Source of the DNA: Acetobacteraceae bacterium ESL0709
GTDB taxonomy: Bacteria; Pseudomonadota; Alphaproteobacteria; Acetobacterales; Acetobacteraceae
Direction of reading: 5' to 3'
NCBI GenBank assembly: GCA_029433415.1
Contig: JAQTIA010000003.1
Coordinates: 682,001-746,000, forward strand
DNA length: 64,000 nucleotides
Below, in pieces: positions 1 through 64,000 of this stretch. The notes under the pieces were generated by a model that was not told where the DNA came from, made no database searches, and worked only from the letters and a program-made list of their open reading frames with translations. Within the stretch, counting starts at the first letter, position 1. Every line of letters begins with the position of its first letter. The position numbers and the translations under genes were made by a program.

Positions 1-221
1 GGAAATTTACGACGAACCGCATCCTCAAGCGTTTCACCTGACTGAGGTGCCCATATATCGCCACCAAGCAACTGAAGAGCGTCTTCGAAGCGTTTTACTG
101 AACGATCCATATCACCCAGAGTAACAATGCCGGGTAAAGGGTAATCCGTCGGCCTTGGTACTCTTTTTTCTCGCAGTTTCCCCAGAATAACATCTCTGGC
201 TGATGGTTCATGCGTTGCCAT
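1..221 (-). CDS. lutC: LutC-type LUD-domain protein, N-terminal part
   Basis: This is the first 73 codons of a LUD-domain protein that runs off the left edge of the window. It starts MATHEPSARDVILGKLREK and continues through PLPGIVTLGDMDRSVKRF, typical of the LutC/YkgG family. LutC is a subunit of the LutABC complex, which oxidises L-lactate to pyruvate. The ATG at 221-219 overlaps the lutB stop by one base (TAATG), so translation is probably coupled. The order lutA-lutB-lutC supports the name. The rest of the gene lies outside the window, so length and completeness cannot be judged. Confidence 0.85.
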   Translation of the reverse strand, partial: MATHEPSARDVILGKLREKRVPRPTDYPLPGIVTLGDMDRSVKRFEDALQLLGGDIWAPQSGETLEDAVRRKF

Positions 222-1645
222 TATGACTGCCCTCCTGCCCCGGTCTGTTGAGACGTCTGACCTGACTGTTTGAGCCGATTTTTGCGGTACCAGTGATTAA
301 ATGTTTCAGAGACAGGATGAGGCAATTCACGGTGTTTACCCCATTGATTGAACGCATTATAAAGCACAAAGCGCGGCATGGTCTTCAGTGCAATATTCGT
401 GCTGGAAATAGCTGCCCTGTACATGCGGGGACTTGAAAGAAGCTTCCCGGCCATTTTCATGATTTCCTTCTTAACAAAAGGAATTTCATTTTCTTCTGCC
501 AGGACGCGCCGCCACTCAAAAAGCTGTTCGTGAATATTAATCTTCACCGGACAGACATTGGAGCAGCTCCCATTTAACGTTGAGGCAAAAGGAAGGGTGC
601 TGTATTTCTCTTTATTAAAGGTCGGATCAATAATCGCCCCAATAGGCCCTGAATAGACCGCCCCATAAGACTGTCCGCCCGAACGCCGATAAACAGGGCA
701 CGTATTCATGCAGGCCCCGCAACGGATACATTTGAGCGATGACCAGAACTGCTCCATAGCGAGACGGTCCGAGCGCCCATTATCAACGAGGATAATGTGC
801 ATTTCCCCGCCTTTCTTGGGCTTACGAAAATGCGTCGTATATTGCGTAATAGGCGAACCCAGCGCACTGCGTGACAGAAGGCGTATAAAGACGCCAAGAT
901 CAGACATGCGCGGAACAAGCCGTTCAATACCCAGTGTCGCAATATGCAGACCGGAAACATTGGCGCTCAAATCCGCATTGCCTTCATTGGTGCAGACAAC
1001 GAATGTTCCCGTTTCCGCAACAAGAAAGTTGCCACCCGTCATACCTGCATCCGCCCCCAATATAACAGGACGCGCTGCCTGCCTTTGCGCTTCCGCAAGT
1101 GAATGAGGGTCATGATCGTTGGGATCTGTATGATAATATTTGGCAAAAAGAGCTGCCACGTCACCTGTCAGTTTCTGAACAGCCGGCAACACCACATGAC
1201 TGGGCAACTGGTCATCAAGCTGCTGGATGCGTTCACCCAGATCCGTCTCTGTCACTGTGACGCCGCGCGGCTCAAGATATTCACGCATTTCGCATTCATC
1301 AGTGATCATGGACTTGCTTTTGATCAGCGACTTTGCCTTATGCTCACTGAGGATCTCTCCTACAATGCGATTATGCTCCTGACCATCACGTGCCCAGTGA
1401 ACATGAATCCCGTTTGCTTTTGCGTTACGTTCAAACTGCTCAAGATATTCCGGCAGGTTCGCCAGCGTATGTTCCTTGATTTCAGACGCTTTCTGACGAA
1501 GTTCCTGCCATTCCGGCAGAATATGCATCTGGTGGTCGCGCTTCTGACGAATATCCCAAAGGCGCTCATCATGAAACTGCAGATGGGCCTTCTCCTGCAG
1601 AAACTCGGCTCCTGCCTTTGCATGCGGGACGGGTTTTGTGCTCAT
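221..1645 (-). CDS. lutB: LutB-type iron-sulfur lactate oxidation protein
   Basis: This 474-residue protein has the LutB architecture: an N-terminal LUD domain, then ferredoxin-like 4Fe-4S motifs. CIRCGACMNTCPVYRR lies near residue 310 and a second cluster, CSNVCPVKINIHEQL, near residue 365. LutB is the iron-sulfur subunit of the cytoplasmic LutABC complex, which converts L-lactate to pyruvate and feeds electrons to the respiratory chain. Its start overlaps the lutA stop by four bases (ATGA) and its stop overlaps the lutC start by one, so the three genes form a tight operon read leftward. Length and Cys pattern match the family. The name is secure at family level; the physiological substrate is inferred. 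Confidence 0.9.
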   Translation of the reverse strand: MSTKPVPHAKAGAEFLQEKAHLQFHDERLWDIRQKRDHQMHILPEWQELRQKASEIKEHTLANLPEYLEQFERNAKANGIHVHWARDGQEHNRIVGEILSEHKAKSLIKSKSMITDECEMREYLEPRGVTVTETDLGERIQQLDDQLPSHVVLPAVQKLTGDVAALFAKYYHTDPNDHDPHSLAEAQRQAARPVILGADAGMTGGNFLVAETGTFVVCTNEGNADLSANVSGLHIATLGIERLVPRMSDLGVFIRLLSRSALGSPITQYTTHFRKPKKGGEMHIILVDNGRSDRLAMEQFWSSLKCIRCGACMNTCPVYRRSGGQSYGAVYSGPIGAIIDPTFNKEKYSTLPFASTLNGSCSNVCPVKINIHEQLFEWRRVLAEENEIPFVKKEIMKMAGKLLSSPRMYRAAISSTNIALKTMPRFVLYNAFNQWGKHRELPHPVSETFNHWYRKNRLKQSGQTSQQTGAGGQS

Positions 1646-2385
1646 GCTCTTGCTCCATTCAGAATTTCCGCAATATGGATGAACTTGATCGGCACGTGAT
1701 TGCGCTCAGCACAACCCTGCTGATGCATCATGCAGGATGTATCAGCCGAGACAATATACTCCGCTCCTGCCGTACTATGATCCATAACCTTATCAAGGCC
1801 CATTTTGGCGGAAATAGCCTCTTCGGTAACAGAATAAGTCCCGCCAAACCCGCAACACTCATCCGGACGTTGCGGCTGGGCAAAGCTTATGCCCTTGACC
1901 GCGGAAAGCAAGGTCTTCGGTTTTGAGAAGAAAGGTTCACCCAACTCTGACATGCTGGCTGTCCGGAGTGACCTCAGTGTCGCACAACTATTATGAATGC
2001 CGACCTTGTGAGGAAACTCTGCCCAGGGAAATTCCCTGACCTTTAACACGTCATAAATAAATTCAACGAGTTCATAAATATTTTCCCGCACATGCTTCAC
2101 AGCCGGCGTCTGCTCAAGAGCGTCGAAATTATCACGAATATTATGCACACAGCTTCCTGAAGGAGCGACAATAACATCATATTCGGCAAAATTTTTGACA
2201 AATAATTCTTCCGTCTCTTTGGCATCCCTGTTACAGCCCGAATTCACCATAGGCTGGCCACAACATGTCTGGTCCAAAGGATATTCAACTGTCTGACCCA
2301 GCTTTTCCAGCAACTCCAGGGTAGCAATCGCTGTTTTTGGATAAAAGGCATCCATATAACAGGGAATAAACAGACCTATTTTCAC
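1642..2385 (-). CDS. lutA: LutA-type CCG-domain lactate oxidation protein
   Basis: This 247-residue protein has two cysteine-rich CCG domains. The first contains QTCCGQPMVNSGC near residue 40 and the second DECCGFGGTYSV near residue 175. These domains are found in LutA, in the GlpC subunit and in heterodisulfide reductase subunits, where they bind iron-sulfur clusters. It begins MKIGLFIPCYMDAFYPKTA, a standard LutA start. It is the promoter-proximal gene of lutABC, and a candidate promoter with a dyad lies about 90 bases upstream. GlcF-type glycolate oxidase subunits share the CCG domain, but size and the lutB neighbour favour LutA. Confidence 0.9.
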   Translation of the reverse strand: MKIGLFIPCYMDAFYPKTAIATLELLEKLGQTVEYPLDQTCCGQPMVNSGCNRDAKETEELFVKNFAEYDVIVAPSGSCVHNIRDNFDALEQTPAVKHVRENIYELVEFIYDVLKVREFPWAEFPHKVGIHNSCATLRSLRTASMSELGEPFFSKPKTLLSAVKGISFAQPQRPDECCGFGGTYSVTEEAISAKMGLDKVMDHSTAGAEYIVSADTSCMMHQQGCAERNHVPIKFIHIAEILNGARA

Positions 2386-2477
2386 GCTCAGTCACTCCAA
2401 AGTGCGGCCCAATACTGTTTCGTCAGAAAGGACCATTCGTGATTAAGTAAAACTTCCGGCTATGTAACCATTAACGG

Positions 2478-2508
2478 CCACTACTATAGCAGTGGGGCCA
2501 CCCGTCAA
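2478..2508 (-). promoter_or_regulatory. Candidate lut promoter with overlapping operator dyad
   Basis: On the minus strand TTGACGG (2508-2502) is followed after 11 bases by GCTATAGT (2490-2483). This fits the alphaproteobacterial housekeeping pattern TTGACGS-N10-14-GCTANAWC known from Caulobacter. An 18-base dyad, 2478-2495, with eight of nine pairs matching, covers the -10 element completely. A repressor bound there would block RNA polymerase. GntR-type regulators of lactate genes are the obvious class, but no regulator gene is visible in the window. The start site would fall about 90 bases before lutA. Confidence 0.5.
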
Positions 2509-2561
2509 AATAGCAATTACGTTATCTAGACAGGTAAAACCCCACAAAAATCGCCAAGCCG

Positions 2562-4256
2562 TCAGGCTGAAGCTTTTGGAGACCCACCCAAAGCCGGCAG
2601 AGGTTCCAGAAGTTTATGATTGTCAGTGTAATCAACCGGAATGGCGATCACGACTGGTCCCTCTACATCCATGGCGTCATGCAAGGCCTGTTTAAGTTCA
2701 TGAACTGAAGTCACGTTAATGCCTTTTGCTCCGAAAGACTGGGCATAAAGAGCAAAATCAATATCACCGAAAGAAACAGCCGCCTCGCGCCCATATTTCT
2801 TCTCTTCCTGAATTTTGACCATATTATAATGATGGTCCACCCAGATCAGATGAATAATATTGGATTTCAGGCGTACTGCTGTCTCAAGATCCATTGACGA
2901 CATCATGAAGCCGCCATCACCGGAAACAGAAATGACTTTCTGACTCGGATTCACAATGCTTGCCGCCATAGCCCATGGGAGACCAACACCCATTGTCTGC
3001 TGACCATTGGTCATGAGAATCTGACGAGCACGGAACGCATGAAGATAACGCGCAAGCCAAATATGGAAAGACCCCATATCAAGACAAAGCGTAATATCCT
3101 GCTGAATGAAAGCCTCCAGCGTCTTGACGATTTCCAGAGGATGCAACATTCCTTTATGATGGCTCTTGGCTTCGGCAAAACTGCGTTTCAGGTCAGCCCT
3201 GTAATCCTCGAGGATTTTCGACAGATCCGGTGCCAGACCGATCTTGCCGACTTTGCGTTCCAGATGCGTCAAAGTCTGGGCAATGTCGCCAACCAGCTCA
3301 CAGGTTGGTGCGAAAGCGTTATCAATCTGCGCAGGTACGACATCCACATTAATCAATGGACGATCTGCTTTCAAATTCCACAAAACCGGGTCATATTCGA
3401 TAGCATTATAGCCGATAGCCAGTATCAGATCAGCTTCATTGAGCAGATGATCCCCATGCTGGTTATGGAACAGACCAACGCGCCCGCCGAACTGCGGCAA
3501 AAGCTCATGAGAAATTGCACCCGCGGCCTGATATGACCCCACAACGGCCATCCCCGTATGAGCTGCAAAATGCCGCACTGCTTCCGCATTTTCAGGCGTG
3601 CTGGCCAGCATACCCAGTAGAATAACGGGCTTTTTCGCTTTCTTTAGCGCAACCACCGCTTCATTAATATAATCCTCTGGTGCTGGCCCTGTTTTAGGCA
3701 CCACACAAGGCGTCAGGACACGCTGAGGAGCTGGAAGAGAAAGGACATCCATCGGCACGCTTACAAAAGAAGCACCCGGGCGACCTGACTCAGCGGCGCG
3801 AAAAGCATTCGTGATAATTTCAGATGTTGCTTCTGGTGCACCAATCTCAACACTGTATTTCGTAACCGGCCGGAGCATGCTGACTGTATCCATGCTCTGA
3901 TGAGTCAGTTTGACCAGATCAGCACGCCCTACGGCACCACCGATGGCAAGTACGGGATCACCCTCTGACGTCGCCGTTGCCAGACCCGTTGTCAGGTTGG
4001 AGACCCCTGGGCCTGAAGTCACCAGTGCAACACCTGCCTTGCCAGTAAGACGCCCGATACCTGCCGCAATAAAAGCCGCATTTTGTTCATGACGGACAGC
4101 AATCGTCTCAATAGGCGAATCTTCCAGAGCCTCAAAAAGGCGATCAATTTTGGCTCCAGGAATTCCAAAAACGTGTTTGGTGCCATGAGCTTCCAGATTG
4201 CGTACGATCAGCTCGGCCGCATTCTGCACGGCTGATCCATCCTGTTTCTTTGTCAT
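2562..4256 (-). CDS. alsS: Catabolic acetolactate synthase
   Basis: This 564-residue thiamine-diphosphate enzyme condenses two pyruvates to acetolactate and CO2. The N-terminal PYR domain has HVFGIPGAKIDRLFEAL and the cofactor-activating glutamate in RHEQNAAF (E57). The C-terminal PP domain has the ThDP/Mg motif GDGGFMM near residue 442, followed about 30 residues later by the HHYN end of the motif. No regulatory small subunit gene is adjacent and alsD lies just upstream, so the role is acetoin production rather than branched-chain amino acid synthesis. The gap to alsD is about 50 bases, consistent with one transcript. A weak hairpin follows the stop codon but I see no strong terminator. Confidence 0.93.
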   Translation of the reverse strand: MTKKQDGSAVQNAAELIVRNLEAHGTKHVFGIPGAKIDRLFEALEDSPIETIAVRHEQNAAFIAAGIGRLTGKAGVALVTSGPGVSNLTTGLATATSEGDPVLAIGGAVGRADLVKLTHQSMDTVSMLRPVTKYSVEIGAPEATSEIITNAFRAAESGRPGASFVSVPMDVLSLPAPQRVLTPCVVPKTGPAPEDYINEAVVALKKAKKPVILLGMLASTPENAEAVRHFAAHTGMAVVGSYQAAGAISHELLPQFGGRVGLFHNQHGDHLLNEADLILAIGYNAIEYDPVLWNLKADRPLINVDVVPAQIDNAFAPTCELVGDIAQTLTHLERKVGKIGLAPDLSKILEDYRADLKRSFAEAKSHHKGMLHPLEIVKTLEAFIQQDITLCLDMGSFHIWLARYLHAFRARQILMTNGQQTMGVGLPWAMAASIVNPSQKVISVSGDGGFMMSSMDLETAVRLKSNIIHLIWVDHHYNMVKIQEEKKYGREAAVSFGDIDFALYAQSFGAKGINVTSVHELKQALHDAMDVEGPVVIAIPVDYTDNHKLLEPLPALGGSPKASA

Positions 4257-4309
4257 TAAAATACCTGCAAAAAAATTGAAATTACGGCCTGACGTCTTGC
4301 AAAAAGACT

Positions 4310-5059
4310 TCAGCCTCCTTCAGCAACCCTGATTGAATCACTCAAACCTTCTGGATTCAGGTTGGCCTCTGCAAAATCTTTCGTACGAGGCAGCTCTATT
4401 TCCAGATCAGAAATACTGGCCACCTCAAGTTTACCGCGTTTGACAACGTAATCCGTCACATGACCACCATGCTGGGCATCATCGCTCAATATATGAAGGT
4501 GATATCCGGCAACATTGATCCCCTGCATATAATGGGGGGTACGGAAACCAAGCATCTGTCCCGAAATATTCTTCATCGTAAACGTCGGCTGCCGTGCCAC
4601 AACATCCAACATATGAGGATAAGGTCTGCACTGACAAAAAACCGTGCGCGTATCAGCAAGCTCAAACTCACCGGTGAAGCGGACAGCCGCAAAAAGATTT
4701 GGATTACCGATCAGCTCATCCACCTTCGCCTCGAACTCTTCTTTATTATGAGGTCTGTCAAGCGTAATAGTCTGTTCCGGCTCAAAGAAAGTTACACAAG
4801 CGAAAGGAGTTTTCAGTCCCCCATGAGCCTGAGACGCGATCCCTTCCGCGCGAAACTGTTTCACGACTCCGTCGGCAACAATCATCTCTCCATCAAGAGC
4901 ATTGAATGTACCTAGACCGAAATCACCATGCTGAAGAAGATCATCAAGCGTTGTCTCACCATCATAGACGGCATCCAACAGGGCAGACATGGTGGACGTC
5001 TGATAAAGACGGTTTGTTACACGGGATGTTGCTGTCTTTTTGTTTAATTGTTCGGTCAT
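4310..5059 (-). CDS. alsD: Alpha-acetolactate decarboxylase
   Basis: This 249-residue enzyme decarboxylates acetolactate to acetoin. The zinc-ligand region GYHLHILSDDAQHGGHV near residue 180 carries the three histidines conserved in the family (HLH and GGH). LDGEMIVADG in the N-terminal half is also typical. I place the start at the ATG of MTEQLNKK, because GGGAGG stands six bases before it; the ATG four codons upstream overlaps that ribosome binding site. With alsS it forms a pyruvate-to-acetoin module, which in acetic acid bacteria limits acidification from pyruvate. It is divergent from a LysR gene, its probable activator. Confidence 0.93.
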   Translation of the reverse strand: MTEQLNKKTATSRVTNRLYQTSTMSALLDAVYDGETTLDDLLQHGDFGLGTFNALDGEMIVADGVVKQFRAEGIASQAHGGLKTPFACVTFFEPEQTITLDRPHNKEEFEAKVDELIGNPNLFAAVRFTGEFELADTRTVFCQCRPYPHMLDVVARQPTFTMKNISGQMLGFRTPHYMQGINVAGYHLHILSDDAQHGGHVTDYVVKRGKLEVASISDLEIELPRTKDFAEANLNPEGLSDSIRVAEGG

Positions 5060-5157
5060 ATAACCTCCCATTCCAGAATATGAAAGAAAGATATAACGTC
5101 CTAAACCCTATTACAAATATATAGTTAAGAGTGTGTGTATATAAAATAAATATGTAT

Positions 5158-5211
5158 GTCCAAAAACTCTTTTAGGGAAAATTGCATATCAAAAATATAT
5201 GGATTTTCCCT
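5158..5211 (-). promoter_or_regulatory. Candidate LysR-type operator and alsD promoter
   Basis: A perfect 9-bp inverted repeat, agggaaaat at 5174-5182 and attttccct at 5203-5211, flanks a nested inner dyad CATAT-N7-ATATG (5185-5201) that contains a T-N11-A core (5187-5199). A possible alsD -35, TTGGAC on the minus strand at 5163-5158, lies just downstream. If that -35 is used, the dyad is centred near -65, the usual position for a LysR recognition site. The -10 is ambiguous in AT-rich sequence. The site probably serves the divergent LysR gene and the als operon together. Confidence 0.5.
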
Positions 5212-5268
5212 TCGTGATAATTTAACTATGACCCAAAGGGTTGGTCCATAACGGTTAGTGAATTCACA

Positions 5269-6183
5269 GTGACGCAAAGTACGCAAAAAATGGATATAAG
5301 GCATTTCCAATATTTTACCGCTGTCGCCGATGCCGGAAGCATCACGCTGGCAGCCAAGAACCTTTCCATGGAACAACCTCCTCTCAGCCAACAGCTGCGA
5401 AAAATGGAAGAATTACTCGGCGTCACTCTTTTCATCCGTCAGACCCGTGGCGTAGCCTTGACGGAAGCCGGGAGGATGCTTCTCCCCCAGGCACGCCTTA
5501 TTCTTGAACTGAAACAGCAATTTATCGAAAACGCCCAAAGCCTGGCCGAGGGGAAAAAAGGACGTCTGCGCATCGGACTTGCCGGGTCTGTCCCCCTGCT
5601 CCCGGCCATTCCTTTTGCTATCCGGCAATTCAGGACGATGGCGCCCGATGTTGTCCTTTCCCTTGAGGAAAGCAATACACCGGCTTTATGTGCTTCACTG
5701 ATGAATTATCAGCTTGATATTGCTGTTGTCCGTCCCCCGGTAACAGACCCTGAACAGATTGAGGTCATTCCCCTGCTCAAGGAGCCTACTCTGGCGGCAC
5801 TGCCCAGTGGGCATCGCCTGTCAGAAAAAAAGAAAATTCGCCTTAATGAAATTGGTGAAGATCCTCTAATTATTTTTCCACGGGAATTGGGGCCAGGATT
5901 TTACGACTCAATACTGGCCGCCTACCAGAACGCTGGCGCTACACCACCATTAGGGCAGCAGGCACCGCAGATCGCCGGGACCATACCCCTTGTCGCCGCC
6001 GGGTTGGGTGTTTCCGTCGTGCCTGAATCGCTCCGTCAGCTTCACACTGAGGGCATTACGTACCACGAAATTGAAGATCCTGCCCCTTACTCCAATCTCG
6101 CCATCGCCATGCGCCGTGCTCCTAACAGGCCTTTGGTACATGATTTTGGGAACCTGCTCAGAAAAGTCTGTTCAGGAGCATAA
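5269..6183 (+). CDS. alsR: LysR-family regulator, AlsR-like
   Basis: This 304-residue LysR-type regulator has an N-terminal winged helix-turn-helix: MDIRHFQYFTAVADAGSI, then LAAKNLSMEQPPLSQQLRKM, closely matching the AlsR/CbnR/CatR pattern around the recognition helix. The remaining roughly 220 residues form the effector-binding domain, with a GLGVSVVPESL segment near residue 240. Its divergent position next to alsD argues that it controls acetoin synthesis, as AlsR does in Bacillus. The start is uncertain. A GTG at 5269 gives the full length, while an ATG at 5290 (MDIRHFQ) matches family N-termini better. Neither has a strong ribosome binding site. Confidence 0.85.
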   Translation: MTQSTQKMDIRHFQYFTAVADAGSITLAAKNLSMEQPPLSQQLRKMEELLGVTLFIRQTRGVALTEAGRMLLPQARLILELKQQFIENAQSLAEGKKGRLRIGLAGSVPLLPAIPFAIRQFRTMAPDVVLSLEESNTPALCASLMNYQLDIAVVRPPVTDPEQIEVIPLLKEPTLAALPSGHRLSEKKKIRLNEIGEDPLIIFPRELGPGFYDSILAAYQNAGATPPLGQQAPQIAGTIPLVAAGLGVSVVPESLRQLHTEGITYHEIEDPAPYSNLAIAMRRAPNRPLVHDFGNLLRKVCSGA

Positions 6184-6196
6184 TCACATCACAAAA

Positions 6197-6239
6197 AAAG
6201 GCTTTGTTCACCAACTGTGATTCGGTGAACAAAGCCTTT
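6197..6239. terminator. Shared hairpin terminator between alsR and gapR
   Basis: A perfect 16-bp stem (6197-6212 paired with 6224-6239) has an 11-base loop. On the minus strand the stem is followed by a run of seven T, so it is a good intrinsic terminator for the leftward DUF2312 gene. On the plus strand, alsR direction, the stem is just as strong but the following U-rich stretch is missing, so termination there may be weaker. Confidence 0.8.
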
Positions 6240-6283
6240 ATGGCCCCGTATGATGAGGCCTATTGCGCTAAAAAATTATTTAT

Positions 6284-6538
6284 TTACATCCCCAGCGCAC
6301 GACGATAGATGTCAAGAAGGGTCTCCTGCTCCTCAACCTCAGCTGGCTCCTGTTTGCGCAGTCTGATGATCTGCTTGATGACCTTGACATCGAAGCCTGC
6401 TGATTTGGCTTCGGCAAAAATATCCCGGATATCTCCACCAAGGGCTTTACGCTCCTCCTCAAGCCTTTCAACCCGTTCAATGATAGAACGTAAACGATCA
6501 GCAGCAATGCCCCCTGTTGTCGCAGTTTCTGAATCCAT
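6284..6538 (-). CDS. gapR: GapR-family DUF2312 nucleoid-associated protein
   Basis: This 84-residue protein belongs to DUF2312, whose studied member GapR of Caulobacter binds overtwisted AT-rich DNA ahead of replication and transcription. It shows the family core RLRSIIERVERLEEERKAL followed by DIRDIFAEAKSAGFD and IIRLRKQEP. The first half is predicted coiled coil. I chose the ATG of MDSETATTGG; an in-frame GTG seven codons upstream (6559) is possible. A GAGG stands 11 bases before the chosen ATG. It is a single-gene unit ending in a strong hairpin. The family assignment is firm; DNA binding here is inherited from the family. Confidence 0.88.
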   Translation of the reverse strand: MDSETATTGGIAADRLRSIIERVERLEEERKALGGDIRDIFAEAKSAGFDVKVIKQIIRLRKQEPAEVEEQETLLDIYRRALGM

Positions 6539-6871
6539 TGGCTTTTGATCCTCTCTCACATTACGAGTCTGTTGTAACGCATCGCGGCTTATCGCGTCGC
6601 TTCCCCACGGTCAATGAACTTACCGCCCAACAGCCGAAAAAACATGAATATTCTCCAAGAAAAATCAGGAGAAATCCCAAAAATTCATGGTCTTGACTCC
6701 TGTAAAGTAAAAGTTTCTTGAAGAATTCTCCAGCCTTCTCCAGGGAAACCATATCAGCTTCCCCTGCACTTGACAGAATGGACATAAGGACCGTTCTAAG
6801 GGGGGAAAGATACTCTGAGAAGCACTCCTTTCCTATGGAGTGCGCAGAATCAGGAAAGGCTGTTATCTGTT
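6539..6871. other. Intergenic region between gapR and zwf
   Basis: About 330 bases separate the divergent gapR and zwf genes. Only short ORFs without family resemblance or ribosome binding sites occur. A TTGACT near 6694 could be a -35 for zwf, but no convincing -10 follows at the right distance. I see no RNA gene or repeat here. Confidence 0.4.
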
Positions 6872-8344
6872 ATGGTAGGTTCCCAGCAAACTGTTCCATT
6901 TGATTATGTTATTTTCGGCGCTACGGGTGATCTTACAATGCGTAAGCTCCTCCCAAGTCTTTATAATCAGCTCCGCCTCGGCCATATCCCCAAAGACGCA
7001 CGCATTATAGGTACGGCGCGTTCTTCCCATACACGGGAAGAATTTATTGAGCTTGCCCAACAGGCCCTGGAACGTTTCGTACCTGACGTAAACAAGCGTG
7101 ATTCAGTCGTCAGGCATTTCCTTGACAAACTTGATTATGTGCAGCTTGACGGCACAGACAGCAACAGTAACTGGACTGAATTACGGGAAAAACTTGACCA
7201 GTCTCCACCAGACAGAGTCAGGGTCTTTTACTATTCAACAGCCCCGCAACTCTTTGGCGCCATCAGTGAAAATCTTTCAAAACATAACCTGATTACCGAG
7301 CAGTCACGTGTCGTACTGGAAAAGCCTATCGGCACGGACAGCAAAACGGCCAACGAAATCAATGAAAGTGTCTGCCGCTTTTTTGATGAGCACCAGATCT
7401 ACCGCATTGATCATTATCTCGGCAAGGAAACAGTCCAGAATATTATGGCACTACGTTTTGCCAACCCTGTTATCAATGCCATCTGGTCACATGAATATAT
7501 CCAGTCCATTCAGATCACAGCGGCTGAAACAGTGGGTGTGGAAGGGCGTGCAGGCTATTACGATAAATCTGGTGCCCTGCGCGACATGATCCAGAACCAT
7601 CTTCTGCAAATTCTGAGCTTTTGCGCCATGGAAGAGCCAGACGTGCTTGATGCGGACGCTATAAGAAATGCGAAACTCGCCGTTCTTACCTCATTACGCC
7701 CCATCACAGGAGAAGCCGTACGCACGGAAACATTGCGCGCCCAATATACAAAAGGCGGCATAGGAGATCTGCCTGTTTCCGGCTATCTGGAAGAACTGGG
7801 AAAACCAAGCAATACAGAGACCTACGCTGCCCTGCGTGCCTATGTCGATACCCCACGCTGGAAAGGGGTGCCTTTCTACATCCGCACGCTCAAACGCTCC
7901 AAGCTCAAGGTCAGCGAGGTTGTTATCACCTTCAAGAAAAGGCGACATGGACTTTTCGACGATCACCCAAGAGCCAATAAACTTGTTATTCGTATCCAGC
8001 CCGATGAAGGCGTTGATCTCACTCTCAATGCCAAAGATCCATCGTCCTCCGGCTTTACATTCCAACAGCTCAATCTCGGCAGCAATTTCGGCACGACCGA
8101 TGGCTCCACAATCCCTGATTCCTATGAGCGCCTGATGCTTGATGTCGTTCGTGAAAATCCGACGCTGTTCATTCGCCGCGATGAGGTTGAAGCCGCATGG
8201 AAATGGGTAGAACCTATTCTAAATGCCTGGGCAGAAAATCAGGTTCCGATGGAACATTATGTCGCCGGGACACGCGGCCCCACGGCCGCCAAGGCCTTTA
8301 TCCATAAAACAGGTGATTACTGGCATGAAAACATGCAGAGTTAA
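6872..8344 (+). CDS. zwf: Glucose-6-phosphate 1-dehydrogenase
   Basis: This 490-residue enzyme oxidises glucose-6-phosphate to 6-phosphogluconolactone with NAD(P)+, the entry step of the oxidative pentose phosphate pathway, a main sugar route in acetic acid bacteria that lack full glycolysis. The Rossmann motif FGATGDLTMRKLLPSL starts near residue 14 and the active-site signature RIDHYLGKE lies near residue 177. Length fits the family. The start ATG has only a distant GGAAAG as ribosome binding site. No pgl or gnd gene is adjacent. A strong terminator follows. Confidence 0.96.
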   Translation: MVGSQQTVPFDYVIFGATGDLTMRKLLPSLYNQLRLGHIPKDARIIGTARSSHTREEFIELAQQALERFVPDVNKRDSVVRHFLDKLDYVQLDGTDSNSNWTELREKLDQSPPDRVRVFYYSTAPQLFGAISENLSKHNLITEQSRVVLEKPIGTDSKTANEINESVCRFFDEHQIYRIDHYLGKETVQNIMALRFANPVINAIWSHEYIQSIQITAAETVGVEGRAGYYDKSGALRDMIQNHLLQILSFCAMEEPDVLDADAIRNAKLAVLTSLRPITGEAVRTETLRAQYTKGGIGDLPVSGYLEELGKPSNTETYAALRAYVDTPRWKGVPFYIRTLKRSKLKVSEVVITFKKRRHGLFDDHPRANKLVIRIQPDEGVDLTLNAKDPSSSGFTFQQLNLGSNFGTTDGSTIPDSYERLMLDVVRENPTLFIRRDEVEAAWKWVEPILNAWAENQVPMEHYVAGTRGPTAAKAFIHKTGDYWHENMQS

Positions 8345-8382
8345 TCCCTGAATTCCTCATTTCGGGCTTCATATTGTTATTG

Positions 8383-8416
8383 AAAGGAGACAGGGATACT
8401 GTCTCCTTTTTCATTT
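8383..8416 (+). terminator. Intrinsic terminator after zwf
   Basis: An 11-bp perfect stem (8383-8393 with 8399-8409) with loop GGATA runs into a T-rich tail (TTTTTCATTTTT). It lies 40 bases past the zwf stop and just before the ribosome binding site of the next small gene, so that gene may be expressed by read-through or from its own promoter. Confidence 0.88.
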
Positions 8417-8432
8417 TTGCGGAGCGCCCCTT

Positions 8433-8894
8433 TTGCCTCAGAAACCTTCTCCCAGACGTTCACTATTTGCTTCCATTCCCAATAAAGGACGCACCATAAG
8501 GCAGCACGTTATCAGACGGCTGATTATTATGGTTCCTCTTTTCCTCATCATGTTTTTCCTGGCAAAAAACGGCACGCTTGATGCTCTTTATGACCAGTTT
8601 ACCTTCAAAAAAATGAGCTGGTTCGATAATAGCGCCCTTGTTGAGCATCTTCGCACTGTTATCCGTCAGAAAAAACTCTCGACTCTGCCGCGCCACTGTC
8701 TTGTTTTTGTCATTAACGGAGACGTTGCCAATAACGAACCCACAATCAACGTTTTGGGACGGCATGGGAATGGTTGCCCGGGCGATACTGTTTCTTCAGA
8801 AAATCTTTTCAACATCAAGGTCAATCGTCTGGCGCGTTATCTGGCCACAGATGCTGGTACGCCAGGAGAATTCCATCCACTCGCCACCCAGTAG
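8433..8894 (+). CDS. Small membrane-anchored protein of unknown function
   Basis: This 153-residue protein is not one I recognise. It has a basic N-terminus (about 30 residues), one hydrophobic segment (RLIIMVPLFLIMFFLA, residues 29-44) and a probably extracytoplasmic domain of about 105 residues. That domain has CLVFVINGDVANNEPTINV and a second Cys in GNGCPGDT. The two cysteines could form a disulfide. The start is TTG at 8433, supported by GGAG eight bases upstream; the next in-frame ATG would fall inside the membrane segment. It sits alone between the zwf terminator and rnpB. Confidence 0.6.
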   Translation: MPQKPSPRRSLFASIPNKGRTIRQHVIRRLIIMVPLFLIMFFLAKNGTLDALYDQFTFKKMSWFDNSALVEHLRTVIRQKKLSTLPRHCLVFVINGDVANNEPTINVLGRHGNGCPGDTVSSENLFNIKVNRLARYLATDAGTPGEFHPLATQ

Positions 8895-8911
8895 TATTTT
8901 GTTAAACACCC

Positions 8912-8940
8912 TTGACCTTACCTTACAAGACAGGCACTCT
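8912..8940 (+). promoter_or_regulatory. Candidate rnpB promoter
   Basis: TTGACC at 8912-8917 is followed after 17 bases by a weak -10, CACTCT, at 8935-8940. The predicted start site, around 8947, agrees with the 5' end of the RNase P RNA inferred from its terminal helix at 8949. The -35 is good and the -10 poor. Confidence 0.45.
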
Positions 8941-8948
8941 TCCCTCCG

Positions 8949-9339
8949 CCAGATGGTCGGGTGATCGCCGGGACAGTTATGTCCTGGAGGAAAGTCCGGG
9001 CTCCACAGAAAGACGGTGCCGGCTAACAGCCGGCGAGGGCGACCTCAGGGAAAGTGCCACAGAAACAGGACTTCCTGCCGGCGTTGCGGTTTTCTGCGAT
9101 GCGCAGGTAAAGGTGAAACGGTGTGGTAAAAGCACACCGCGTCCCTGGCAACAGGGACGGACATGGTAAACCCCACCGGGAGCAAAACCGAATAGGGACG
9201 GCTGACATTTTATGTCTGGGGTTTCTGCCTCGCCGTCCGGGTTGGTTGCGTGAGGCAGGTTGCAAAACCTGTCCCAGATGAATGATCACCTCTCCTGTAT
9301 TAACTCAGGAGAACAGAACCCGGCTTACAGACCATCTGG
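8949..9339 (+). ncRNA. rnpB: RNase P RNA, bacterial type A
   Basis: The catalytic RNA of RNase P, which trims the 5' leader of pre-tRNAs. The universally conserved 5' core GAGGAAAGTCCGGGCTCC lies at 8987-9004 and the matching 3' core ACAGAACCCGGCTTAC at 9313-9328. The terminal P1 helix is formed by ccagatggtc at 8949-8958 and gaccatctgg at 9330-9339, which fixes both ends. Length, about 391 bases, fits type A of Alphaproteobacteria. No T-rich terminator follows directly. Its place just before the dcw cluster separates zwf from mraZ. Confidence 0.96.
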
Positions 9340-9698
9340 CTCTCGTTGTATTACGTCGTTTTCTTCCAGAACTTATACCAAATCTTCATGCATATGACAG
9401 CATGAAAGCAATCTTGTATCAGTTAAAACCCTCTTATTTTCAATATATTCTTAAGTTATTCAAATAATCGTAACATTCAATATAGTGCCCCTGGCATTTC
9501 TCCCAATAATTTTCCCCCGCTCCTCTCAAAAGATTCTGCCTGTTTTTTTATATTTTTTTTGACGCCCATATTTTCCCATGTTATCCCAAGCATGACAGAA
9601 TTCTCCCACGAAGAATCCCTTTCGCGAGAAATTCCAGAACTCTCGATTTTCACATTGGCGACAAGGCCATACAGACAGGAAAGGAGGCGTTGGCTGCA
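9340..9698 (+). other. mraZ leader region
   Basis: About 360 bases between rnpB and mraZ contain no credible gene. The first half is AT-rich. The second half holds the dcw promoter candidate and the repeated MraZ-box-like motifs described separately. Confidence 0.5.
9559..9608 (+). promoter_or_regulatory. Candidate dcw promoter with inverted MraZ boxes
   Basis: CCCA (TGGG on the minus strand) occurs at 9565, 9575, 9585 and 9605, exactly in 10-base register with one unit (9595) missing. MraZ of E. coli binds TGGGN repeats separated by five bases, which is the same period. TTGACGC at 9559-9565 followed after 14 bases by GTTATCCC (9580-9587) resembles the alphaproteobacterial promoter pattern, so three of the boxes overlap it. 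This suggests autorepression of the dcw cluster by MraZ. Box orientation is opposite to that in E. coli. Confidence 0.6.
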
Positions 9699-10187
9699 AT
9701 GAGCATGTTTTTGGGCACTCATTGTAATCGTTTCGACGCCAAAGGCCGCGTTTCCATTCCCGCACCCTTTAGAATCGCACTGAAAGAACAGGCACACCCG
9801 GGGGAGGCTCTTGTCATCCTCCGCCCGTCGCACCTGCATCCCTGTATCGAGGGCTGGACAGCCGACGGCTTCGCCTCGCTCGCAGCGCCGCTTGATGAAT
9901 ATGATCCCTTCTCGGAAGAACATGAGGATCTCGCTGCAAGTCTTTATGCCGATGCTTACCCGCTTGATAGCGACAAGGAAGGCCGGATCATCCTGCCTGA
10001 CGTTCTTAGGCAACATGCGGGCCTTGACAAGGAGGCCACCTTCATGGGGCTAGGGAAGATTTTTCAGATCTGGACCCCTGAAGCGGCCCTTGAGCGCAGA
10101 CTCCAGGCTCGCCAGCGCGCCAAGGAACTGAGTACCGCAAGACCTGCTGCACGCATATTGCCCAAAAAGGGGGATGACCATGAGTAA
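9699..10187 (+). CDS. mraZ: MraZ transcriptional regulator
   Basis: This protein of about 162 residues has two AbrB-like SpoVT domains. The first carries the family signature [22 protein letters not shown] at the N-terminus and the second [18 protein letters not shown] near residue 90. MraZ is a ring-forming DNA-binding protein that represses the dcw operon. The start is set at ATG 9699 (MSMFLG), 11 bases after GGAGG; an ATG at 9705 is also possible, and a TTG at 9690 is less likely. It leads the cluster, and box-like repeats lie just upstream. The 3' end overlaps rsmH by eight bases. Confidence 0.94.
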
Positions 10188-11118
10188 GGGTCATTTCCCT
10201 GTTATGCTGCCTGAAGTCCTCGCGGCCCTTGATGTAAAAAAGGGTGGCTGCTACCTGGACGGAACTTTTGGTGGCGGAGGTTATAGTCGTGCCATCCTCT
10301 CCACAGAAGGAACGACGGTTCACGCCATCGACCGTGACCCTGACGCCATTGCGCGCGGACGTACCCTCCTCGAAGACTTTCCGGGCAGACTTTTCCTCCA
10401 TCATGGCACCTTTGGCAATATGGGGACATTACTGCAGCATGACATGCTCTTTGACGGCATTGTACTTGACCTGGGCGTTTCCTCCTTTCAGCTTGATGAG
10501 GCCGAGAGAGGGTTCTCATTCCGCTTTGATGCTCCGCTTGACATGCGCATGAGTGCGCAGGGACCATCAGCTGCTGATCTCGTTAATCAGGAAAGCGAAG
10601 AAACGCTGGCTGATATTCTCTATCATTATGGAGAAGAGAAAAAGGCCCGCTCCATCGCCCGTGCTCTCGTCAAGGCAAGGACAGAAGCCCCAATCACAAC
10701 CACTTTTGCCCTGGCTGATATTGTCCGGAGTTGTGTCCCGCGTGAACGGGCAGGCTTTGACCCCGCAACCAGAAGTTTTCAGGCTTTGCGTATAGCCGTC
10801 AATGATGAGCTCGGTGAAATCGAACGCGCCCTGGAGACAGCTCCCGCGAAACTCGCCCCAAAAGGCGTGTTCGTCGTCGTCACATTCCACTCTCTGGAAG
10901 ACCGTCTTGTCAAACGCTCAATGGCGCGCCTGAGCGGCAAAAAGACGCAGAACTCCCGTTATCTTCCTGCCAGTCTTACGACAGAAACGGAAGATTTTGC
11001 CCTTCTCCATGCGCGCGCACTTCATCCTGGAGAAGAGGAACTTCGTCAAAATCCCCGTTCAAGAAGCGCACATTTGAGGGCACTTCGCCGCCTCACTAAT
11101 GCTGGAGCGTTACAATGA
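10180..11118 (+). CDS. rsmH: 16S rRNA m4C1402 methyltransferase RsmH
   Basis: This 312-residue SAM-dependent methyltransferase (also called MraW) modifies the N4 of C1402 of 16S rRNA. It shows [13 protein letters not shown] at the N-terminus, the SAM loop [16 protein letters not shown] near residue 27, [16 protein letters not shown] near residue 92 and the family motif [13 protein letters not shown] near residue 202. I chose ATG 10180 because GGGGG lies six bases before it; ATG 10174 is too close to that site. It overlaps mraZ by eight bases and ftsL by four (ATGA). Confidence 0.95.
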
Positions 11119-12005
11119 TCAGACCTGTTACCTTCCTTTGTGCTCTCATGGCGGCCTTGTCGGGGTTATTTCTCTATACCAAAAAACATAATACGCTGCT
11201 CCTTGACGAAAAAATCACACAGCTCGTTCATGATACACGCAGAGTCCAGGAGCAGACCGTCATGCTGCGGACGGAATGGGCCCTGCTAAACCAGCCGGAC
11301 AGGCTAACCGCTCTCTCGGAACGTTTTCTTCCCCAATTGGAATCCGTACAACCGCGCCAGTTTGTTAAAATGGACAAACTTGCTTCTGTCCTGCCTGCCA
11401 TCAGCCATAAACCCGTCCAGGTTTCCATAGCCCAGACTACAGAGCAACATGCAGGGCCAACCACACAGCCGCAACCTGCTACACAGACCGACGCTAGCGC
11501 CCATAATAACGCCGGAAATACTTCAGCAACAGAGTCCCATGAAACCACGGATCTGGAAAAAGCCATTGCTACTGCGAAACAGGGTAACCCCTTTCCTTCC
11601 ATCCGTCATGAAGACGCAGCCGTTACCCCTTCCTTGACGGGAAATCATGCCGCGCATGATAATAGTACAGCGAAACCAGTTTCCCGTCCTGCTGCTCATA
11701 AAATTTCCAGTCTGGATCAGACCATCGCCATGATGGCGCAGCATACAAAGGAGAAACATGCACAGGAAAAAACCTTCCGGGAACAGTCACTTCTGAAAAC
11801 CACCACCCAAAAACCGGAATCCAAAAAAGTACGACACAGATTACCGGATGTGGATGATGCCTCACCCACCCCCAAGGTTGAGGCAGTTTCATGGTCCAGA
11901 CCACAGGAAAAATCTCCCCAGAGAAACTCTTCAGGCGGACATAATGCAAGAGCCTCCATGACTATGCAGGAACCTCTGCCGCCCCCAGTCCCCCTGACAA
12001 ACTGA
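11115..12005 (+). CDS. ftsL: FtsL-like division protein with long C-terminal tail
   Basis: Position between rsmH and ftsI identifies this as FtsL, a small bitopic protein of the divisome. Residues 1-20 include one membrane segment ([19 protein letters not shown]), followed by a short coiled-coil region with [16 protein letters not shown] and the FtsL-like ending [19 protein letters not shown] near residue 65. The usual FtsL is about 90-130 residues. Here another 190 residues of low-complexity sequence rich in Q, T, S, A, H and P follow. That tail should be periplasmic and disordered. Sequence similarity in FtsL is weak, so the call leans on context and topology. Confidence 0.82.
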
Positions 12006-12082
12006 TAGCCAAAACGGCGTTTGACAGTCTGCCCTTTTCTCACTTTAAGTGGCGGCTTAACGCTCCCGGCTGAAACGACCTC

Positions 12083-14038
12083 ATGGCAGAGACACCTCCT
12101 CCCCCCCATTCTCCTGACTCCTCCGACCGGATTCTCGGAAACCGTTCGCCCGGCTTTTTTGCCCGCAAAAAAAAAGACAGGAAAAAAGAAAAGACTGAAA
12201 ATAAAAAAGCTCCTCCCAAACCAAAAAACGTAAAACCGAAACTGACTGATGAAGAACGTTGTCAGGGACGTCTTGTGTATGTCGGTCTCGGATTCCTGGT
12301 CCTCTTTGGTGCTGTCAGTTTTAAAGCCATTCTGGCAACTGTGCTGGCCCCCATGCCGCCTCTGCCCAACCAGGTTGCCGCAACACTGCCGGAAATTCCC
12401 AAGCCTGATCCCAAAGCCCTGATGAGCGGTGTCTTTACCCTGCCTAACGTCAAACGCGCTTCCATCACGGACCGTAACGGCCAGCCTCTCGCGCTTTCCC
12501 TGCCTATGGTACAGGTCTACGCCAATCCGCGGGAAATTATTGACCCTGAAGACGTTGTGGAGAAACTGAGCGCGATTTTGCCTGATCTCAAGAAAGATCT
12601 GGTCCTGAAAAGGCTCCATCAGAACAGACAATTCGTTTATCTCTCGCGCGATATTTCCCCTACACAGGAACTCGCCATTAATAATCTCGGTATACCGGGA
12701 CTCTATTTCGAAAATAGTGAAAAACGCCGTTACCCTCTGGGTAATATAGCCGCTCATATATTGGGCAGCGTCGATATTGACGATCACGGGATTGCTGGCG
12801 TTGAACGTTATTTTGACAAGCGCCTGATGAGTGACCCCACTCCCTTGCGTCTCTCTATTGATACCAGAGTGCAGGCTGCCATCCGCGAAGAGCTTTATAA
12901 CGCCAAGGAACATTTCAGTGCCATCGGAGCCAGCTCCATTCTGATGGATGTACGCACTGGCGAGATTCTCGCCATGGTCAGCCTGCCTGATTTTGACGCC
13001 AATGATTTTTCCCATGTGCCAGCTGATGCACGCTTCAACCGCGCTGTTACAGGCATGTACGAACCCGGCTCCACTTTCAAGCTCCAGACAGCTGCCATGG
13101 CGCTTCAGCTGGGGGTTGCTCATATCTGGGACCGTTTTTCGACCATCCCCATCCATGTCGGGCGCTTCAAGATCTCGGATCTAAAATCAGACCATTTTGC
13201 ACCCTGGCTTCCTCTCACATCTGTCATGGCTTATTCCTCCAACCCCGCCTCGGCGCATATTGCTCTTGATGTCGGTGCCAAGAGACAGAGGGAATGGCTG
13301 GGACAAATGGGTTTTCTGGACCGTGTTCCCGTCGAACTCCCTGAAGCCGCACGACCCATTGTCCCTTCAAAAAGAAATTGGGGTCTGACAACCGTCATGA
13401 CGGTCGGGTTCGGTCACGGCGTTGCTGAGTCCCCCCTGGCCATCGTACGTGGCACAGCTGCAGCCGCCAATGGCGGGTTTCTGATTACGCCAACCCTCCT
13501 TGCACAACCCCATGATGAAAACACGGAACCAACCCCCAAGGGACCGCGACTTATTTCACCAGAAAATGCCGACATATTACGCCGCATATTGCGCCTGGAC
13601 GTCACAAAAGGCACAGGGAAAAATGCAGAAAGTCCTGGCTATTTTGTTGGCGGGAAAACAGGTACAGCCGAAAAAGTGGGCGCTCACGGCGCTTATCTGA
13701 AGCATGTCAATATTACAGCCTTCACGGGGGTTTTTCCTATGAATGACCCTCATTACGCCCTTTACGTCATGCTGGATGCGCCACATCCGACAGCCGAGAC
13801 ACACGGGTGGACAACAGCGGGCTGGATTGCCGCCCCGACATTCTCACGCATTGTCACAAGAACGGCCCCCATGCTCGGTCTTTTCCCTCCTCCACCAGAT
13901 CAGGTCGAAAAGATTGATCAGGACATGACCATATCACTCAATCCTCCCGTTCCACGAGGTGTCCGCCCGCTGGGACCCGGCAACGACCCCGGGGCACCAC
14001 AACCCCGCACAACATCCTCTCATCCGAAAGGGCATTAA
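12083..14038 (+). CDS. ftsI: Peptidoglycan transpeptidase FtsI (PBP3)
   Basis: This 651-residue class B penicillin-binding protein cross-links septal peptidoglycan. A basic, proline- and lysine-rich cytoplasmic head of about 65 residues precedes one membrane segment (GLGFLVLFGAVSFKAILATVL). The PBP dimer domain follows, then the transpeptidase domain with the SxxK motif in EPGSTFKLQTA (near residue 330), SxN as SSNPAS (near 385) and KTGT as GGKTGTAEK (near 523). A proline-rich tail follows. The basic head, including a KKKDRKKEKTEN run, is longer than in E. coli. It lies 77 bases after ftsL; the ribosome binding site is weak. Confidence 0.95.
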   Translation: MAETPPPPHSPDSSDRILGNRSPGFFARKKKDRKKEKTENKKAPPKPKNVKPKLTDEERCQGRLVYVGLGFLVLFGAVSFKAILATVLAPMPPLPNQVAATLPEIPKPDPKALMSGVFTLPNVKRASITDRNGQPLALSLPMVQVYANPREIIDPEDVVEKLSAILPDLKKDLVLKRLHQNRQFVYLSRDISPTQELAINNLGIPGLYFENSEKRRYPLGNIAAHILGSVDIDDHGIAGVERYFDKRLMSDPTPLRLSIDTRVQAAIREELYNAKEHFSAIGASSILMDVRTGEILAMVSLPDFDANDFSHVPADARFNRAVTGMYEPGSTFKLQTAAMALQLGVAHIWDRFSTIPIHVGRFKISDLKSDHFAPWLPLTSVMAYSSNPASAHIALDVGAKRQREWLGQMGFLDRVPVELPEAARPIVPSKRNWGLTTVMTVGFGHGVAESPLAIVRGTAAAANGGFLITPTLLAQPHDENTEPTPKGPRLISPENADILRRILRLDVTKGTGKNAESPGYFVGGKTGTAEKVGAHGAYLKHVNITAFTGVFPMNDPHYALYVMLDAPHPTAETHGWTTAGWIAAPTFSRIVTRTAPMLGLFPPPPDQVEKIDQDMTISLNPPVPRGVRPLGPGNDPGAPQPRTTSSHPKGH

Positions 14039-14085
14039 AACCCGGCGCGTTCTCTTTTCTCTTCCTTTTTCTGTAAGGCTCCATC

Positions 14086-15576
14086 ATGCTCCTTTCCGCT
14101 CTCCTTCACCATCTCGGCATCTCCTCTGTCCTGCAACACGATGTAATCATCACAGACATTACTGCTGATAGCAGGACTGTACAGCCGGGAAGTCTGTTCG
14201 TTGCCCTGAAGGGCAGCCAGCATGATGGAGCAGCCTATATTCCTCACGCCATTTTCGAAGGAGCCGTCGCTATTATCCGCCACAAGAAAGAAGGCACCCC
14301 CACCATTCTCGACCATTATGAGAATGGCCAAGCCATTCCCATGATCGCCGTTGAAAATCCAGCCCGCTTTCTTGCTCTTGCCGCCATGAAACTTGCAGGT
14401 TCTTCGCCCGACATGATCGCAGCCGTTACGGGCACGAATGGCAAGAGCAGCACGGTGGATTTTGTCAGGCAAATCTGGCAGAAACAGAATGTTCCCGCCG
14501 CCAGTATTGGCACGCTTGGCCTCATCACTGACGCCGACCTTCCACCCCTCCCTCCTTTGACAACACCTGATTCCGTCAGCCTCGCCAAGGCTTTGGCCGG
14601 TCTAAAAAAAGCCGGTATCGAACATGTCGCGTTAGAAGCTTCTTCTCATGGTATCATACAATCCCGACTTGATGGCCTGACCATTGGAGCCGCCGGCTTT
14701 TCCAATCTGACACGGGATCATCTGGATTATCACGGTACGCTCTCCGCCTATAGGGACGCTAAATTACGCCTTTTTAGAGAGATCCTGACTGAAGGCGGCA
14801 TCTCTGTTTTTAATGCCGATATGGACACGGAAACCGTCTCCGCCCTTCGCGTCATCGCCGAGAAGCGTCATCTAAAAATACGTGATATCGGCCGAAAAAA
14901 TGGTCTTCTTACAATCAAGTCTATCCAGCCCACACCCACCGGGCAGATTGTTACAATTGCTTTTTCAGGCAGGACTCTTCCACCCTTGAGCATTCCCTTG
15001 GTCGGCAGTTTTCAGGTTGAGAATGCCCTGATGGCTGCTGCCTTATGCTGGAAAGATGACGAAGACGCTCCCGAAATACTCTCACTTCTTTCGCAACTTG
15101 AAAACGTACCCGGCCGGTGCGAACTCGTCGCCACATTACCCCATAATGCCACAGCCTATATTGATTACGCCCATACACCCGATGCTCTGGAACATATCCT
15201 CCTTAGCCTGCGCGCCCATACAAAAGGAAAAATTACCCTGGTTTTCGGAGCCGGTGGAGATCGTGACAAGGGTAAACGTCCGCTTATGGGACAGATTGCT
15301 GCACGACTGGCCGACAGGATTATCATCACTGACGACAATCCACGCCGTGAAGACCCCGCACTGATCAGACAGGAAATCAAAAATACCTGTCCACAGGCAC
15401 AGGAAATTCCCTCCCGTCATGATGCCATCGCCGAAGGGCTGCACTCTCTTCAGGAAGGTGACATTCTCCTTGTTGCCGGTAAAGGCCATGAAAAAGGTCA
15501 AATCACAGGCGATGAAGTTCTTCCCTTTGACGACCGCGACGTCACACGTACTCTGGCGAAAGAAATTTACGCATGA
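14086..15576 (+). CDS. murE: UDP-MurNAc-tripeptide synthetase MurE
   Basis: This 496-residue Mur ligase adds the third amino acid of the peptidoglycan stem to UDP-MurNAc-L-Ala-D-Glu in the cytoplasm. The ATP loop [13 protein letters not shown] lies near residue 114. ITDDNPRREDP near residue 415 contains DNPR, the signature for meso-diaminopimelate specificity. GKGHEKGQ near the C-terminus is also typical. Its stop overlaps the murF start (ATGA). Confidence 0.96.
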   Translation: MLLSALLHHLGISSVLQHDVIITDITADSRTVQPGSLFVALKGSQHDGAAYIPHAIFEGAVAIIRHKKEGTPTILDHYENGQAIPMIAVENPARFLALAAMKLAGSSPDMIAAVTGTNGKSSTVDFVRQIWQKQNVPAASIGTLGLITDADLPPLPPLTTPDSVSLAKALAGLKKAGIEHVALEASSHGIIQSRLDGLTIGAAGFSNLTRDHLDYHGTLSAYRDAKLRLFREILTEGGISVFNADMDTETVSALRVIAEKRHLKIRDIGRKNGLLTIKSIQPTPTGQIVTIAFSGRTLPPLSIPLVGSFQVENALMAAALCWKDDEDAPEILSLLSQLENVPGRCELVATLPHNATAYIDYAHTPDALEHILLSLRAHTKGKITLVFGAGGDRDKGKRPLMGQIAARLADRIIITDDNPRREDPALIRQEIKNTCPQAQEIPSRHDAIAEGLHSLQEGDILLVAGKGHEKGQITGDEVLPFDDRDVTRTLAKEIYA

Positions 15577-16970
15577 AATTCTCTTCCCCTTTATGGACCA
15601 GCCCTGAACTACGTGCGGCAACAAAAGGCGTGCTGACCACAGAATGTGACATTACAGGCGTTTCCATAGACACGCGCACCCTCCAGAAAAATGATCTTTT
15701 CATCGCCCTGAAGGGGGATCATTCAGACGGACACCGTTTTATCCGCCAGGCTCTTGAGCAAGGTGCCGGAGCCGTCATGGCACATGATAATTCTGCCCTG
15801 GAGGCACAGAAATTACAGAACGACCCCCGCATCCTTCTGGTTTCTGACACCATGAAAGGCCTTGAGGAGCTTGGTCGCTTCGCACGACAGCGTTTCAAGG
15901 GAAAAGCCATCGCCATCAGTGGCAGCGTCGGGAAGACCACGACAAAAGAGATGCTGCGCCATGCCCTCGCACCCCACGGAAAGGTGCATGCTTCCGTCGC
16001 GTCTTTCAATAATCACTGGGGTGTGCCCCTGACACTGGCGCGCCTGCCCCGTGATGCTGATTTCTGCATTAATGAGATTGGCATGAATCACACGGGCGAA
16101 ATTGCTCCTCTCGTGGCGCAGGTAAGGCCTGACTGTGCCATTATCACGGCCATAGGAACAGCCCATCTCGGCCTTATGGGCAGCCACGAAGCCATCGCAC
16201 ACGAGAAGGCGTCTCTTTTCGCTGGTCTGAACCCCGAACATTCTTTCGCGCTCATGCCAGATAATACAGGGTATGAAGAACTGGCACGGCATTATCTTCC
16301 ATCCCACGCTCTTTTATGGCTTGTCGGATTTTCGGGCGAAGCCACCATACATATCGAAAATCCCGTTCTTTCGGATACAGGAAGCCGGTTTCACCTTCAT
16401 ATCCGCCAGAAAACCATTTCTGTCACGCTAACGCTGCCAGGACTGCATCATATTCGTAACGCAGCCCTGACACTGGGCTGCATCGCCGGCCTTGGGCTAG
16501 AACTGGAACCATCAGTACAAGCTCTTAAAAACTTCGCTCCTGACAGGGGACGAGGTGCAACAGTTTGTCTGGGTAAGGACATTACGCTCATTGACGAAAG
16601 CTATAACGCCTCTTCTGACAGCATCCGCGCCGCCCTGAAAACGCTTGCCCTGCGCCCCGCAACACGCAGGATTGCTGCTCTGGGTGACATGCTTGAACTT
16701 GGTGAATTTGCACGCTCGGAACATGAATCCCTCGCCCCTGACATATGCGCCTGTGAAGCTCTTTGTTTCTGTTGCGGCCCCCATATGAAAGCCCTTTTCG
16801 AGAGCCTCCCTCCAGAACTTAAAGGAGGTTACGCCGAGAACTCGACAGGCTTGATTCCACTTATTGCCGAAACCCTTCATCCTGGAGATATCCTTCTCGT
16901 CAAGGGTAGTCTGGGCAGCCAGATGAAAAAACTGATAGAGGGTCTTGAGACCACTTTCCGCCATCATTGA
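15573..16970 (+). CDS. murF: UDP-MurNAc-tripeptide:D-Ala-D-Ala ligase MurF
   Basis: This 465-residue ligase adds D-Ala-D-Ala to complete the UDP-MurNAc pentapeptide. The ATP loop is ISGSVGKTTTKEML near residue 115, with SFNNHWGVPLTLARLP near residue 145 and the family motif DESYNASSDSIRAAL near residue 340. Overlap with murE by four bases suggests translational coupling. The window also holds ddl, which makes its D-Ala-D-Ala substrate. Confidence 0.96.
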   Translation: MKFSSPLWTSPELRAATKGVLTTECDITGVSIDTRTLQKNDLFIALKGDHSDGHRFIRQALEQGAGAVMAHDNSALEAQKLQNDPRILLVSDTMKGLEELGRFARQRFKGKAIAISGSVGKTTTKEMLRHALAPHGKVHASVASFNNHWGVPLTLARLPRDADFCINEIGMNHTGEIAPLVAQVRPDCAIITAIGTAHLGLMGSHEAIAHEKASLFAGLNPEHSFALMPDNTGYEELARHYLPSHALLWLVGFSGEATIHIENPVLSDTGSRFHLHIRQKTISVTLTLPGLHHIRNAALTLGCIAGLGLELEPSVQALKNFAPDRGRGATVCLGKDITLIDESYNASSDSIRAALKTLALRPATRRIAALGDMLELGEFARSEHESLAPDICACEALCFCCGPHMKALFESLPPELKGGYAENSTGLIPLIAETLHPGDILLVKGSLGSQMKKLIEGLETTFRHH

Positions 16971-16994
16971 GAAAAGCTGAACCGAGTCTAATCC

Positions 16995-18086
16995 ATGCTC
17001 TACAACCTTATCGCTGCCCATAACCTGCATCATGGCGGTTTTTTCAACCTCTTCCACTACATCACTTTCCGGGCGGGCTGCGCTTGTCTGACGGCTCTGG
17101 TCTTTACGCTTTTTCTGGGGCGCCCTTTCATCGCTCATCTCAAACGCATCCAGCGTGATGGACAACCCATCAGGGCCGTTGGCCCCGAGCGCCATATCCT
17201 CGAAAAAGCAGGTACTCCAACAATGGGCGGCATGCTCATCCTAGCTGGGCTGACCCTCTCGACCCTCTTATGGGCTGATCTCCATAACGGGTTTGTCTGG
17301 GCTGTCCTCCTGACAACGCTTTCCTTTGGTGCCGTCGGTTTTGTCGATGATTATGAGAAACTCGCCCGCCATAACTCCGCAGGATTGAGCAAAAAAACGC
17401 GTCTTGGCTGCGAATTTCTAGTCTCTCTTCTGGCTGGAATCTGGCTTCAAGCCCTTACTCCGCCGGAATTACGCAATGCACTGGCTTTTCCTTTCGCCAA
17501 ATCCCTTATTCTGCCTTTAGGTTATGCCTTTCCGCTCTTTGCCATGATTACCATCAGTGGCTTTGGCAACGCCGTCAACCTGACTGACGGGCTTGACGGA
17601 CTGGCAACAGTGCCTGTCATCATTGCCGCACTGGTTTTTGCCCTGATCGCCTATATGGTCGGGAATCACGTTTTTGCCGACTATCTGCAACTTCACCATA
17701 TTCCTGGCACAGGCGAGGTCAGCGTCTTTTGCGCCGCACTGATTGGCGCTGCACTGGGTTTTCTATGGTTTAATGCCCCTCCAGCGGAAGTTTTTATGGG
17801 AGACACAGGCTCCCTTGCGCTCGGCGGAGCGCTGGGAGCCGTAGCTGTGGCCGTCAAGCATGAATTAGTTCTCTGCATTGTCGGCGGGCTGTTTGTCGCT
17901 GAAACATTATCGGTTATCATTCAGGTGTTCTGGTTCCGCCGGACGGGCAGGCGTGTCTTCCTCATGGCACCCCTGCATCATCATTTTGAGAAAAAAGGCT
18001 GGCAGGAACCGAAAATTGTCGTACGGTTCTGGATCATAGCCTTTGTGCTGGGACTCTTTGGTTTAGCGACGTTGAAACTGAGATGA
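16995..18086 (+). CDS. mraY: Phospho-MurNAc-pentapeptide translocase MraY
   Basis: This 363-residue polytopic membrane enzyme transfers phospho-MurNAc-pentapeptide to undecaprenyl phosphate, forming lipid I. About ten hydrophobic segments are visible. Diagnostic motifs are [12 protein letters not shown] near residue 74, [20 protein letters not shown] near residue 117, the catalytic-site [10 protein letters not shown] near residue 195 and [11 protein letters not shown] near residue 320. It follows murF by 24 bases and overlaps murD by four. Confidence 0.97.
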
Positions 18087-19426
18087 TATCTTTTGCCTCC
18101 TCCCCGTGCCCGTCTTTCCCCTGGCCCTCTGATCTCCTTGATGGCAAGCAGTTTGCCGTTTGCGGACTCGGACGTAATGGCACAGCCGTTGTTCGAGCCC
18201 TTCTTGCCATGGGGGCAACAGTGCATGCATGGGACGACCGTTCACCGATCGTGGAAGAAATGCCTGGTCTGACCCTTGCTCCCATTACGGACCTGCGCGG
18301 TTTTGAGGCCTTGATTCTTTCTCCCGGTATTCCCCATCTTTTGCCTCATCCTCATCCAACAGCCATTCTGGCTCGCTCACAATCCATCCCTATTCTCTCC
18401 GATGCTGAAATTTTGTGGCAGGCCGTCCGCAAGGCGGGCTCCAGAGCGCAATTCATCTCCGTAACCGGGACAAACGGAAAATCCACAACTACATCACTTC
18501 TGGCCCATATCTTCCACGAAGCAGGACGTCCAGTCGCTGCCGGTGGCAATCTGGGGACCGCTTCTCTCGCTTTACCCCTGCTCGGTGATGAAGGCATTTA
18601 TGTCATCGAAATGTCCTCCTATATGCTGGAAAGGCTGGACAAGTTCCACGCCCATTGCGCCATATGGCTGAACATGACGCCCGACCATATGGAACGTCAC
18701 GGTACAATGGGAGGCTATAGTGAGGCCAAGGCACATGTCTTTGATAATATGGATGAACATGACCTGGCCATTTTGGGAGAACGGGCGCCTTGGGTCGAGA
18801 CCATCATGTCTGGGCTTGAACGTCAGAATGTACCCGTCAAAGTACTCTCTGTTCAGGAAAGTTTTTCTCCCGACGAAGCCCCTTATCTGCCTGGACTGCA
18901 CAATGCACAGAATATCATGGCAAGCCGGGAGACTGCACTCTTTTGCAGCGTGAAAGAAGATGTCATAGCCTCTGCCATAAAAACTTTTCCAGGCCTTGAA
19001 CACCGCCTCAAGACAGTCGCCGTAATCGGCACTATACGTTTTGTCAATGACAGCAAGGCTACGAACGCCGAAGCCGCATCACATGCCCTGAAAGCTTATG
19101 ATAAAGTCATATGGATCGCCGGCGGCATCGCCAAGGCCGGTGGTATTGAAAGCCTCGCTCCTCTTTTCCCTCACATCGCTCATGCCTGCCTGATCGGACA
19201 GGACAGCGATATGCTGGCCGAAACATTAGCCGCCCATCAGGTCAGTTACACACCCTGCAAAACCCTTGAAACAGCGGTCACAAAAGCTTACCAACTGGCA
19301 AAAACACTCGGGGTTGATACGGTCCTTCTCTCTCCGGCCTGTGCCAGTTTTGACCAGTTCCAGAGTTTTGAAGAACGTGGGGCACGATTTGCCCATTATG
19401 TCCACTCACTCGCGCAAACGTCCTGA
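18083..19426 (+). CDS. murD: UDP-MurNAc-L-Ala:D-Glu ligase MurD
   Basis: This 447-residue Mur ligase adds D-glutamate to UDP-MurNAc-L-Ala. The N-terminal Rossmann domain has [17 protein letters not shown] near residue 29. The ATP loop is [17 protein letters not shown] near residue 130, and [15 protein letters not shown] near residue 315 is the typical MurD motif. Its start overlaps mraY (ATGA) and ftsW follows after 12 bases. Confidence 0.96.
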
Positions 19427-19438
19427 GGTGCCAGCACT

Positions 19439-20650
19439 ATGAAAGAGCTGGGCCGTTCCGATGCTTCTGTCTATGGCCGCTGGTGGCGCAATATCGACCA
19501 TGTAACCTTGACATGCGTCGGTATCCTTATGGCGCTGGGTTATATATTGATGCTTGCGGCAAGTCCCGCTGTGGCCCACCGTATCGGGGCCTCGCGCAAC
19601 ATGTTTATTCTCAAGCAGGTCATCTTCCTCGGTATAGCAGCGCTTGTACTCGTGTTCACCTCAATGCTGAGCCCGCGTAATATCCGCCGGCTCGCCATTG
19701 GGGGGGGGCTTATCGCTCTGGGAGCAACTTTCCTCACTCTCGTCCACGGCATGGAGATCAAGGGAGCCAGACGATGGATCGCCCTGCCCATCATGTCCGT
19801 TCAACCTTCTGAATTCCTGAAGCCTTTTTTTGCTGTCGTCACGGGCTGGCTGCTGGGGTTGCGCCAGACGGTTAAACTTCCCAATGGCCTGAAATTCCCG
19901 GGACGGCTGGTCTCTTTCCTGATTTTTCTTCTTATCGCCGTATTATTACAGGCACAGCCTGATATTGGCATGCTCTCGGTCATAACAGCCGTTTTTGTCA
20001 TACAACTTTTTATTGATGGCCTGCCCATTACCTTTTTTGTTGCTCTTGTAGGCGCCATGCTGGGCGCTTTCGGGATTGCCTTTGTCAAGTTCAACCATGT
20101 ACGCTCGCGCGTGGAACGTTTTCTCCATCCCGATGTCGGAGATCATTACCAGATTGATACGTCCCTGCGCGCATTTGGTAATGGCGGGCTTCTGGGACGC
20201 GGCCCCGGAGAAGGACACGTCAAGGATCTGCTGCCTGACGCCCATGCCGATTTCATTTTTGCCGTAGCGGGAGAAGAATATGGGTTGTTTCTCTGTCTCT
20301 TCATCATCGCCGTCTATGTCATCATTGTGCTGCGGACCCTGCTGCGCCTGACGCGTGACAAAAATCCCTATATCATTCTTGCGACCAGTGGACTGGTTGC
20401 CGGGTTTGGGCTTCAGGCCTTCATCAATATGGGATCCACCCTGCATCTTATCCCCACAAAAGGCATGACACTGCCGCTTATTTCCTATGGGGGCAGTTCC
20501 GCTATTTCCATTGCCCTGACATTGGGGATGGTCCTGGCCTTGACACGACACCGTGTCGATCCGGGGCTTTTTTCCCCACCTTCCGCTACGACAACCCCTG
20601 TTTCCTCCATTTCATTAAGGCTGGGTTCTCCCGGCCCGAAGGTTCGCTGA
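19439..20650 (+). CDS. ftsW: Lipid II polymerase FtsW
   Basis: This 403-residue SEDS-family glycosyltransferase polymerises lipid II at the septum, working with FtsI. Around ten membrane segments are seen. KGARRWIALPIMSVQPSEF near residue 105 and the family signature LPLISYGGSSAISIAL near residue 345 are diagnostic. DAHADFIFAVAGEEYG near residue 265 also matches. GAGG 15 bases upstream is a loose ribosome binding site. The murG start follows the stop by one base. Confidence 0.95.
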   Translation: MKELGRSDASVYGRWWRNIDHVTLTCVGILMALGYILMLAASPAVAHRIGASRNMFILKQVIFLGIAALVLVFTSMLSPRNIRRLAIGGGLIALGATFLTLVHGMEIKGARRWIALPIMSVQPSEFLKPFFAVVTGWLLGLRQTVKLPNGLKFPGRLVSFLIFLLIAVLLQAQPDIGMLSVITAVFVIQLFIDGLPITFFVALVGAMLGAFGIAFVKFNHVRSRVERFLHPDVGDHYQIDTSLRAFGNGGLLGRGPGEGHVKDLLPDAHADFIFAVAGEEYGLFLCLFIIAVYVIIVLRTLLRLTRDKNPYIILATSGLVAGFGLQAFINMGSTLHLIPTKGMTLPLISYGGSSAISIALTLGMVLALTRHRVDPGLFSPPSATTTPVSSISLRLGSPGPKVR

Positions 20651-20651
20651 C

Positions 20652-21758
20652 ATGAAAGCTCCCATCATCATCGCCGCCGGTGGTACGGGCGGACATTTCT
20701 TTCCTGCTGAGGCCTTGGCAGACTGCCTCCTCAAACGAGGCCACAACCTCATTCTGATGACTGATGAACGCAACACGCACCGTGCCATCGGAGCCTTTGC
20801 CACGTCGCCACAATATGTACTATCAGGCTCTGGCGTAGCGGGGAAAGGACTGAAAGACAAGCTGAGAGGAATCTTTTCTCTCCTGAAAGGCACAATCGGA
20901 GCCCGCACTCTCGTTAAAGCCATACATCCCGCCGCCATTATTGGTTTTGGGGGCTATCCTTCCATCCCTCCCTTACTGGGAGGAGCCCTGTTTCCGCGCA
21001 GAAGGCGCCCTGTGCTCATCATTCATGAAGGCAACGCTGTTTTGGGAAAGGCCAATGCCCTGATTGCCCGTTTCGCTACAGCCATTGCCACGTCCTATGC
21101 TGACGTTGCCCGTCTGCCTCCCGGTTCCGCCGTCACCCTGACCGGTATGCCCGTCCGGGCCGAAATAGAAGCCCTGGCTGCCTCTCCCTATTCTCCTCCC
21201 GAAAATGAGGGAGAAAGCCCTCTGGAACTTCTGATTTGGGGAGGCTCACTGGGAGCGCAGATTTTCAGTCAGGTCGTGCCAGACGCACTGATTGCTCTTC
21301 CAGACTCCATCAGAAAACGCCTTCACATTACCCAGCAACTCAAGTCGGAACTCATTCCCGCCATACAAACCCGCTATGATAAAGCCGGTATCAGGGCCGA
21401 TCTCCTTCCTTTCATCAAGGACGTTGCTTCTGTTCTGGGCAAGGCCCACCTGGTTATCGGTCGGGCGGGAGGCTCTTCCGTCGCTGAACTGACCATGGCC
21501 GGAAAACCCGCCATTATGGTTCCCCTCCCTATTGCCGCCTCAGACGAACAGGGTGCCAATGCCAAAGCTCTTGAAGAAGCCGGAGCTGGGTGGATGATCC
21601 GCCAGAAAGACTTTACGAAAGAGAATTTGGCCAACAGACTGACAGATCTTTTCACCTACCCGGAACAACTCGTCCGGGCAGCCCAGGCCTCTGCCACACT
21701 TCGTCATCAGAAAGCCGCTGAAAAACTGGCCGACCTGATTGAAAAATACCTTCCCTAA
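20652..21758 (+). CDS. murG: GlcNAc transferase MurG
   Basis: This 368-residue GT28 enzyme adds GlcNAc to lipid I on the inner face of the membrane, giving lipid II. The N-terminal glycine-rich loop IAAGGTGGHFFPAEALA begins near residue 5. The UDP-GlcNAc-binding half carries IWGGSLGAQIFSQVVP near residue 195 and LVIGRAGGSSVAELTMAGKP near residue 268. The gene is tightly packed against ftsW. Confidence 0.96.
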   Translation: MKAPIIIAAGGTGGHFFPAEALADCLLKRGHNLILMTDERNTHRAIGAFATSPQYVLSGSGVAGKGLKDKLRGIFSLLKGTIGARTLVKAIHPAAIIGFGGYPSIPPLLGGALFPRRRRPVLIIHEGNAVLGKANALIARFATAIATSYADVARLPPGSAVTLTGMPVRAEIEALAASPYSPPENEGESPLELLIWGGSLGAQIFSQVVPDALIALPDSIRKRLHITQQLKSELIPAIQTRYDKAGIRADLLPFIKDVASVLGKAHLVIGRAGGSSVAELTMAGKPAIMVPLPIAASDEQGANAKALEEAGAGWMIRQKDFTKENLANRLTDLFTYPEQLVRAAQASATLRHQKAAEKLADLIEKYLP

Positions 21759-21803
21759 AGATCTTTCTTTCCTTATTGCTTGTTTTTTTCGGAGATTGCC
21801 CCC

Positions 21804-23210
21804 ATGCGCGCCTTGCCTCTCAATATCGGAACACTCCATTTCGTCGGTATTGGTGGTATCGGCATGTCCGGCATTGCTGAAGTACTGCATATGCTGGGCT
21901 ATAAAGTGCAAGGGTCCGATCTGAGCGAAAACAGCAATGTCCAGCGTCTGCGCAAGATCGGCATCACCATTCATATCGGTCATGACGCCGCCAATCTGGG
22001 CGATGCACAGGTTGTCGTCATTTCAACGGCCGTCAAGAGAGACAATCCCGAAGTCGTCGCAGCACGTTCTCGCCTGATTCCTGTCGTCCGCCGGGCAGAA
22101 ATGCTAGCCGAGCTTATGCGCCTGCGCTGGGCCATCGCCATTGGCGGCACTCATGGCAAAACAACAACGACCAGCCTCGTTTCCTGTGTCCTTGAACAGG
22201 CTGCCCTCGACCCCACCGTCATTAATGGCGGCATTATCGAAGCTTATGGTACCAATACGCGCATGGGCTCAGGTGACTGGATGGTTGTCGAGGCTGATGA
22301 GAGCGACGGTTCCTTTCTGCGGTTGCCTGCCGTCATTGCCGTTGTCACCAATATGGATCCTGAACATCTCGACCATTGGGGAACGGATGAAGCCATGGAG
22401 GCGGGCTATCGCCAGTTTGTCTCCAACATCCCTTTTTACGGTTTTGCTGTACTCTGTGTTGACCACCCCCGTGTGCAGCAAATGATTCCCCAGCTTTCGG
22501 ACCATCGCGTCGTTACATACGGTTTTAGCCCACAGGCAGATGTAAGGGCTGAAAATATCGTGATGAGTCCCAAAGGGGCCTGTTTCGATGTCGTTATCAC
22601 CAACCGTACACAAAATACTCACCGCAAGGCAGGTCCATTTACCCTGCCCATGTTCGGGAACCATAATGTCCTTAATGCCCTGGCCGCTATCGCCGTCGCT
22701 AGTGAAATGGAAATTTCCGATGATGTCATTGCCGAAGCGCTCGCCGGTTTCAGAGGTGTTAAAAGACGCTTTACCCGCACAGGCATGTGGAAGGGCGTGA
22801 CCGTCATTGACGATTACGGCCACCACCCGGTCGAGATCGCAGCCGTGCTGAAAGCAGCCCGTCAGGCAGGTGCCGGTCACGTTATCGCTGTTGTGCAGCC
22901 TCACCGCTATTCGAGAGTCAAGGATCTCTTCAATGAGTTCTGTGGCTGCATGAATGACGCAGATATTGTTATCGTCAGTGACATTTACGCCGCAGGCGAA
23001 GATCCTGTTGAAGGCATTACAAAAGAAACCTTGGTACAGGGGCTACGTGACCATGGACATCGCCATGTTATCAGTCTCTCCTCGCCCGAGGATCTGCCCG
23101 AAATTATCAGAGAAAACGCTCACCCCGGCGATTATGTCATTTGTCTGGGTGCCGGAAATATTACACAATGGGCGCAACAACTTCCCCAGCAACTGGCCGA
23201 CGCTCCCTGA
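21804..23210 (+). CDS. murC: UDP-MurNAc:L-Ala ligase MurC
   Basis: This 468-residue ligase adds L-alanine to UDP-MurNAc, the first step of stem-peptide assembly. It begins [18 protein letters not shown], with the Rossmann loop [15 protein letters not shown]. The ATP loop is [14 protein letters not shown] near residue 112, and [14 protein letters not shown] near residue 340 is the MurC signature. I chose ATG 21804, nine bases after GGAG, over an upstream in-frame TTG at 21780. Confidence 0.96.
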
Positions 23211-23234
23211 CACGTCTTTTCAGAACGTATTTCC

Positions 23235-24164
23235 ATGATCCAGACCTTTCCCTTTCCTTCTGTTCGCGGTCGTCTGAAGTCCAATGTCCCTTTGGGACCA
23301 CGCACCTGGTTTCGCTGTGGCGGAGCCGCTGACTGGCTGTTTGTACCAGAAGATGAGGAAGATTTGGCTCACTTTCTCACTCACTGCTCCCCAGATATGC
23401 CGCGCACAGTGCTGGGTGCCTGTTCTAATGTTATTATCCGCGATGGCGGAATTGAAGGTACCGTCATAAGACTGGCCGGAGGCTTCGCCTCTATCGAACA
23501 GGATCAGAACGGACTCATAGCAGGATCCGCGGCACTTGATGTCACTGTGGCGGAAAAGGCAGCCTCTCTGGGTTTGGGAGGACTGGAATTCCTGGCAGGA
23601 ATTCCCGGCTCCCTGGGAGGAGCTGTCGCCATGAACGCCGGCGCCTATGGCAGTGAAATGGTCGATTGCCTCGACTGGATAGAAGGTCTTGATCCCACAG
23701 GGCAAACGCTCAGGATACAGGCGCGCGATTTGCATATGAGCTACCGGCACAGCGAACTTCCCGCAGGTTTTATCGTCACCAGGCTGCGTCTGAAAGCCAC
23801 ACCGGAAGATCCCGCCCTCATACGCCAGCATATTTCCGGGATACGCGCCTCACGTGAAGCCAGTCAACCCCTGCGAGCCCGCACAGGAGGCTCAACATTC
23901 CGTAATCCTGAAGGCTATAAAGCCTGGTCCCTGATTGACCAGGCCGGATGCCGGGGACTACAAATCGGAAATGCACAGATCAGCGAAAAACATTGCAATT
24001 TCATGCTGAATCTGGGACATGCCCGCAGCACTGACCTTGAAATACTGGGAGAAACAGTGCGCAAAAAAGTATTTGATCAGTCAGGCATTCTTCTGCAATG
24101 GGAGATCAAACGTCTCGGTCGCCCAGCCACAGAAACTGCCTCGACCTTTCTTTCTCAGGACTGA
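23235..24164 (+). CDS. murB: UDP-N-acetylenolpyruvoylglucosamine reductase MurB
   Basis: This 309-residue FAD enzyme reduces UDP-GlcNAc-enolpyruvate to UDP-MurNAc with NADPH. It has PLGPRTWFRCGGAADWL near residue 20, the FAD-contacting GACSNVIIRDGG near residue 61, GIPGSLGGAVAMNAGAYG near residue 121 and TGGSTFRNPEG near residue 218, which carries the catalytic Ser of type I MurB. Confidence 0.95.
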   Translation: MIQTFPFPSVRGRLKSNVPLGPRTWFRCGGAADWLFVPEDEEDLAHFLTHCSPDMPRTVLGACSNVIIRDGGIEGTVIRLAGGFASIEQDQNGLIAGSAALDVTVAEKAASLGLGGLEFLAGIPGSLGGAVAMNAGAYGSEMVDCLDWIEGLDPTGQTLRIQARDLHMSYRHSELPAGFIVTRLRLKATPEDPALIRQHISGIRASREASQPLRARTGGSTFRNPEGYKAWSLIDQAGCRGLQIGNAQISEKHCNFMLNLGHARSTDLEILGETVRKKVFDQSGILLQWEIKRLGRPATETASTFLSQD

Positions 24165-24171
24165 CCCCTTC

Positions 24172-25164
24172 ATGAATCATGTCACGCAGGACAAAAAACA
24201 GTCTTCCCGTCTGAAAATCGCCATAATAATGGGGGGAACCTCAAATGAGAGGGATGTCAGTCTTTCCAGCGGGAAGGCTGTCAGTCAGGCTTTGGCATCT
24301 TTTGGACATCAAGTGCAGGCTATTGACGTTGGGGCTGACATTGAACGCACCATAGAAGCGCTGGGGCAGTTCAAACCAGATGTCGTTTTCAATGCCCTGC
24401 ACGGACCCGGCGGCGAAGACGGCACCATACAGGGCGTCCTGCATTGGATGGGACTACCTTATACCCATTCCGACGTTCATGCCTCTGCTATTGCCATGAA
24501 CAAGGCCACAAGCCGGATTATTTTCAAAGCACATGACCTGCCCGTCGCCAAAGGACTTGTCATTACACCCGAAGAACTGGAAAAGGCCGATCCTTTTCCA
24601 CGTCCCTACGTTATCAAACCCCTCCTTGAAGGGTCTTCTGTCGGCGTGACGATCATGCGGCCTGATGATCCAGCGCGCGCCAAGATTGCACGCTCATGGC
24701 GCTACGGAAAACAGATTCTTGTTGAGGATTATATTCCGGGACAGGAACTGACCGTCAGTGTCATGCGCGATACACCTCTTGCCGTAACAGAAATTCTTCC
24801 CCTGACGGGTAAATTTTATGATTTCGGCGCCAAATATCAATCTGGTGGTTCTCGCCATATCGTACCTGCCTCATTACCCGTTTCCCTGAGCCAGACATTA
24901 TGCGACCTTGCCGTCAAGGCACACATGGTACTGGGATGCGCAGGTGCAAGTCGGACCGATTTCCGCCACGACCCGGAAACAGGCCGCATCGCCATTCTGG
25001 AAGTCAACACCCAGCCAGGCATGACGCCAACGTCTCTCCTGCCGGAACAAGCGGCCTATCGAGGGCTTTCCTACGCTCAGCTCTGTGACTGGCTGGTGAA
25101 GGAAGCCCTGTCTCTCAATTCATCTCCTGTATCGGATCTGTTGAAAACCGGTCAGAAGGGCTAA
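24172..25164 (+). CDS. ddl: D-alanine--D-alanine ligase
   Basis: This 330-residue ATP-grasp enzyme makes the D-Ala-D-Ala dipeptide used by MurF. It begins MNHVTQDKKQ and soon shows IIMGGTSNERDVSLSSG near residue 18, with HGPGGEDGTIQGVLHWMGLPYTHS (split across residues 80-103) as the substrate loop. EVNTQPGMTPTSLLPEQA near the C-terminus is the metal-binding motif. I chose the ATG at 24172, preceded by AGGA; the reading frame is open farther back into murB, but those codons are unlikely to be used. Confidence 0.95.
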   Translation: MNHVTQDKKQSSRLKIAIIMGGTSNERDVSLSSGKAVSQALASFGHQVQAIDVGADIERTIEALGQFKPDVVFNALHGPGGEDGTIQGVLHWMGLPYTHSDVHASAIAMNKATSRIIFKAHDLPVAKGLVITPEELEKADPFPRPYVIKPLLEGSSVGVTIMRPDDPARAKIARSWRYGKQILVEDYIPGQELTVSVMRDTPLAVTEILPLTGKFYDFGAKYQSGGSRHIVPASLPVSLSQTLCDLAVKAHMVLGCAGASRTDFRHDPETGRIAILEVNTQPGMTPTSLLPEQAAYRGLSYAQLCDWLVKEALSLNSSPVSDLLKTGQKG

Positions 25165-25175
25165 ACATTCCTTCC

Positions 25176-26186
25176 ATGTATGCAAGCCCTCCCCCACCCA
25201 ACCGGCCAAGGCGCCCTATTGAAGGAGATCGCCCCTCACGCCTGTCTCTTTTTTGGCAACGCCACAGGACAGGACTGGGGCGCACAGTGCTTTTGCTCGC
25301 TATTCTGGGACTTTCGGCAGGTGGCGGTTGGACGCTCTATAACATGCTCTCTGATTCACAGATGGATACAATCCGAACCCATCTGGAATCACTCGACCCG
25401 CTCAAGATCAAAAGAATCACCATTCATGGTACCACCCTGACAGACAGGGCCACGATCATGGCACAACTTGATACGGATATAGGACGCAACCTGTTCGGCT
25501 TCTCGGTCGAAAAAGCGCGGCAGAAGCTCAATAATCTTCCTTTTATCGAACAGTCAACCGTAGAGAGACGTCTACCGGATACGGTGATCGTTACCATCAA
25601 AGAGCGCGTCCCTGCAGCAATCTGGCAGACACATGGGCATTTCGTACTCATCAATAAGGAAGGAAAAACCGTATCCGAGCAGCAATTTACAACAGCTGAC
25701 GCCGATATCTTCCGCAAGCTGCCTCTCGTTGTCGGCGATGGCGCCAATGAAAATGCGGGTCCTCTCATTGAGGCACTCAGCCTCCAGCCGGAAATTGCCT
25801 CTCGTACTCTGGCCCTGGTCCGTATCGGGAACAGACGGTGGAATATGATGATGCGTAACGGTACCACCATCCTGCTGCCTGAAGGCGCTGAGGATGCCGC
25901 CCTACGACGCCTTAAAATCTACCAGCAGAACTTTCATCTTCTGGAGCGTCCCCTTTCAGCCATTGATATGCGCCTGCCTGACAGAATGGTCATTCACCTG
26001 TCTCCAGAGCCATCTCCTGCTCCGACCGTCCAGCCTCCGCAACAGGCAAATTCCCCAGCACAATCGCCCCAGGCGCCTCGCCCTCCAGTTGCAACCAATG
26101 CTTCACCCAAGCCTGATTCTCCTTTAAAGATAGAAAAAGAGCCCTTACCGCCTCCTCACCCGGCCTCTGCTGGAAACCAACCCTGA
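25176..26186 (+). CDS. ftsQ: Cell division protein FtsQ
   Basis: This 336-residue bitopic protein links early and late divisome components. A basic, proline-rich cytoplasmic head (residues 1-35) precedes one membrane segment (TVLLLAILGLSAGGGWTLY). The POTRA domain starts with IKRITIHGTTLTDRATIMAQL near residue 75, and the FtsQ beta domain follows with LPDTVIVTIKERVPAAIWQ near residue 128. About 55 proline-rich residues extend the C-terminus beyond the usual end. The stop overlaps the ftsA start by one base (TGATG). Confidence 0.93.
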   Translation: MYASPPPPNRPRRPIEGDRPSRLSLFWQRHRTGLGRTVLLLAILGLSAGGGWTLYNMLSDSQMDTIRTHLESLDPLKIKRITIHGTTLTDRATIMAQLDTDIGRNLFGFSVEKARQKLNNLPFIEQSTVERRLPDTVIVTIKERVPAAIWQTHGHFVLINKEGKTVSEQQFTTADADIFRKLPLVVGDGANENAGPLIEALSLQPEIASRTLALVRIGNRRWNMMMRNGTTILLPEGAEDAALRRLKIYQQNFHLLERPLSAIDMRLPDRMVIHLSPEPSPAPTVQPPQQANSPAQSPQAPRPPVATNASPKPDSPLKIEKEPLPPPHPASAGNQP

Positions 26187-27523
26187 TGCCTACCCTTCCC
26201 GCACGACAGCCCCTGAACTCTCTTTCCCTTTCTTCCTCTGAAAGGGAAAACAGGGCTGTTCTGCCAATCCTGCCAACCGAGAAGCGTCCTGGTTTCGAAT
26301 GGCGCCCGGGCGTCAGGGCTGTCCTGGATCTGGGCTCAACAAAAACAACCTGTCTGATTGGACGCGGCCTGCAAAATGGCGCATTACAGGTTCTGGGCTG
26401 GGGATGGCGACGTTCTGAAGGCATACAGTCAGGTTCAATCGTTGACACCAAATTGGCTGAAGCCGTCATTCGGGCCACCGTAGGCGATGCAGAAAAACAG
26501 ACCGGACGCCATATTGATGATTTGATCGTCAATCTTTCGGGTGGTAACCCCCTCAGCCTGCATAGTGACGTTTCCATGACCGTAGGAAATCGGGAAGTCG
26601 TGGATAATGATGTCCGCGACCTGATGGAAGACGCACGGGATTCCGTCTATCGGGAAGGACGCGAAATCGTCCACACCCTGCCTTTGGGCTTTAATGTCGA
26701 CGAAACGCACGCCGTACCCAATCCGTGCGGACATTTATGCCAGAACCTGATGGGCAAGTTTCACCTGATTGACGCCAATGCCAGTGCACTGCGTACACTC
26801 AGCACCGTCCTGAACAAGGCTGAATTACGCCTGGCCGGGCTCGTCTCAAGCCCTTTCGCCGCAGGTCTTGCCGCACTGGATTATGATGAACGCGATCTGG
26901 GAGTAACTATTGTTGAAATGGGGGCTGGCACAACTTCGCTGGCCGTATTCTCCCATGGCAAGTTGCTTCACACGGCTCAGTTACGCATTGGCGGGCACCA
27001 TATCACGCGCGATATTGCCTCTGCACTGAATGTACACACCGATACAGCCGAATGGCTCAAGACCATGCATGGTGCCGCCCAGTATGTCTCGGATCATGAG
27101 GATTACATCATCCGCCTGCCCGCCGGGCCAGATGGCACGGCAGAACGGATCTCTCGCTCACGCCTGATCGCCGTTATTGCCCCACGTGTGGAGGAAATTC
27201 TGGAAATGACCCGCCATGCCCTTGACAGCGCGGGACTGGGGAGACTGGCTGAGGGACGGATCGTCCTGACCGGGGGAGCCTCTCTTCTCAACGATATCGC
27301 ACCTGTTGCTGCCCGTATTTTTGGACGCCAGTTGCGACTTGGCCAACCTCTAAATGTAAAGAATCTGCCCGAAAATTCTGCCATCTCAGCCGGATTCTCC
27401 ACCGCATCAGGCTTACTGGCATGGGCTGTAGGAGCTGATAGCCAATTCTGTTTCGCCGAAACCAGTCAACAGGGACGAAACTGGATGAGACGCCTTGTTA
27501 ATTTCATCGGCAAGCATGTATAG
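26186..27523 (+). CDS. ftsA: Cell division protein FtsA
   Basis: This 445-residue actin-like ATPase tethers FtsZ to the membrane and recruits the divisome. The phosphate-1 loop VLDLGSTKTTCLIGRG lies near residue 47, the 1C region near residue 110, and phosphate-2 as IVEMGAGTTSLAVFSHG near residue 240. IVLTGGASLLNDIAP near residue 358 is the adenosine motif. The C-terminus ends in MRRLVNFIGKHV, matching the membrane-targeting amphipathic helix. An N-terminal stretch of about 40 residues precedes the core, longer than in E. coli. Confidence 0.95.
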   Translation: MPTLPARQPLNSLSLSSSERENRAVLPILPTEKRPGFEWRPGVRAVLDLGSTKTTCLIGRGLQNGALQVLGWGWRRSEGIQSGSIVDTKLAEAVIRATVGDAEKQTGRHIDDLIVNLSGGNPLSLHSDVSMTVGNREVVDNDVRDLMEDARDSVYREGREIVHTLPLGFNVDETHAVPNPCGHLCQNLMGKFHLIDANASALRTLSTVLNKAELRLAGLVSSPFAAGLAALDYDERDLGVTIVEMGAGTTSLAVFSHGKLLHTAQLRIGGHHITRDIASALNVHTDTAEWLKTMHGAAQYVSDHEDYIIRLPAGPDGTAERISRSRLIAVIAPRVEEILEMTRHALDSAGLGRLAEGRIVLTGGASLLNDIAPVAARIFGRQLRLGQPLNVKNLPENSAISAGFSTASGLLAWAVGADSQFCFAETSQQGRNWMRRLVNFIGKHV

Positions 27524-27598
27524 TCTTATGCCCCTTGAGGCTGAATCGCAAGACTGAGTCGGTCAGTCTCCCTGTCCTTACCGTTCGGAGCCGCCCTT

Positions 27599-29032
27599 AT
27601 GACACTGAACCTTACCCCAACGACACTTGGCGTGAGCGCAGTCAGCCCACCTCGTATTACTGTTGTTGGTGTCGGCGGTGGCGGCGGAAATGCTGTCGAT
27701 AACATGATCTCTACCGACCTGAAGAGCGTAGAGTTCATCGTCGCTAATACAGACGCCCAGCAGCTGGCCAACTCCCATGCGGATATTCGCCTGCAACTCG
27801 GTCCGACCCTGACGCGCGGGCTGGGAGCTGGTGCAAAACCTGAAATTGGACGCAAGTCAGCCGAAGAAGTTGAAGAAGAAATTCGTCACCATCTGACGGG
27901 TTCTGATCTTGTTTTTATCACGGCAGGCATGGGTGGCGGCACAGGCACAGGCGCAGCGCCTGTGATTGCCCGTATCGCGCGCGAGAACGGGGCTCTGACC
28001 ATTGGCGTTGTCTCAAAGCCTTTTCAATTTGAAGGCATGCGGCGTTGCCGTTCTGCTGATGCTGGAATTTCTGAGCTCCAGAAATATGTCGATACACTGA
28101 TCGTCATTCCTAACCAGAATCTTTTCAGCTGCGCCACCCAGACCACGACCTTGATCGAAGCCTTCAAAATGGCCGATGATGTGCTGTATCAGGGCGTACG
28201 AAGCATTACTGACCTGATGGTCGTCCCCGGCAAAATCAATCTGGACTTTGCCGATGTCAAGACTGTCATGGGCGAAATGGGCAAGGCCATGATGGGCACG
28301 GGCGTCGCCGAAAGCGCTGTTGATGGTCAGGACTGGGCTACACTGGCCGCAGAACGTGCCATTTCCAACCCGCTCCTGGAAGAGACCTCCATTCGCGGTG
28401 CAAGAGGGCTGCTGATCAATGTTACAGGCGGCCCTGATCTCGGCCTGCATGATTACACCAATGTCATGGAACGCATCCGCGAGGAAGCACACGAGGATGC
28501 CGAAATTATTGGAGGCCTGCTTGTTCGTGAAGAAATGAGCGGTACGATTCAGGTTTCCGTCGTTGCCACGGGCATTTCCACGCGCAATGAAATGGACAAT
28601 TTCCAGAACGCTCCTTACAGCAGTGCCCCTCCTGTGGAAGAAGCCCCTAAAGCTGAAACACAACCTCCGCATGTTGCCGAAAGCAAGGCTGAAGAATTAC
28701 AAAATGTTACCGCTCCGCGCCACGAGGTACCCACCGCCACTGCCGCGTCCCAGCCATTCACCCCCCGGCCAGTGGAACAACCCCGTTATGAACCAGAACC
28801 TGAGTCCAATGAGGGTGGCGGATTTTTCAGTCGCTTCTTCCGCAGCCGCCCCGCCACAACGGACCAACGGGCACAACGCTCGGCCCCTTTTGTGAATCCG
28901 AGGCAAAATAACGTTCCCGAGTCACAAACTTACGATAATCATCCTCTCCGGCAGTCAGGACAATCACAAGACGGCCAGTCTGATGAGTCCAATCTGGATA
29001 TCCCCGCTTACCTGAGACGCCCTCAGAAATAA
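27599..29032 (+). CDS. ftsZ: Tubulin-like division GTPase FtsZ
   Basis: This 477-residue GTPase forms the Z ring. [18 protein letters not shown] near residue 20 is followed by the GTP signature [16 protein letters not shown] near residue 110. The T7 loop [12 protein letters not shown] lies near residue 216. After residue 320 comes a linker of about 140 residues rich in P, Q, E and S. The conserved C-terminal peptide [12 protein letters not shown], which binds FtsA and other partners, closes the protein. CGGAG eight bases before the ATG is a clear ribosome binding site. Confidence 0.97.
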
Positions 29033-29198
29033 GCGATAATTCTGCCTCCAGAATGCAAATAATATTCCAGGCTTGCCCTGCCTTGGGATACGCGACGAAT
29101 TGCCAAACAGCCGGATTTCGGTGAGCAATATCGTCTCCGCAGGGCTTGTAATCGGGAAAAGCCGCGTCAGGCGGCGTCCCCGGAAGGGACTTTGACAA

Positions 29199-30134
29199 GT
29201 GGGACAAAAAATTGAAAAAACCACTCCCGGGCTCTCTTTGCCTGCCGGAAAGACGGCCATACCCGCTTGTCCCCAAACAACGATCAGAAACCCTATTTTC
29301 TGTCGTGGCACAGGGCTCCATAGCGGGCGTGACATCACACTGAAACTGGTTCCACAACCCGCCAATAGCGGCATTCTTTTCCAGAGGGTGGATATCAGTC
29401 ATACTCCTCCATTTCGTCTCACGCCTGAATCCCTGAAAGGAGCCCGGCTTTCAACCATTATCGCTGATCCTGACAGACCGGAAATACAGATTGCCACGAT
29501 CGAACATCTTATGGCATCACTGCACGCTCTTGCCATTGACAATATCCTCATTCAGCTTGACGGCCCGGAAACGCCCATCTTTGATGGAAGCGCCCAGGAT
29601 TTTGCTTTTCTGCTCAGTTGCGCAGGACAGAAAGAACTTCCTGCTCCCAGACGATTTATCAAAATTCTCCATCCTCTCATCATCCGGGGGGAGAACGGCG
29701 CTTTTGTGTCCCTTAGCGCAAGCAAGAAACGGGAATTTTCTCTCAAAATGGCCATAGAGTTCAGCGAAACAGTCATTGGCTCACAAAAAATCGCTTTTGT
29801 ACTCAAACGTGAAGATTTTCTGAAAAATATCGCTTCCAGCCGAACTTTTGTCAGTCGTGATGAAATAGAAACATTGCACAAACAGGGCCTCGCCCTCGGC
29901 GGCTCCTTGGAAAATGCCCTTGTGGTAGAAGGCGATCATGTCCTTAATCCCGAAGGCTTGAGAAGCGCTGATGAATTCGTCCGCCACAAGCTGCTGGATG
30001 CGATCGGTGACAGCTATTGTATGGGCTACCAGATCATTGGAAAATTCGACGGCTTTAAATCTGGTCACGAATTGAATAATCGTCTTATAAAGGCTCTGGC
30101 AATGCATAAAGAAACGTGGCAGTTCATTTCCTGA
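29199..30134 (+). CDS. lpxC: UDP-3-O-acyl-GlcNAc deacetylase LpxC
   Basis: This 311-residue zinc enzyme carries out the committed step of lipid A synthesis. GTGLHSGRDITLKLVP near residue 38 is the family start. Zinc ligands are in TIEHLMASLHAL near residue 97 and RHKLLDAIGD near residue 265. The start codon is GTG, preceded by AAGGGA. It follows ftsZ by 166 bases, the usual neighbour in Alphaproteobacteria, so cell wall and outer membrane synthesis are linked here. Confidence 0.94.
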   Translation: MGQKIEKTTPGLSLPAGKTAIPACPQTTIRNPIFCRGTGLHSGRDITLKLVPQPANSGILFQRVDISHTPPFRLTPESLKGARLSTIIADPDRPEIQIATIEHLMASLHALAIDNILIQLDGPETPIFDGSAQDFAFLLSCAGQKELPAPRRFIKILHPLIIRGENGAFVSLSASKKREFSLKMAIEFSETVIGSQKIAFVLKREDFLKNIASSRTFVSRDEIETLHKQGLALGGSLENALVVEGDHVLNPEGLRSADEFVRHKLLDAIGDSYCMGYQIIGKFDGFKSGHELNNRLIKALAMHKETWQFIS

Positions 30135-30239
30135 AAATGAACTCTTGAGTCTGGAAAGGTCGTTATTCTAATGATAGAGGCGTTTTTATAATGACTGAGT
30201 CCCTCTTCCTCCAGTTACCTTCCATGCTATAAGGCAGTT

Positions 30240-31427
30240 ATGGTTAGCATCATCAAGCATCACGCTGCAAAGAACCCCTCCTTTCGTGCCCTGACCCTTG
30301 GTTTAAGCGGTCTGATGGGGCTGTCACTGCTCAGCGGCTGTGCCGATGATGCGGACAAACGCGTTCCCAAAACAACTGATGCTGAAACGCTTTATAACTA
30401 TGGCGTGGATTCCCTCCATGGCGGCGATTACAAGCTCGCCAGTGCTGAATTCGAGTCGTTACAGCAGAACTTCCCTTATTCAGGCTATACAGGGAATGCT
30501 GAGCTTCTTGAGGGCTATGCCTATTACCTCCAGGGGGAATATGCGCTGGCTGTCCAGCAGCTTGAACGCTACCTTCAGCTTCATCCTACCAGCCCGGATG
30601 CTGCTTACGCCTATTATCTGCGCGGCCTGTGCTATTACGAACAGATTGGCATTGTCTCCCGTGACCAGCTTGGTACGCTGGAAGCCATGGACGCCCTGCA
30701 GGAAGTCGTCACACGTTTCCCCCAGAGTTCCTACGCTCGTGATGCCCAGCTCAAGATCGACCTCTGCCGCGACCATCTGGCCGGCAAGGAAATGCTCGTC
30801 GGGCGTTTTTACGAGCGTGAGAAGGATTATCAGGCGGCCCTTGGTCGCTATCAGCGTGTCGTGCAGGACTTCCAGACAACCAATCACGTTCCTGAAGCCC
30901 TTGAACGTATCGTCGAAGTCAGCCTTCGTCTGGGTCTGAAGGACGAAGCCCGCCAGAATGCCCTTATTCTGGGATATAACTATCCTGACAGCAAATGGTA
31001 CCGTTACGCCTATAACAAGCTCAAATATAACGGTCTGATGACCAGGGACACACGCAAGCCCTCCTATAATGGGGGCAAATCTGATGATGGACGCAAGGCC
31101 ACTGGCCCCATGCTTCCTTCAGAGCAGCTTGCCGCAGCAAAAACCACACCTGTAGCCCAGATTGACATTCCGGCTCCCGGTCAGAAATCGGCGACACCTG
31201 TCATCATGCATTCGGGAACCAATAAAGCGGCCATGTCCCCTGTCATGCGGTCTTCCAGAACATCCTCTATGCAACAGCAAATTCCGGCGACTGCGAAAAA
31301 ATCATCCAGCCTGCCTCCCACCTCTCAAAGGAAAGAAATACCGAAGAAGAAAGGTGGAGGCGGTTTCTTCTCCTTCTTCGATCCCGTGGGCGATTTCTTC
31401 TCCAATATGTGGAACCGGATTTTCTAA
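30240..31427 (+). CDS. bamD: Outer membrane assembly lipoprotein BamD
   Basis: This 395-residue lipoprotein is a component of the BAM complex that inserts beta-barrels into the outer membrane. The signal peptide ends in a lipobox, SLLSGC, near residue 35. The TPR-like BamD domain spans about residues 45-265, with YNYGVDSLHGGDYKLASAEFE and LIIL-type helices; SSYARDAQLKIDLCRDHLAG near residue 165 is characteristic. BamD is usually about 245-290 residues. Here about 115 extra residues of basic, Ser/Pro-rich sequence follow, ending in a GGGGFFSFFDPVG segment. AAGG six bases before the ATG serves as ribosome binding site. Confidence 0.92.
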   Translation: MVSIIKHHAAKNPSFRALTLGLSGLMGLSLLSGCADDADKRVPKTTDAETLYNYGVDSLHGGDYKLASAEFESLQQNFPYSGYTGNAELLEGYAYYLQGEYALAVQQLERYLQLHPTSPDAAYAYYLRGLCYYEQIGIVSRDQLGTLEAMDALQEVVTRFPQSSYARDAQLKIDLCRDHLAGKEMLVGRFYEREKDYQAALGRYQRVVQDFQTTNHVPEALERIVEVSLRLGLKDEARQNALILGYNYPDSKWYRYAYNKLKYNGLMTRDTRKPSYNGGKSDDGRKATGPMLPSEQLAAAKTTPVAQIDIPAPGQKSATPVIMHSGTNKAAMSPVMRSSRTSSMQQQIPATAKKSSSLPPTSQRKEIPKKKGGGGFFSFFDPVGDFFSNMWNRIF

Positions 31428-31517
31428 AGTCCTGAAACGGAAAGGGACAGCATTTTCTGGCCCTGACCCGACATTCCTGCTGGACGGGGCTGGTCTCTGC
31501 GCTTTAGGGTAAATCCT

Positions 31518-35343
<3,826 letters not shown>

Positions 35344-35407
35344 AAGCGTTACCACTTCCTTCATCGGCTTTGTCGATCATTACGATAGACATAACCTTTT
35401 TGACAAT

Positions 35408-35449
35408 TTGATGTTCATCAAACACAAGCAATAAAAAAACAGGTAGAAT
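35408..35449 (+). promoter_or_regulatory. Perfect FNR-type box and promoter for the peroxidase gene
   Basis: TTGAT-GTTC-ATCAA at 35408-35421 is an exact match to the FNR consensus TTGAT-N4-ATCAA. A -10 element, TAGAAT, lies at 35444-35449. A start site seven bases downstream of it would put the box centre at -41.5, the class II activator position. This predicts induction at low oxygen. E. coli yhjA, the tri-haem peroxidase, is FNR-dependent, so the arrangement is consistent with the downstream gene. Confidence 0.75.
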
Positions 35450-35484
35450 AATTGCGATAAAATAATAAAGTGGAGGAAGTGGGC

Positions 35485-36903
35485 TTGAAACGTATAGTGA
35501 TCTCGCTGGTGGGCGCAGGCGTGCTGGCATATGGTGGCACTGTCGCCTTTCTACAGCATTTTGACCATGCGACGGCACCGGGCCTATCCGCAAATTCCCC
35601 CACGAACAAGGACCCCGTCGCCTTGGCCGCTTTCAAGTCAATGGATAATGCGCGCTGCGATTATTGCCACGCTACAGGCCGCGAGCTGCCCTTCTATTTC
35701 CACCTTCCCATTGCCAGCACGATTATGGGGAAAGACCTTCATCAGGGTCTGCGCCATTTCCGCGTTGAGCCTGTCCTGACCGCGTTTGAAGAAGGCAGAC
35801 CCCCTTCGGAAGAACAGCTCTCGCGTATTGAGGAAGTCATTACGCAAAACCGCATGCCACCCTCCCTCTATGTGCTGATGCACTGGCATGCACGCCTGTC
35901 CGAGGCCGAGCGCAAGGCCATTCTGGACTGGGTACAGGACACACGCCGTAAATATTACGCCAATACAGGCGCAATTGCCGCTCTGGCCGCCGAGCCTATA
36001 CGCCCTGTTCCCGAAAGTGTGCCAGTTGACCCGGCAAAAGTCGCTCTGGGGCGCAAGCTTTTTTTTGACAAGAAACTTTCGGGTGATAACACGCTGAACT
36101 GCGCAAGCTGCCACGGTCTGGACAAGGGCGGGGTGGATCATCTGGTCACGGCAACGGGGATTGGCGGCCAGAAAGGGCCGATCAACGTCCCGACCGTCTA
36201 TGACGCCTATTTCAAGATCGCCCAGTTCTGGAACGCTCGCGCACCTGATCTGGCGGCACAAGCGGCAGGCCCTGTCATGAATCCGGTCGAAATGGGGTCT
36301 CACGACTGGCCTACCGTCGCCAGCAAACTGATGGCAGATCCTGACTATGTACCGATGTTCCAGTCAGCTTTTGGCGCAGACGCACAGATCAACCAGCAGA
36401 CCATTACAGACGCGATTGCTGAGTTTGAGAAGACATTAATCACTCCTGACAGCCCCTTTGATGACTATCTGAAGGGCGATAAGAACGCGATTAGCGATCA
36501 GGCCAAACGCGGTTATGAACGCTTCAAGGCCATTGGCTGCTCAGGGTGCCATAGTGGCATTGGTGTTGGCGGCGGCGCCTACGAGGTCATGGGGCTTGAG
36601 GGCAATTACTTCAAGGATCGTGGCGGCAAGGAGACCGATGCTGACAAGGGCATTTACGCCATGGACCATAAGGAAGCGGATCTCAACCGCTTTGTAGTGC
36701 CGAACCTGCGTAATATCGCCCTGACAGCGCCCTATTTCCATGATGGCAGCGTCAAGACGCTGGATGAAGCCGTGCGCAAGATGGCGCGTTACCAGACACC
36801 GGATGCCAACCCGTCCGATCAGGACGTGGCAGACATTGTGGAATTCCTGAAAACCCTGACTGGCAAATATGATGGTCATGAACTGACTGACAGCGCAAAC
36901 TAA
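35485..36903 (+). CDS. Tri-haem cytochrome c peroxidase, YhjA/quinol peroxidase type
   Basis: This 472-residue periplasmic peroxidase reduces H2O2 to water. It has three CxxCH haem motifs: CDYCH (residues 58-62), CASCH (near 206) and CSGCH (near 352). Classical bacterial cytochrome c peroxidases have two. The extra N-terminal haem domain is found in E. coli YhjA and Aggregatibacter quinol peroxidase, which take electrons from the quinol pool. An N-terminal KR plus hydrophobic segment (residues 4-22) serves as signal or anchor. The likely start is TTG at 35485, eight bases after GGAGG; GTG at 35470 or 35479 is less likely. MauG-like enzymes are an alternative, but the tri-haem layout argues for peroxidase. 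Confidence 0.88.
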   Translation: MKRIVISLVGAGVLAYGGTVAFLQHFDHATAPGLSANSPTNKDPVALAAFKSMDNARCDYCHATGRELPFYFHLPIASTIMGKDLHQGLRHFRVEPVLTAFEEGRPPSEEQLSRIEEVITQNRMPPSLYVLMHWHARLSEAERKAILDWVQDTRRKYYANTGAIAALAAEPIRPVPESVPVDPAKVALGRKLFFDKKLSGDNTLNCASCHGLDKGGVDHLVTATGIGGQKGPINVPTVYDAYFKIAQFWNARAPDLAAQAAGPVMNPVEMGSHDWPTVASKLMADPDYVPMFQSAFGADAQINQQTITDAIAEFEKTLITPDSPFDDYLKGDKNAISDQAKRGYERFKAIGCSGCHSGIGVGGGAYEVMGLEGNYFKDRGGKETDADKGIYAMDHKEADLNRFVVPNLRNIALTAPYFHDGSVKTLDEAVRKMARYQTPDANPSDQDVADIVEFLKTLTGKYDGHELTDSAN

Positions 36904-36935
36904 ACAATCCATAACATAGCACCTGTCTGAAAGAG

Positions 36936-36975
36936 ACCCACCTGCATATTATAAACATGCAGGTGGGTTTTTTTA
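36936..36975 (+). terminator. Intrinsic terminator after the peroxidase gene
   Basis: A perfect 12-bp stem (36936-36947 with 36957-36968), nine-base loop and a run of T make a strong rho-independent terminator 33 bases after the peroxidase stop. Confidence 0.9.
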
Positions 36976-37186
36976 TAAAATCTGAAAAACAGGACAAAAA
37001 ATACTTGAGATATATGTTTTGATATGACACATTTTCATGCCATTTGGTCACTTTGTGACTTATCATAGTAATGACACTATATCTGAAACAGTTACAGGAT
37101 ATCCATAAAATGGAAACTGTGTCTATTCTTGATAAAATTAACCAGACAATAAACGCCAAGACTTATTCTTATTTTGAGAGATTCTC

Positions 37187-38097
37187 TAAGAGCCCTTTTG
37201 GGAAATCAGGACTGAACATTTCGGCGCAGCATAAGGCTTCCCATGGCGATGTGGATCATGTCCTCTGCTACGTCGATACGCTGCTCGTAATCTTTTACCA
37301 GTCGGCGCCGGCGGATCATCCAGCCGAATGTTCGTTCAACAACCCAACGCCTCAAAAGGATTTTGAACCCTTTTGCCGTATCTGAGCGTCGGATAATCTC
37401 AATCGTGAAGTCGAGAAAAGCAGCTTCGTCCATCAACTGTAAGTGATCATAAGCCCCATCGGCGAATAGATGCTTCACCCACGGCCAACGTTTGCGGATG
37501 GCATCCAGGATCATCTGTCCTTCCGCACTATCTGAAATATCGGCTGGTGTCAGCCGGACCAGAAGCAGTCGGCCATCCGTATCAACCGCAATATGCTGCT
37601 TGCAGCCAACGATCTTCTTTCCAGCGTCATAACCACGTTCTTTCGCATTAGGTACCTTGATACTCTGACGGTCTATAATGCCTCCTGAAGGACGGGCTTC
37701 GCGCTCCCCTGCTTCACGATCAAGCATCAGACAGACATCATGAATGGTCTGAAACAGAAAACGACGCATCAGCCTGCGGGACCACCAATAGACGGTCTGC
37801 CACGGACCAAAATGAACCGGCAACATTTCCCAACCACAACCTGAGCGGACAAGATAACGCAGCGCATTGATGATCTCACGAAAGTCAGTTGTCCGTTTTC
37901 GACCACGCCTGTGCGCAGGCGGCATCAGGGGAACTATCCGTTCCCATTCCTCGTCGGTCAGGTCAGAGGGATAACGTTTCGTCTGGCGCGTAATGGTGGC
38001 CATTCGGCCACGTTGTTATGGTGTCCACATCCACCATTTGAAACACGCATTATCACTCTTCAAAAGCATTCAGAGCAATTTTCCAAAAGGGCTCTAA
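37187..38097 (-). mobile_element. IS5-family (IS1031-like) insertion sequence with target duplication
   Basis: A 905-bp element at 37190-38094 is bounded by 17-bp inverted repeats beginning GAGCCCTTTTGG (left 37190-37206, right 38078-38094, one mismatch). Direct copies of TAA flank it at 37187-37189 and 38095-38097, the 3-bp TNA duplication typical of the IS1031 subgroup. It encodes one transposase. Ends, duplication and reading frame are intact, so the copy appears young and potentially mobile. Confidence 0.93.
37206..38003 (-). CDS. IS5-family DDE transposase
   Basis: This 265-residue transposase has an N-terminal DUF4096-type domain (PSDLTDEEWERIVPLMPP, residues 13-30) and a DDE catalytic domain. 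The acidic residues are in GIIDRQSIKVPNA (near 110), LFADGAYDHL (near 180) and VVERTFGWMIRRRRLVKDYE (near 230), the last being the IS5-family Y-(2)-R-like block. It reads as one frame without a programmed frameshift and fills the element. Promoter activity into neighbouring genes cannot be judged. Confidence 0.94.
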   Translation of the reverse strand: MATITRQTKRYPSDLTDEEWERIVPLMPPAHRRGRKRTTDFREIINALRYLVRSGCGWEMLPVHFGPWQTVYWWSRRLMRRFLFQTIHDVCLMLDREAGEREARPSGGIIDRQSIKVPNAKERGYDAGKKIVGCKQHIAVDTDGRLLLVRLTPADISDSAEGQMILDAIRKRWPWVKHLFADGAYDHLQLMDEAAFLDFTIEIIRRSDTAKGFKILLRRWVVERTFGWMIRRRRLVKDYEQRIDVAEDMIHIAMGSLMLRRNVQS

Positions 38098-38239
38098 GAA
38101 GCTTGCGATGGGTAGAGTAAAACTCTCCTTCCTCTGTCCGCTCATATAAGCGGTTATGACGCATAAGACGTAAAACTTTCAGGCACGTTATCAAAACTTC
38201 CTGAAGATTATGTCCTTATTCACGTTATATTCTAACAGA

Positions 38240-38270
38240 AACAGCGCGTATCATGCGCTGTTATTTTCTT
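38240..38270 (+). terminator. Hairpin followed by a T-rich stretch
   Basis: A perfect 8-bp stem AACAGCGC/GCGCTGTT (38240-38247 with 38255-38262), seven-base loop, then ATTTTCTT. It could terminate the gene that stood here before the IS insertion. No intact gene now ends before it. Confidence 0.6.
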
Positions 38271-38300
38271 GGAATACTTCCCAAAGCCCGTAATATTATA

Positions 38301-38797
38301 GGCTATGTGTCAAAAGCTATGAAGAAGGACTGGCCGAGCAGGATGAACTCGAGACACTGATTTATACCAGCTATTATGACATTGCCCCTGATAATTTTGA
38401 CTTTCTGCCCACGGGCAATCCTTATGGCCGCTATGACGGGGACGCACTGGATAATTACACTCTGGCCTCTATTACGATATTGGGTGTTGATAGTGACGTT
38501 CTTAATCAGGCCGACATCATGGAAGGCCGCGTCGTGGCACGGGAAAGACTTTCCCTTAAACAACCCTGCCCTTTACGTTACTGTGGTAACAGGCGCGGCA
38601 AGCTGGACGGAACCAGACACCTCCCTGACGCTTTACGTAAAACCCCATATAGCGAGCAGCGACAAGGAAGATGTCGATCTCAATAAAAAAGTAACGATAA
38701 CGGACAACCAGAAGAAAAAGACTGGAACGTCACCTATTCGGTCCAGCCTTTTATTCCTCCCGATCTCAGCAAGAATACCGATCAAAAAAGCGCCTGA
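38301..38797 (+). pseudogene. Frameshifted remnant of an unknown protein gene
   Basis: Coding-like sequence passes through three frames. It begins without a start codon as SYEEGLAEQDELETLIYTS, continues through FDFLPTGNPYGRYDGDALD and ILGVDSDVLNQADIMEGR, then shifts near 38540-38560 to a frame reading DFPLNNPALYVTVVTGAASW, and shifts again near 38700 to EEKDWNVTYSVQPFIPPDL before a stop at 38795-38797. At least two single-base frameshifts and a lost start make it non-functional as one protein. The sequence looks extracytoplasmic, but I do not recognise the family. It directly precedes the repeat protein and may have been its operon partner. Confidence 0.55.
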
Positions 38798-38880
38798 AAT
38801 TTATAGATCTCCGGCCCCTCAAGGACTAGAACGGCCGGAGATAACACAAGTCATAGATAATTCTCTTTGAGGATAAAGTT

Positions 38881-39426
38881 ATGAAACGTAAGATTTTGCT
38901 TCTGGGAGCCGTAATCCTGGTCTCTGGTAGTCTCATACGGCCATCTCAGGCCCAATGGTATACACCCGCCGGTTCTTCAGAGGAAATAGATTTGGCAACA
39001 GGTAAACCTGCAGCTGATATGGGGACGAAAAACTACGATCCTGAAAGATATAAGCGACATGATCTGTCTGTTCCTCATTCGGAACCGATCTTTACCAACG
39101 GTCGTCAGGTGGGACGAATTGACCAGCATGGCGAGGTTTATGATGACAGGGGCCGTTCAGTAGGTCTTATCGATCCTAAGGACGGCACCATCATCTATAA
39201 TGGCCGTCAGGCTGGTTACGTTGACGCCAATGGTGATATCCATGATGATCGCGGTCGTGTCGTTACCAGCAGCGGCTCCAACGGTAATGTTGTTATTGAT
39301 GGTCGCCAAGCTGGTCGCGTGGATAGCCAAGGCAGCGTTTATGACGACAGAGGCCGCAGCATAGGCCAAGTCTCCGCCGACAACAACGCCGTAGGCGCCC
39401 TCATGCTCCTTCAGAACCAGCACTGA
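38881..39426 (+). CDS. Secreted repeat protein with NGRQ-DDRGR repeats
   Basis: This 181-residue protein has a signal peptide ending RPSQA, with the mature chain beginning QWYTPAGS. From about residue 74 it contains three imperfect repeats built on the pattern NGRQxGxxDxxGxVYDDRGRxxG, at NGRQVGRIDQHGEVYDDRGR, NGRQAGYVDANGDIHDDRGR and DGRQAGRVDSQGSVYDDRGR, with intervening loops of about 13 residues. The alternation of polar turns and short beta-strands suggests a small beta-solenoid or beta-propeller-like stack. Function is unknown. GAGG eight bases before the ATG is a good ribosome binding site. The three repeats read in one frame and the gene is intact. Confidence 0.75.
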   Translation: MKRKILLLGAVILVSGSLIRPSQAQWYTPAGSSEEIDLATGKPAADMGTKNYDPERYKRHDLSVPHSEPIFTNGRQVGRIDQHGEVYDDRGRSVGLIDPKDGTIIYNGRQAGYVDANGDIHDDRGRVVTSSGSNGNVVIDGRQAGRVDSQGSVYDDRGRSIGQVSADNNAVGALMLLQNQH

Positions 39427-39803
39427 GCAATAACACTACAAAAAACAACCCCAAAGTGTGTTTTTTATAAGAGGATCTATCATCATATCATTAATATACC
39501 GAAATAAACTTTATCACTAATGATCAAAATTCGTTAAAGCTTTAACTGGATTCATCAAAAGCCGTTTGCCAGGAAAGACTATGAAAGCGATTTGTCACAA
39601 ACAAACAGTGACCAGATCGACACCTATTGATTGCAGGAACTTATTTTCGTGACAGACTATAATTCTACCTTCCCGTAGCACATTAAAGGACTGAGTCTTC
39701 CTTATTCCTGATCTGTTTTACTCCCAGCCTGCTCTCCATTTGCTGCAAAGAAACATGAGCAGGGATGGATTTATGGGTACAAAACAGGCTAAAATAAGGC
39801 TGT
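39427..39803. other. Intergenic region between repeat protein and CNNM gene
   Basis: About 375 AT-rich bases hold no credible gene. Just after the repeat protein stop, AAAAAACA and TGTTTTTT (about 39440-39470) could form a weak A-U hairpin terminator. No clear promoter is seen for the next gene. Confidence 0.35.
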
Positions 39804-41189
39804 ATGTCTTTTTTATCTGCGAATCTCCATCCCTATTGGCTTTTTGCCGTAGGGACTTTCTGTACACTGGTGCTGATCGGGATTTCCATTCTGATCTCAC
39901 TGTCTGAAATTTCCTTTGCGGCGGCCCGTGAATCACGTATGCGCGGCCTCGCCGAAGAAGGCGACAAGCGCGCCAAAGCCTTTCTGGCCCTGCGCCGTAA
40001 TAGCGGCAAGGTCATGACAGCCATTCAGATCTGCCTGAACGCTATGGGCATATTGGGGGGTATCGTAGGAGATTCCATGCTGGGTCATCCCCTCGGGCAC
40101 ATGCTTAGAGAGTGGGGGATGGCACCCGTTCTGGCACAGGAGTTCGGCTCGCTGATTGCCTTCTTTCTGGTCACAGGGCTATTTGTGCTCTTCGCTGATC
40201 TGCTTCCCAAAAGGGTTGCGATGAATGCGCCTAATCAGGTTGCACTTAAGGTCTCGTGGTTTCCTGCTCTGACGCTGAAACTGCTCTATCCAGCTGTCTG
40301 GATATTTTCCCATATTTCGGATGCCCTTTTACGCGTCCTGCACATTCCCGCTGCCCCTATGGTTGAACGCATGACGCCGGAAGATCTTCGCGCCGTTCTC
40401 GCTGCGGGCACAGCATCAGGTGTGTTGCTGGAGCAAGAACATCAGATGATCCAGAACGTCATGGCACTACAGGACCGCTCTGTGACTTCTGCCATGACCC
40501 CGCGTGACGAGATTGTCTATCTGGAAGTCAGCGAAAGTCTGGAAAGCCAGCGCGACAAGGTGCGCGTGCGTCCCTATTCGCGCTATCCGCTTTGCGATGG
40601 CGGGCTTGATCATGTCATTGGTTCTATCAGGGCGGAGGATGTTCTGGTGGCCATGGTTGACGAACCCGCTGCCAGCAAAACGGATAAGACTACACAAACA
40701 AGCCAGATCTTCCAGATGCGGCGGGACGTGCTGTCACTGCCTGATACGCTTAATTTGTGGGAGACTCTGGCGCAATTTGATACACATGGCGCCGGCTTTG
40801 CCTTGATCATCAATGAATATGGACTTGTTGTCGGATTGACCACCTATAAGGATATTATGGGTGCGCTGATGGACGGGCTGGCGAACCCCTTTGAAGAACA
40901 GGCCATCGTGCCGCGCGACAAGGATTCATGGCTGATTGATGGGGCTGCTCCAATTGGCGATGTTGTACGCGAGCTTGATATACCGCTTTTTGAGGATGGC
41001 CATAATGTCGATACGATTGGTGGTTTTGTCATGCACCGCCTGCGGCGCATGGCCCGCAAGGCGGATCGCGTAAAGGCTTCCGGCTTCTGTTTTGAAGTGG
41101 TGGATGTCGAGGGTTTCCGCATCAATCAGCTTCTGGTCACGCGGATTTCGGCACTTGATAGCCGAGAAAAAGAGCAAAGGAAAAGCTGA
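39804..41189 (+). CDS. CNNM/CorC-family membrane transporter, hemolysin-like
   Basis: This 461-residue protein has the CNNM (DUF21) transmembrane domain, with three to four membrane helices in residues 10-180 including LFAVGTFCTLVLIGISILISL and LIAFFLVTGLFVLFADLLPKR. Two CBS domains follow (about residues 215-350; MTPRDEIVYLE near 230), then a C-terminal CorC/HlyC domain (from about 370). Family members are linked to magnesium or cobalt efflux, or to other cation or polyamine-related functions (YfjD, YtfL, MpfA). AAGG four bases before the ATG is the ribosome binding site. The next gene starts at the base after its stop. The older name hemolysin is misleading. Confidence 0.88.
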   Translation: MSFLSANLHPYWLFAVGTFCTLVLIGISILISLSEISFAAARESRMRGLAEEGDKRAKAFLALRRNSGKVMTAIQICLNAMGILGGIVGDSMLGHPLGHMLREWGMAPVLAQEFGSLIAFFLVTGLFVLFADLLPKRVAMNAPNQVALKVSWFPALTLKLLYPAVWIFSHISDALLRVLHIPAAPMVERMTPEDLRAVLAAGTASGVLLEQEHQMIQNVMALQDRSVTSAMTPRDEIVYLEVSESLESQRDKVRVRPYSRYPLCDGGLDHVIGSIRAEDVLVAMVDEPAASKTDKTTQTSQIFQMRRDVLSLPDTLNLWETLAQFDTHGAGFALIINEYGLVVGLTTYKDIMGALMDGLANPFEEQAIVPRDKDSWLIDGAAPIGDVVRELDIPLFEDGHNVDTIGGFVMHRLRRMARKADRVKASGFCFEVVDVEGFRINQLLVTRISALDSREKEQRKS

Positions 41190-41747
41190 ATGTTCATCAT
41201 GCCACGTCCCGGAGATGCCCTGCTGATTATTGACATGCAGAACGATTTTCTCCCTGGCGGGGCATTGCCTGTCCCCGGTGGGAATGAACTCATTCCTCTG
41301 ATTAACAAGCAGGCCACGTTGGGATTTACGACCGTTGTTGCCAGCCGGGACTGGCACCCTGAAAATCACTGTTCCTTCATTGGCTCGGGCGGGAAATGGC
41401 CACCTCATTGCGTTAAAGAAACAAATGGTGCTGCGTTCGCTCCCTCTCTCCTGTTGCCACCCGGAACTCATATACTTAGTAAAGGCACTTACCCTGAGTG
41501 TGAAAGTTATTCCGCCTTCAAGGATGAAAACGGAACGTCGACCGGTCTTGAGGGATCTCTAAGGTCATATTCAATCAGACGTGTATTTCTCTGTGGAGTT
41601 GCCCTTGATTATTGTGTCAAAGCAAGTGCCCTGGATAGTGTAAAGGCAGGGTTTGAGACGCATCTTCTGCCCGATCTGACACGTTCTATTGGCAAGGCCA
41701 TGGATACGCTGGAATTTTTATGGGGACATGATGTGAGGATTGAATGA
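41190..41747 (+). CDS. pncA: Nicotinamidase
   Basis: This 185-residue isochorismatase-fold hydrolase converts nicotinamide to nicotinate for NAD salvage. The catalytic Asp is in LLIIDMQNDFLPGGAL (residues 11-26), the metal-binding DWHPENH near residue 54, the catalytic Lys in the GGKWPPHCVK stretch near 70, and the nucleophilic Cys in LCGVALDYCVKASAL near 134. Length and motifs match PncA. AAAGGAAAAGC upstream provides the ribosome binding site. The stop overlaps the next gene by four bases (ATGA). Confidence 0.92.
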   Translation: MFIMPRPGDALLIIDMQNDFLPGGALPVPGGNELIPLINKQATLGFTTVVASRDWHPENHCSFIGSGGKWPPHCVKETNGAAFAPSLLLPPGTHILSKGTYPECESYSAFKDENGTSTGLEGSLRSYSIRRVFLCGVALDYCVKASALDSVKAGFETHLLPDLTRSIGKAMDTLEFLWGHDVRIE

Positions 41748-42454
41748 GACAGATTCTACATCTTTCTACCCTATTGGCACTATCCCTTGTGACATTCTCT
41801 TCTGCCAGAGCAGAACTGAATGAAGAAGCGTTCAGGAAGGCGACACCGCGTTCTATTCTTGTTATGCCTCCCGTAATCACCATTTCCGGCGTTTCCAGCG
41901 ATACGGATGGCAAAATCGCAAGTGCTTTTATGTCACAAATAGTTCAGCCCTTGGCAGAAGGGGGCTATTATGTCACTCCTATTGTTAATGAGCTGGAAAC
42001 ATTTCGTCATAGCAGCGCCCGGACACCCGACGTCATTAACAAACTCCCTGCCCAAGAACTTTATAATATTTTTAGTGCGGACACAGCGCTTTACACTCAC
42101 ATGGCCGTATATAATGCCCTTGTAAAAGTGTGGCGTTCTTATGGGATTAATGGCGACTTTCCCGCTTATGACGTCTACAGGACTTGCGATATTACAGAAA
42201 CGCTCGTTGATCTGAAAACGGGACAGACTTTATGGGAGAAAAAGTCCTTTATCGCCGGGAGTGACACAAACAAGAACAAGAGCTTCTGGGGAGAAGTCAA
42301 TATGTCCCTGACGCTGCTGGGTGACATAGCCACTTTTACAACACCGGATAAAACCTATCTGGCCGCAGGGCCCCTTACGGAAAAGGCACTAGCCATCGGT
42401 CAGAAGGACGGTCTCCCCTATGGGCCGCTCTCTCCTCGTTATCGTGAGAAATGA
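41744..42454 (+). CDS. DUF799-like periplasmic protein
   Basis: This 236-residue protein resembles DUF799/GNA1162 (ILVMPPVITISGVSS near residue 38, QPLAEGGYYVTPIVNE near 70, LPAQELYNIFSADTALYTHM near 102). Family members are usually lipoproteins in small operons with a CsgG-like and a DUF4810 lipoprotein. Here the signal peptide ends SSARA with no lipobox cysteine, and those partners are absent. Its start overlaps pncA (ATGA). Function is not known. Confidence 0.7.
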   Translation: MRQILHLSTLLALSLVTFSSARAELNEEAFRKATPRSILVMPPVITISGVSSDTDGKIASAFMSQIVQPLAEGGYYVTPIVNELETFRHSSARTPDVINKLPAQELYNIFSADTALYTHMAVYNALVKVWRSYGINGDFPAYDVYRTCDITETLVDLKTGQTLWEKKSFIAGSDTNKNKSFWGEVNMSLTLLGDIATFTTPDKTYLAAGPLTEKALAIGQKDGLPYGPLSPRYREK

Positions 42455-42477
42455 GATCGTAATTTTTGTGCTAAAAC

Positions 42478-42506
42478 TTGACTCATAATCAGCAAGAAGC
42501 TGTTTC
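42478..42506 (+). promoter_or_regulatory. Candidate promoter for the small ORF locus
   Basis: TTGACTC at 42478-42484 followed after 14 bases by GCTGTTTC (42499-42506) resembles the alphaproteobacterial TTGACGS-N10-14-GCTANAWC pattern with two or three mismatches. It lies directly downstream of the DUF799 gene and upstream of the small ORFs at 42.6-43.4 kb. Confidence 0.35.
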
Positions 42507-42601
42507 TACGTCATATTATTTTTTATATGCAATATTTCCGTATCGTAATTTTCTTGTCAGATAAAGTTAATCTAACCATTTTTAAATAATTTAGACAGAA
42601 A

Positions 42602-42754
42602 ATGACTAACAAACATTTAATCAAACTAGACTATTTTCAGAGTTGCATTCCACCAATACTTTCCGTTAACATTCTCCTTGACTTCTCTTCCAGGATATGG
42701 AAGCGTGTCGACGTCGGACCGAGCGAGAGCTGGAACCTCTCTGCCCAGTCCTAA
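42602..42754 (+). CDS. Possible 50-residue peptide
   Basis: A 50-codon ORF starts MTNKHLIKLDYFQSCIPPIL and ends RVDVGPSESWNLSAQS. I do not recognise it. It is supported mainly by its last part: the segment coding VDVGPSESW shares a 23-base direct repeat with the segment coding NVGPGEKL in the next ORF, in the same reading frame. The ribosome binding site is weak. It could equally be a non-coding leader or the remnant of a duplicated gene. Confidence 0.3.
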   Translation: MTNKHLIKLDYFQSCIPPILSVNILLDFSSRIWKRVDVGPSESWNLSAQS

Positions 42755-42980
42755 CCACAAACTGAGAGGCACTCAGCTATGGCTATGAATGTATTTAACA
42801 TGGGCGACCGTGTTACTGCTAGGGGCGGTCCAGGGGAAGGAACTGTTTCCCCTGGCACTCAGCCCGTAATTTACTCTGCGATAAAACAGGGTGAAATAAC
42901 CTCTTTTTTCACTGAAAAGAGGTGTCAGACGGTACACATTATTACGTATCATCTGAACGTCGGACCGGGCGAGAAGCTAG
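42711..42980 (+). repeat. 23-base direct repeat, two copies
   Basis: acgtcggaccgagcgaga at 42711-42728 recurs as acgtcggaccgggcgaga at 42957-42974, with similarity continuing for about six more bases allowing one inserted base. The copies are 246 bases apart and are read in the same frame, giving VGPSES and VGPGEK. They point to duplication of a gene end or to a shared RNA or protein signal. Confidence 0.6.
42762..42776 (+). promoter_or_regulatory. Hairpin over the ribosome binding site of the 76-residue ORF
   Basis: CTGAG-AGGCA-CTCAG (42762-42776) forms a five-bp stem that ends two bases before the ATG at 42779. The AGAGG ribosome binding site lies partly in the stem and partly in the loop, so folding could limit translation. 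Confidence 0.35.
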
Positions 42981-43009
42981 CGTCTCGTCGTACATTCCAC
43001 TTCTGCTGA
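42779..43009 (+). CDS. Small protein of unknown function
   Basis: This 76-residue protein is not recognised. It begins MAMNVFNMGDRVTARGGPGE, contains two cysteines (one at the C-terminus, FHFC), and has glycine/proline-rich segments (RGGPGEGTVSPG, NVGPGEKL). No signal peptide or membrane segment is visible. AGAGG about ten bases before the ATG lies in a small hairpin. The 3' part shares a direct repeat with the preceding small ORF. The next ORF begins 16 bases later on the same strand. Confidence 0.5.
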   Translation: MAMNVFNMGDRVTARGGPGEGTVSPGTQPVIYSAIKQGEITSFFTEKRCQTVHIITYHLNVGPGEKLASRRTFHFC

Positions 43010-43025
43010 AATAATTAATAATTAT

Positions 43026-43406
43026 ATGTACTCTCAGTTTGTGAGAAGCGTCGTGCGACAATGGAGCAGGGCTTTTCAAGGTCCTGATTTACAGACGTCG
43101 CACGACGCCTCAACCCTCATTTCTGCTATGCGCTCTTGTATAGACCGCTACCCAGTATGCTATTTTCTTAACCGGCAGGAACTCAGGGCGTTTTCAGCCT
43201 TTCTTGACGCTCTCATAGCATTATCGGGAGCCGGGACAGAGCTGACACGCTTCAATCCCCCACTTCTGACCCTCCAGGACAAAATTATTAATTCTTCCAT
43301 GGGACTAATGTTGCGCCAGCATGATCTGGAATTATTGGATCATGTTCTTCTGCAACTTGAAGCAACACTGCGAACTGAAAAGAAAATACCTCTTCCCAGT
43401 TCCTGA
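43026..43406 (+). CDS. Small helical protein of unknown function
   Basis: This 126-residue protein, starting MYSQFVRSVVRQWSRAFQG, is not recognised. It looks mostly alpha-helical and cytoplasmic, with two Cys near residues 38-45 (MRSCIDRYPVCYF). No signal peptide is present. The ribosome binding site is weak in AT-rich sequence. It lies 16 bases after the 76-residue ORF and converges with the GH144-like gene. Confidence 0.55.
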   Translation: MYSQFVRSVVRQWSRAFQGPDLQTSHDASTLISAMRSCIDRYPVCYFLNRQELRAFSAFLDALIALSGAGTELTRFNPPLLTLQDKIINSSMGLMLRQHDLELLDHVLLQLEATLRTEKKIPLPSS

Positions 43407-43424
43407 GATTATCATGGGGGAGAA

Positions 43425-44879
43425 TTAATGAGAACGTCTCTCCCCCAGCCACCCTCCTCTGAAACCAGCTTTATTTAGCGCCGTACGGATAACAGGATTT
43501 TTCTTCATGACATTCCAGACAAATTGACTGCGATAATTCTCAATCATAAGCAAGATCGGCCCCTGATCAATGCCGATTTGCTGTCCATCAGCCCAGAAAC
43601 CATTTTCCGTCTTGAAAGTCGGATTAAACGCATCAACAAAGCCATAGCGATTATAGATTCTATCGCCGTAACGACGTTTCATTTCCTTTAGTGCCGGCAG
43701 GGCAATTTCAGGCGCAATGGCAACAGAGCCTCCTGCCGCAGTCGGCGCAATGGTCCCATCATCATTGATATAATCACGCCCCGCACCACGGGCACTATAA
43801 GAAAGAAAATGTCTTTTAATGCCATCCTGCTCTTTCGTGATATCGCCAGGACCATCGCTGGCTGTCAGCCCCCAGACATCCTGGCTGTAATCTGACCAAT
43901 TTCCCGGATTGGCCTTGGCATATTCACGCTGTGCGTAGACTGCCTCGCGGCTATTTTTGAAATAATCCGTTTCATGTCTACGATTGAAAGAATCCTTGAT
44001 CTCCCGAAAATCAATCCACGATTCTGTATATTGATGCCCAAATAGCGGCGCAAAATTCAGGAATGTATGTCCCTGAAACTGCCCCCACTGGTTATTATAG
44101 GTTTGCGTCCAATCTTTCCATAAGGCCGACGGCAGGGGATGTGTTGGCGAGGCGAGGGCCAGAAGATAGATGATTAGCCCCTCATTATAGCCCTTCCAGT
44201 CAACAGGAATAAATTTATCAGGCGGGAACCACCCCATGCTGAGCCATTGGCCATTATGGCGCATCCATTGCCAATCCACCCGGCGGTAAAGACGGTTAGC
44301 AATCGTTCTGATTTCCTTTTCCTGCGGTGTTGCGCGATCATAATAGGACTGGGTAAAAAGCACACCTCCCATCAACAAGGCGGTATCCACACTGGAAAGT
44401 TCGGACCATTCTGCCACACGCAGACCCGTTTTTGGGTCAAGAAAATGATAATAGAACCCATGGAAACCCGCCGCACCGACCGGTTTGTCATTCTGTGGCA
44501 ACCTATCAAGGAAACGCAGTGTCGTTAATGTGCGATCAACAGCCTGCTTGCGGGTAATATACCCTCTCTGCACGCCGATTCCATAAGACGTAAGCCCAAA
44601 CCCGACACTCGCAATACTGGCCGCGCCGTCTGGCACAGGCGTACGGTCCGGGATAAGACCATTTTGCGAATTTGCATTATCCCAGAACCAGTCAAACGTC
44701 CGATGCTCAAGATCATCAAGAAAAATCCTGTCATCTTCACTCAAATTTTGAGTCTTTTCATCCCCTCCACTCTGTGAAGATGTCGTCATATTCGCCATTT
44801 CCAAAGCATGAGAAGGAGAATTCAAAACCGTAAAAGTGACGACCGCTCCCAAAAGCAAAAAGGAAAGATAATGAAACAT
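43425..44879 (-). CDS. Secreted glycoamylase/GH144-like glycoside hydrolase
   Basis: This 484-residue protein has a signal peptide (MFHYLSFLLLGAVVTF..., cleavage after NSPSHA) and a catalytic domain of the Glycoamylase type (PF10091), which overlaps GH144 endo-beta-1,2-glucanases. Family landmarks include EHRTFDWFWDNANSQNGLIPDR near residue 60, SSVDTALLMGGVL near residue 170, and AGGSVAIAPEIALPALKEM near residue 380. It probably cleaves beta-glucan or related exopolysaccharide in the periplasm or outside. I chose the ATG at 44879, preceded by AAGGA, over one 14 codons upstream. The exact substrate cannot be read from sequence. Confidence 0.82.
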   Translation of the reverse strand: MFHYLSFLLLGAVVTFTVLNSPSHALEMANMTTSSQSGGDEKTQNLSEDDRIFLDDLEHRTFDWFWDNANSQNGLIPDRTPVPDGAASIASVGFGLTSYGIGVQRGYITRKQAVDRTLTTLRFLDRLPQNDKPVGAAGFHGFYYHFLDPKTGLRVAEWSELSSVDTALLMGGVLFTQSYYDRATPQEKEIRTIANRLYRRVDWQWMRHNGQWLSMGWFPPDKFIPVDWKGYNEGLIIYLLALASPTHPLPSALWKDWTQTYNNQWGQFQGHTFLNFAPLFGHQYTESWIDFREIKDSFNRRHETDYFKNSREAVYAQREYAKANPGNWSDYSQDVWGLTASDGPGDITKEQDGIKRHFLSYSARGAGRDYINDDGTIAPTAAGGSVAIAPEIALPALKEMKRRYGDRIYNRYGFVDAFNPTFKTENGFWADGQQIGIDQGPILLMIENYRSQFVWNVMKKNPVIRTALNKAGFRGGWLGERRSH

Positions 44880-45112
44880 ATTCCTTCTGTGGGATTGTCT
44901 AGAAAACGCATTTCCAAGCAAAAAGATTCTCCCGATTTGTTTTTCCTTATTTTCCCGGGATTATTCCGTAATCATACCCCAAACGTGCCCGACCCATGTC
45001 GCGGAAAGGCCCCACCTTTCCTCCGAAATGAACGAGCAAAAGGACGGGAGCATTAAATTCAACCGCCCCCACAAACAAAATTATGGAATAAAATACTCGC
45101 CCCGGGACAGCC

Positions 45113-45475
45113 TTATGCGGAGGCACCCTCCCCTTGGGACAAAATGTCAACCAAATCCTTATCATCATGTTTCAGAAGCCCTGCCACATTGGCATAGGCC
45201 TCCTCAACAACGACGAAAAGATCGCGAAACTTCTCTGAAAGAGGAGAGTGTTTAATATAGCTGATAATATTATTAAGGATGTTACTGCAGATCTTCAGCG
45301 GGCATATATCAGACCGATCAAAAGCAAGTTTGAAACTCGCCAGGGCCTCAGATGTCAACTCTATGACATTCTCAAGGAAATAAGAGGATTCCCTCGGCTC
45401 ATAGGCCGCAGCCATCTGACGAAAATGGCAATAAGCATCCAACTTTAACAAACTTTGTTCAGCATCCACGACCAT
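45113..45475 (-). CDS. Small helical protein, copy 1 of a local family
   Basis: This protein of about 120 residues starts MVVDAEQSLLKLDAYCHFRQ and is not recognised. It is paralogous to the protein encoded at 45767-46132: both share AEQxLL, YCxFxxM, a CPLKIC or CLLKMC block and a C-terminal VEEAYANV/VKQAYSDV helix. It appears all-helical and cytoplasmic. I chose the ATG at 45475, preceded by TAAGGTTA and aligned with the paralogue start; the frame is open nine codons farther back. A -35/-10 pair, TTGTAA-N17-TAAAAT, lies upstream near 45555-45585 on the minus strand. Confidence 0.6.
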   Translation of the reverse strand: MVVDAEQSLLKLDAYCHFRQMAAAYEPRESSYFLENVIELTSEALASFKLAFDRSDICPLKICSNILNNIISYIKHSPLSEKFRDLFVVVEEAYANVAGLLKHDDKDLVDILSQGEGASA

Positions 45476-45766
45476 TAACCTTACAGGAAAGATCAAAACC
45501 AACTCAGATGAACCTGTATCAACGACGCGATTTTACCCTAAAAGGCGAAAACTCTCAATAATTTTATATAATGTTAAAACCTGTTACAATTATCCACTAA
45601 GCCTCTCAGAAAAGCCAGCTTCGTACCCTATCTGCTTTGTTAAGACAAAAAGCGTCAAAATGCACATGCTGTGACCCTGGAACACCAAAAGTTAATTTAC
45701 CCTTAATACAGACTCTGTTCCTTATTAAAAGGTAAATTAATTCCTGAATGATCGTATCCTGTAAAA

Positions 45767-46132
45767 TCAGGCGGACACCGCCATAAACATCTGTGATTCC
45801 ATTGTAGCCTGCGGACAATTACACGCGCCATCATGCTTCGACAGCATCTTCCTCACATCGGAATAAGCCTGTTTCACAAGTGACAGGAGATCCTTATAAC
45901 GTGAGTGCCGGACGTAATCCTCAAGAATGCGCAACACGTTCTGAAGCGTGTTATTGCACATCTTTAAAAGGCAAGTCGCCCCGCTATTTTCGGCCAGTTT
46001 ATACACAGCAAGGTCGTGCTCAATCAGGGTATGCACTCGCCGAAAGAGGCAGCCATGCCTTTCTACCCCAGCTGTCATACGCTGAAACTGGCAATATGAA
46101 GATATACCTAACAGGCATTGCTCGGCATTCAT
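45767..46132 (-). CDS. Small helical protein, copy 2 of a local family
   Basis: This 121-residue protein starts MNAEQCLLGISSYCQFQRMT and is a paralogue of the gene at 45113-45475. Six cysteines are present, including ATCLLKMCNN and DGACNCPQ near the C-terminus. GGAGG seven bases before the ATG is an excellent ribosome binding site, so the ORF is very likely translated. The family is unknown to me; short helical proteins of this size could be adaptors or phasin-like proteins, but nothing specific is seen. The two copies are about 290 bases apart on the same strand, and a decayed third copy lies farther upstream. Confidence 0.65.
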   Translation of the reverse strand: MNAEQCLLGISSYCQFQRMTAGVERHGCLFRRVHTLIEHDLAVYKLAENSGATCLLKMCNNTLQNVLRILEDYVRHSRYKDLLSLVKQAYSDVRKMLSKHDGACNCPQATMESQMFMAVSA

Positions 46133-46704
46133 AATTCTGCCTCCGCGAAAATTAATTCAATTCTGTTTCTGTGTCTCTTGATGCTAAATCAGAAATAATA
46201 TTTTTGACAACATTATTTTACGTATACACCACATAATTACAGATTATTATCATCTTAAATAAAAAAATACTTCAAAATTTTTATTCATTAAAAGAAATAA
46301 TTTTTCATTTATTAAATTTACCCATAATAAACATATTTATGCCTCTTTTTTGCCCTAATTTAATCAGTGTAAAAAATCTGATCCATTTGACGAGAACATT
46401 TTTCTGTTACTCTTGCTTCGCCAAAACGTAGTTCCATATATTTAATAACGGAAAATCTTTACTCCCATGATGGACTGCCACACAGTTTCGTAAAGCAGGT
46501 TGATTTGAGAAAGAAATCTCCCTTTATGAATAGAAGAAAAAATTAAAAATATTTTCATATATGAGAATCACCCCCATATCATCATCCCAATAGTGGCGGT
46601 GACATCGGGCAGGGCTGGACTCTGTTAGCGCCTAAAGCAGTCATTGAGTGCACAGACGCCCTCGACCTTCTTCTTCATAAATTTTACGCCTCGTAATTTA
46701 TTAT
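46133..46704. other. AT-rich intergenic stretch
   Basis: About 570 bases, very AT-rich between 46190 and 46440, contain no credible gene. The composition differs sharply from the core regions. It probably contains the promoter for copy 2, but AT-richness makes any -10 call unreliable. Confidence 0.4.
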
Positions 46705-47188
46705 TTAGGATCCTATAGAAACAAGCTTTAACGGCAGCTTTCTTCCCTTCCGTCCCCTCTGCTGTTCTTCCATCCGATAAAGCGACCAGTGCAGAGTGCG
46801 GGATTGCTGTAAAAATGAGAGACACTTCTTTGTACACTCAACAAACGCGGCACTAAAATCTGCGTGTGCAGAAAAAACATCTTCGATCTCGCAGCAGGCA
46901 TTATAAATAGTCCAAAATTTCAATCAGCGCGTCTGCGCTCTCTCGGCCCGCTCTACCCATTCAATGAACGCCCATAATCTGCCAGTAACGATATGTCCAT
47001 CTGATGATCAATTTCCCGTAGGACCTTATAATCACGCTATAAATCTTCATTGCCGATCGCACATGACAGGAACAATAGGCATAGGCTTCATAAGCTGACA
47101 TATCCTGAAGCGCCTTCAAGCTATCCCATAAATGGTCGTAATGTTCCTTATACTCAAAGGATAAAAGAGATCAGTCAGAATGATTCAT
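46705..47188 (-). pseudogene. Decayed third copy of the local small-protein family
   Basis: Reading leftward from ATG 47188 (preceded by AAGGGAAGG), the frame stops at codon 6, then continues as EYKEHYDHLWDSLKALQDMS and AYCSCHVRSAMKIY. A shift is needed to read RDYKVLREIDHQMDISLLAD, another for FIEWVERAERAQTR, and a further one to reach IYNACCEIEDVF and AAFVECTKKCLSFLQQ. The YC-x-C/F block and the last helix match copies 1 and 2 at 45.1-46.1 kb in order and spacing. Multiple stops and frameshifts indicate a dead gene. The similarity is weak, so the family link is moderately supported. Confidence 0.45.
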
Positions 47189-47202
47189 ACCTTCCCTTAA
47201 TT

Positions 47203-47481
47203 TTACGACCATCTTTGCCAGAGCGTAGTCACGATAGATGGTATAAGAAACAGAAGCCCCGGACAGGCAATCAGAACGCCACCCCACCAAGGCCAACCCA
47301 GGACATTCACCGCTCCCATGTAACTGCCAATCATGACAACCAAAGACGTGCACAGAAAGAAGCCAGTTGCCAAGGCAATAACAGCCACAACGCTTCCCCA
47401 GCTGGCTTGCAACCCTATAACGCTCAGATAAAGTTCAAAAAGACCCAAACCCATTGAGCCAAACATAAGTAATTGCGGCAT
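47203..47481 (-). CDS. Small three-helix membrane protein
   Basis: This 92-residue protein is not recognised. It has about three hydrophobic segments: MFGSMGLGLFELYLSVIGL, VVAVIALATGFFLCTSLVVM and WGGVLIACPGLLFLIPSIV. It should be an inner membrane protein. AAGGG about nine bases before the ATG serves as ribosome binding site. It is the last gene of the leftward run of small envelope proteins from 49.1 kb. Confidence 0.55.
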   Translation of the reverse strand: MPQLLMFGSMGLGLFELYLSVIGLQASWGSVVAVIALATGFFLCTSLVVMIGSYMGAVNVLGWPWWGGVLIACPGLLFLIPSIVTTLWQRWS

Positions 47482-47517
47482 GGGGCAAAACCCTTTTTAT
47501 AAAAGTGTGGGCCAGAT

Positions 47518-47886
47518 CTAATAAGGGCTACGATAACCTCTCCGGCCAGTATGAGGGTTGATATTTCCCCTCGTACTCCAGTTATCCAGTTTGGTATGAT
47601 TCGGTATGGTGGAATAATGGCCCTGCACATACTGACCATTTCGCCTGATATAACCCTGCGTATAATGTTCCGGCGGCGATGGCTGTGGGTGGTCATAGTG
47701 ATTAAGGGCATCACTTAACCGATTTGCTCTTTCCATCGACCGGGCCATACTTCCTCCCATACGCGGCATGCCCCACCCATAAGGGGCAGTCGGGCCAGAA
47801 GAAAAATTATTGGCCAAGGCCAATGATGGTAAAAACACACCTGATCCTGACATTAAAATAACGAGGTATTTCTTTGAAATCTTCAT
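47518..47886 (-). CDS. Small secreted protein with YVQGHY-NWSTRGN motif
   Basis: This 122-residue protein has a signal peptide ending SLALA. Its C-terminal 45 residues, GYIRRNGQYVQGHYSTIPN followed by DNWSTRGNINPHTGRRG, match a motif seen in many short secreted proteins of Proteobacteria (Y-x-R-x-x-G-x-Y-V-x-x-H-x-R/S-T-x-P-N ... N-x-S-T-x-G-N-x-N-P-x-T-G). Its function is unknown. The middle is rich in Met, Pro and His. It lies between the lipoprotein at 47939-48475 and the membrane protein at 47203-47481. Confidence 0.65.
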   Translation of the reverse strand: MKISKKYLVILMSGSGVFLPSLALANNFSSGPTAPYGWGMPRMGGSMARSMERANRLSDALNHYDHPQPSPPEHYTQGYIRRNGQYVQGHYSTIPNHTKLDNWSTRGNINPHTGRRGYRSPY

Positions 47887-47938
47887 GGTCGTTTCCTCAT
47901 TTTATTGATTCAATGTCCTAGAAAACGGGAGGTCCACT

Positions 47939-48475
47939 CTAATAACCTTCATAGCCGCTTCCATATTGAAATGACGGTGCATTATTTGATTGATAATCCT
48001 GCAAGGCCTGGGCATCCTGAATGGCTATCGGGTCACCCTGATAAAGACCCATAAAGCGGGGATTATCTGTCACAAACTGCCTCCTTGCCATTGCCATGGC
48101 CACATCAGACGGGAAACCCCTCAGCAGATATGACTGATAGGGCCGTGCAAATTGTGGTGACCGAAGAGCTTCCTCAAAGGCAGCCATATCCACCTGTCTC
48201 TGGGTAGCTGCCGGGTTCCAGCCCAATATGGCAAACCCTAATTGGGCAGCAGGCGAAACATTATTGTACCAGGGACCATTGACGTTTTCATGCGTCCCTG
48301 ATGGCTGAGCAGGTTGAGCCTGCACAGTCTGCTTAAATTGAGCGGGAGAATTATTATGAGAAACAGGCGATGGTTTTCTGAATAATGCACAACCTGCCGT
48401 GCTTAATAGCAATATTATGGAAACAGTGATTGTGACGATACATCTCACGTCCCTCAACGGACATACCTCTTTCAT
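47939..48475 (-). CDS. Small lipoprotein of unknown function
   Basis: This 178-residue protein carries a lipobox (LLSTAGC, Cys near residue 29). After a Pro/Gln-rich linker it has a domain of about 75 residues containing FPSDVAMAMARRQFVTDNPRF near residue 120. That domain resembles the one in the adjacent 82-residue gene upstream (YPDDVAAALARVSLMKAHPD). Its start overlaps the stop of that gene by four bases (ATGA). Function is unknown. Confidence 0.6.
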   Translation of the reverse strand: MKEVCPLRDVRCIVTITVSIILLLSTAGCALFRKPSPVSHNNSPAQFKQTVQAQPAQPSGTHENVNGPWYNNVSPAAQLGFAILGWNPAATQRQVDMAAFEEALRSPQFARPYQSYLLRGFPSDVAMAMARRQFVTDNPRFMGLYQGDPIAIQDAQALQDYQSNNAPSFQYGSGYEGY

Positions 48476-48720
48476 GGAACTATCTCCTGAGTGGGTATAT
48501 AACCCTGCAAACAGGCCTGATCCTGCTCTGAAAGAGAATCACGCTGATAATTTATCAAAACATCCGGATGAGCTTTCATAAGACTCACTCTGGCCAGAGC
48601 GGCAGCCACATCATCAGGGTAGCTAGCGCGAAAAGACTGTACAAGGCGCCCAAACTCGTAAGAGTGCATCAGGGCCTGATAAGTCCCATGATGAAACCCT
48701 CTCTTCAGGGATGACACCAA
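48472..48720 (-). CDS. Small protein paralogous to the adjacent lipoprotein domain
   Basis: This ORF of up to 82 residues contains SFRASYPDDVAAALARVSL near residue 28, aligning along its length with the C-terminal domain of the next gene. It lacks the signal peptide and lipobox of that gene. The start is unclear: the upstream candidates are TTG or GTG at 48720-48717, with GAGGGA about 12 bases away, or an internal ATG. An in-frame stop lies just before. It may be a truncated duplicate. Confidence 0.45.
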   Translation of the reverse strand: MVSSLKRGFHHGTYQALMHSYEFGRLVQSFRASYPDDVAAALARVSLMKAHPDVLINYQRDSLSEQDQACLQGYIPTQEIVP

Positions 48721-48771
48721 CCAAACCAGAAATCCCTCTTAACCATAGGCCGAGCGCATGCCGCCAATATC

Positions 48772-49116
48772 CTACGCCGCCATCATAACAGTCCGGGCAA
48801 GCTGCTCACGACGAGCCTGTTGCTCACGCAGCAAGGCCAAAGCTATTTCCTGCGCCTGTTCTTCTGCGATGCGATCCTGATTGGCGAGACGTTCTCTCAC
48901 AGCCCGAAGCATTTCTAATTCGATGTCATGAACCTCTTCGATCTGACGCAATCCATCACCATGGTTTATCCATGCCGGAAGCCTCTGTTCAGAAATGGAG
49001 GAAACCGAACTATCTTCCGCGGAAGAGTTAGCCTGACAAAAAGCAATACTCCCCTGGAGCAGAGTGATACAGCAAAAGGCCACTGTTACGCTGCCCCTCA
49101 AAGTCATTATGGACAT
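48772..49116 (-). CDS. Small secreted coiled-coil protein
   Basis: This 114-residue protein has a signal-peptide-like N-terminus (hydrophobic VTVAFCCITLLQGSIA, residues 10-25). The last 60 residues are a charged, Ala/Glu/Arg-rich helix with coiled-coil spacing (AEEQAQEIALALLREQQARR). A GGGAGAGGAG block precedes the first ATG. It is the first gene of the leftward run and is divergent from the XRE regulator. No family recognised. Confidence 0.55.
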   Translation of the reverse strand: MSIMTLRGSVTVAFCCITLLQGSIAFCQANSSAEDSSVSSISEQRLPAWINHGDGLRQIEEVHDIELEMLRAVRERLANQDRIAEEQAQEIALALLREQQARREQLARTVMMAA

Positions 49117-49224
49117 TCTCCTCTCCCCTGAACCACAACCTGTAGCTATGTCTTAAAAGAGAAAATATCCTGTTTTGGGATATTTTTCAATATCACTTCT
49201 ACAGAGCCTTTTGCAGAGGCTCTC

Positions 49225-49452
49225 ATGAAATCCATTTTTTCAGAACGCTATACGAAAATGCTGAGATTGCTGATTCTGGCGCGCAAAGAAAAATCTCTCA
49301 CTCAGGTCGAACTGGCACAGGGTCTTAATAAACCACAATCCTTCGTCTCAAAATATGAATCGGGAGAAAGACGCCTTGATGTTGTAGAGTTTATCGACCT
49401 TTGCAAGGCCCTCTCAGTCGATCCCTGCTTAATCATAAAAAAACTTTTATGA
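49225..49452 (+). CDS. Small XRE-family HTH regulator
   Basis: This 75-residue protein is little more than a Cro/C1-type helix-turn-helix: LARKEKSLTQVELAQGLNKP followed by QSFVSKYESGERRLDVVEF (residues 18-55), with the recognition helix QSFVSKYESG. It lies 110 bases from and divergent to the secreted coiled-coil gene, so it may regulate that run of small proteins. No toxin partner is adjacent, so an antitoxin role is not supported. Confidence 0.8.
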   Translation: MKSIFSERYTKMLRLLILARKEKSLTQVELAQGLNKPQSFVSKYESGERRLDVVEFIDLCKALSVDPCLIIKKLL

Positions 49453-49537
49453 CCCCAAAACAGGTTCACGCTTTTTCTCGCTAGAGAGAAACATCTGCTT
49501 TATGAGAGAAAAAATCCGGAAAACCGCAGAAAGTCAC

Positions 49538-49614
49538 TGGTGCGCCCTGCTGGATTCGAACCAGCGACCCACAGCTTAGAAGGCTGTTGCTCTATCCAGC
49601 TGAGCTAAGGGCGC
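49538..49614 (-). tRNA. tRNA-Arg (anticodon UCU)
   Basis: A full cloverleaf reads from 49614 to 49538. The acceptor arm is GCGCCCT/AGGGCGC, the anticodon stem ACAGC/GCTGT encloses loop CTTCTAA with anticodon TCT, and the T loop is GGTTCGAATCC. The 3' CCA is encoded (TGG at 49538-49540). It reads AGA codons. Confidence 0.95.
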
Positions 49615-49646
49615 CTGATTTTAAAGCTCTTATTCGAAAGAGGAGG

Positions 49647-49723
49647 TGGTCGGGGCGCCCGGACTCGAACCGGGGGCCTCTTGTACCCAAAACAAGCGCG
49701 CTACCAGGCTGCGCCACGCCCCG
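49647..49723 (-). tRNA. tRNA-Pro (anticodon UGG)
   Basis: The cloverleaf reads from 49723 to 49647. The acceptor arm is CGGGGCG/CGCCCCG, the anticodon stem CTTGT/ACAAG encloses TTTGGGT with anticodon TGG, and the T loop is GGTTCGAGTCC. CCA is encoded. It is 32 bases upstream of tRNA-Arg on the same strand. Confidence 0.95.
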
Positions 49724-49834
49724 TTCACCATGTGCGGCACACTAGTCTGACAGGCCCGATCACGCAAGAGGGCAAAAAGCAAATTTATCTCTTTTTTTGT
49801 AATTTGCCCTTCTTTCTCCCCTTTTGAAGCCTAT

Positions 49835-50341
49835 CTATCGGGAACGGCTTAAAGGCGGCACAAAAAGAGGCGCTGTATCCCAGGGAAACAGCACCCACGT
49901 ATCCTGAGGAACTTCCGTCACGTAGTGATCTGTATAGGGGCGCCCTTCAGGCTTGGCATAAAGACAGACGAAAAGACCCTTTGGCAGCATGTCACGCACA
50001 TAACGCGCTGTAACTCCTGAATCCACAAGATCATCAACAATAAGGAACCCCTCTCCATCTCCCGCCGCCAGAGGCGCCTTAAGAGTTTTGGGCTCTTTCT
50101 GGGTGCCTTCCTCGCCCTCATAACTGGCGACCGAAACGGATTCGACCACTCTGCACCCCAATTCGCGCGCCAAAATCGCCGCCGGGATAAGCCCGCCCCG
50201 TGTAATGGCGACAATTCCTTTAAAAGATGGATACTCATTCATAAGAGTCGAAGCCAGCGCGCGGGCATCCCTGTGAAGCTGATCCCATGTAACGGTAGCG
50301 TAAGTCACGCTCTGGGGCGTGTTATTCTGTGATGCTGTCAT
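49835..50341 (-). CDS. gpt: Xanthine/guanine phosphoribosyltransferase
   Basis: This 168-residue PRPP-dependent enzyme salvages guanine and xanthine to GMP and XMP. FKGIVAITRGGLIPAAILAREL near residue 40 and the PRPP-binding loop FLIVDDLVDSGVTARYVRD near residue 100 match E. coli Gpt, as does VPQDTWVLFPWD near the C-terminus. I chose ATG 50341 (MTASQNN); the longer frame, from 50401, runs close to the tRNA-Asn terminator. It is read leftward, between tRNA-Asn and tRNA-Pro. Confidence 0.9.
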   Translation of the reverse strand: MTASQNNTPQSVTYATVTWDQLHRDARALASTLMNEYPSFKGIVAITRGGLIPAAILARELGCRVVESVSVASYEGEEGTQKEPKTLKAPLAAGDGEGFLIVDDLVDSGVTARYVRDMLPKGLFVCLYAKPEGRPYTDHYVTEVPQDTWVLFPWDTAPLFVPPLSRSR

Positions 50342-50405
50342 GAATATGTCTCTGCACTCACTTAAAAAAAAATTCAACCGATTGCGCAGGAATTGACTCA
50401 AAAAT

Positions 50406-50433
50406 CATAAAAAAACCCGCTCTCTGGCGGGTT
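50406..50433 (-). terminator. Terminator for tRNA-Asn
   Basis: On the minus strand AACCCGC-CAGAGA-GCGGGTT (50433-50414) is followed by a T run, a typical intrinsic terminator just after tRNA-Asn. Confidence 0.85.
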
Positions 50434-50438
50434 AAAAC

Positions 50439-50514
50439 TGGCTCCCGAAGTAGGACTCGAACCTACGACCCAGCGATTAACAGTCGCTTGCTCTACCGAC
50501 TGAGCTATTCGGGA
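50439..50514 (-). tRNA. tRNA-Asn (anticodon GUU)
   Basis: The cloverleaf reads from 50514 to 50439, with acceptor TCCCGAA/TTCGGGA, anticodon loop CTGTTAA (anticodon GTT), T loop GGTTCGAGTCC and encoded CCA. It has its own terminator. Confidence 0.95.
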
Positions 50515-50592
50515 CCAGTGAGGCTCTATCTATCCAAAAACTTTCGTACAGTAAAGCCCCCGGAAAGCATTTTTTAAAAGTTTTTGAAAAAA

Positions 50593-51060
50593 TTATGTTT
50601 CAAGCTCTTGCCGGGCCTGCGTCGCCAGCGCATCAACCTGCTCGTTTTCAGCAATTCCTGCATGGCCTTTTACCCAGAGCCACTCAATCTTATGACGGCG
50701 AGACGCCTCAAGGACACGCTGCCAAAGATCCATATTTGCTACTGGATCGCCCGAAGCATTGCGCCAGTTACGGCGCACCCACCCTTCATGCCAGCGCGTA
50801 ATGCCGTTTTTGACATATTCGCTGTCTGTATAAAGCCGCACGACGCAAGGACGCGTGAGAGTCTCCAACGCCTCTGCCGCTGCCGTCAGTTCCATACGGT
50901 TATTGGTCGTCTCTGGATCATTACCAGAGAGGGTACGCTCGCGCCCACGATAACGAAGGAGCACACCCCAACCACCCGGCCCCGGATTGGGTTTACAACC
51001 CCCATCCGTCCAGATCTCGACCACTGAATCATCCCGTCCTGTCTCGGCTATCTCAGACAC
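50593..51060 (-). CDS. rnhA: Ribonuclease HI
   Basis: This 155-residue enzyme cleaves RNA in RNA-DNA hybrids. The catalytic carboxylates are in [17 protein letters not shown] (D near 18), [13 protein letters not shown] (E near 56), [12 protein letters not shown] (D near 78) and NEQVDALA (D near 143). [11 protein letters not shown] carries the conserved His. It overlaps the 3' end of thrB by eight bases and forms an operon with thrB and ispH. Confidence 0.95.
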
Positions 51061-52003
51061 AGTCCGATCCCATAAAATGTTTCAGCCGAATCTGATACGC
51101 CCATGGATCTTTCCTGACGACATTGGCGCCTTCAGGTGTATGCACCCAGTCATACAGGCGCGTCAGAAGAAAGCGCACCGCCGCACCCTGACAAAGAACG
51201 GGCAAAACCGCTTTTTCTTCCCTGGTAAGGGGTCTGACCGTTTCATAGCCTTTTATAAGGCCTGCTGCACGCTCAGGGCGATACTGCCTTTCTGCCTCGA
51301 AACACCAGGCGTTCAGGCAAATCGCCAAATCATAAGCCAGAAAATCCGTGCAGGCGAAATAGAAATCAATAAGACCACTCACCTTCCCATCCCTGAAAAA
51401 GACATTATCGGGAAAGAGGTCAGCATGTATCTGCCCGCGTGGCAAAGTGTTTTGGGTCGGCCAATGCTCCAGAATTCTATCCAGATTTTGCGAAGTCTGT
51501 GCAATCAGCGCCTCTATCGCTTCATCTCCGTTGCTGCGACATTGTGCCAGAAGCGGCTTCCAGCTCGCCGCATCAAGGCTGTTTGGGCGTTCTGTCCTGT
51601 ATCCCTCGCCTTTCTGATGCAGAAGAGCCATGGCCCGCCCGAGTTCCTCGCAAACATCAGGCGTAATGACTGAAACAGCTTTCCCGGGAAGAAACGTCAC
51701 AATAACAGCAGGCCGCCCCGCCAACGTACGCAGGGCCCGACCATCCCTGTCCTTGACAGGCAAGGGACAGGACACCCCCTCATGCGCCAGATGGTCCATA
51801 TAGCCCAGAAACCACGGCAACTCTGCGGGATTCATTCTCTTCTCAAAGAGCGTAAGAATATAACTTCCAGAACTCGTTGTGAGTCGGAAATTGCTATTCT
51901 CAATCCCTTCTGTAATCCCTTCAAAACCCACCAAAGTCCCCAGCTCATAGCCACCGAGGAACTCTTTAAGGGCTTTCTCTTCGATATCCGTATAGACGGC
52001 CAT
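51053..52003 (-). CDS. thrB: Homoserine kinase, APH-fold type
   Basis: This 316-residue kinase phosphorylates homoserine in threonine synthesis. It belongs to the aminoglycoside phosphotransferase-like ThrB2 group common in Alphaproteobacteria, not the GHMP type. It shows [21 protein letters not shown] near residue 35 and the catalytic loop [13 protein letters not shown] near residue 192, followed by LIDFYFAC as the metal-binding segment. It follows ispH by ten bases. Confidence 0.92.
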
Positions 52004-52012
52004 AAAAACCTG

Positions 52013-53044
52013 TTATTCGTCAGTAAGCGGATGAGGCAGACGGAAATTGATGTTTTCTTCCTTAACGATTCTCTCCTCAATATGGAGATCGTACCGTTTC
52101 GAAAGCTCTGCTATCATTTCCTGCACAAGACTTTCAGGAGCCGATGCTCCGGCACTCATGCCCAGCGTTTCCACTCCTTTAAGCTCGCTCCAGTCCATAT
52201 CAGAAACCTTAGGCACGAGAAGCGCCTTTTTGGCTCCTGACCGTTCTGCAACCTCTCTCAGCCTCTGGGAATTGGAAGAGTTGGGGGAACCTATAACGAC
52301 AACCAGATCGCATTCTGGCGCCAGTTCCTTGACAGCCATCTGCCTGTTTGTCGTCGCATAACAGATATCTTCCCGGCGTGGCCCTTCAATTTTGGGAAAA
52401 CGACGGCGCAATATCTCGACAATTTCAGCCGTATCATCAACAGAAAGCGTGGTCTGGGTGATAAAGGCAAGCTTATCAGGATTTTCCGGCTCCACAGTGC
52501 TGGCCTCATGCGCATCATTAATGAGCGTCACAGCTCCCGGCGGAAGCTGTCCCATCGTACCGACCACTTCAGGGTGGCCCGCATGACCTATCATCAATAT
52601 ATGGCGCTGATTCTCACTACCTCCAGCAAAATGACGTTCTGCCTCTCTGTGTACTTTGGACACAAGCGGACAAGTGGCATCCAGATAAAGAAGGTTGCGG
52701 CGCTCTGCTTCAACAGGAACGGATTTTGGCACGCCGTGAGCAGAGAAAACAACATGCGCGTCTTCTGGTACTTCATCAAGCTCTTCAACAAAAATTGCGC
52801 CCTTGGCTTCAAGACCTTCTACCACCGTTCGGTTGTGAACAATTTCATGGCGCACATAGACAGGCGCTCCATAGCGGCGCAAAGCCTCTTCCACTACGCG
52901 AATCGCACGATCAACGCCGGCACAAAACCCTCGCGGCCCCGCCAGAAGCAGACGCAGTGTCCGTGCATTATTTTCAGAGGCCCTGACGCGGTCTGCCGCG
53001 GGATTCGCAGGTTGAGAGTTTGCAGATTGTGTCTCTTCTGACAT
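52013..53044 (-). CDS. ispH: 4-hydroxy-3-methylbut-2-enyl diphosphate reductase IspH
   Basis: This 343-residue iron-sulfur enzyme makes IPP and DMAPP in the last step of the MEP isoprenoid pathway. The three cluster cysteines are in [15 protein letters not shown] (near residue 42), [14 protein letters not shown] (near 125) and [14 protein letters not shown] with preceding ICYATTNRQ (near 225). I chose ATG 53044 (MSEETQSA), preceded by AGGGA, rather than an ATG 18 codons upstream. About 25 unconserved residues precede the core. Confidence 0.95.
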
Positions 53045-53206
53045 AGTGTTTCCCTGGCAGTCATCAATCGATACAGACGGAAAAGGACTTTCAGCCAAGG
53101 ATATTCATCTTTTATCCCTACCAGAAAGCTTCCCTACCCGCCTATATCGGATCTATTGATGATTATCGCAATGCCCAGACTTTTTTCTTGTGGAGTTTCC
53201 TCTTTG

Positions 53207-53803
53207 ATGACCACACGCCTTTTTCGTTCTCGCCTGGCTGCCGGAAGTCTTTTCTCACTCCTTGGTCTGGGCTTTCTGAACGGATGCACCAACCCTTCTT
53301 CAGATATCGCCCATTACGCCCCGGCCTGCCCCAAAGTTGAGGTTCCACCGGCAACAGCTGACCTCTATCTCTTTGATGGCAAGGGGATAGATATTTCCCA
53401 CACAGCCTATCACGCCCAAATTTTGGCCGTAAATGGTGATTGCCGGACAGGGCCGAACGATTCCAGAAAGCGCCCCTTAACCCGCGTACGGATTGGTCTT
53501 GAGATCCAATTCAAAGAAGGCGCCGTCGCTGACCAGAAATCACTTGAACTACCTTACTTCGTCGTTGTCATGAAAGATGGGAAGATTGTTGATAAACAGA
53601 TCTTTACCGAGAAGTTCAAACTTCACCCCGCTATGGGCACAACAGAAAGCCATTCCACTCTGCGCTTTATAGATCTCCCCACTGGGGCTGATCCGCTACA
53701 GACTCCCTATACCCTTGAAGTCGGGTTTCAGCTCACACGCGGCCAGCTTGAGTATAACCGCTCTCATCTGAGACCTGTGCCCTTCGAGAAAGTCGGTCGG
53801 TAA
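53207..53803 (+). CDS. Lipoprotein of unknown function
   Basis: This protein of about 198 residues has a lipobox (LGFLNGC, Cys near residue 26) and a beta-rich domain with TADLYLFDGKGIDISH near residue 50 and LELPYFVVVMKDGKIVDKQIF near residue 122. I do not recognise the family by name, though similar proteins are common in Acetobacteraceae next to ispH. The start is uncertain: ATG 53207, TTG 53204 and ATG 53156 are all in frame; GGAG at 53192-53195 favours the middle pair. It is divergent from ispH. Confidence 0.65.
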   Translation: MTTRLFRSRLAAGSLFSLLGLGFLNGCTNPSSDIAHYAPACPKVEVPPATADLYLFDGKGIDISHTAYHAQILAVNGDCRTGPNDSRKRPLTRVRIGLEIQFKEGAVADQKSLELPYFVVVMKDGKIVDKQIFTEKFKLHPAMGTTESHSTLRFIDLPTGADPLQTPYTLEVGFQLTRGQLEYNRSHLRPVPFEKVGR

Positions 53804-53822
53804 ACCCCAACTTCCCGCCCCT

Positions 53823-53860
53823 CTTCTCGCTCCCAAGGAAAACATCCTGCGAGTGAGAAG
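53823..53860 (+). other. Hairpin after the lipoprotein gene
   Basis: A ten-bp stem with one G-U pair (53823-53832 with 53851-53860) follows the stop. No T run follows, so it is not a standard intrinsic terminator. Confidence 0.4.
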
Positions 53861-53869
53861 ACGACATGG

Positions 53870-53904
53870 GTGAAAAGGAAAGAAGGATACCCGGATGGGT
53901 ATCC
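53870..53904 (-). terminator. Terminator of the GT8-like operon
   Basis: On the minus strand GGATACCC-ATCC-GGGTATCC (53904-53885) is followed by a T-rich tail, two bases after the stop of the last GT8-like gene. It closes the leftward operon. Confidence 0.8.
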
Positions 53905-53905
53905 G

Positions 53906-55303
53906 TCAATGGTCCCTTTTCCTATAATCCCGAATCTTCCTTATATAATCTGACATGGGCCATGCCCGTTCAGCTACCGCCGTGCACCAGAAATGGATAA
54001 AACCTCGTGGCTTCCTGACATCCATGCTGCCATAATGCTGCACAATATCCGAATCAAGATTTCCACCTACGTCAGTTCTGGCTGTTATGAACGTCAGATC
54101 CACCGCCTGCAACTTCTGTAATGCGTAGTTCATTACATGCTGCTCCCTGAAGGGAATTGCCGAACGTCCGTGACGGGTCGAATAGACAATGTGTGAATAA
54201 AAAGCCAAATCAAGATAAGGTTTGTTTTTTAGTATCTGCGGAATTAGTAGGACACCACCATTAAACCCACCGCACTTCCGATCCACGGGAAAAGGATCCA
54301 GACCGTAAAGGAGCTGACCTGAACTCTCAGTATAACGGAAATCATCATGCCAATATTCAAACTGGGCACTAAGAAACCTCTCTGGTGCACCTTCGGTCAT
54401 AATTTTATTCAAAGAGCAATTAACGACAACGTCTGTATCAATATAAATAATCGGCGAGTATTTATCCAGAAGTCCTGAAGCCAGAACCGTCTGTCTTATC
54501 GCCACAAAGTCAGCATAATCGAAAGCTTCCATACGGACGATATGGCATTTCGGATATAATTGACGCGGACATACTGATTTAAAAGAAGCATGGTCTATAT
54601 TGGTTATGATAATAATATCGCCTGTATAAAAACCCGGATCGACTAGGCTCTCCAGAGAGGTGACCAACTGATTGATAACAGTTTCACCAAATGCCGCGTA
54701 AAACAGGACAGGACGATATAAGACGACCCGGTAAATATTATCATCGCTCAGAAAAATAAATTCGTTCTTATTATGGAATCTGCCAAAATTCTCCAGAATG
54801 GTTTCCAGCGACAATGTAAAAGACCCGAATGAAAGAAACTCGGAGCTGCTGTCCGCTTCATTCACTCTGGCTCGTAACAGACAGGGATCAATAACCCACT
54901 CATTACGGGTCAAATACCATAAAAAATCCAGCTCTTGCTCACTCAGGAAACGGAAGAGACAATTACGTTCCAATACTCCTTCAGAAAAAGAATTATATGC
55001 GACCATCCCGCACTCACGAGCCTGAAGATACTTCCCATCATCTGTCTTAACTGAGAAAAAACCGGATATATTTTCTATGGTGACATATCCATTTGCAAAA
55101 GCGCGGTTAACCCGCTTTTTTTCCACATCCCACCAGAGCAGCGCTGGAGATATAACCTGAAGGGTGTAATCATCCACTCTCTTCGTCACATATAGTACAT
55201 TATCCAGTGATGATAATGACGATAATGCAACAGTATGGAGACACCCACGGCTGTCAGATTTTACAATCTTATAATCTGACGTCAGAAGAGCAAAGCGTTC
55301 CAT
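53906..55303 (-). CDS. GT8-like glycosyltransferase with intact DXD motif
   Basis: This protein of about 465 residues has two parts. Residues 1-130 look like a beta-trefoil (fascin/lectin-like) domain, with KTDDGKYLQARECGMVAYNS near 88 and LFRFLSEQELDFL near 117. Residues 180-465 form a GT8-like domain with PIIYIDTDVVVN (DXD near 289), CGGFNGGVLLIP near 345, an EQHVMNYAL block near 387 and GFIHFWC near 435, all expected in an active nucleotide-sugar transferase. The ATG at 55303 follows the stop of the preceding paralogue by five bases; a TTG three codons earlier overlaps it. It is the last of three tandem paralogues and the only one with a complete DXD. Substrate unknown. Confidence 0.75.
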   Translation of the reverse strand: MERFALLTSDYKIVKSDSRGCLHTVALSSLSSLDNVLYVTKRVDDYTLQVISPALLWWDVEKKRVNRAFANGYVTIENISGFFSVKTDDGKYLQARECGMVAYNSFSEGVLERNCLFRFLSEQELDFLWYLTRNEWVIDPCLLRARVNEADSSSEFLSFGSFTLSLETILENFGRFHNKNEFIFLSDDNIYRVVLYRPVLFYAAFGETVINQLVTSLESLVDPGFYTGDIIIITNIDHASFKSVCPRQLYPKCHIVRMEAFDYADFVAIRQTVLASGLLDKYSPIIYIDTDVVVNCSLNKIMTEGAPERFLSAQFEYWHDDFRYTESSGQLLYGLDPFPVDRKCGGFNGGVLLIPQILKNKPYLDLAFYSHIVYSTRHGRSAIPFREQHVMNYALQKLQAVDLTFITARTDVGGNLDSDIVQHYGSMDVRKPRGFIHFWCTAVAERAWPMSDYIRKIRDYRKRDH

Positions 55304-55308
55304 GAGAA

Positions 55309-56658
55309 TCAAACATCCTGTATCGAATTGGAAGCATCAATAAACTGGTTACACTGCTCAAGGGACCAGCCAGACACATCCATATAGGAAAAGGACTGCC
55401 GCTCCTCCCTCGCTGATTCTTTTCCGTCCAGCGACAGACATAACGAGTATTTATTCGCAAGATAGGCCAGAAAATCAGCTTCAGACCCCTCAACAGGGAA
55501 ATACCCCCCTTTCATGACGAGGGCACGGAAAGAAAATAAAGCTGTTTTCAGAAAAGATTTATTTTGCAGGAACGCGATGGCCCCTCTTATACGACCGCCA
55601 GGAAACAGGCTGACACTTGGCTCGCAGGAAACATCATCCTTAATAAAAGGATTTTCTCTCTCTTCAACGGATACTGACTCTCTTCCTGTGACAGATTCAT
55701 CAGAAACCTGCCGGCAAAGCGCCGCCTCCAGCAAATATGACCTAAAATTTCCTGTAATCAATACATCATGCGACATCACAACAAGAGGATAAAACTCTTT
55801 TATGTCAATGGAGGCCAAGACCGATAATAAAGGAACGCATCTGTCTTTAATGTCTTTTTGTATTATAGGAACAAACTTTATATAAGCCCGCCATTCCTGC
55901 GGGATAAAAGATATAACGCTTTCATAATCAAGCACAGACGCTATAATCAGTTTATTGTCAAACTTACCTTGCCTTGCAATCCACCTCAATGCACAGGAGA
56001 ATTTCGGCAGATCCTCCACATTCGTTATAATAAAAAGCAAGGCAGGATTGAATTTCACAAACCGCCAGATATTTCCTGAGTTATACAGGACAATATCAAA
56101 TGCATCCGTACGTTCTGAATAGGCTAACGCCGCTCTCAATACAATGTCGAAAGCGAAAATCGTTTCTCCTAATGTAATATCCCAAATATTACTGGAAGAA
56201 GCCTCTGTAAAAGAAGGAACCCTTGCATTCTCACCAAGCCACGGTGTCCTGACAAACTCTCTCAGTGCCTTAAGCTCATCCAGCGTCACACATCTGAACA
56301 CTCTCGTCTTATCATGGACATTCCGTTCTGAACTGTCGATAGCACCGGAATGCGTCGTATATAGATAGGCATTCTGGCTTCCTACTCCACAGGGTTTCAG
56401 TCGAACGACACCTGGATCATTACGACGCTCCTCAAGCTCGATCCATCCTCTTGGTAATGAACGGCCAAAAGAAAGAGTCCCCAGATCCAACCATTGAGAC
56501 TCTGTCGCACCCTTACGAAAACCGACCCCTTTTCCCACTGAGGACAAAAAAACGAGCGAGGAAAAATCATCAAGCCTATCTAGTGATTGCGTTACCAACC
56601 GTCCCCGATCAGCACATAAAACATGCAGATCATAGGAAAGAACAACTGAGTCCGTCAT
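55309..56658 (-). CDS. GT8-like paralogue lacking DXD
   Basis: This 449-residue paralogue shares the two-part layout of its neighbours. The N-terminal part has AYLYTTHSGAID near residue 105 and FRCVTLDELKALREF near 128. In the C-terminal part the strand that carries DXD in the neighbour reads PLVVMSHDVLITGNF, so only one acidic residue remains. The later motifs are also weakened (RGAIAFLQNKS replaces FNGGVLLI). It is therefore probably catalytically inactive, or uses another mechanism, and may act as a lectin-like or regulatory partner. Its start overlaps the preceding gene by four bases (ATGA). Confidence 0.65.
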   Translation of the reverse strand: MTDSVVLSYDLHVLCADRGRLVTQSLDRLDDFSSLVFLSSVGKGVGFRKGATESQWLDLGTLSFGRSLPRGWIELEERRNDPGVVRLKPCGVGSQNAYLYTTHSGAIDSSERNVHDKTRVFRCVTLDELKALREFVRTPWLGENARVPSFTEASSSNIWDITLGETIFAFDIVLRAALAYSERTDAFDIVLYNSGNIWRFVKFNPALLFIITNVEDLPKFSCALRWIARQGKFDNKLIIASVLDYESVISFIPQEWRAYIKFVPIIQKDIKDRCVPLLSVLASIDIKEFYPLVVMSHDVLITGNFRSYLLEAALCRQVSDESVTGRESVSVEERENPFIKDDVSCEPSVSLFPGGRIRGAIAFLQNKSFLKTALFSFRALVMKGGYFPVEGSEADFLAYLANKYSLCLSLDGKESAREERQSFSYMDVSGWSLEQCNQFIDASNSIQDV

Positions 56659-57989
56659 GCAATATTACCTGACCTTATGTCACGCACTGTACTCAAATAG
56701 GCTTTCATCTGCCCTGACCGTGCTTCCCCGGTTATAGGAAAACAAACCATCTCAGCATCCCTGCCGTACAAGGTCTGGGCATATTGACCAGACAGAACAC
56801 GCCCTGACAAAAGAAAAGAAGAAAAGTCCCTTACGCGCCTTAAAGCATAATTAATGATCATCTGACCATCTGGTCGCAAGGATTCTTGTGGATAGGCCGT
56901 CAGGCAATGTTCAAATAATGCCGCTGCACCTTCAAGATAAAGTTGATGCGCCTGCATACCCGGAACAAGCATAATATTCCCACTTCCTTCAGAGGGAAGG
57001 GACAAGGCTTCGTCTCTCTCCTGGTCTTTATCAGCAAATCCCGGATGATAAAAATATTCCAGTGATTCAACCTGCCTGGAAAGCGCACCCTTGGCCAACA
57101 AGGTTTCTATTTCACTGCCAAAAACGACCCCGGAAGAACAGAATAAAACGGGACCATACCCCTCAAGAAGGGACTGCTCTCTCAGCAGGCGCGCCCTCGG
57201 GAGATAATCATGTCGCTTTCTGGTTTCCGTTACATCCAGAAACGTCACTCTTCCCGAAAAAGAAGCCAGACTTCCGCTTTTTTCAAGCTGTGCAATATTA
57301 TAATCAGTCAAAATAAAAATCTTGTCCTGATAACGAGCATTTTCCAGCAAACTATCCAGAACGAGAGCCAGCTCATCTGGAGCATCTGGACCATAAGCCT
57401 CAATCACCAGAAGAGGATTATAGCGCACAAAGCGCCAGACCTTCCAATCCTCATTCAATAATAACTCACCTGTTTTAAAAGCTTCAGGCAGCGCCTGCAG
57501 GAGCTGTTCAAAACTGACCTTTATGCCTCCAATAAGGACGTCGCTGACGCTACTTCTTCGCAGATCCACCGTTACAACGTCGCCTTTGGGCCCACAAACC
57601 CACCTGCCACTTACGGCTCTCACCAAAAGATCAAAATCTCCTTCTGAAAGAAACCTGAACTGACTTCCCTCATGATCAGCAAAATCGGGATTACCACTCC
57701 AGTCAACTTCAAGATATTTCTGGTCTATAAGGATATTATATATATTCGGAGCATGGGCGATTACCGTAACACCATCAAGAGGCATCAAATCGCTCACTGC
57801 CTTCTTTTTCACATCATACCACTTTACAGCACCACCCAATGTACGCAGGAAATACTTCCCTCCCTGTTTATATGCACAGAGAATCCTGTCTTTTGGCAAG
57901 CCTCTGCCAATAAAAGAAGTATGAAGGTTTCCATCCTCACCCACGTGAAGAACCTGGCACTCAGGAGTCATAATAATCTGAAGAGGCAC
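56655..57989 (-). CDS. GT8-like paralogue lacking DXD
   Basis: This 444-residue protein is the first of the three paralogues in transcription order. Its N-terminal domain has ILIDQKYLEVDWSGNPDF near residue 90 and FRFLSEGDFDLLVRAV near 115. The DXD strand reads GPVLFCSSGVVFGSE, with no acidic pair; GSGNIMLVPG takes the place of FNGG, while DGQMIINYALRR matches the EQHVMNYAL block of the active copy. Catalysis by the usual GT8 mechanism is unlikely. The start is GTG 57989, ten bases after GGAG; an ATG at 57971 is an alternative. It overlaps the next gene by four bases. Confidence 0.65.
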   Translation of the reverse strand: MPLQIIMTPECQVLHVGEDGNLHTSFIGRGLPKDRILCAYKQGGKYFLRTLGGAVKWYDVKKKAVSDLMPLDGVTVIAHAPNIYNILIDQKYLEVDWSGNPDFADHEGSQFRFLSEGDFDLLVRAVSGRWVCGPKGDVVTVDLRRSSVSDVLIGGIKVSFEQLLQALPEAFKTGELLLNEDWKVWRFVRYNPLLVIEAYGPDAPDELALVLDSLLENARYQDKIFILTDYNIAQLEKSGSLASFSGRVTFLDVTETRKRHDYLPRARLLREQSLLEGYGPVLFCSSGVVFGSEIETLLAKGALSRQVESLEYFYHPGFADKDQERDEALSLPSEGSGNIMLVPGMQAHQLYLEGAAALFEHCLTAYPQESLRPDGQMIINYALRRVRDFSSFLLSGRVLSGQYAQTLYGRDAEMVCFPITGEARSGQMKAYLSTVRDIRSGNIA

Positions 57990-58099
57990 GCGAGAATTCT
58001 CCTATAACTCAGCAGCGCAGGAGTATATCACTCCTCTGCAAAAGATTAAACTCTGCGTTAAGAACACCCTCTCGCACATAACCAGCAATATTATTGTGC

Positions 58100-59164
58100 T
58101 CAGTAAAAAAAATTCCACGGATATTCATCCGTTTTCAATATCCCGAATGTCTTTCGGAGCATGTAATCAGAGACACTGACCTCATTAAATAACCTGCTAT
58201 AGTGCTCCCAGCCCTTATAGGCGCTTTTCTGAAGCTCTTCCGGGTTCCGGATATAGTAACGGATACGGTCACAAAGCTCCTCAACAGAACTGAAGAAAAT
58301 CATCTCATCTTCTGAGAAAAACCTGTCGTAACCAATTGCCCTCTCAATAGCGACAAGCTGGCCATTACCTATCATATGAGCCAAACGGTCAGAACTATAT
58401 AAAGCATAGTCAGAGCGTCGGCTGATATTCAACCCAATTGCAGAATTCTCAAGCAACTCGACATAATGATAACCACTTCTGTAAGGCTGTTGCCTCACCC
58501 CCGCATAGGCAAATCTGGTTTCTGCTGGAAGTCTGCCTTCCAGCATGACGCAAAATTCGTCCATCTGCCAATAACGTCCGCATATTTCCCTCAAACGATC
58601 TGGATTTCCACAGGAATAGAAAACGTCATAAGGCAAATGCTTTGATTCGAAATTTCGCCCCCGTTCAACGGAAAGATCTACAGGGTTAGGCAAAAACCCA
58701 ACAATTTTTGTATCTCCCAGGAGACCATAAAGATGACGTTCCCCTGTTGAGACAAAGCTTGCATCCACAACTTCATGACGCGCCACAACATCCAGACGGT
58801 TCTGCTCCACGAAAAGTGCATCAATATTCCATTGAATCGCTTTCATATCTGGCAGAACCTGCCGGATTTCAGAAATAATCTCAGGCGGGATCATATAGCC
58901 ATGCCCAAGAATCAGAACATCCGGGCGGAAAGAGGCCACCGTCTTTTTCAGGGCATGCCACATGGCCTTCCGCCCCAATAAGCGACTGTTAAAAAAGCCG
59001 TAATGACGCGCTACATCCCTGTACGAAAAATTAAGAACGTAATGGCCATTACGAATAAAACCGTTGGAAAGCTTCCCGCCCACACTGAATAGCCCGGGAG
59101 AGCGTTCCTTCAATGACGTAAAAAAATCCCCCACATGCAAGATTTTCAATGAGGACAGAGTCAT
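58100..59164 (-). CDS. CgeB/GT4-like glycosyltransferase
   Basis: This 354-residue protein resembles glycosyltransferases of the CgeB/group 1 type (GT-B fold). It begins LKILHVGDFFTSLKERSPG and has ALFVEQNRLDVVARHEVVDAS near residue 118, VGFLPNPVDLS near 150, and a C-terminal nucleotide-sugar domain with ENSAIGLNISRRSDYALYSS near 240 and NGQLVAIERAIGYDRFFSED near 270. The CgeB-like pattern (E near the sugar nucleotide, late DXXF) is present. It lies 110 bases upstream of the three GT8-like genes on the same strand and probably works on the same glycan. The ribosome binding site is weak. Substrate unknown. Confidence 0.75.
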   Translation of the reverse strand: MTLSSLKILHVGDFFTSLKERSPGLFSVGGKLSNGFIRNGHYVLNFSYRDVARHYGFFNSRLLGRKAMWHALKKTVASFRPDVLILGHGYMIPPEIISEIRQVLPDMKAIQWNIDALFVEQNRLDVVARHEVVDASFVSTGERHLYGLLGDTKIVGFLPNPVDLSVERGRNFESKHLPYDVFYSCGNPDRLREICGRYWQMDEFCVMLEGRLPAETRFAYAGVRQQPYRSGYHYVELLENSAIGLNISRRSDYALYSSDRLAHMIGNGQLVAIERAIGYDRFFSEDEMIFFSSVEELCDRIRYYIRNPEELQKSAYKGWEHYSRLFNEVSVSDYMLRKTFGILKTDEYPWNFFY

Positions 59165-59210
59165 TATATAAAAATATTATCTTGGCGGGAGAACTTCCCT
59201 AAAAAAGAAG

Positions 59211-59834
59211 TTAATCCCCACTCCACCATTTAACAGGTTCCTGCTCTTCGCCACTCTCTGACAAAGGGAGCGTCAGTCTTCTGACCCGAGCTCTGCGTGC
59301 TGCTTCCTCATTTGCGCTAATGGCCCTCTTATCTCGCATCATTTTCAGACGAACATTATCGTCTTTAAGTAGAGTAAGCTTTTTTTCCCGTTCTTCAAGC
59401 TGAAGCTGGTAATGTGCCAGACGCGTCTCAAGAGCACGAAGTTTTATCTTCAGCCTTTCAACTTCGCTTTCGGCAGCCAGAGTGCGCTGTTTCTCCTGCG
59501 TAAGAACCTGCTGAAGCTGTGCAACCTCTTCCGACCCACTATTGTCAGACCGATCAGCCACTGTTTTTGCTGAAAGAACGGCTTTCCGACTGTGACGGCC
59601 AAGATCATTACGATGTTCGACAACAACACTGCCATCATTAACAAAACGACGTCTCTTGACCGAGGGACCGCTCATAAACGGGTTCCCCGCATAAGGCTGA
59701 CGCCCACTCACTTCACCGCCTGACTTGTGGGAAGGACTTCTATCTGATCGTGATCCCAATCTTTCCAGAGCTTCTCTGAGAGACTGCTCCGTGAATTGTG
59801 TATCTTCGGGCATAATGACAGTTCTATATTCCAT
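59211..59834 (-). CDS. Coiled-coil protein of unknown function
   Basis: This protein of about 207 residues starts MEYRTVIMPEDTQFTEQSLR. A basic, Ser/Gly-rich linker (residues 30-95) precedes a coiled coil at about 105-185 (EEVAQLQQVLTQEKQRTLAA, then RALETRLAHYQLQLEEREKKL). It has no signal peptide and is probably cytoplasmic. No family recognised. The ATG at 59834 is one choice; an ATG at 59813 or a TTG at 59885 are possible. It ends 46 bases before the glycosyltransferase gene on the same strand and may be part of that locus. Confidence 0.6.
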   Translation of the reverse strand: MEYRTVIMPEDTQFTEQSLREALERLGSRSDRSPSHKSGGEVSGRQPYAGNPFMSGPSVKRRRFVNDGSVVVEHRNDLGRHSRKAVLSAKTVADRSDNSGSEEVAQLQQVLTQEKQRTLAAESEVERLKIKLRALETRLAHYQLQLEEREKKLTLLKDDNVRLKMMRDKRAISANEEAARRARVRRLTLPLSESGEEQEPVKWWSGD

Positions 59835-60060
59835 TTTTGAAAGACGAATGTTCCCACGACCCCTTTTTACAGAACCTTGCCACAAGGAAAGGACACAGCA
59901 ATCACCGACTCACGACCACGCCGCATGATCCCATCACGCAAGATAACATTCAGTCACCGCGTCTGCGTTATAACGACTATAACTGGTCTTGTCATCAGCA
60001 GAACATGATAAAATAAATTTATGCCGGAAAAATTTATACAATATTAACTTTTTATCTTTT

Positions 60061-60612
60061 CTATTCAGAGGTCAGTAAATCATGAGACTGTTTCTGAAAA
60101 CGTCCTGCTGTAATCATAAAACCATCCCATAATGCCTTAATATCCTTCGAGAAATTTACTTTCTGAGAGTTTTCCTGCAGCTCCAGAATGGTAACCGGGA
60201 GTTTTTTCACTGTTTCGCGCATAAAAGCCCGATCGAATGACCTTCCATAAAGCCTGCTCAAAGAAGACAGTTTCTTCACTTGAGAATCAGATAATGCATC
60301 TGTTAACGCTATGAGATGTTTTTGAGATACTTTCTTGAAGGAGTCCTGCTGGTTTTTATAATCCGTTACAAGTCGCGTCCCGTAAGCCAGAACCACAGGC
60401 TGGTTACTATGCGTCGCAACGAGTGTTCCCAAGGAAACCATCCAGGCTGAGTAACGATTCATCTGGTCAAGGACCATCAGATCCGCCATTGTAAGGGAAA
60501 TTGGTTTTTCCGTTCCAGCTATAGGCAATGCTGGTGGAGGAGGAGGAGACGGTGCTGCGCAGCCATATAAAAAGAGGCTGGATATTACAACAGCAAATTT
60601 TTGAATTTTCAT
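60061..60612 (-). CDS. DUF4142-family lipoprotein
   Basis: This 183-residue protein has a lipobox (SSLFLYGC, Cys near residue 18) and a proline-rich spacer (APSPPPPPALP). The DUF4142 domain follows, with SAWMVSLGTLVATHSNQPVV near residue 55 and a helical ferritin-like layout (FDRAFMRETVKKL near 127). DUF4142 proteins are predicted four-helix bundles of unknown function. It is divergent from the DUF423 gene, 39 bases away. Confidence 0.75.
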   Translation of the reverse strand: MKIQKFAVVISSLFLYGCAAPSPPPPPALPIAGTEKPISLTMADLMVLDQMNRYSAWMVSLGTLVATHSNQPVVLAYGTRLVTDYKNQQDSFKKVSQKHLIALTDALSDSQVKKLSSLSRLYGRSFDRAFMRETVKKLPVTILELQENSQKVNFSKDIKALWDGFMITAGRFQKQSHDLLTSE

Positions 60613-60651
60613 TTACCCATTCCTCTTTCACAGTAAAAAGCGAGCATAATC

Positions 60652-61059
60652 ATGAAAAAAGAATATATCCTTAAAAGCTGCTTTATCCTCGGCGCCCTAT
60701 TTGCAGCAGGTGGCGTTATTCTTCAAGCTATGGCGACACATCTTCCAGCAGATACACTAGCTCAGCCACGAGGACGGGAATTTTTACATAGTGCCGCCGA
60801 TATCCTGCTCTGGCACGGCATCGCCTTATGCGCATTGTCTCCATTACAAGGATATCTCAACCCCATGCGTCAGCTCATTGCCTGCTGTCTCATGAGTATA
60901 GGAACGCTCCTGTTCTCCATCCCTGTCATCCTGTTAGGACTGAACATGATACAGCATGCTGTATCCGCACCCTTTGGCGGTAGTTTACTGATTTTGTCCT
61001 GGCTAATTATGGCGAGCGCTGCTTTTGGCAAGACAAACGTCTTTAATAAACAAAAATAA
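60652..61059 (+). CDS. DUF423-family membrane protein
   Basis: This 135-residue protein has four hydrophobic segments and resembles DUF423 (YgdD-like): GALFAAGGVILQAMATHLP near residue 14, then FLHSAADILLWHGIALCAL near 44 and HAVSAPFGGSLLILSWLIMA near 103. It is an inner membrane protein of unknown role. Its last 57 bases overlap the opposite-strand gene at 61003. Confidence 0.7.
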   Translation: MKKEYILKSCFILGALFAAGGVILQAMATHLPADTLAQPRGREFLHSAADILLWHGIALCALSPLQGYLNPMRQLIACCLMSIGTLLFSIPVILLGLNMIQHAVSAPFGGSLLILSWLIMASAAFGKTNVFNKQK

Positions 61060-61326
61060 AATCTGCATAATCAGGGCAAGAACAAAACATCCTGTAATAA
61101 TTGCCACCAAAAGAATCTGCTCTCGCCCCAAGGCCGTTTCTATATGAAAAACCCCATAAAGGCGTGGCCAGATTTCAGCTGCGACCAGTCTCTGCACCAT
61201 AGACCGCGCGGGAGAGCAAAACCGCACCGCCACCACCATAAGCAATGTCAACGAAACAAGGGAAATCGTCCTTAACAACGTCGCCAGAGGCGTAACACCC
61301 TGCAAGGACAGATTATATCGCTTCAT
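61003..61326 (-). CDS. Small membrane protein coupled to the aminotransferase gene
   Basis: This protein of about 107 residues starts MKRYNLSLQGVTPLATLLRT and has two membrane segments (ISLVSLTLLMVVAVRF and ILLVAIITGCFVLALIMQILFLF, split around a soluble loop). Its ATG overlaps the stop of the aminotransferase upstream (ATGA at 61326-61323), which supports this start over one 12 codons earlier. The 3' end overlaps the convergent DUF423 gene by 57 bases. No family recognised. Confidence 0.55.
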   Translation of the reverse strand: MKRYNLSLQGVTPLATLLRTISLVSLTLLMVVAVRFCSPARSMVQRLVAAEIWPRLYGVFHIETALGREQILLVAIITGCFVLALIMQILFLFIKDVCLAKSSARHN

Positions 61327-62525
61327 GAACAGCCCAGAACAAACCGCTCCAGCCGCCGGCAAGCTTCCGCCAGTTCTTCATCTGAAGCCGCGAATGAAAG
61401 GCGCAAATGAGAGCCTTTTCCAAAAGAGGAACCCGGCACTGTCGCCAGATGCTGCTCCTCCAGCAAAGCTTCCGCAAGATCCACATCATTATCCAACATG
61501 CGCCCGGAAGGAGTCTTTTTGCCTATCAGTGCTGTAAAACCCGGGAAAGCATAAAATGCACCCTGTGGCATTGCACAGCTGACGCCTGGGATATTCCGCA
61601 AAAATCCCACGACACGATCGCGCCTTTCCTCATAAACGCGCTTCATTGCCTCCACGCCTTCCATAGGACCTGAAAGAACAGCCCGCGCTCCACCTTGCGC
61701 CAGAGTACAAATCCCCGAAGAAATATTACCCTGCACCTTGACCATGGCCTTTATCAAAGCTTCTGGTCCACAGGCAAAACCTACACGCCAGCCCGTCATG
61801 GCATAAGCCTTGCTCACTCCATTGACGATCAGAATACGATCCGCAAGATCAGGCGCAATCTGTGCTAAAGAAACATGTTTCTTGCCGGAGAATGTCAGAT
61901 GTTCATAAATCTCGTCGCTCATGATCATCACATGAGGCGCTTTTCGCAAAACTTCCGCCAACGCCTCAAGATCAGCGCGCTCCATAATGGCGCCCGTCGG
62001 ATTATTGGGAAAATTCAACACAAGCCAGCGCGTCCTTGGCGTGATAGCTTTCGCCAGATCTTCTGCCTTGAGACGGAAGTTATTCTCCTCCAGGCAAGAC
62101 ACTTCAACAGGACACCCACCAAACATCTGCACGATCAGCGGATAACTCACCCAATAAGGCGCAGGGACGATCACCTCATCACCTGCCTCTATTGAGGCCA
62201 TAAAAGCATTAAAAATAATCTGCTTGCCACCATTGGCTACCATCAACCGCGACAAAGGCACATCAAGCGCGTTATCGCGCCTGAACTTATAAGCAACAGC
62301 TTCCAGAAGCGTTTTCTGACCCGCCAGAGGGGGATAACCCGTATGGCCGTCCCTTACCTCTTCAATCGCCCCTTCCAGAGCCTCTTCGGGAGAAGCAAAA
62401 TCAGGCTGCCCCAGTGCGAGGGAAATGACGGGCTTCCCTTCTGCCTTCAGTTCCCTGGCACGCGCCGCCATGGCGATCGTTGCCGGAGACGGAAGAGAAG
62501 CAATACGGGAAGCAGGACGAAACAT
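61323..62525 (-). CDS. Class I aspartate aminotransferase, copy 1
   Basis: This 400-residue PLP enzyme belongs to the aminotransferase I-gamma group of AspC/AatA. PVISLALGQPDFASPEEALE begins near residue 32, NFPNNPTGAIMERADLEALAE near 170, and the PLP lysine is in NGVSKAYAMTGWRVGFACGP near 234. It transfers amino groups between aspartate, glutamate and 2-oxoacids. Its ATG overlaps the stop of the upstream paralogue by one base (TGATG). The preference could be for other substrates, such as aromatic amino acids or prephenate, which this group sometimes uses. Confidence 0.88.
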   Translation of the reverse strand: MFRPASRIASLPSPATIAMAARARELKAEGKPVISLALGQPDFASPEEALEGAIEEVRDGHTGYPPLAGQKTLLEAVAYKFRRDNALDVPLSRLMVANGGKQIIFNAFMASIEAGDEVIVPAPYWVSYPLIVQMFGGCPVEVSCLEENNFRLKAEDLAKAITPRTRWLVLNFPNNPTGAIMERADLEALAEVLRKAPHVMIMSDEIYEHLTFSGKKHVSLAQIAPDLADRILIVNGVSKAYAMTGWRVGFACGPEALIKAMVKVQGNISSGICTLAQGGARAVLSGPMEGVEAMKRVYEERRDRVVGFLRNIPGVSCAMPQGAFYAFPGFTALIGKKTPSGRMLDNDVDLAEALLEEQHLATVPGSSFGKGSHLRLSFAASDEELAEACRRLERFVLGCS

Positions 62526-63727
62526 CAACTCAGACTTTCACAGAATCTCTTGATACGCCGACAAGCTTCCTCCAGAAGTTCCGTACTGGTCGCGTAAGAC
62601 ACACGGAAATATCCCGGCGTCAGGAACGCAGCCCCATGTACGGCCGCAACACCTGTCTCTTCCAGGAGAGACGTCACAAAATCCTCGCAGCTTGCGATTT
62701 TCCTGCCAGTACTTGTCTTCTTCCCGATCAGGCTCCTGACAGACACAAAAGCATAGAAAGCACCGTCTGGCCGGCCACATTCCAGTCCATCAACCTGCGA
62801 GAGTCTGGAAACGACCAGATCACGTCTGGTCTGATAAACCTCCCGCATCTCACTGACACAATTCTGTGGCCCCGACATCGCCGCAACCGTCGCTGCCTGA
62901 GCAATGGAACAGGGATTACTCGTACTCTGACTCTGCAACTTGATCAGCTGCTTCGTAAAAGCCTCAGGTGCAGCAGAAAAGCCGATACGCCAGCCTGTCA
63001 TAGCATAAGCCTTGCTGACGCCGTTCATAGTCACAGTCCGGTCCCTCAAACGCGGCTCAACCTGCACAATCGTTTTCGACACACGCCCATCGTAAATCAG
63101 CTTTGCATAAATATCGTCTGCAAAAATCCAGATATCCGGATAATCAAGCAGAACATCTGTCAGAGCTCTCAGCTCCTGCTCAGAATAGGCGGCTCCTGTC
63201 GGGTTACAGGGTGAATTGATCATGAACCACTTTGTCCGCTCGGTAATGGCACCACGCAACTGCTCCGCAGTCAGGCGAAAACCATTTTCTGGGCTGGTCT
63301 GCACGATCACAGGCACACCGTCAGCCAGACGAACAATATCAGGATAAGAAACCCACGCAGGTGCGGGAATAATCACCTCATCACCAGCATTGAGACTGGC
63401 CATCAATGCATTGTAAATAACCTGCTTGCCACCAGTAGAAACACAGATCTCTTCCTTTCGATAATCAAGGCCGAAATCAGCATTGAGACGATCAGCCACA
63501 GCCTGCCTGACAGCCGACGTCCCCGCAACATCCGTATATCTCGTCTCACCTTTTGCCAAGGCCTCAATAGCAGCCTGTTTAATAAAATCAGGCGTATCAA
63601 AATCAGGCTCACCGGCCGAAAGACTGATGATATCCTTTCCTTCAGCCTTAAGCTGTCGAGCCTTCTGCGTAATCGCGATTGTCTGGCTGGGAAGGATACG
63701 GTTCATCCGCTCTGCAACAATAGACAT
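62525..63727 (-). CDS. Class I aspartate aminotransferase, copy 2
   Basis: This 400-residue paralogue of the preceding gene has DIISLSAGEPDFDTPDFIKQ near residue 30, NSPCNPTGAAYSEQELRALTD near 170 and the PLP lysine in NGVSKAYAMTGWRIGFSAAP near 235. Its N-terminus (MNRILPSQTIAITQKARQL) matches AatA of Alphaproteobacteria more closely than copy 1, so I take this as the main aspartate aminotransferase. I chose ATG 63727 (MSIVAERMN), five bases after GAGG. It probably shares a transcript with copy 1. Confidence 0.9.
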   Translation of the reverse strand: MSIVAERMNRILPSQTIAITQKARQLKAEGKDIISLSAGEPDFDTPDFIKQAAIEALAKGETRYTDVAGTSAVRQAVADRLNADFGLDYRKEEICVSTGGKQVIYNALMASLNAGDEVIIPAPAWVSYPDIVRLADGVPVIVQTSPENGFRLTAEQLRGAITERTKWFMINSPCNPTGAAYSEQELRALTDVLLDYPDIWIFADDIYAKLIYDGRVSKTIVQVEPRLRDRTVTMNGVSKAYAMTGWRIGFSAAPEAFTKQLIKLQSQSTSNPCSIAQAATVAAMSGPQNCVSEMREVYQTRRDLVVSRLSQVDGLECGRPDGAFYAFVSVRSLIGKKTSTGRKIASCEDFVTSLLEETGVAAVHGAAFLTPGYFRVSYATSTELLEEACRRIKRFCESLS

Positions 63728-63776
63728 CATAACCTCTGACAATCAGATTCCGACAAAATTATAACAAGTTAAAAAT

Positions 63777-64000
63777 TCAGGCCAATTCACTCATTTTTTT
63801 AACGACAGCCTGTCCCATTTCCTCAGTACTGACCATCGCCTCGCCTTTCGTAGCGATATCAGCTGTCCGCAACCCATCTTCAAGAACCCGGGTAACCGCC
63901 ATTTCAATCAGGTCAGCATCTCCAGTTCTTTGGAGAGAATAACGCAGTAACATAGCCAGAGATAGGATTTGCGCAAGAGGATTGGCAATCCCCTTTCCGG
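63777..64000 (-). CDS. leuB: 3-isopropylmalate dehydrogenase, C-terminal part
   Basis: The last 74 codons of a gene that continues beyond the right edge read GKGIANPLAQILSLAMLLRY, then LIEMAVTRVLEDGLRTADIA and a stop at 63777-63779. This is the C-terminus of LeuB, which oxidises 3-isopropylmalate in leucine synthesis. Isocitrate or tartrate dehydrogenases share the fold, but IANPLAQILSLAMLLRYS is typical of LeuB. Confidence 0.88.
   Translation of the reverse strand, partial: GKGIANPLAQILSLAMLLRYSLQRTGDADLIEMAVTRVLEDGLRTADIATKGEAMVSTEEMGQAVVKKMSELA

Follow-up and report, generated by a model that had tools for sequence, protein, structure and literature searches.

An intact GT8-like glycosyltransferase gene and two degenerate paralogues in acetic acid bacteria: a putative enzyme with candidate non-catalytic partners

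Why would a small bacterial genome keep three adjacent paralogues of a glycosyltransferase when two of them appear to have lost the active site? We addressed this question in a stretch of 64,000 nucleotides (the window) from Acetobacteraceae bacterium ESL0709 (contig JAQTIA010000003.1, positions 682,001 to 746,000 of the forward strand). The genome that holds it is 2.25 Mb, and its family, Acetobacteraceae, is represented among the named genomes found here by acetic acid bacteria. The three genes, which we call A, B and C, have the coordinates, lengths and motif strings given for them in the original prediction (Table 1), and they are transcribed from the minus strand in the order CgeB-like gene, A, B, C.

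Table 1. Features of the triplet locus, in window coordinates.
Feature	Coordinates	Strand	Description
Gene A	56655..57989	-	444 aa, GTG start; paralogue with predicted trefoil and GT-A fold, degenerate active site
Gene B	55309..56658	-	449 aa; paralogue with predicted trefoil and partly predicted GT-A fold, degenerate active site
Gene C	53906..55303	-	465 aa; trefoil + GT8-like transferase (predicted), motif set intact
CgeB-like glycosyltransferase gene	58100..59164	-	PF13524 match, E=1.9e-15
Coiled-coil protein gene, upstream of the CgeB-like gene	59211..59885	-	Syntenic both in triplet-bearing relatives and in those that lack it
Hairpin directly 3′ of C, likely terminator	53885..53904	-	8 bp stem, imperfect T-run
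DTD (DxD) codons of C, residues 289-291	54431..54439	-	D289 and D291 invariant in the family
SHD codons of B at the DxD place, residues 296-298	55765..55773	-	Varies among orthologues
SSG codons of A at the DxD place, residues 285-287	57129..57137	-	SSG also in G061; EAG in Saccharibacter
C-terminal His codon of C, H437	53993..53995	-	Family-invariant; gone from A and B

The three genes are paralogues, with similarity well above chance level (E=2e-24 between C and A; E=1e-8 between C and B), and a CgeB-like glycosyltransferase gene does stand ahead of them. Other details of the proposed arrangement hold in part. The genes had been described as overlapping: A and B share 4 nt (ATGA), but B and C overlap, likewise by 4 nt, only if C begins at TTG 55312, which would lengthen it to 468 aa; from ATG 55303 they are separated by a gap of 5 nt. 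An FRFLSE-like junction had been ascribed to all three proteins, but B has it only in a loose form (FRCVTL). For the clear terminator of the original prediction there is a hairpin directly after C, as there is in the relatives, but its T-run is imperfect and the region has no more terminator-like sites than shuffled sequences do.

The intact copy, C, is a member of a family of ~450-residue proteins that are scattered through Acetobacteraceae, one copy per genome; a match to C is present in 22 of 200 family genomes, with Commensalibacter, Gluconobacter, Asaia, Ameyamaea, Acetobacter and Saccharibacter as named carriers. Alignment of the family reveals a set of invariant positions (in C numbering D289, D291, G329, D336, G346, G350, Q388, N392, Y393, H437 and F438), and C retains every family-invariant active-site residue, including the DxD, the G-loop and the C-terminal His. 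One copy has an intact active-site set, as had been claimed, and C is apparently an active transferase. It could be argued that the motif resemblance is misleading and that C is not a GT8-type glycosyltransferase, as its own match to Glyco_transf_8 (PF01501) is weak (16.6 bits, E=0.006, below the curated cut-off of 24.3). However, PF01501 is matched by 12 of 19 aligned family members (E=1.8e-8 at best), the GT-A motifs are invariant as a full set, and paralogue A gives GT-A matches by Foldseek; we regard such a misassignment as extremely improbable.

A and B lack the DxD, as originally proposed: where C has DTD, A has CSSG and B has MSHD. Outside A and B, all ~47 Acetobacteraceae members of the family, among them the C orthologues, have the pair intact and nearly always the full motif set, a few distant members differing at other positions; across every fetched homologue, the DxD was lost only in orthologues of A and B. 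The erosion reaches further. We defined 26 nearly invariant columns from 22 C and single-copy sequences and counted a column as lost if its residue was kept in at most one of three orthologues. By this measure A has lost 13 of 26 columns and B 16 of 26, and the two share the loss of the DxD, G-loop residues, R380 and the C-terminal His. The residues that now occupy the DxD place differ among orthologues, as expected where a site has no catalytic role: in A they are SSG in the window, SSG in G061 (a second species of the window's genus) and EAG in Saccharibacter, and in B they are SHD, TPD and KSS, respectively. The DxD and C-terminal His of an active GT8 enzyme are thus absent from A, B and all their orthologues. 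No replacement catalytic set is conserved in either protein, the presence of which the original prediction had named as evidence against it. Our favored explanation is that A and B have lost donor and metal binding. That they are non-catalytic is well supported, and very probably neither works as a glycosyltransferase in the manner usual for the family.

GT-A enzymes can be active without a DxD, as metal-independent members of GT14 and bacterial GT6 demonstrate (PMC7185993, PMC3961637), so the inactivity of A and B can only be inferred. One or both might still be enzymes, using metal-independent or otherwise different chemistry with other residues, and two observations fit this: the Q-x3-NY motif is kept in all three A orthologues, and bacterial GT6 structures occur among the fold matches of B. 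However, the elements listed above were lost together, and the substitute residues vary among orthologues, most clearly in B, where the Q and N of Q-x3-NY are gone as well. We consider retained catalysis of this kind unlikely and favor the reading of A and B as non-catalytic.

We examined the folds of A and B by predicting each as a single chain and searching both models with Foldseek. The best matches of the A model (pLDDT 83) are the UGGT catalytic domain and glycogenin (E from 3e-7 to 5e-7), with LARGE1 also among the top matches (E of ~1e-6), a firm prediction of a GT-A fold. The B model (pLDDT 72) is of low confidence at residues 318-357 and 386-449, and its last 130 residues are poorly modelled; trefoils come first among its matches, and the C-terminal matches to glycogenin and GT6 are partial (E=3e-4), with part of the protein poorly modelled. 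B is homologous to C by sequence, and its model provides a partial prediction of the GT-A fold. The GT8-type fold originally proposed is thus supported by Foldseek for A and, more weakly, for B; C-terminal domains falling outside GT-A folds, which would have spoken against the proposal, did not occur. When the family profile was compared with PDB sequences, the matches were weak (LgtC, E=0.9; the CBM92 trefoil 7zoh, E=0.008).

In both models, 12 strands in the first 115-125 residues form a beta-trefoil-like domain ahead of the GT-A region. The strands fall into three repeats and have structural trefoil matches; for B, hisactophilin is the top match (TM to target 0.74), with IL-18 and FGF also found, and the trefoil sequence signal is CBM92/fascin-like. 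The suggested beta-trefoil N-terminus is borne out by these results. CBM92 and bacterial fascin-like domains are 12-strand trefoils that carry a WExF motif, and the WExF kept in the third trefoil subdomain of the single-copy relatives corresponds to the Trp-Glu sugar site of CBM92 (PMC11039641). Characterised CBM92 domains have three Trp-Glu sites and occur as add-on modules of carbohydrate-active enzymes; in contrast, the motif is gone from every subdomain of A, B and C, the third included. Because Trp-Glu is missing in all triplet proteins, a lectin role through that site is not supported, and we set aside the triplet trefoil as a canonical CBM92 sugar binder. Inspection by eye revealed no obvious membrane anchor in the triplet proteins.

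To what extent has the triplet been maintained over time? The layout, sought in other Acetobacteraceae, occurs in G061 and two Saccharibacter, so that the same C-B-A order is seen in four genomes of two genera (the window, G061, Saccharibacter floricola and Saccharibacter sp. EH611); among 397 family genomes, no orthologue of A or B was found without C. A tree of 29 proteins places A, B and C in one clade each (support 100/100, 100/100 and 97/94, respectively) and separates the three as a group from the single copies (82/78). Because the triplet is present in both genera and each copy is one clade, the duplications are older than the split between the window's genus and Saccharibacter. The DxD was probably lost twice, although the pairing of B with C has support of only 87/84.

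The stem branches of A and B are long (1.21 and 0.91, against 0.23 for C), and in EH611 gene A contains two frameshifts, one from a base inserted in a G run and one from a deleted base, with B and C intact. These features could indicate that A and B are decaying duplicates on their way to becoming pseudogenes. The frames, however, are intact for A in three genomes and for B in four despite 24-45% identity between species or genera, the gene order and coupling are conserved, and dN/dS in the Saccharibacter pair indicates purifying selection on all three genes (~0.13 for A, ~0.11 for B and ~0.07 for C; between-genera values were saturated and left out). Decay was already disfavored and appears very unlikely. 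The distribution of conservation along the proteins differs between copies: in B the trefoil is most conserved (33-45%) and the catalytic half least (15-30%), and in C the catalytic half is most conserved (46-52%), with the trefoil at 28-46%. As B is under purifying selection with an eroded catalytic half, it is best read as non-catalytic. If the EH611 frameshifts are real, A is dispensable in that strain, although they could be assembly errors. Intact frames conserved across genera also rule out chance reading frames or annotation artefacts. A search for a phage origin gave no match for A, and a plasmid origin was rejected, with one weak partial match, to C.

The neighborhood of the triplet offers a clue to its product. 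The CgeB-like gene is present in 44 of 397 family genomes from 15 genera, mostly without the triplet, and we rejected the idea that the four genes form a fixed unit. In L128 (a third Saccharibacter species) and L129, ispH, a lipoprotein gene, the CgeB-like gene, the coiled-coil gene and a DUF4142 gene are present and the triplet is absent; the locus likewise lacks it in L130. The CgeB-like gene has resided there longer than the triplet. In Saccharibacter and at two other loci examined (L131 and L134) it is directly followed by a gene for a Wzy_C O-antigen ligase, which is the sole Wzy_C in each of three Saccharibacter genomes; no Wzy_C was found in the window's genome or in G061. We propose that the triplet entered, or was duplicated within, an older surface-glycan locus and that the window's genus has lost the ligase. 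Because the CgeB-like gene is linked to the sole Wzy_C, a surface glycan appears the likeliest product or substrate of the triplet.

What, then, might the degenerate copies do? That duplicates without the usual active site have been kept by selection suggests a role as helpers of the enzyme and not as enzymes themselves. In the explanation that we favor, C would be a GT8-like glycosyltransferase of the GT-A fold, cytosolic and metal-dependent, with a fascin/CBM92-like trefoil at its N-terminus, probably acting in surface glycan (LPS-type) assembly. Judging from its family, it would bind donor and metal through the DxD and H437 and transfer a sugar to an acceptor that its trefoil may hold. A and B would be duplicates that retained the fold without a donor site and were kept as non-catalytic paralogues; translational coupling of the three genes would lead to a hetero-oligomer with C, in which A and B would most likely work through protein-protein or acceptor contacts and so stabilise C, position it or present the acceptor. 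From the linkage, coupling and co-occurrence of the genes, we give roughly even chances to A and B being non-catalytic partners of C. The coding ends that overlap, or nearly so, support a partnership; the broken A of EH611 and the Q-x3-NY retained by A count against it, and the absence of Trp-Glu weakens a lectin-like role.

Alternatively, A and B could be non-catalytic yet independent of C and merely co-transcribed with it, for example as a cytosolic trefoil binder of another protein or glycan intermediate or as a regulator of the CgeB-like enzyme. The trefoil is the best conserved part of B, C is intact in EH611 where A is broken, and the CgeB-like gene is the older neighbor, all of which suit such a role. 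Against it, A and B occur only together with C and are tightly coupled to it, and the CgeB-like gene is common without either; we judge independence from C to be possible but rather unlikely. Within the favored reading of A and B as partners of C, a strict three-part A-B-C complex is not certain, given the two frameshifts of A in one Saccharibacter strain; there, a complex that needs all three proteins is not supported, assembly errors aside. More speculative, and in our view doubtful, is a hetero-trimeric bacterial glycosyltransferase of three paralogous trefoil-GT8 chains, in which one subunit would be catalytic and the other two would be obligatory pseudo-enzymes for binding or measuring the acceptor glycan.

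The original prediction knew of no described system of this form. This overstates the case, since there are known examples of degenerate GT-A paralogues in the service of an active relative (COSMC, GAUT7 and IRX9). Among the systems considered here, GAUT1 and GAUT7 both belong to GT8, and the bacterial pair GtfA and GtfB has the GT-B fold. COSMC (C1GALT1C1), a GT31 protein that lost the DxD and xED, resembles A and B as an inactive GT-A paralogue without the DxD and other motifs, and it acts as a scaffold or chaperone for T-synthase (PMC7185993); it differs as an animal ER chaperone of another glycosyltransferase family that is a single degenerate partner and has no trefoil, and the partnership proven there is inferred here. 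GAUT7 is likewise a catalytically inactive paralogue that GAUT1 requires in the plant pectin synthase complex (PMC4132061), but it is a single degenerate copy that anchors GAUT1 in the Golgi, whereas the triplet has two degenerate copies, carries beta-trefoils and shows no obvious membrane anchor. IRX9, of GT43, has an altered motif in place of the DxD and functions without catalysis (PMC4132061); it belongs to an inverting family and to plant xylan synthesis in the eukaryotic Golgi. In bacteria, GtfB is an acceptor-binding chaperone for the catalytic GtfA in the glycosylation of serine-rich repeat adhesins (PMC6973325). This pair resembles the triplet in having linked transferase genes, one catalytic and one helper, but it shares a DUF1975 domain, resides in the accessory Sec locus of Gram-positives and has neither trefoil nor triplet. 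A narrow literature search found no such case described in the family of C, and no triplet of trefoil-GT8 proteins.

Pseudo-glycosyltransferases that back an active relative are known mainly from eukaryotes, with GtfA/GtfB as the bacterial case. A small operon of one intact and two degenerate paralogues, with single-copy relatives in sister genera and a natural strain in which one copy is broken, offers a compact place to test what dead enzyme copies do. The hosts are small-genome acetic acid bacteria. Flowers and bees are the sources of their named relatives, and surface glycans are probably important in that habitat.

The triplet locus is adjoined by two neighbouring aminotransferase genes that resemble each other (401 and 405 aa), a pairing kept in most relatives. 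A gene for a coiled-coil protein lies upstream of the CgeB-like gene; it is conserved, and its synteny is maintained whether or not a relative has the triplet. The protein matches no family clearly.

At L110, a locus of a relative, the CgeB-like gene overlaps a gene for a Wzy_C O-antigen ligase, the sole Wzy_C gene in three Saccharibacter genomes. No Wzy_C gene could be detected in the window's genome, in that of its sister species or in G362.

In Saccharibacter sp. EH611, gene A differs from that of S. floricola by a +1 change within a G run and a -1 change farther along; an assembly error, a run subject to phase variation or recent decay into a pseudogene could account for these frame changes.

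Three single-copy relatives (loci L041, L047 and L050) are only ~350 aa long and lack most of the N-terminal trefoil; they retain the GT motif set.

Coordinates of the features (L109, L110 and L113, loci of relatives)
Feature	Locus	Position
Coiled-coil protein gene	window	59211-59885
Aminotransferase genes	window	61323-63742
EH611 gene A	L109	5300-6640
Wzy_C and CgeB-like genes	L110	3027-5209
Ameyamaea C-type gene	L113	7941-9359

The single C-type gene of Ameyamaea is intact and lies within the same wider neighbourhood as the triplet, adjoining the small c9 gene and with the aminotransferase genes nearby; its location may mark the ancestral site.
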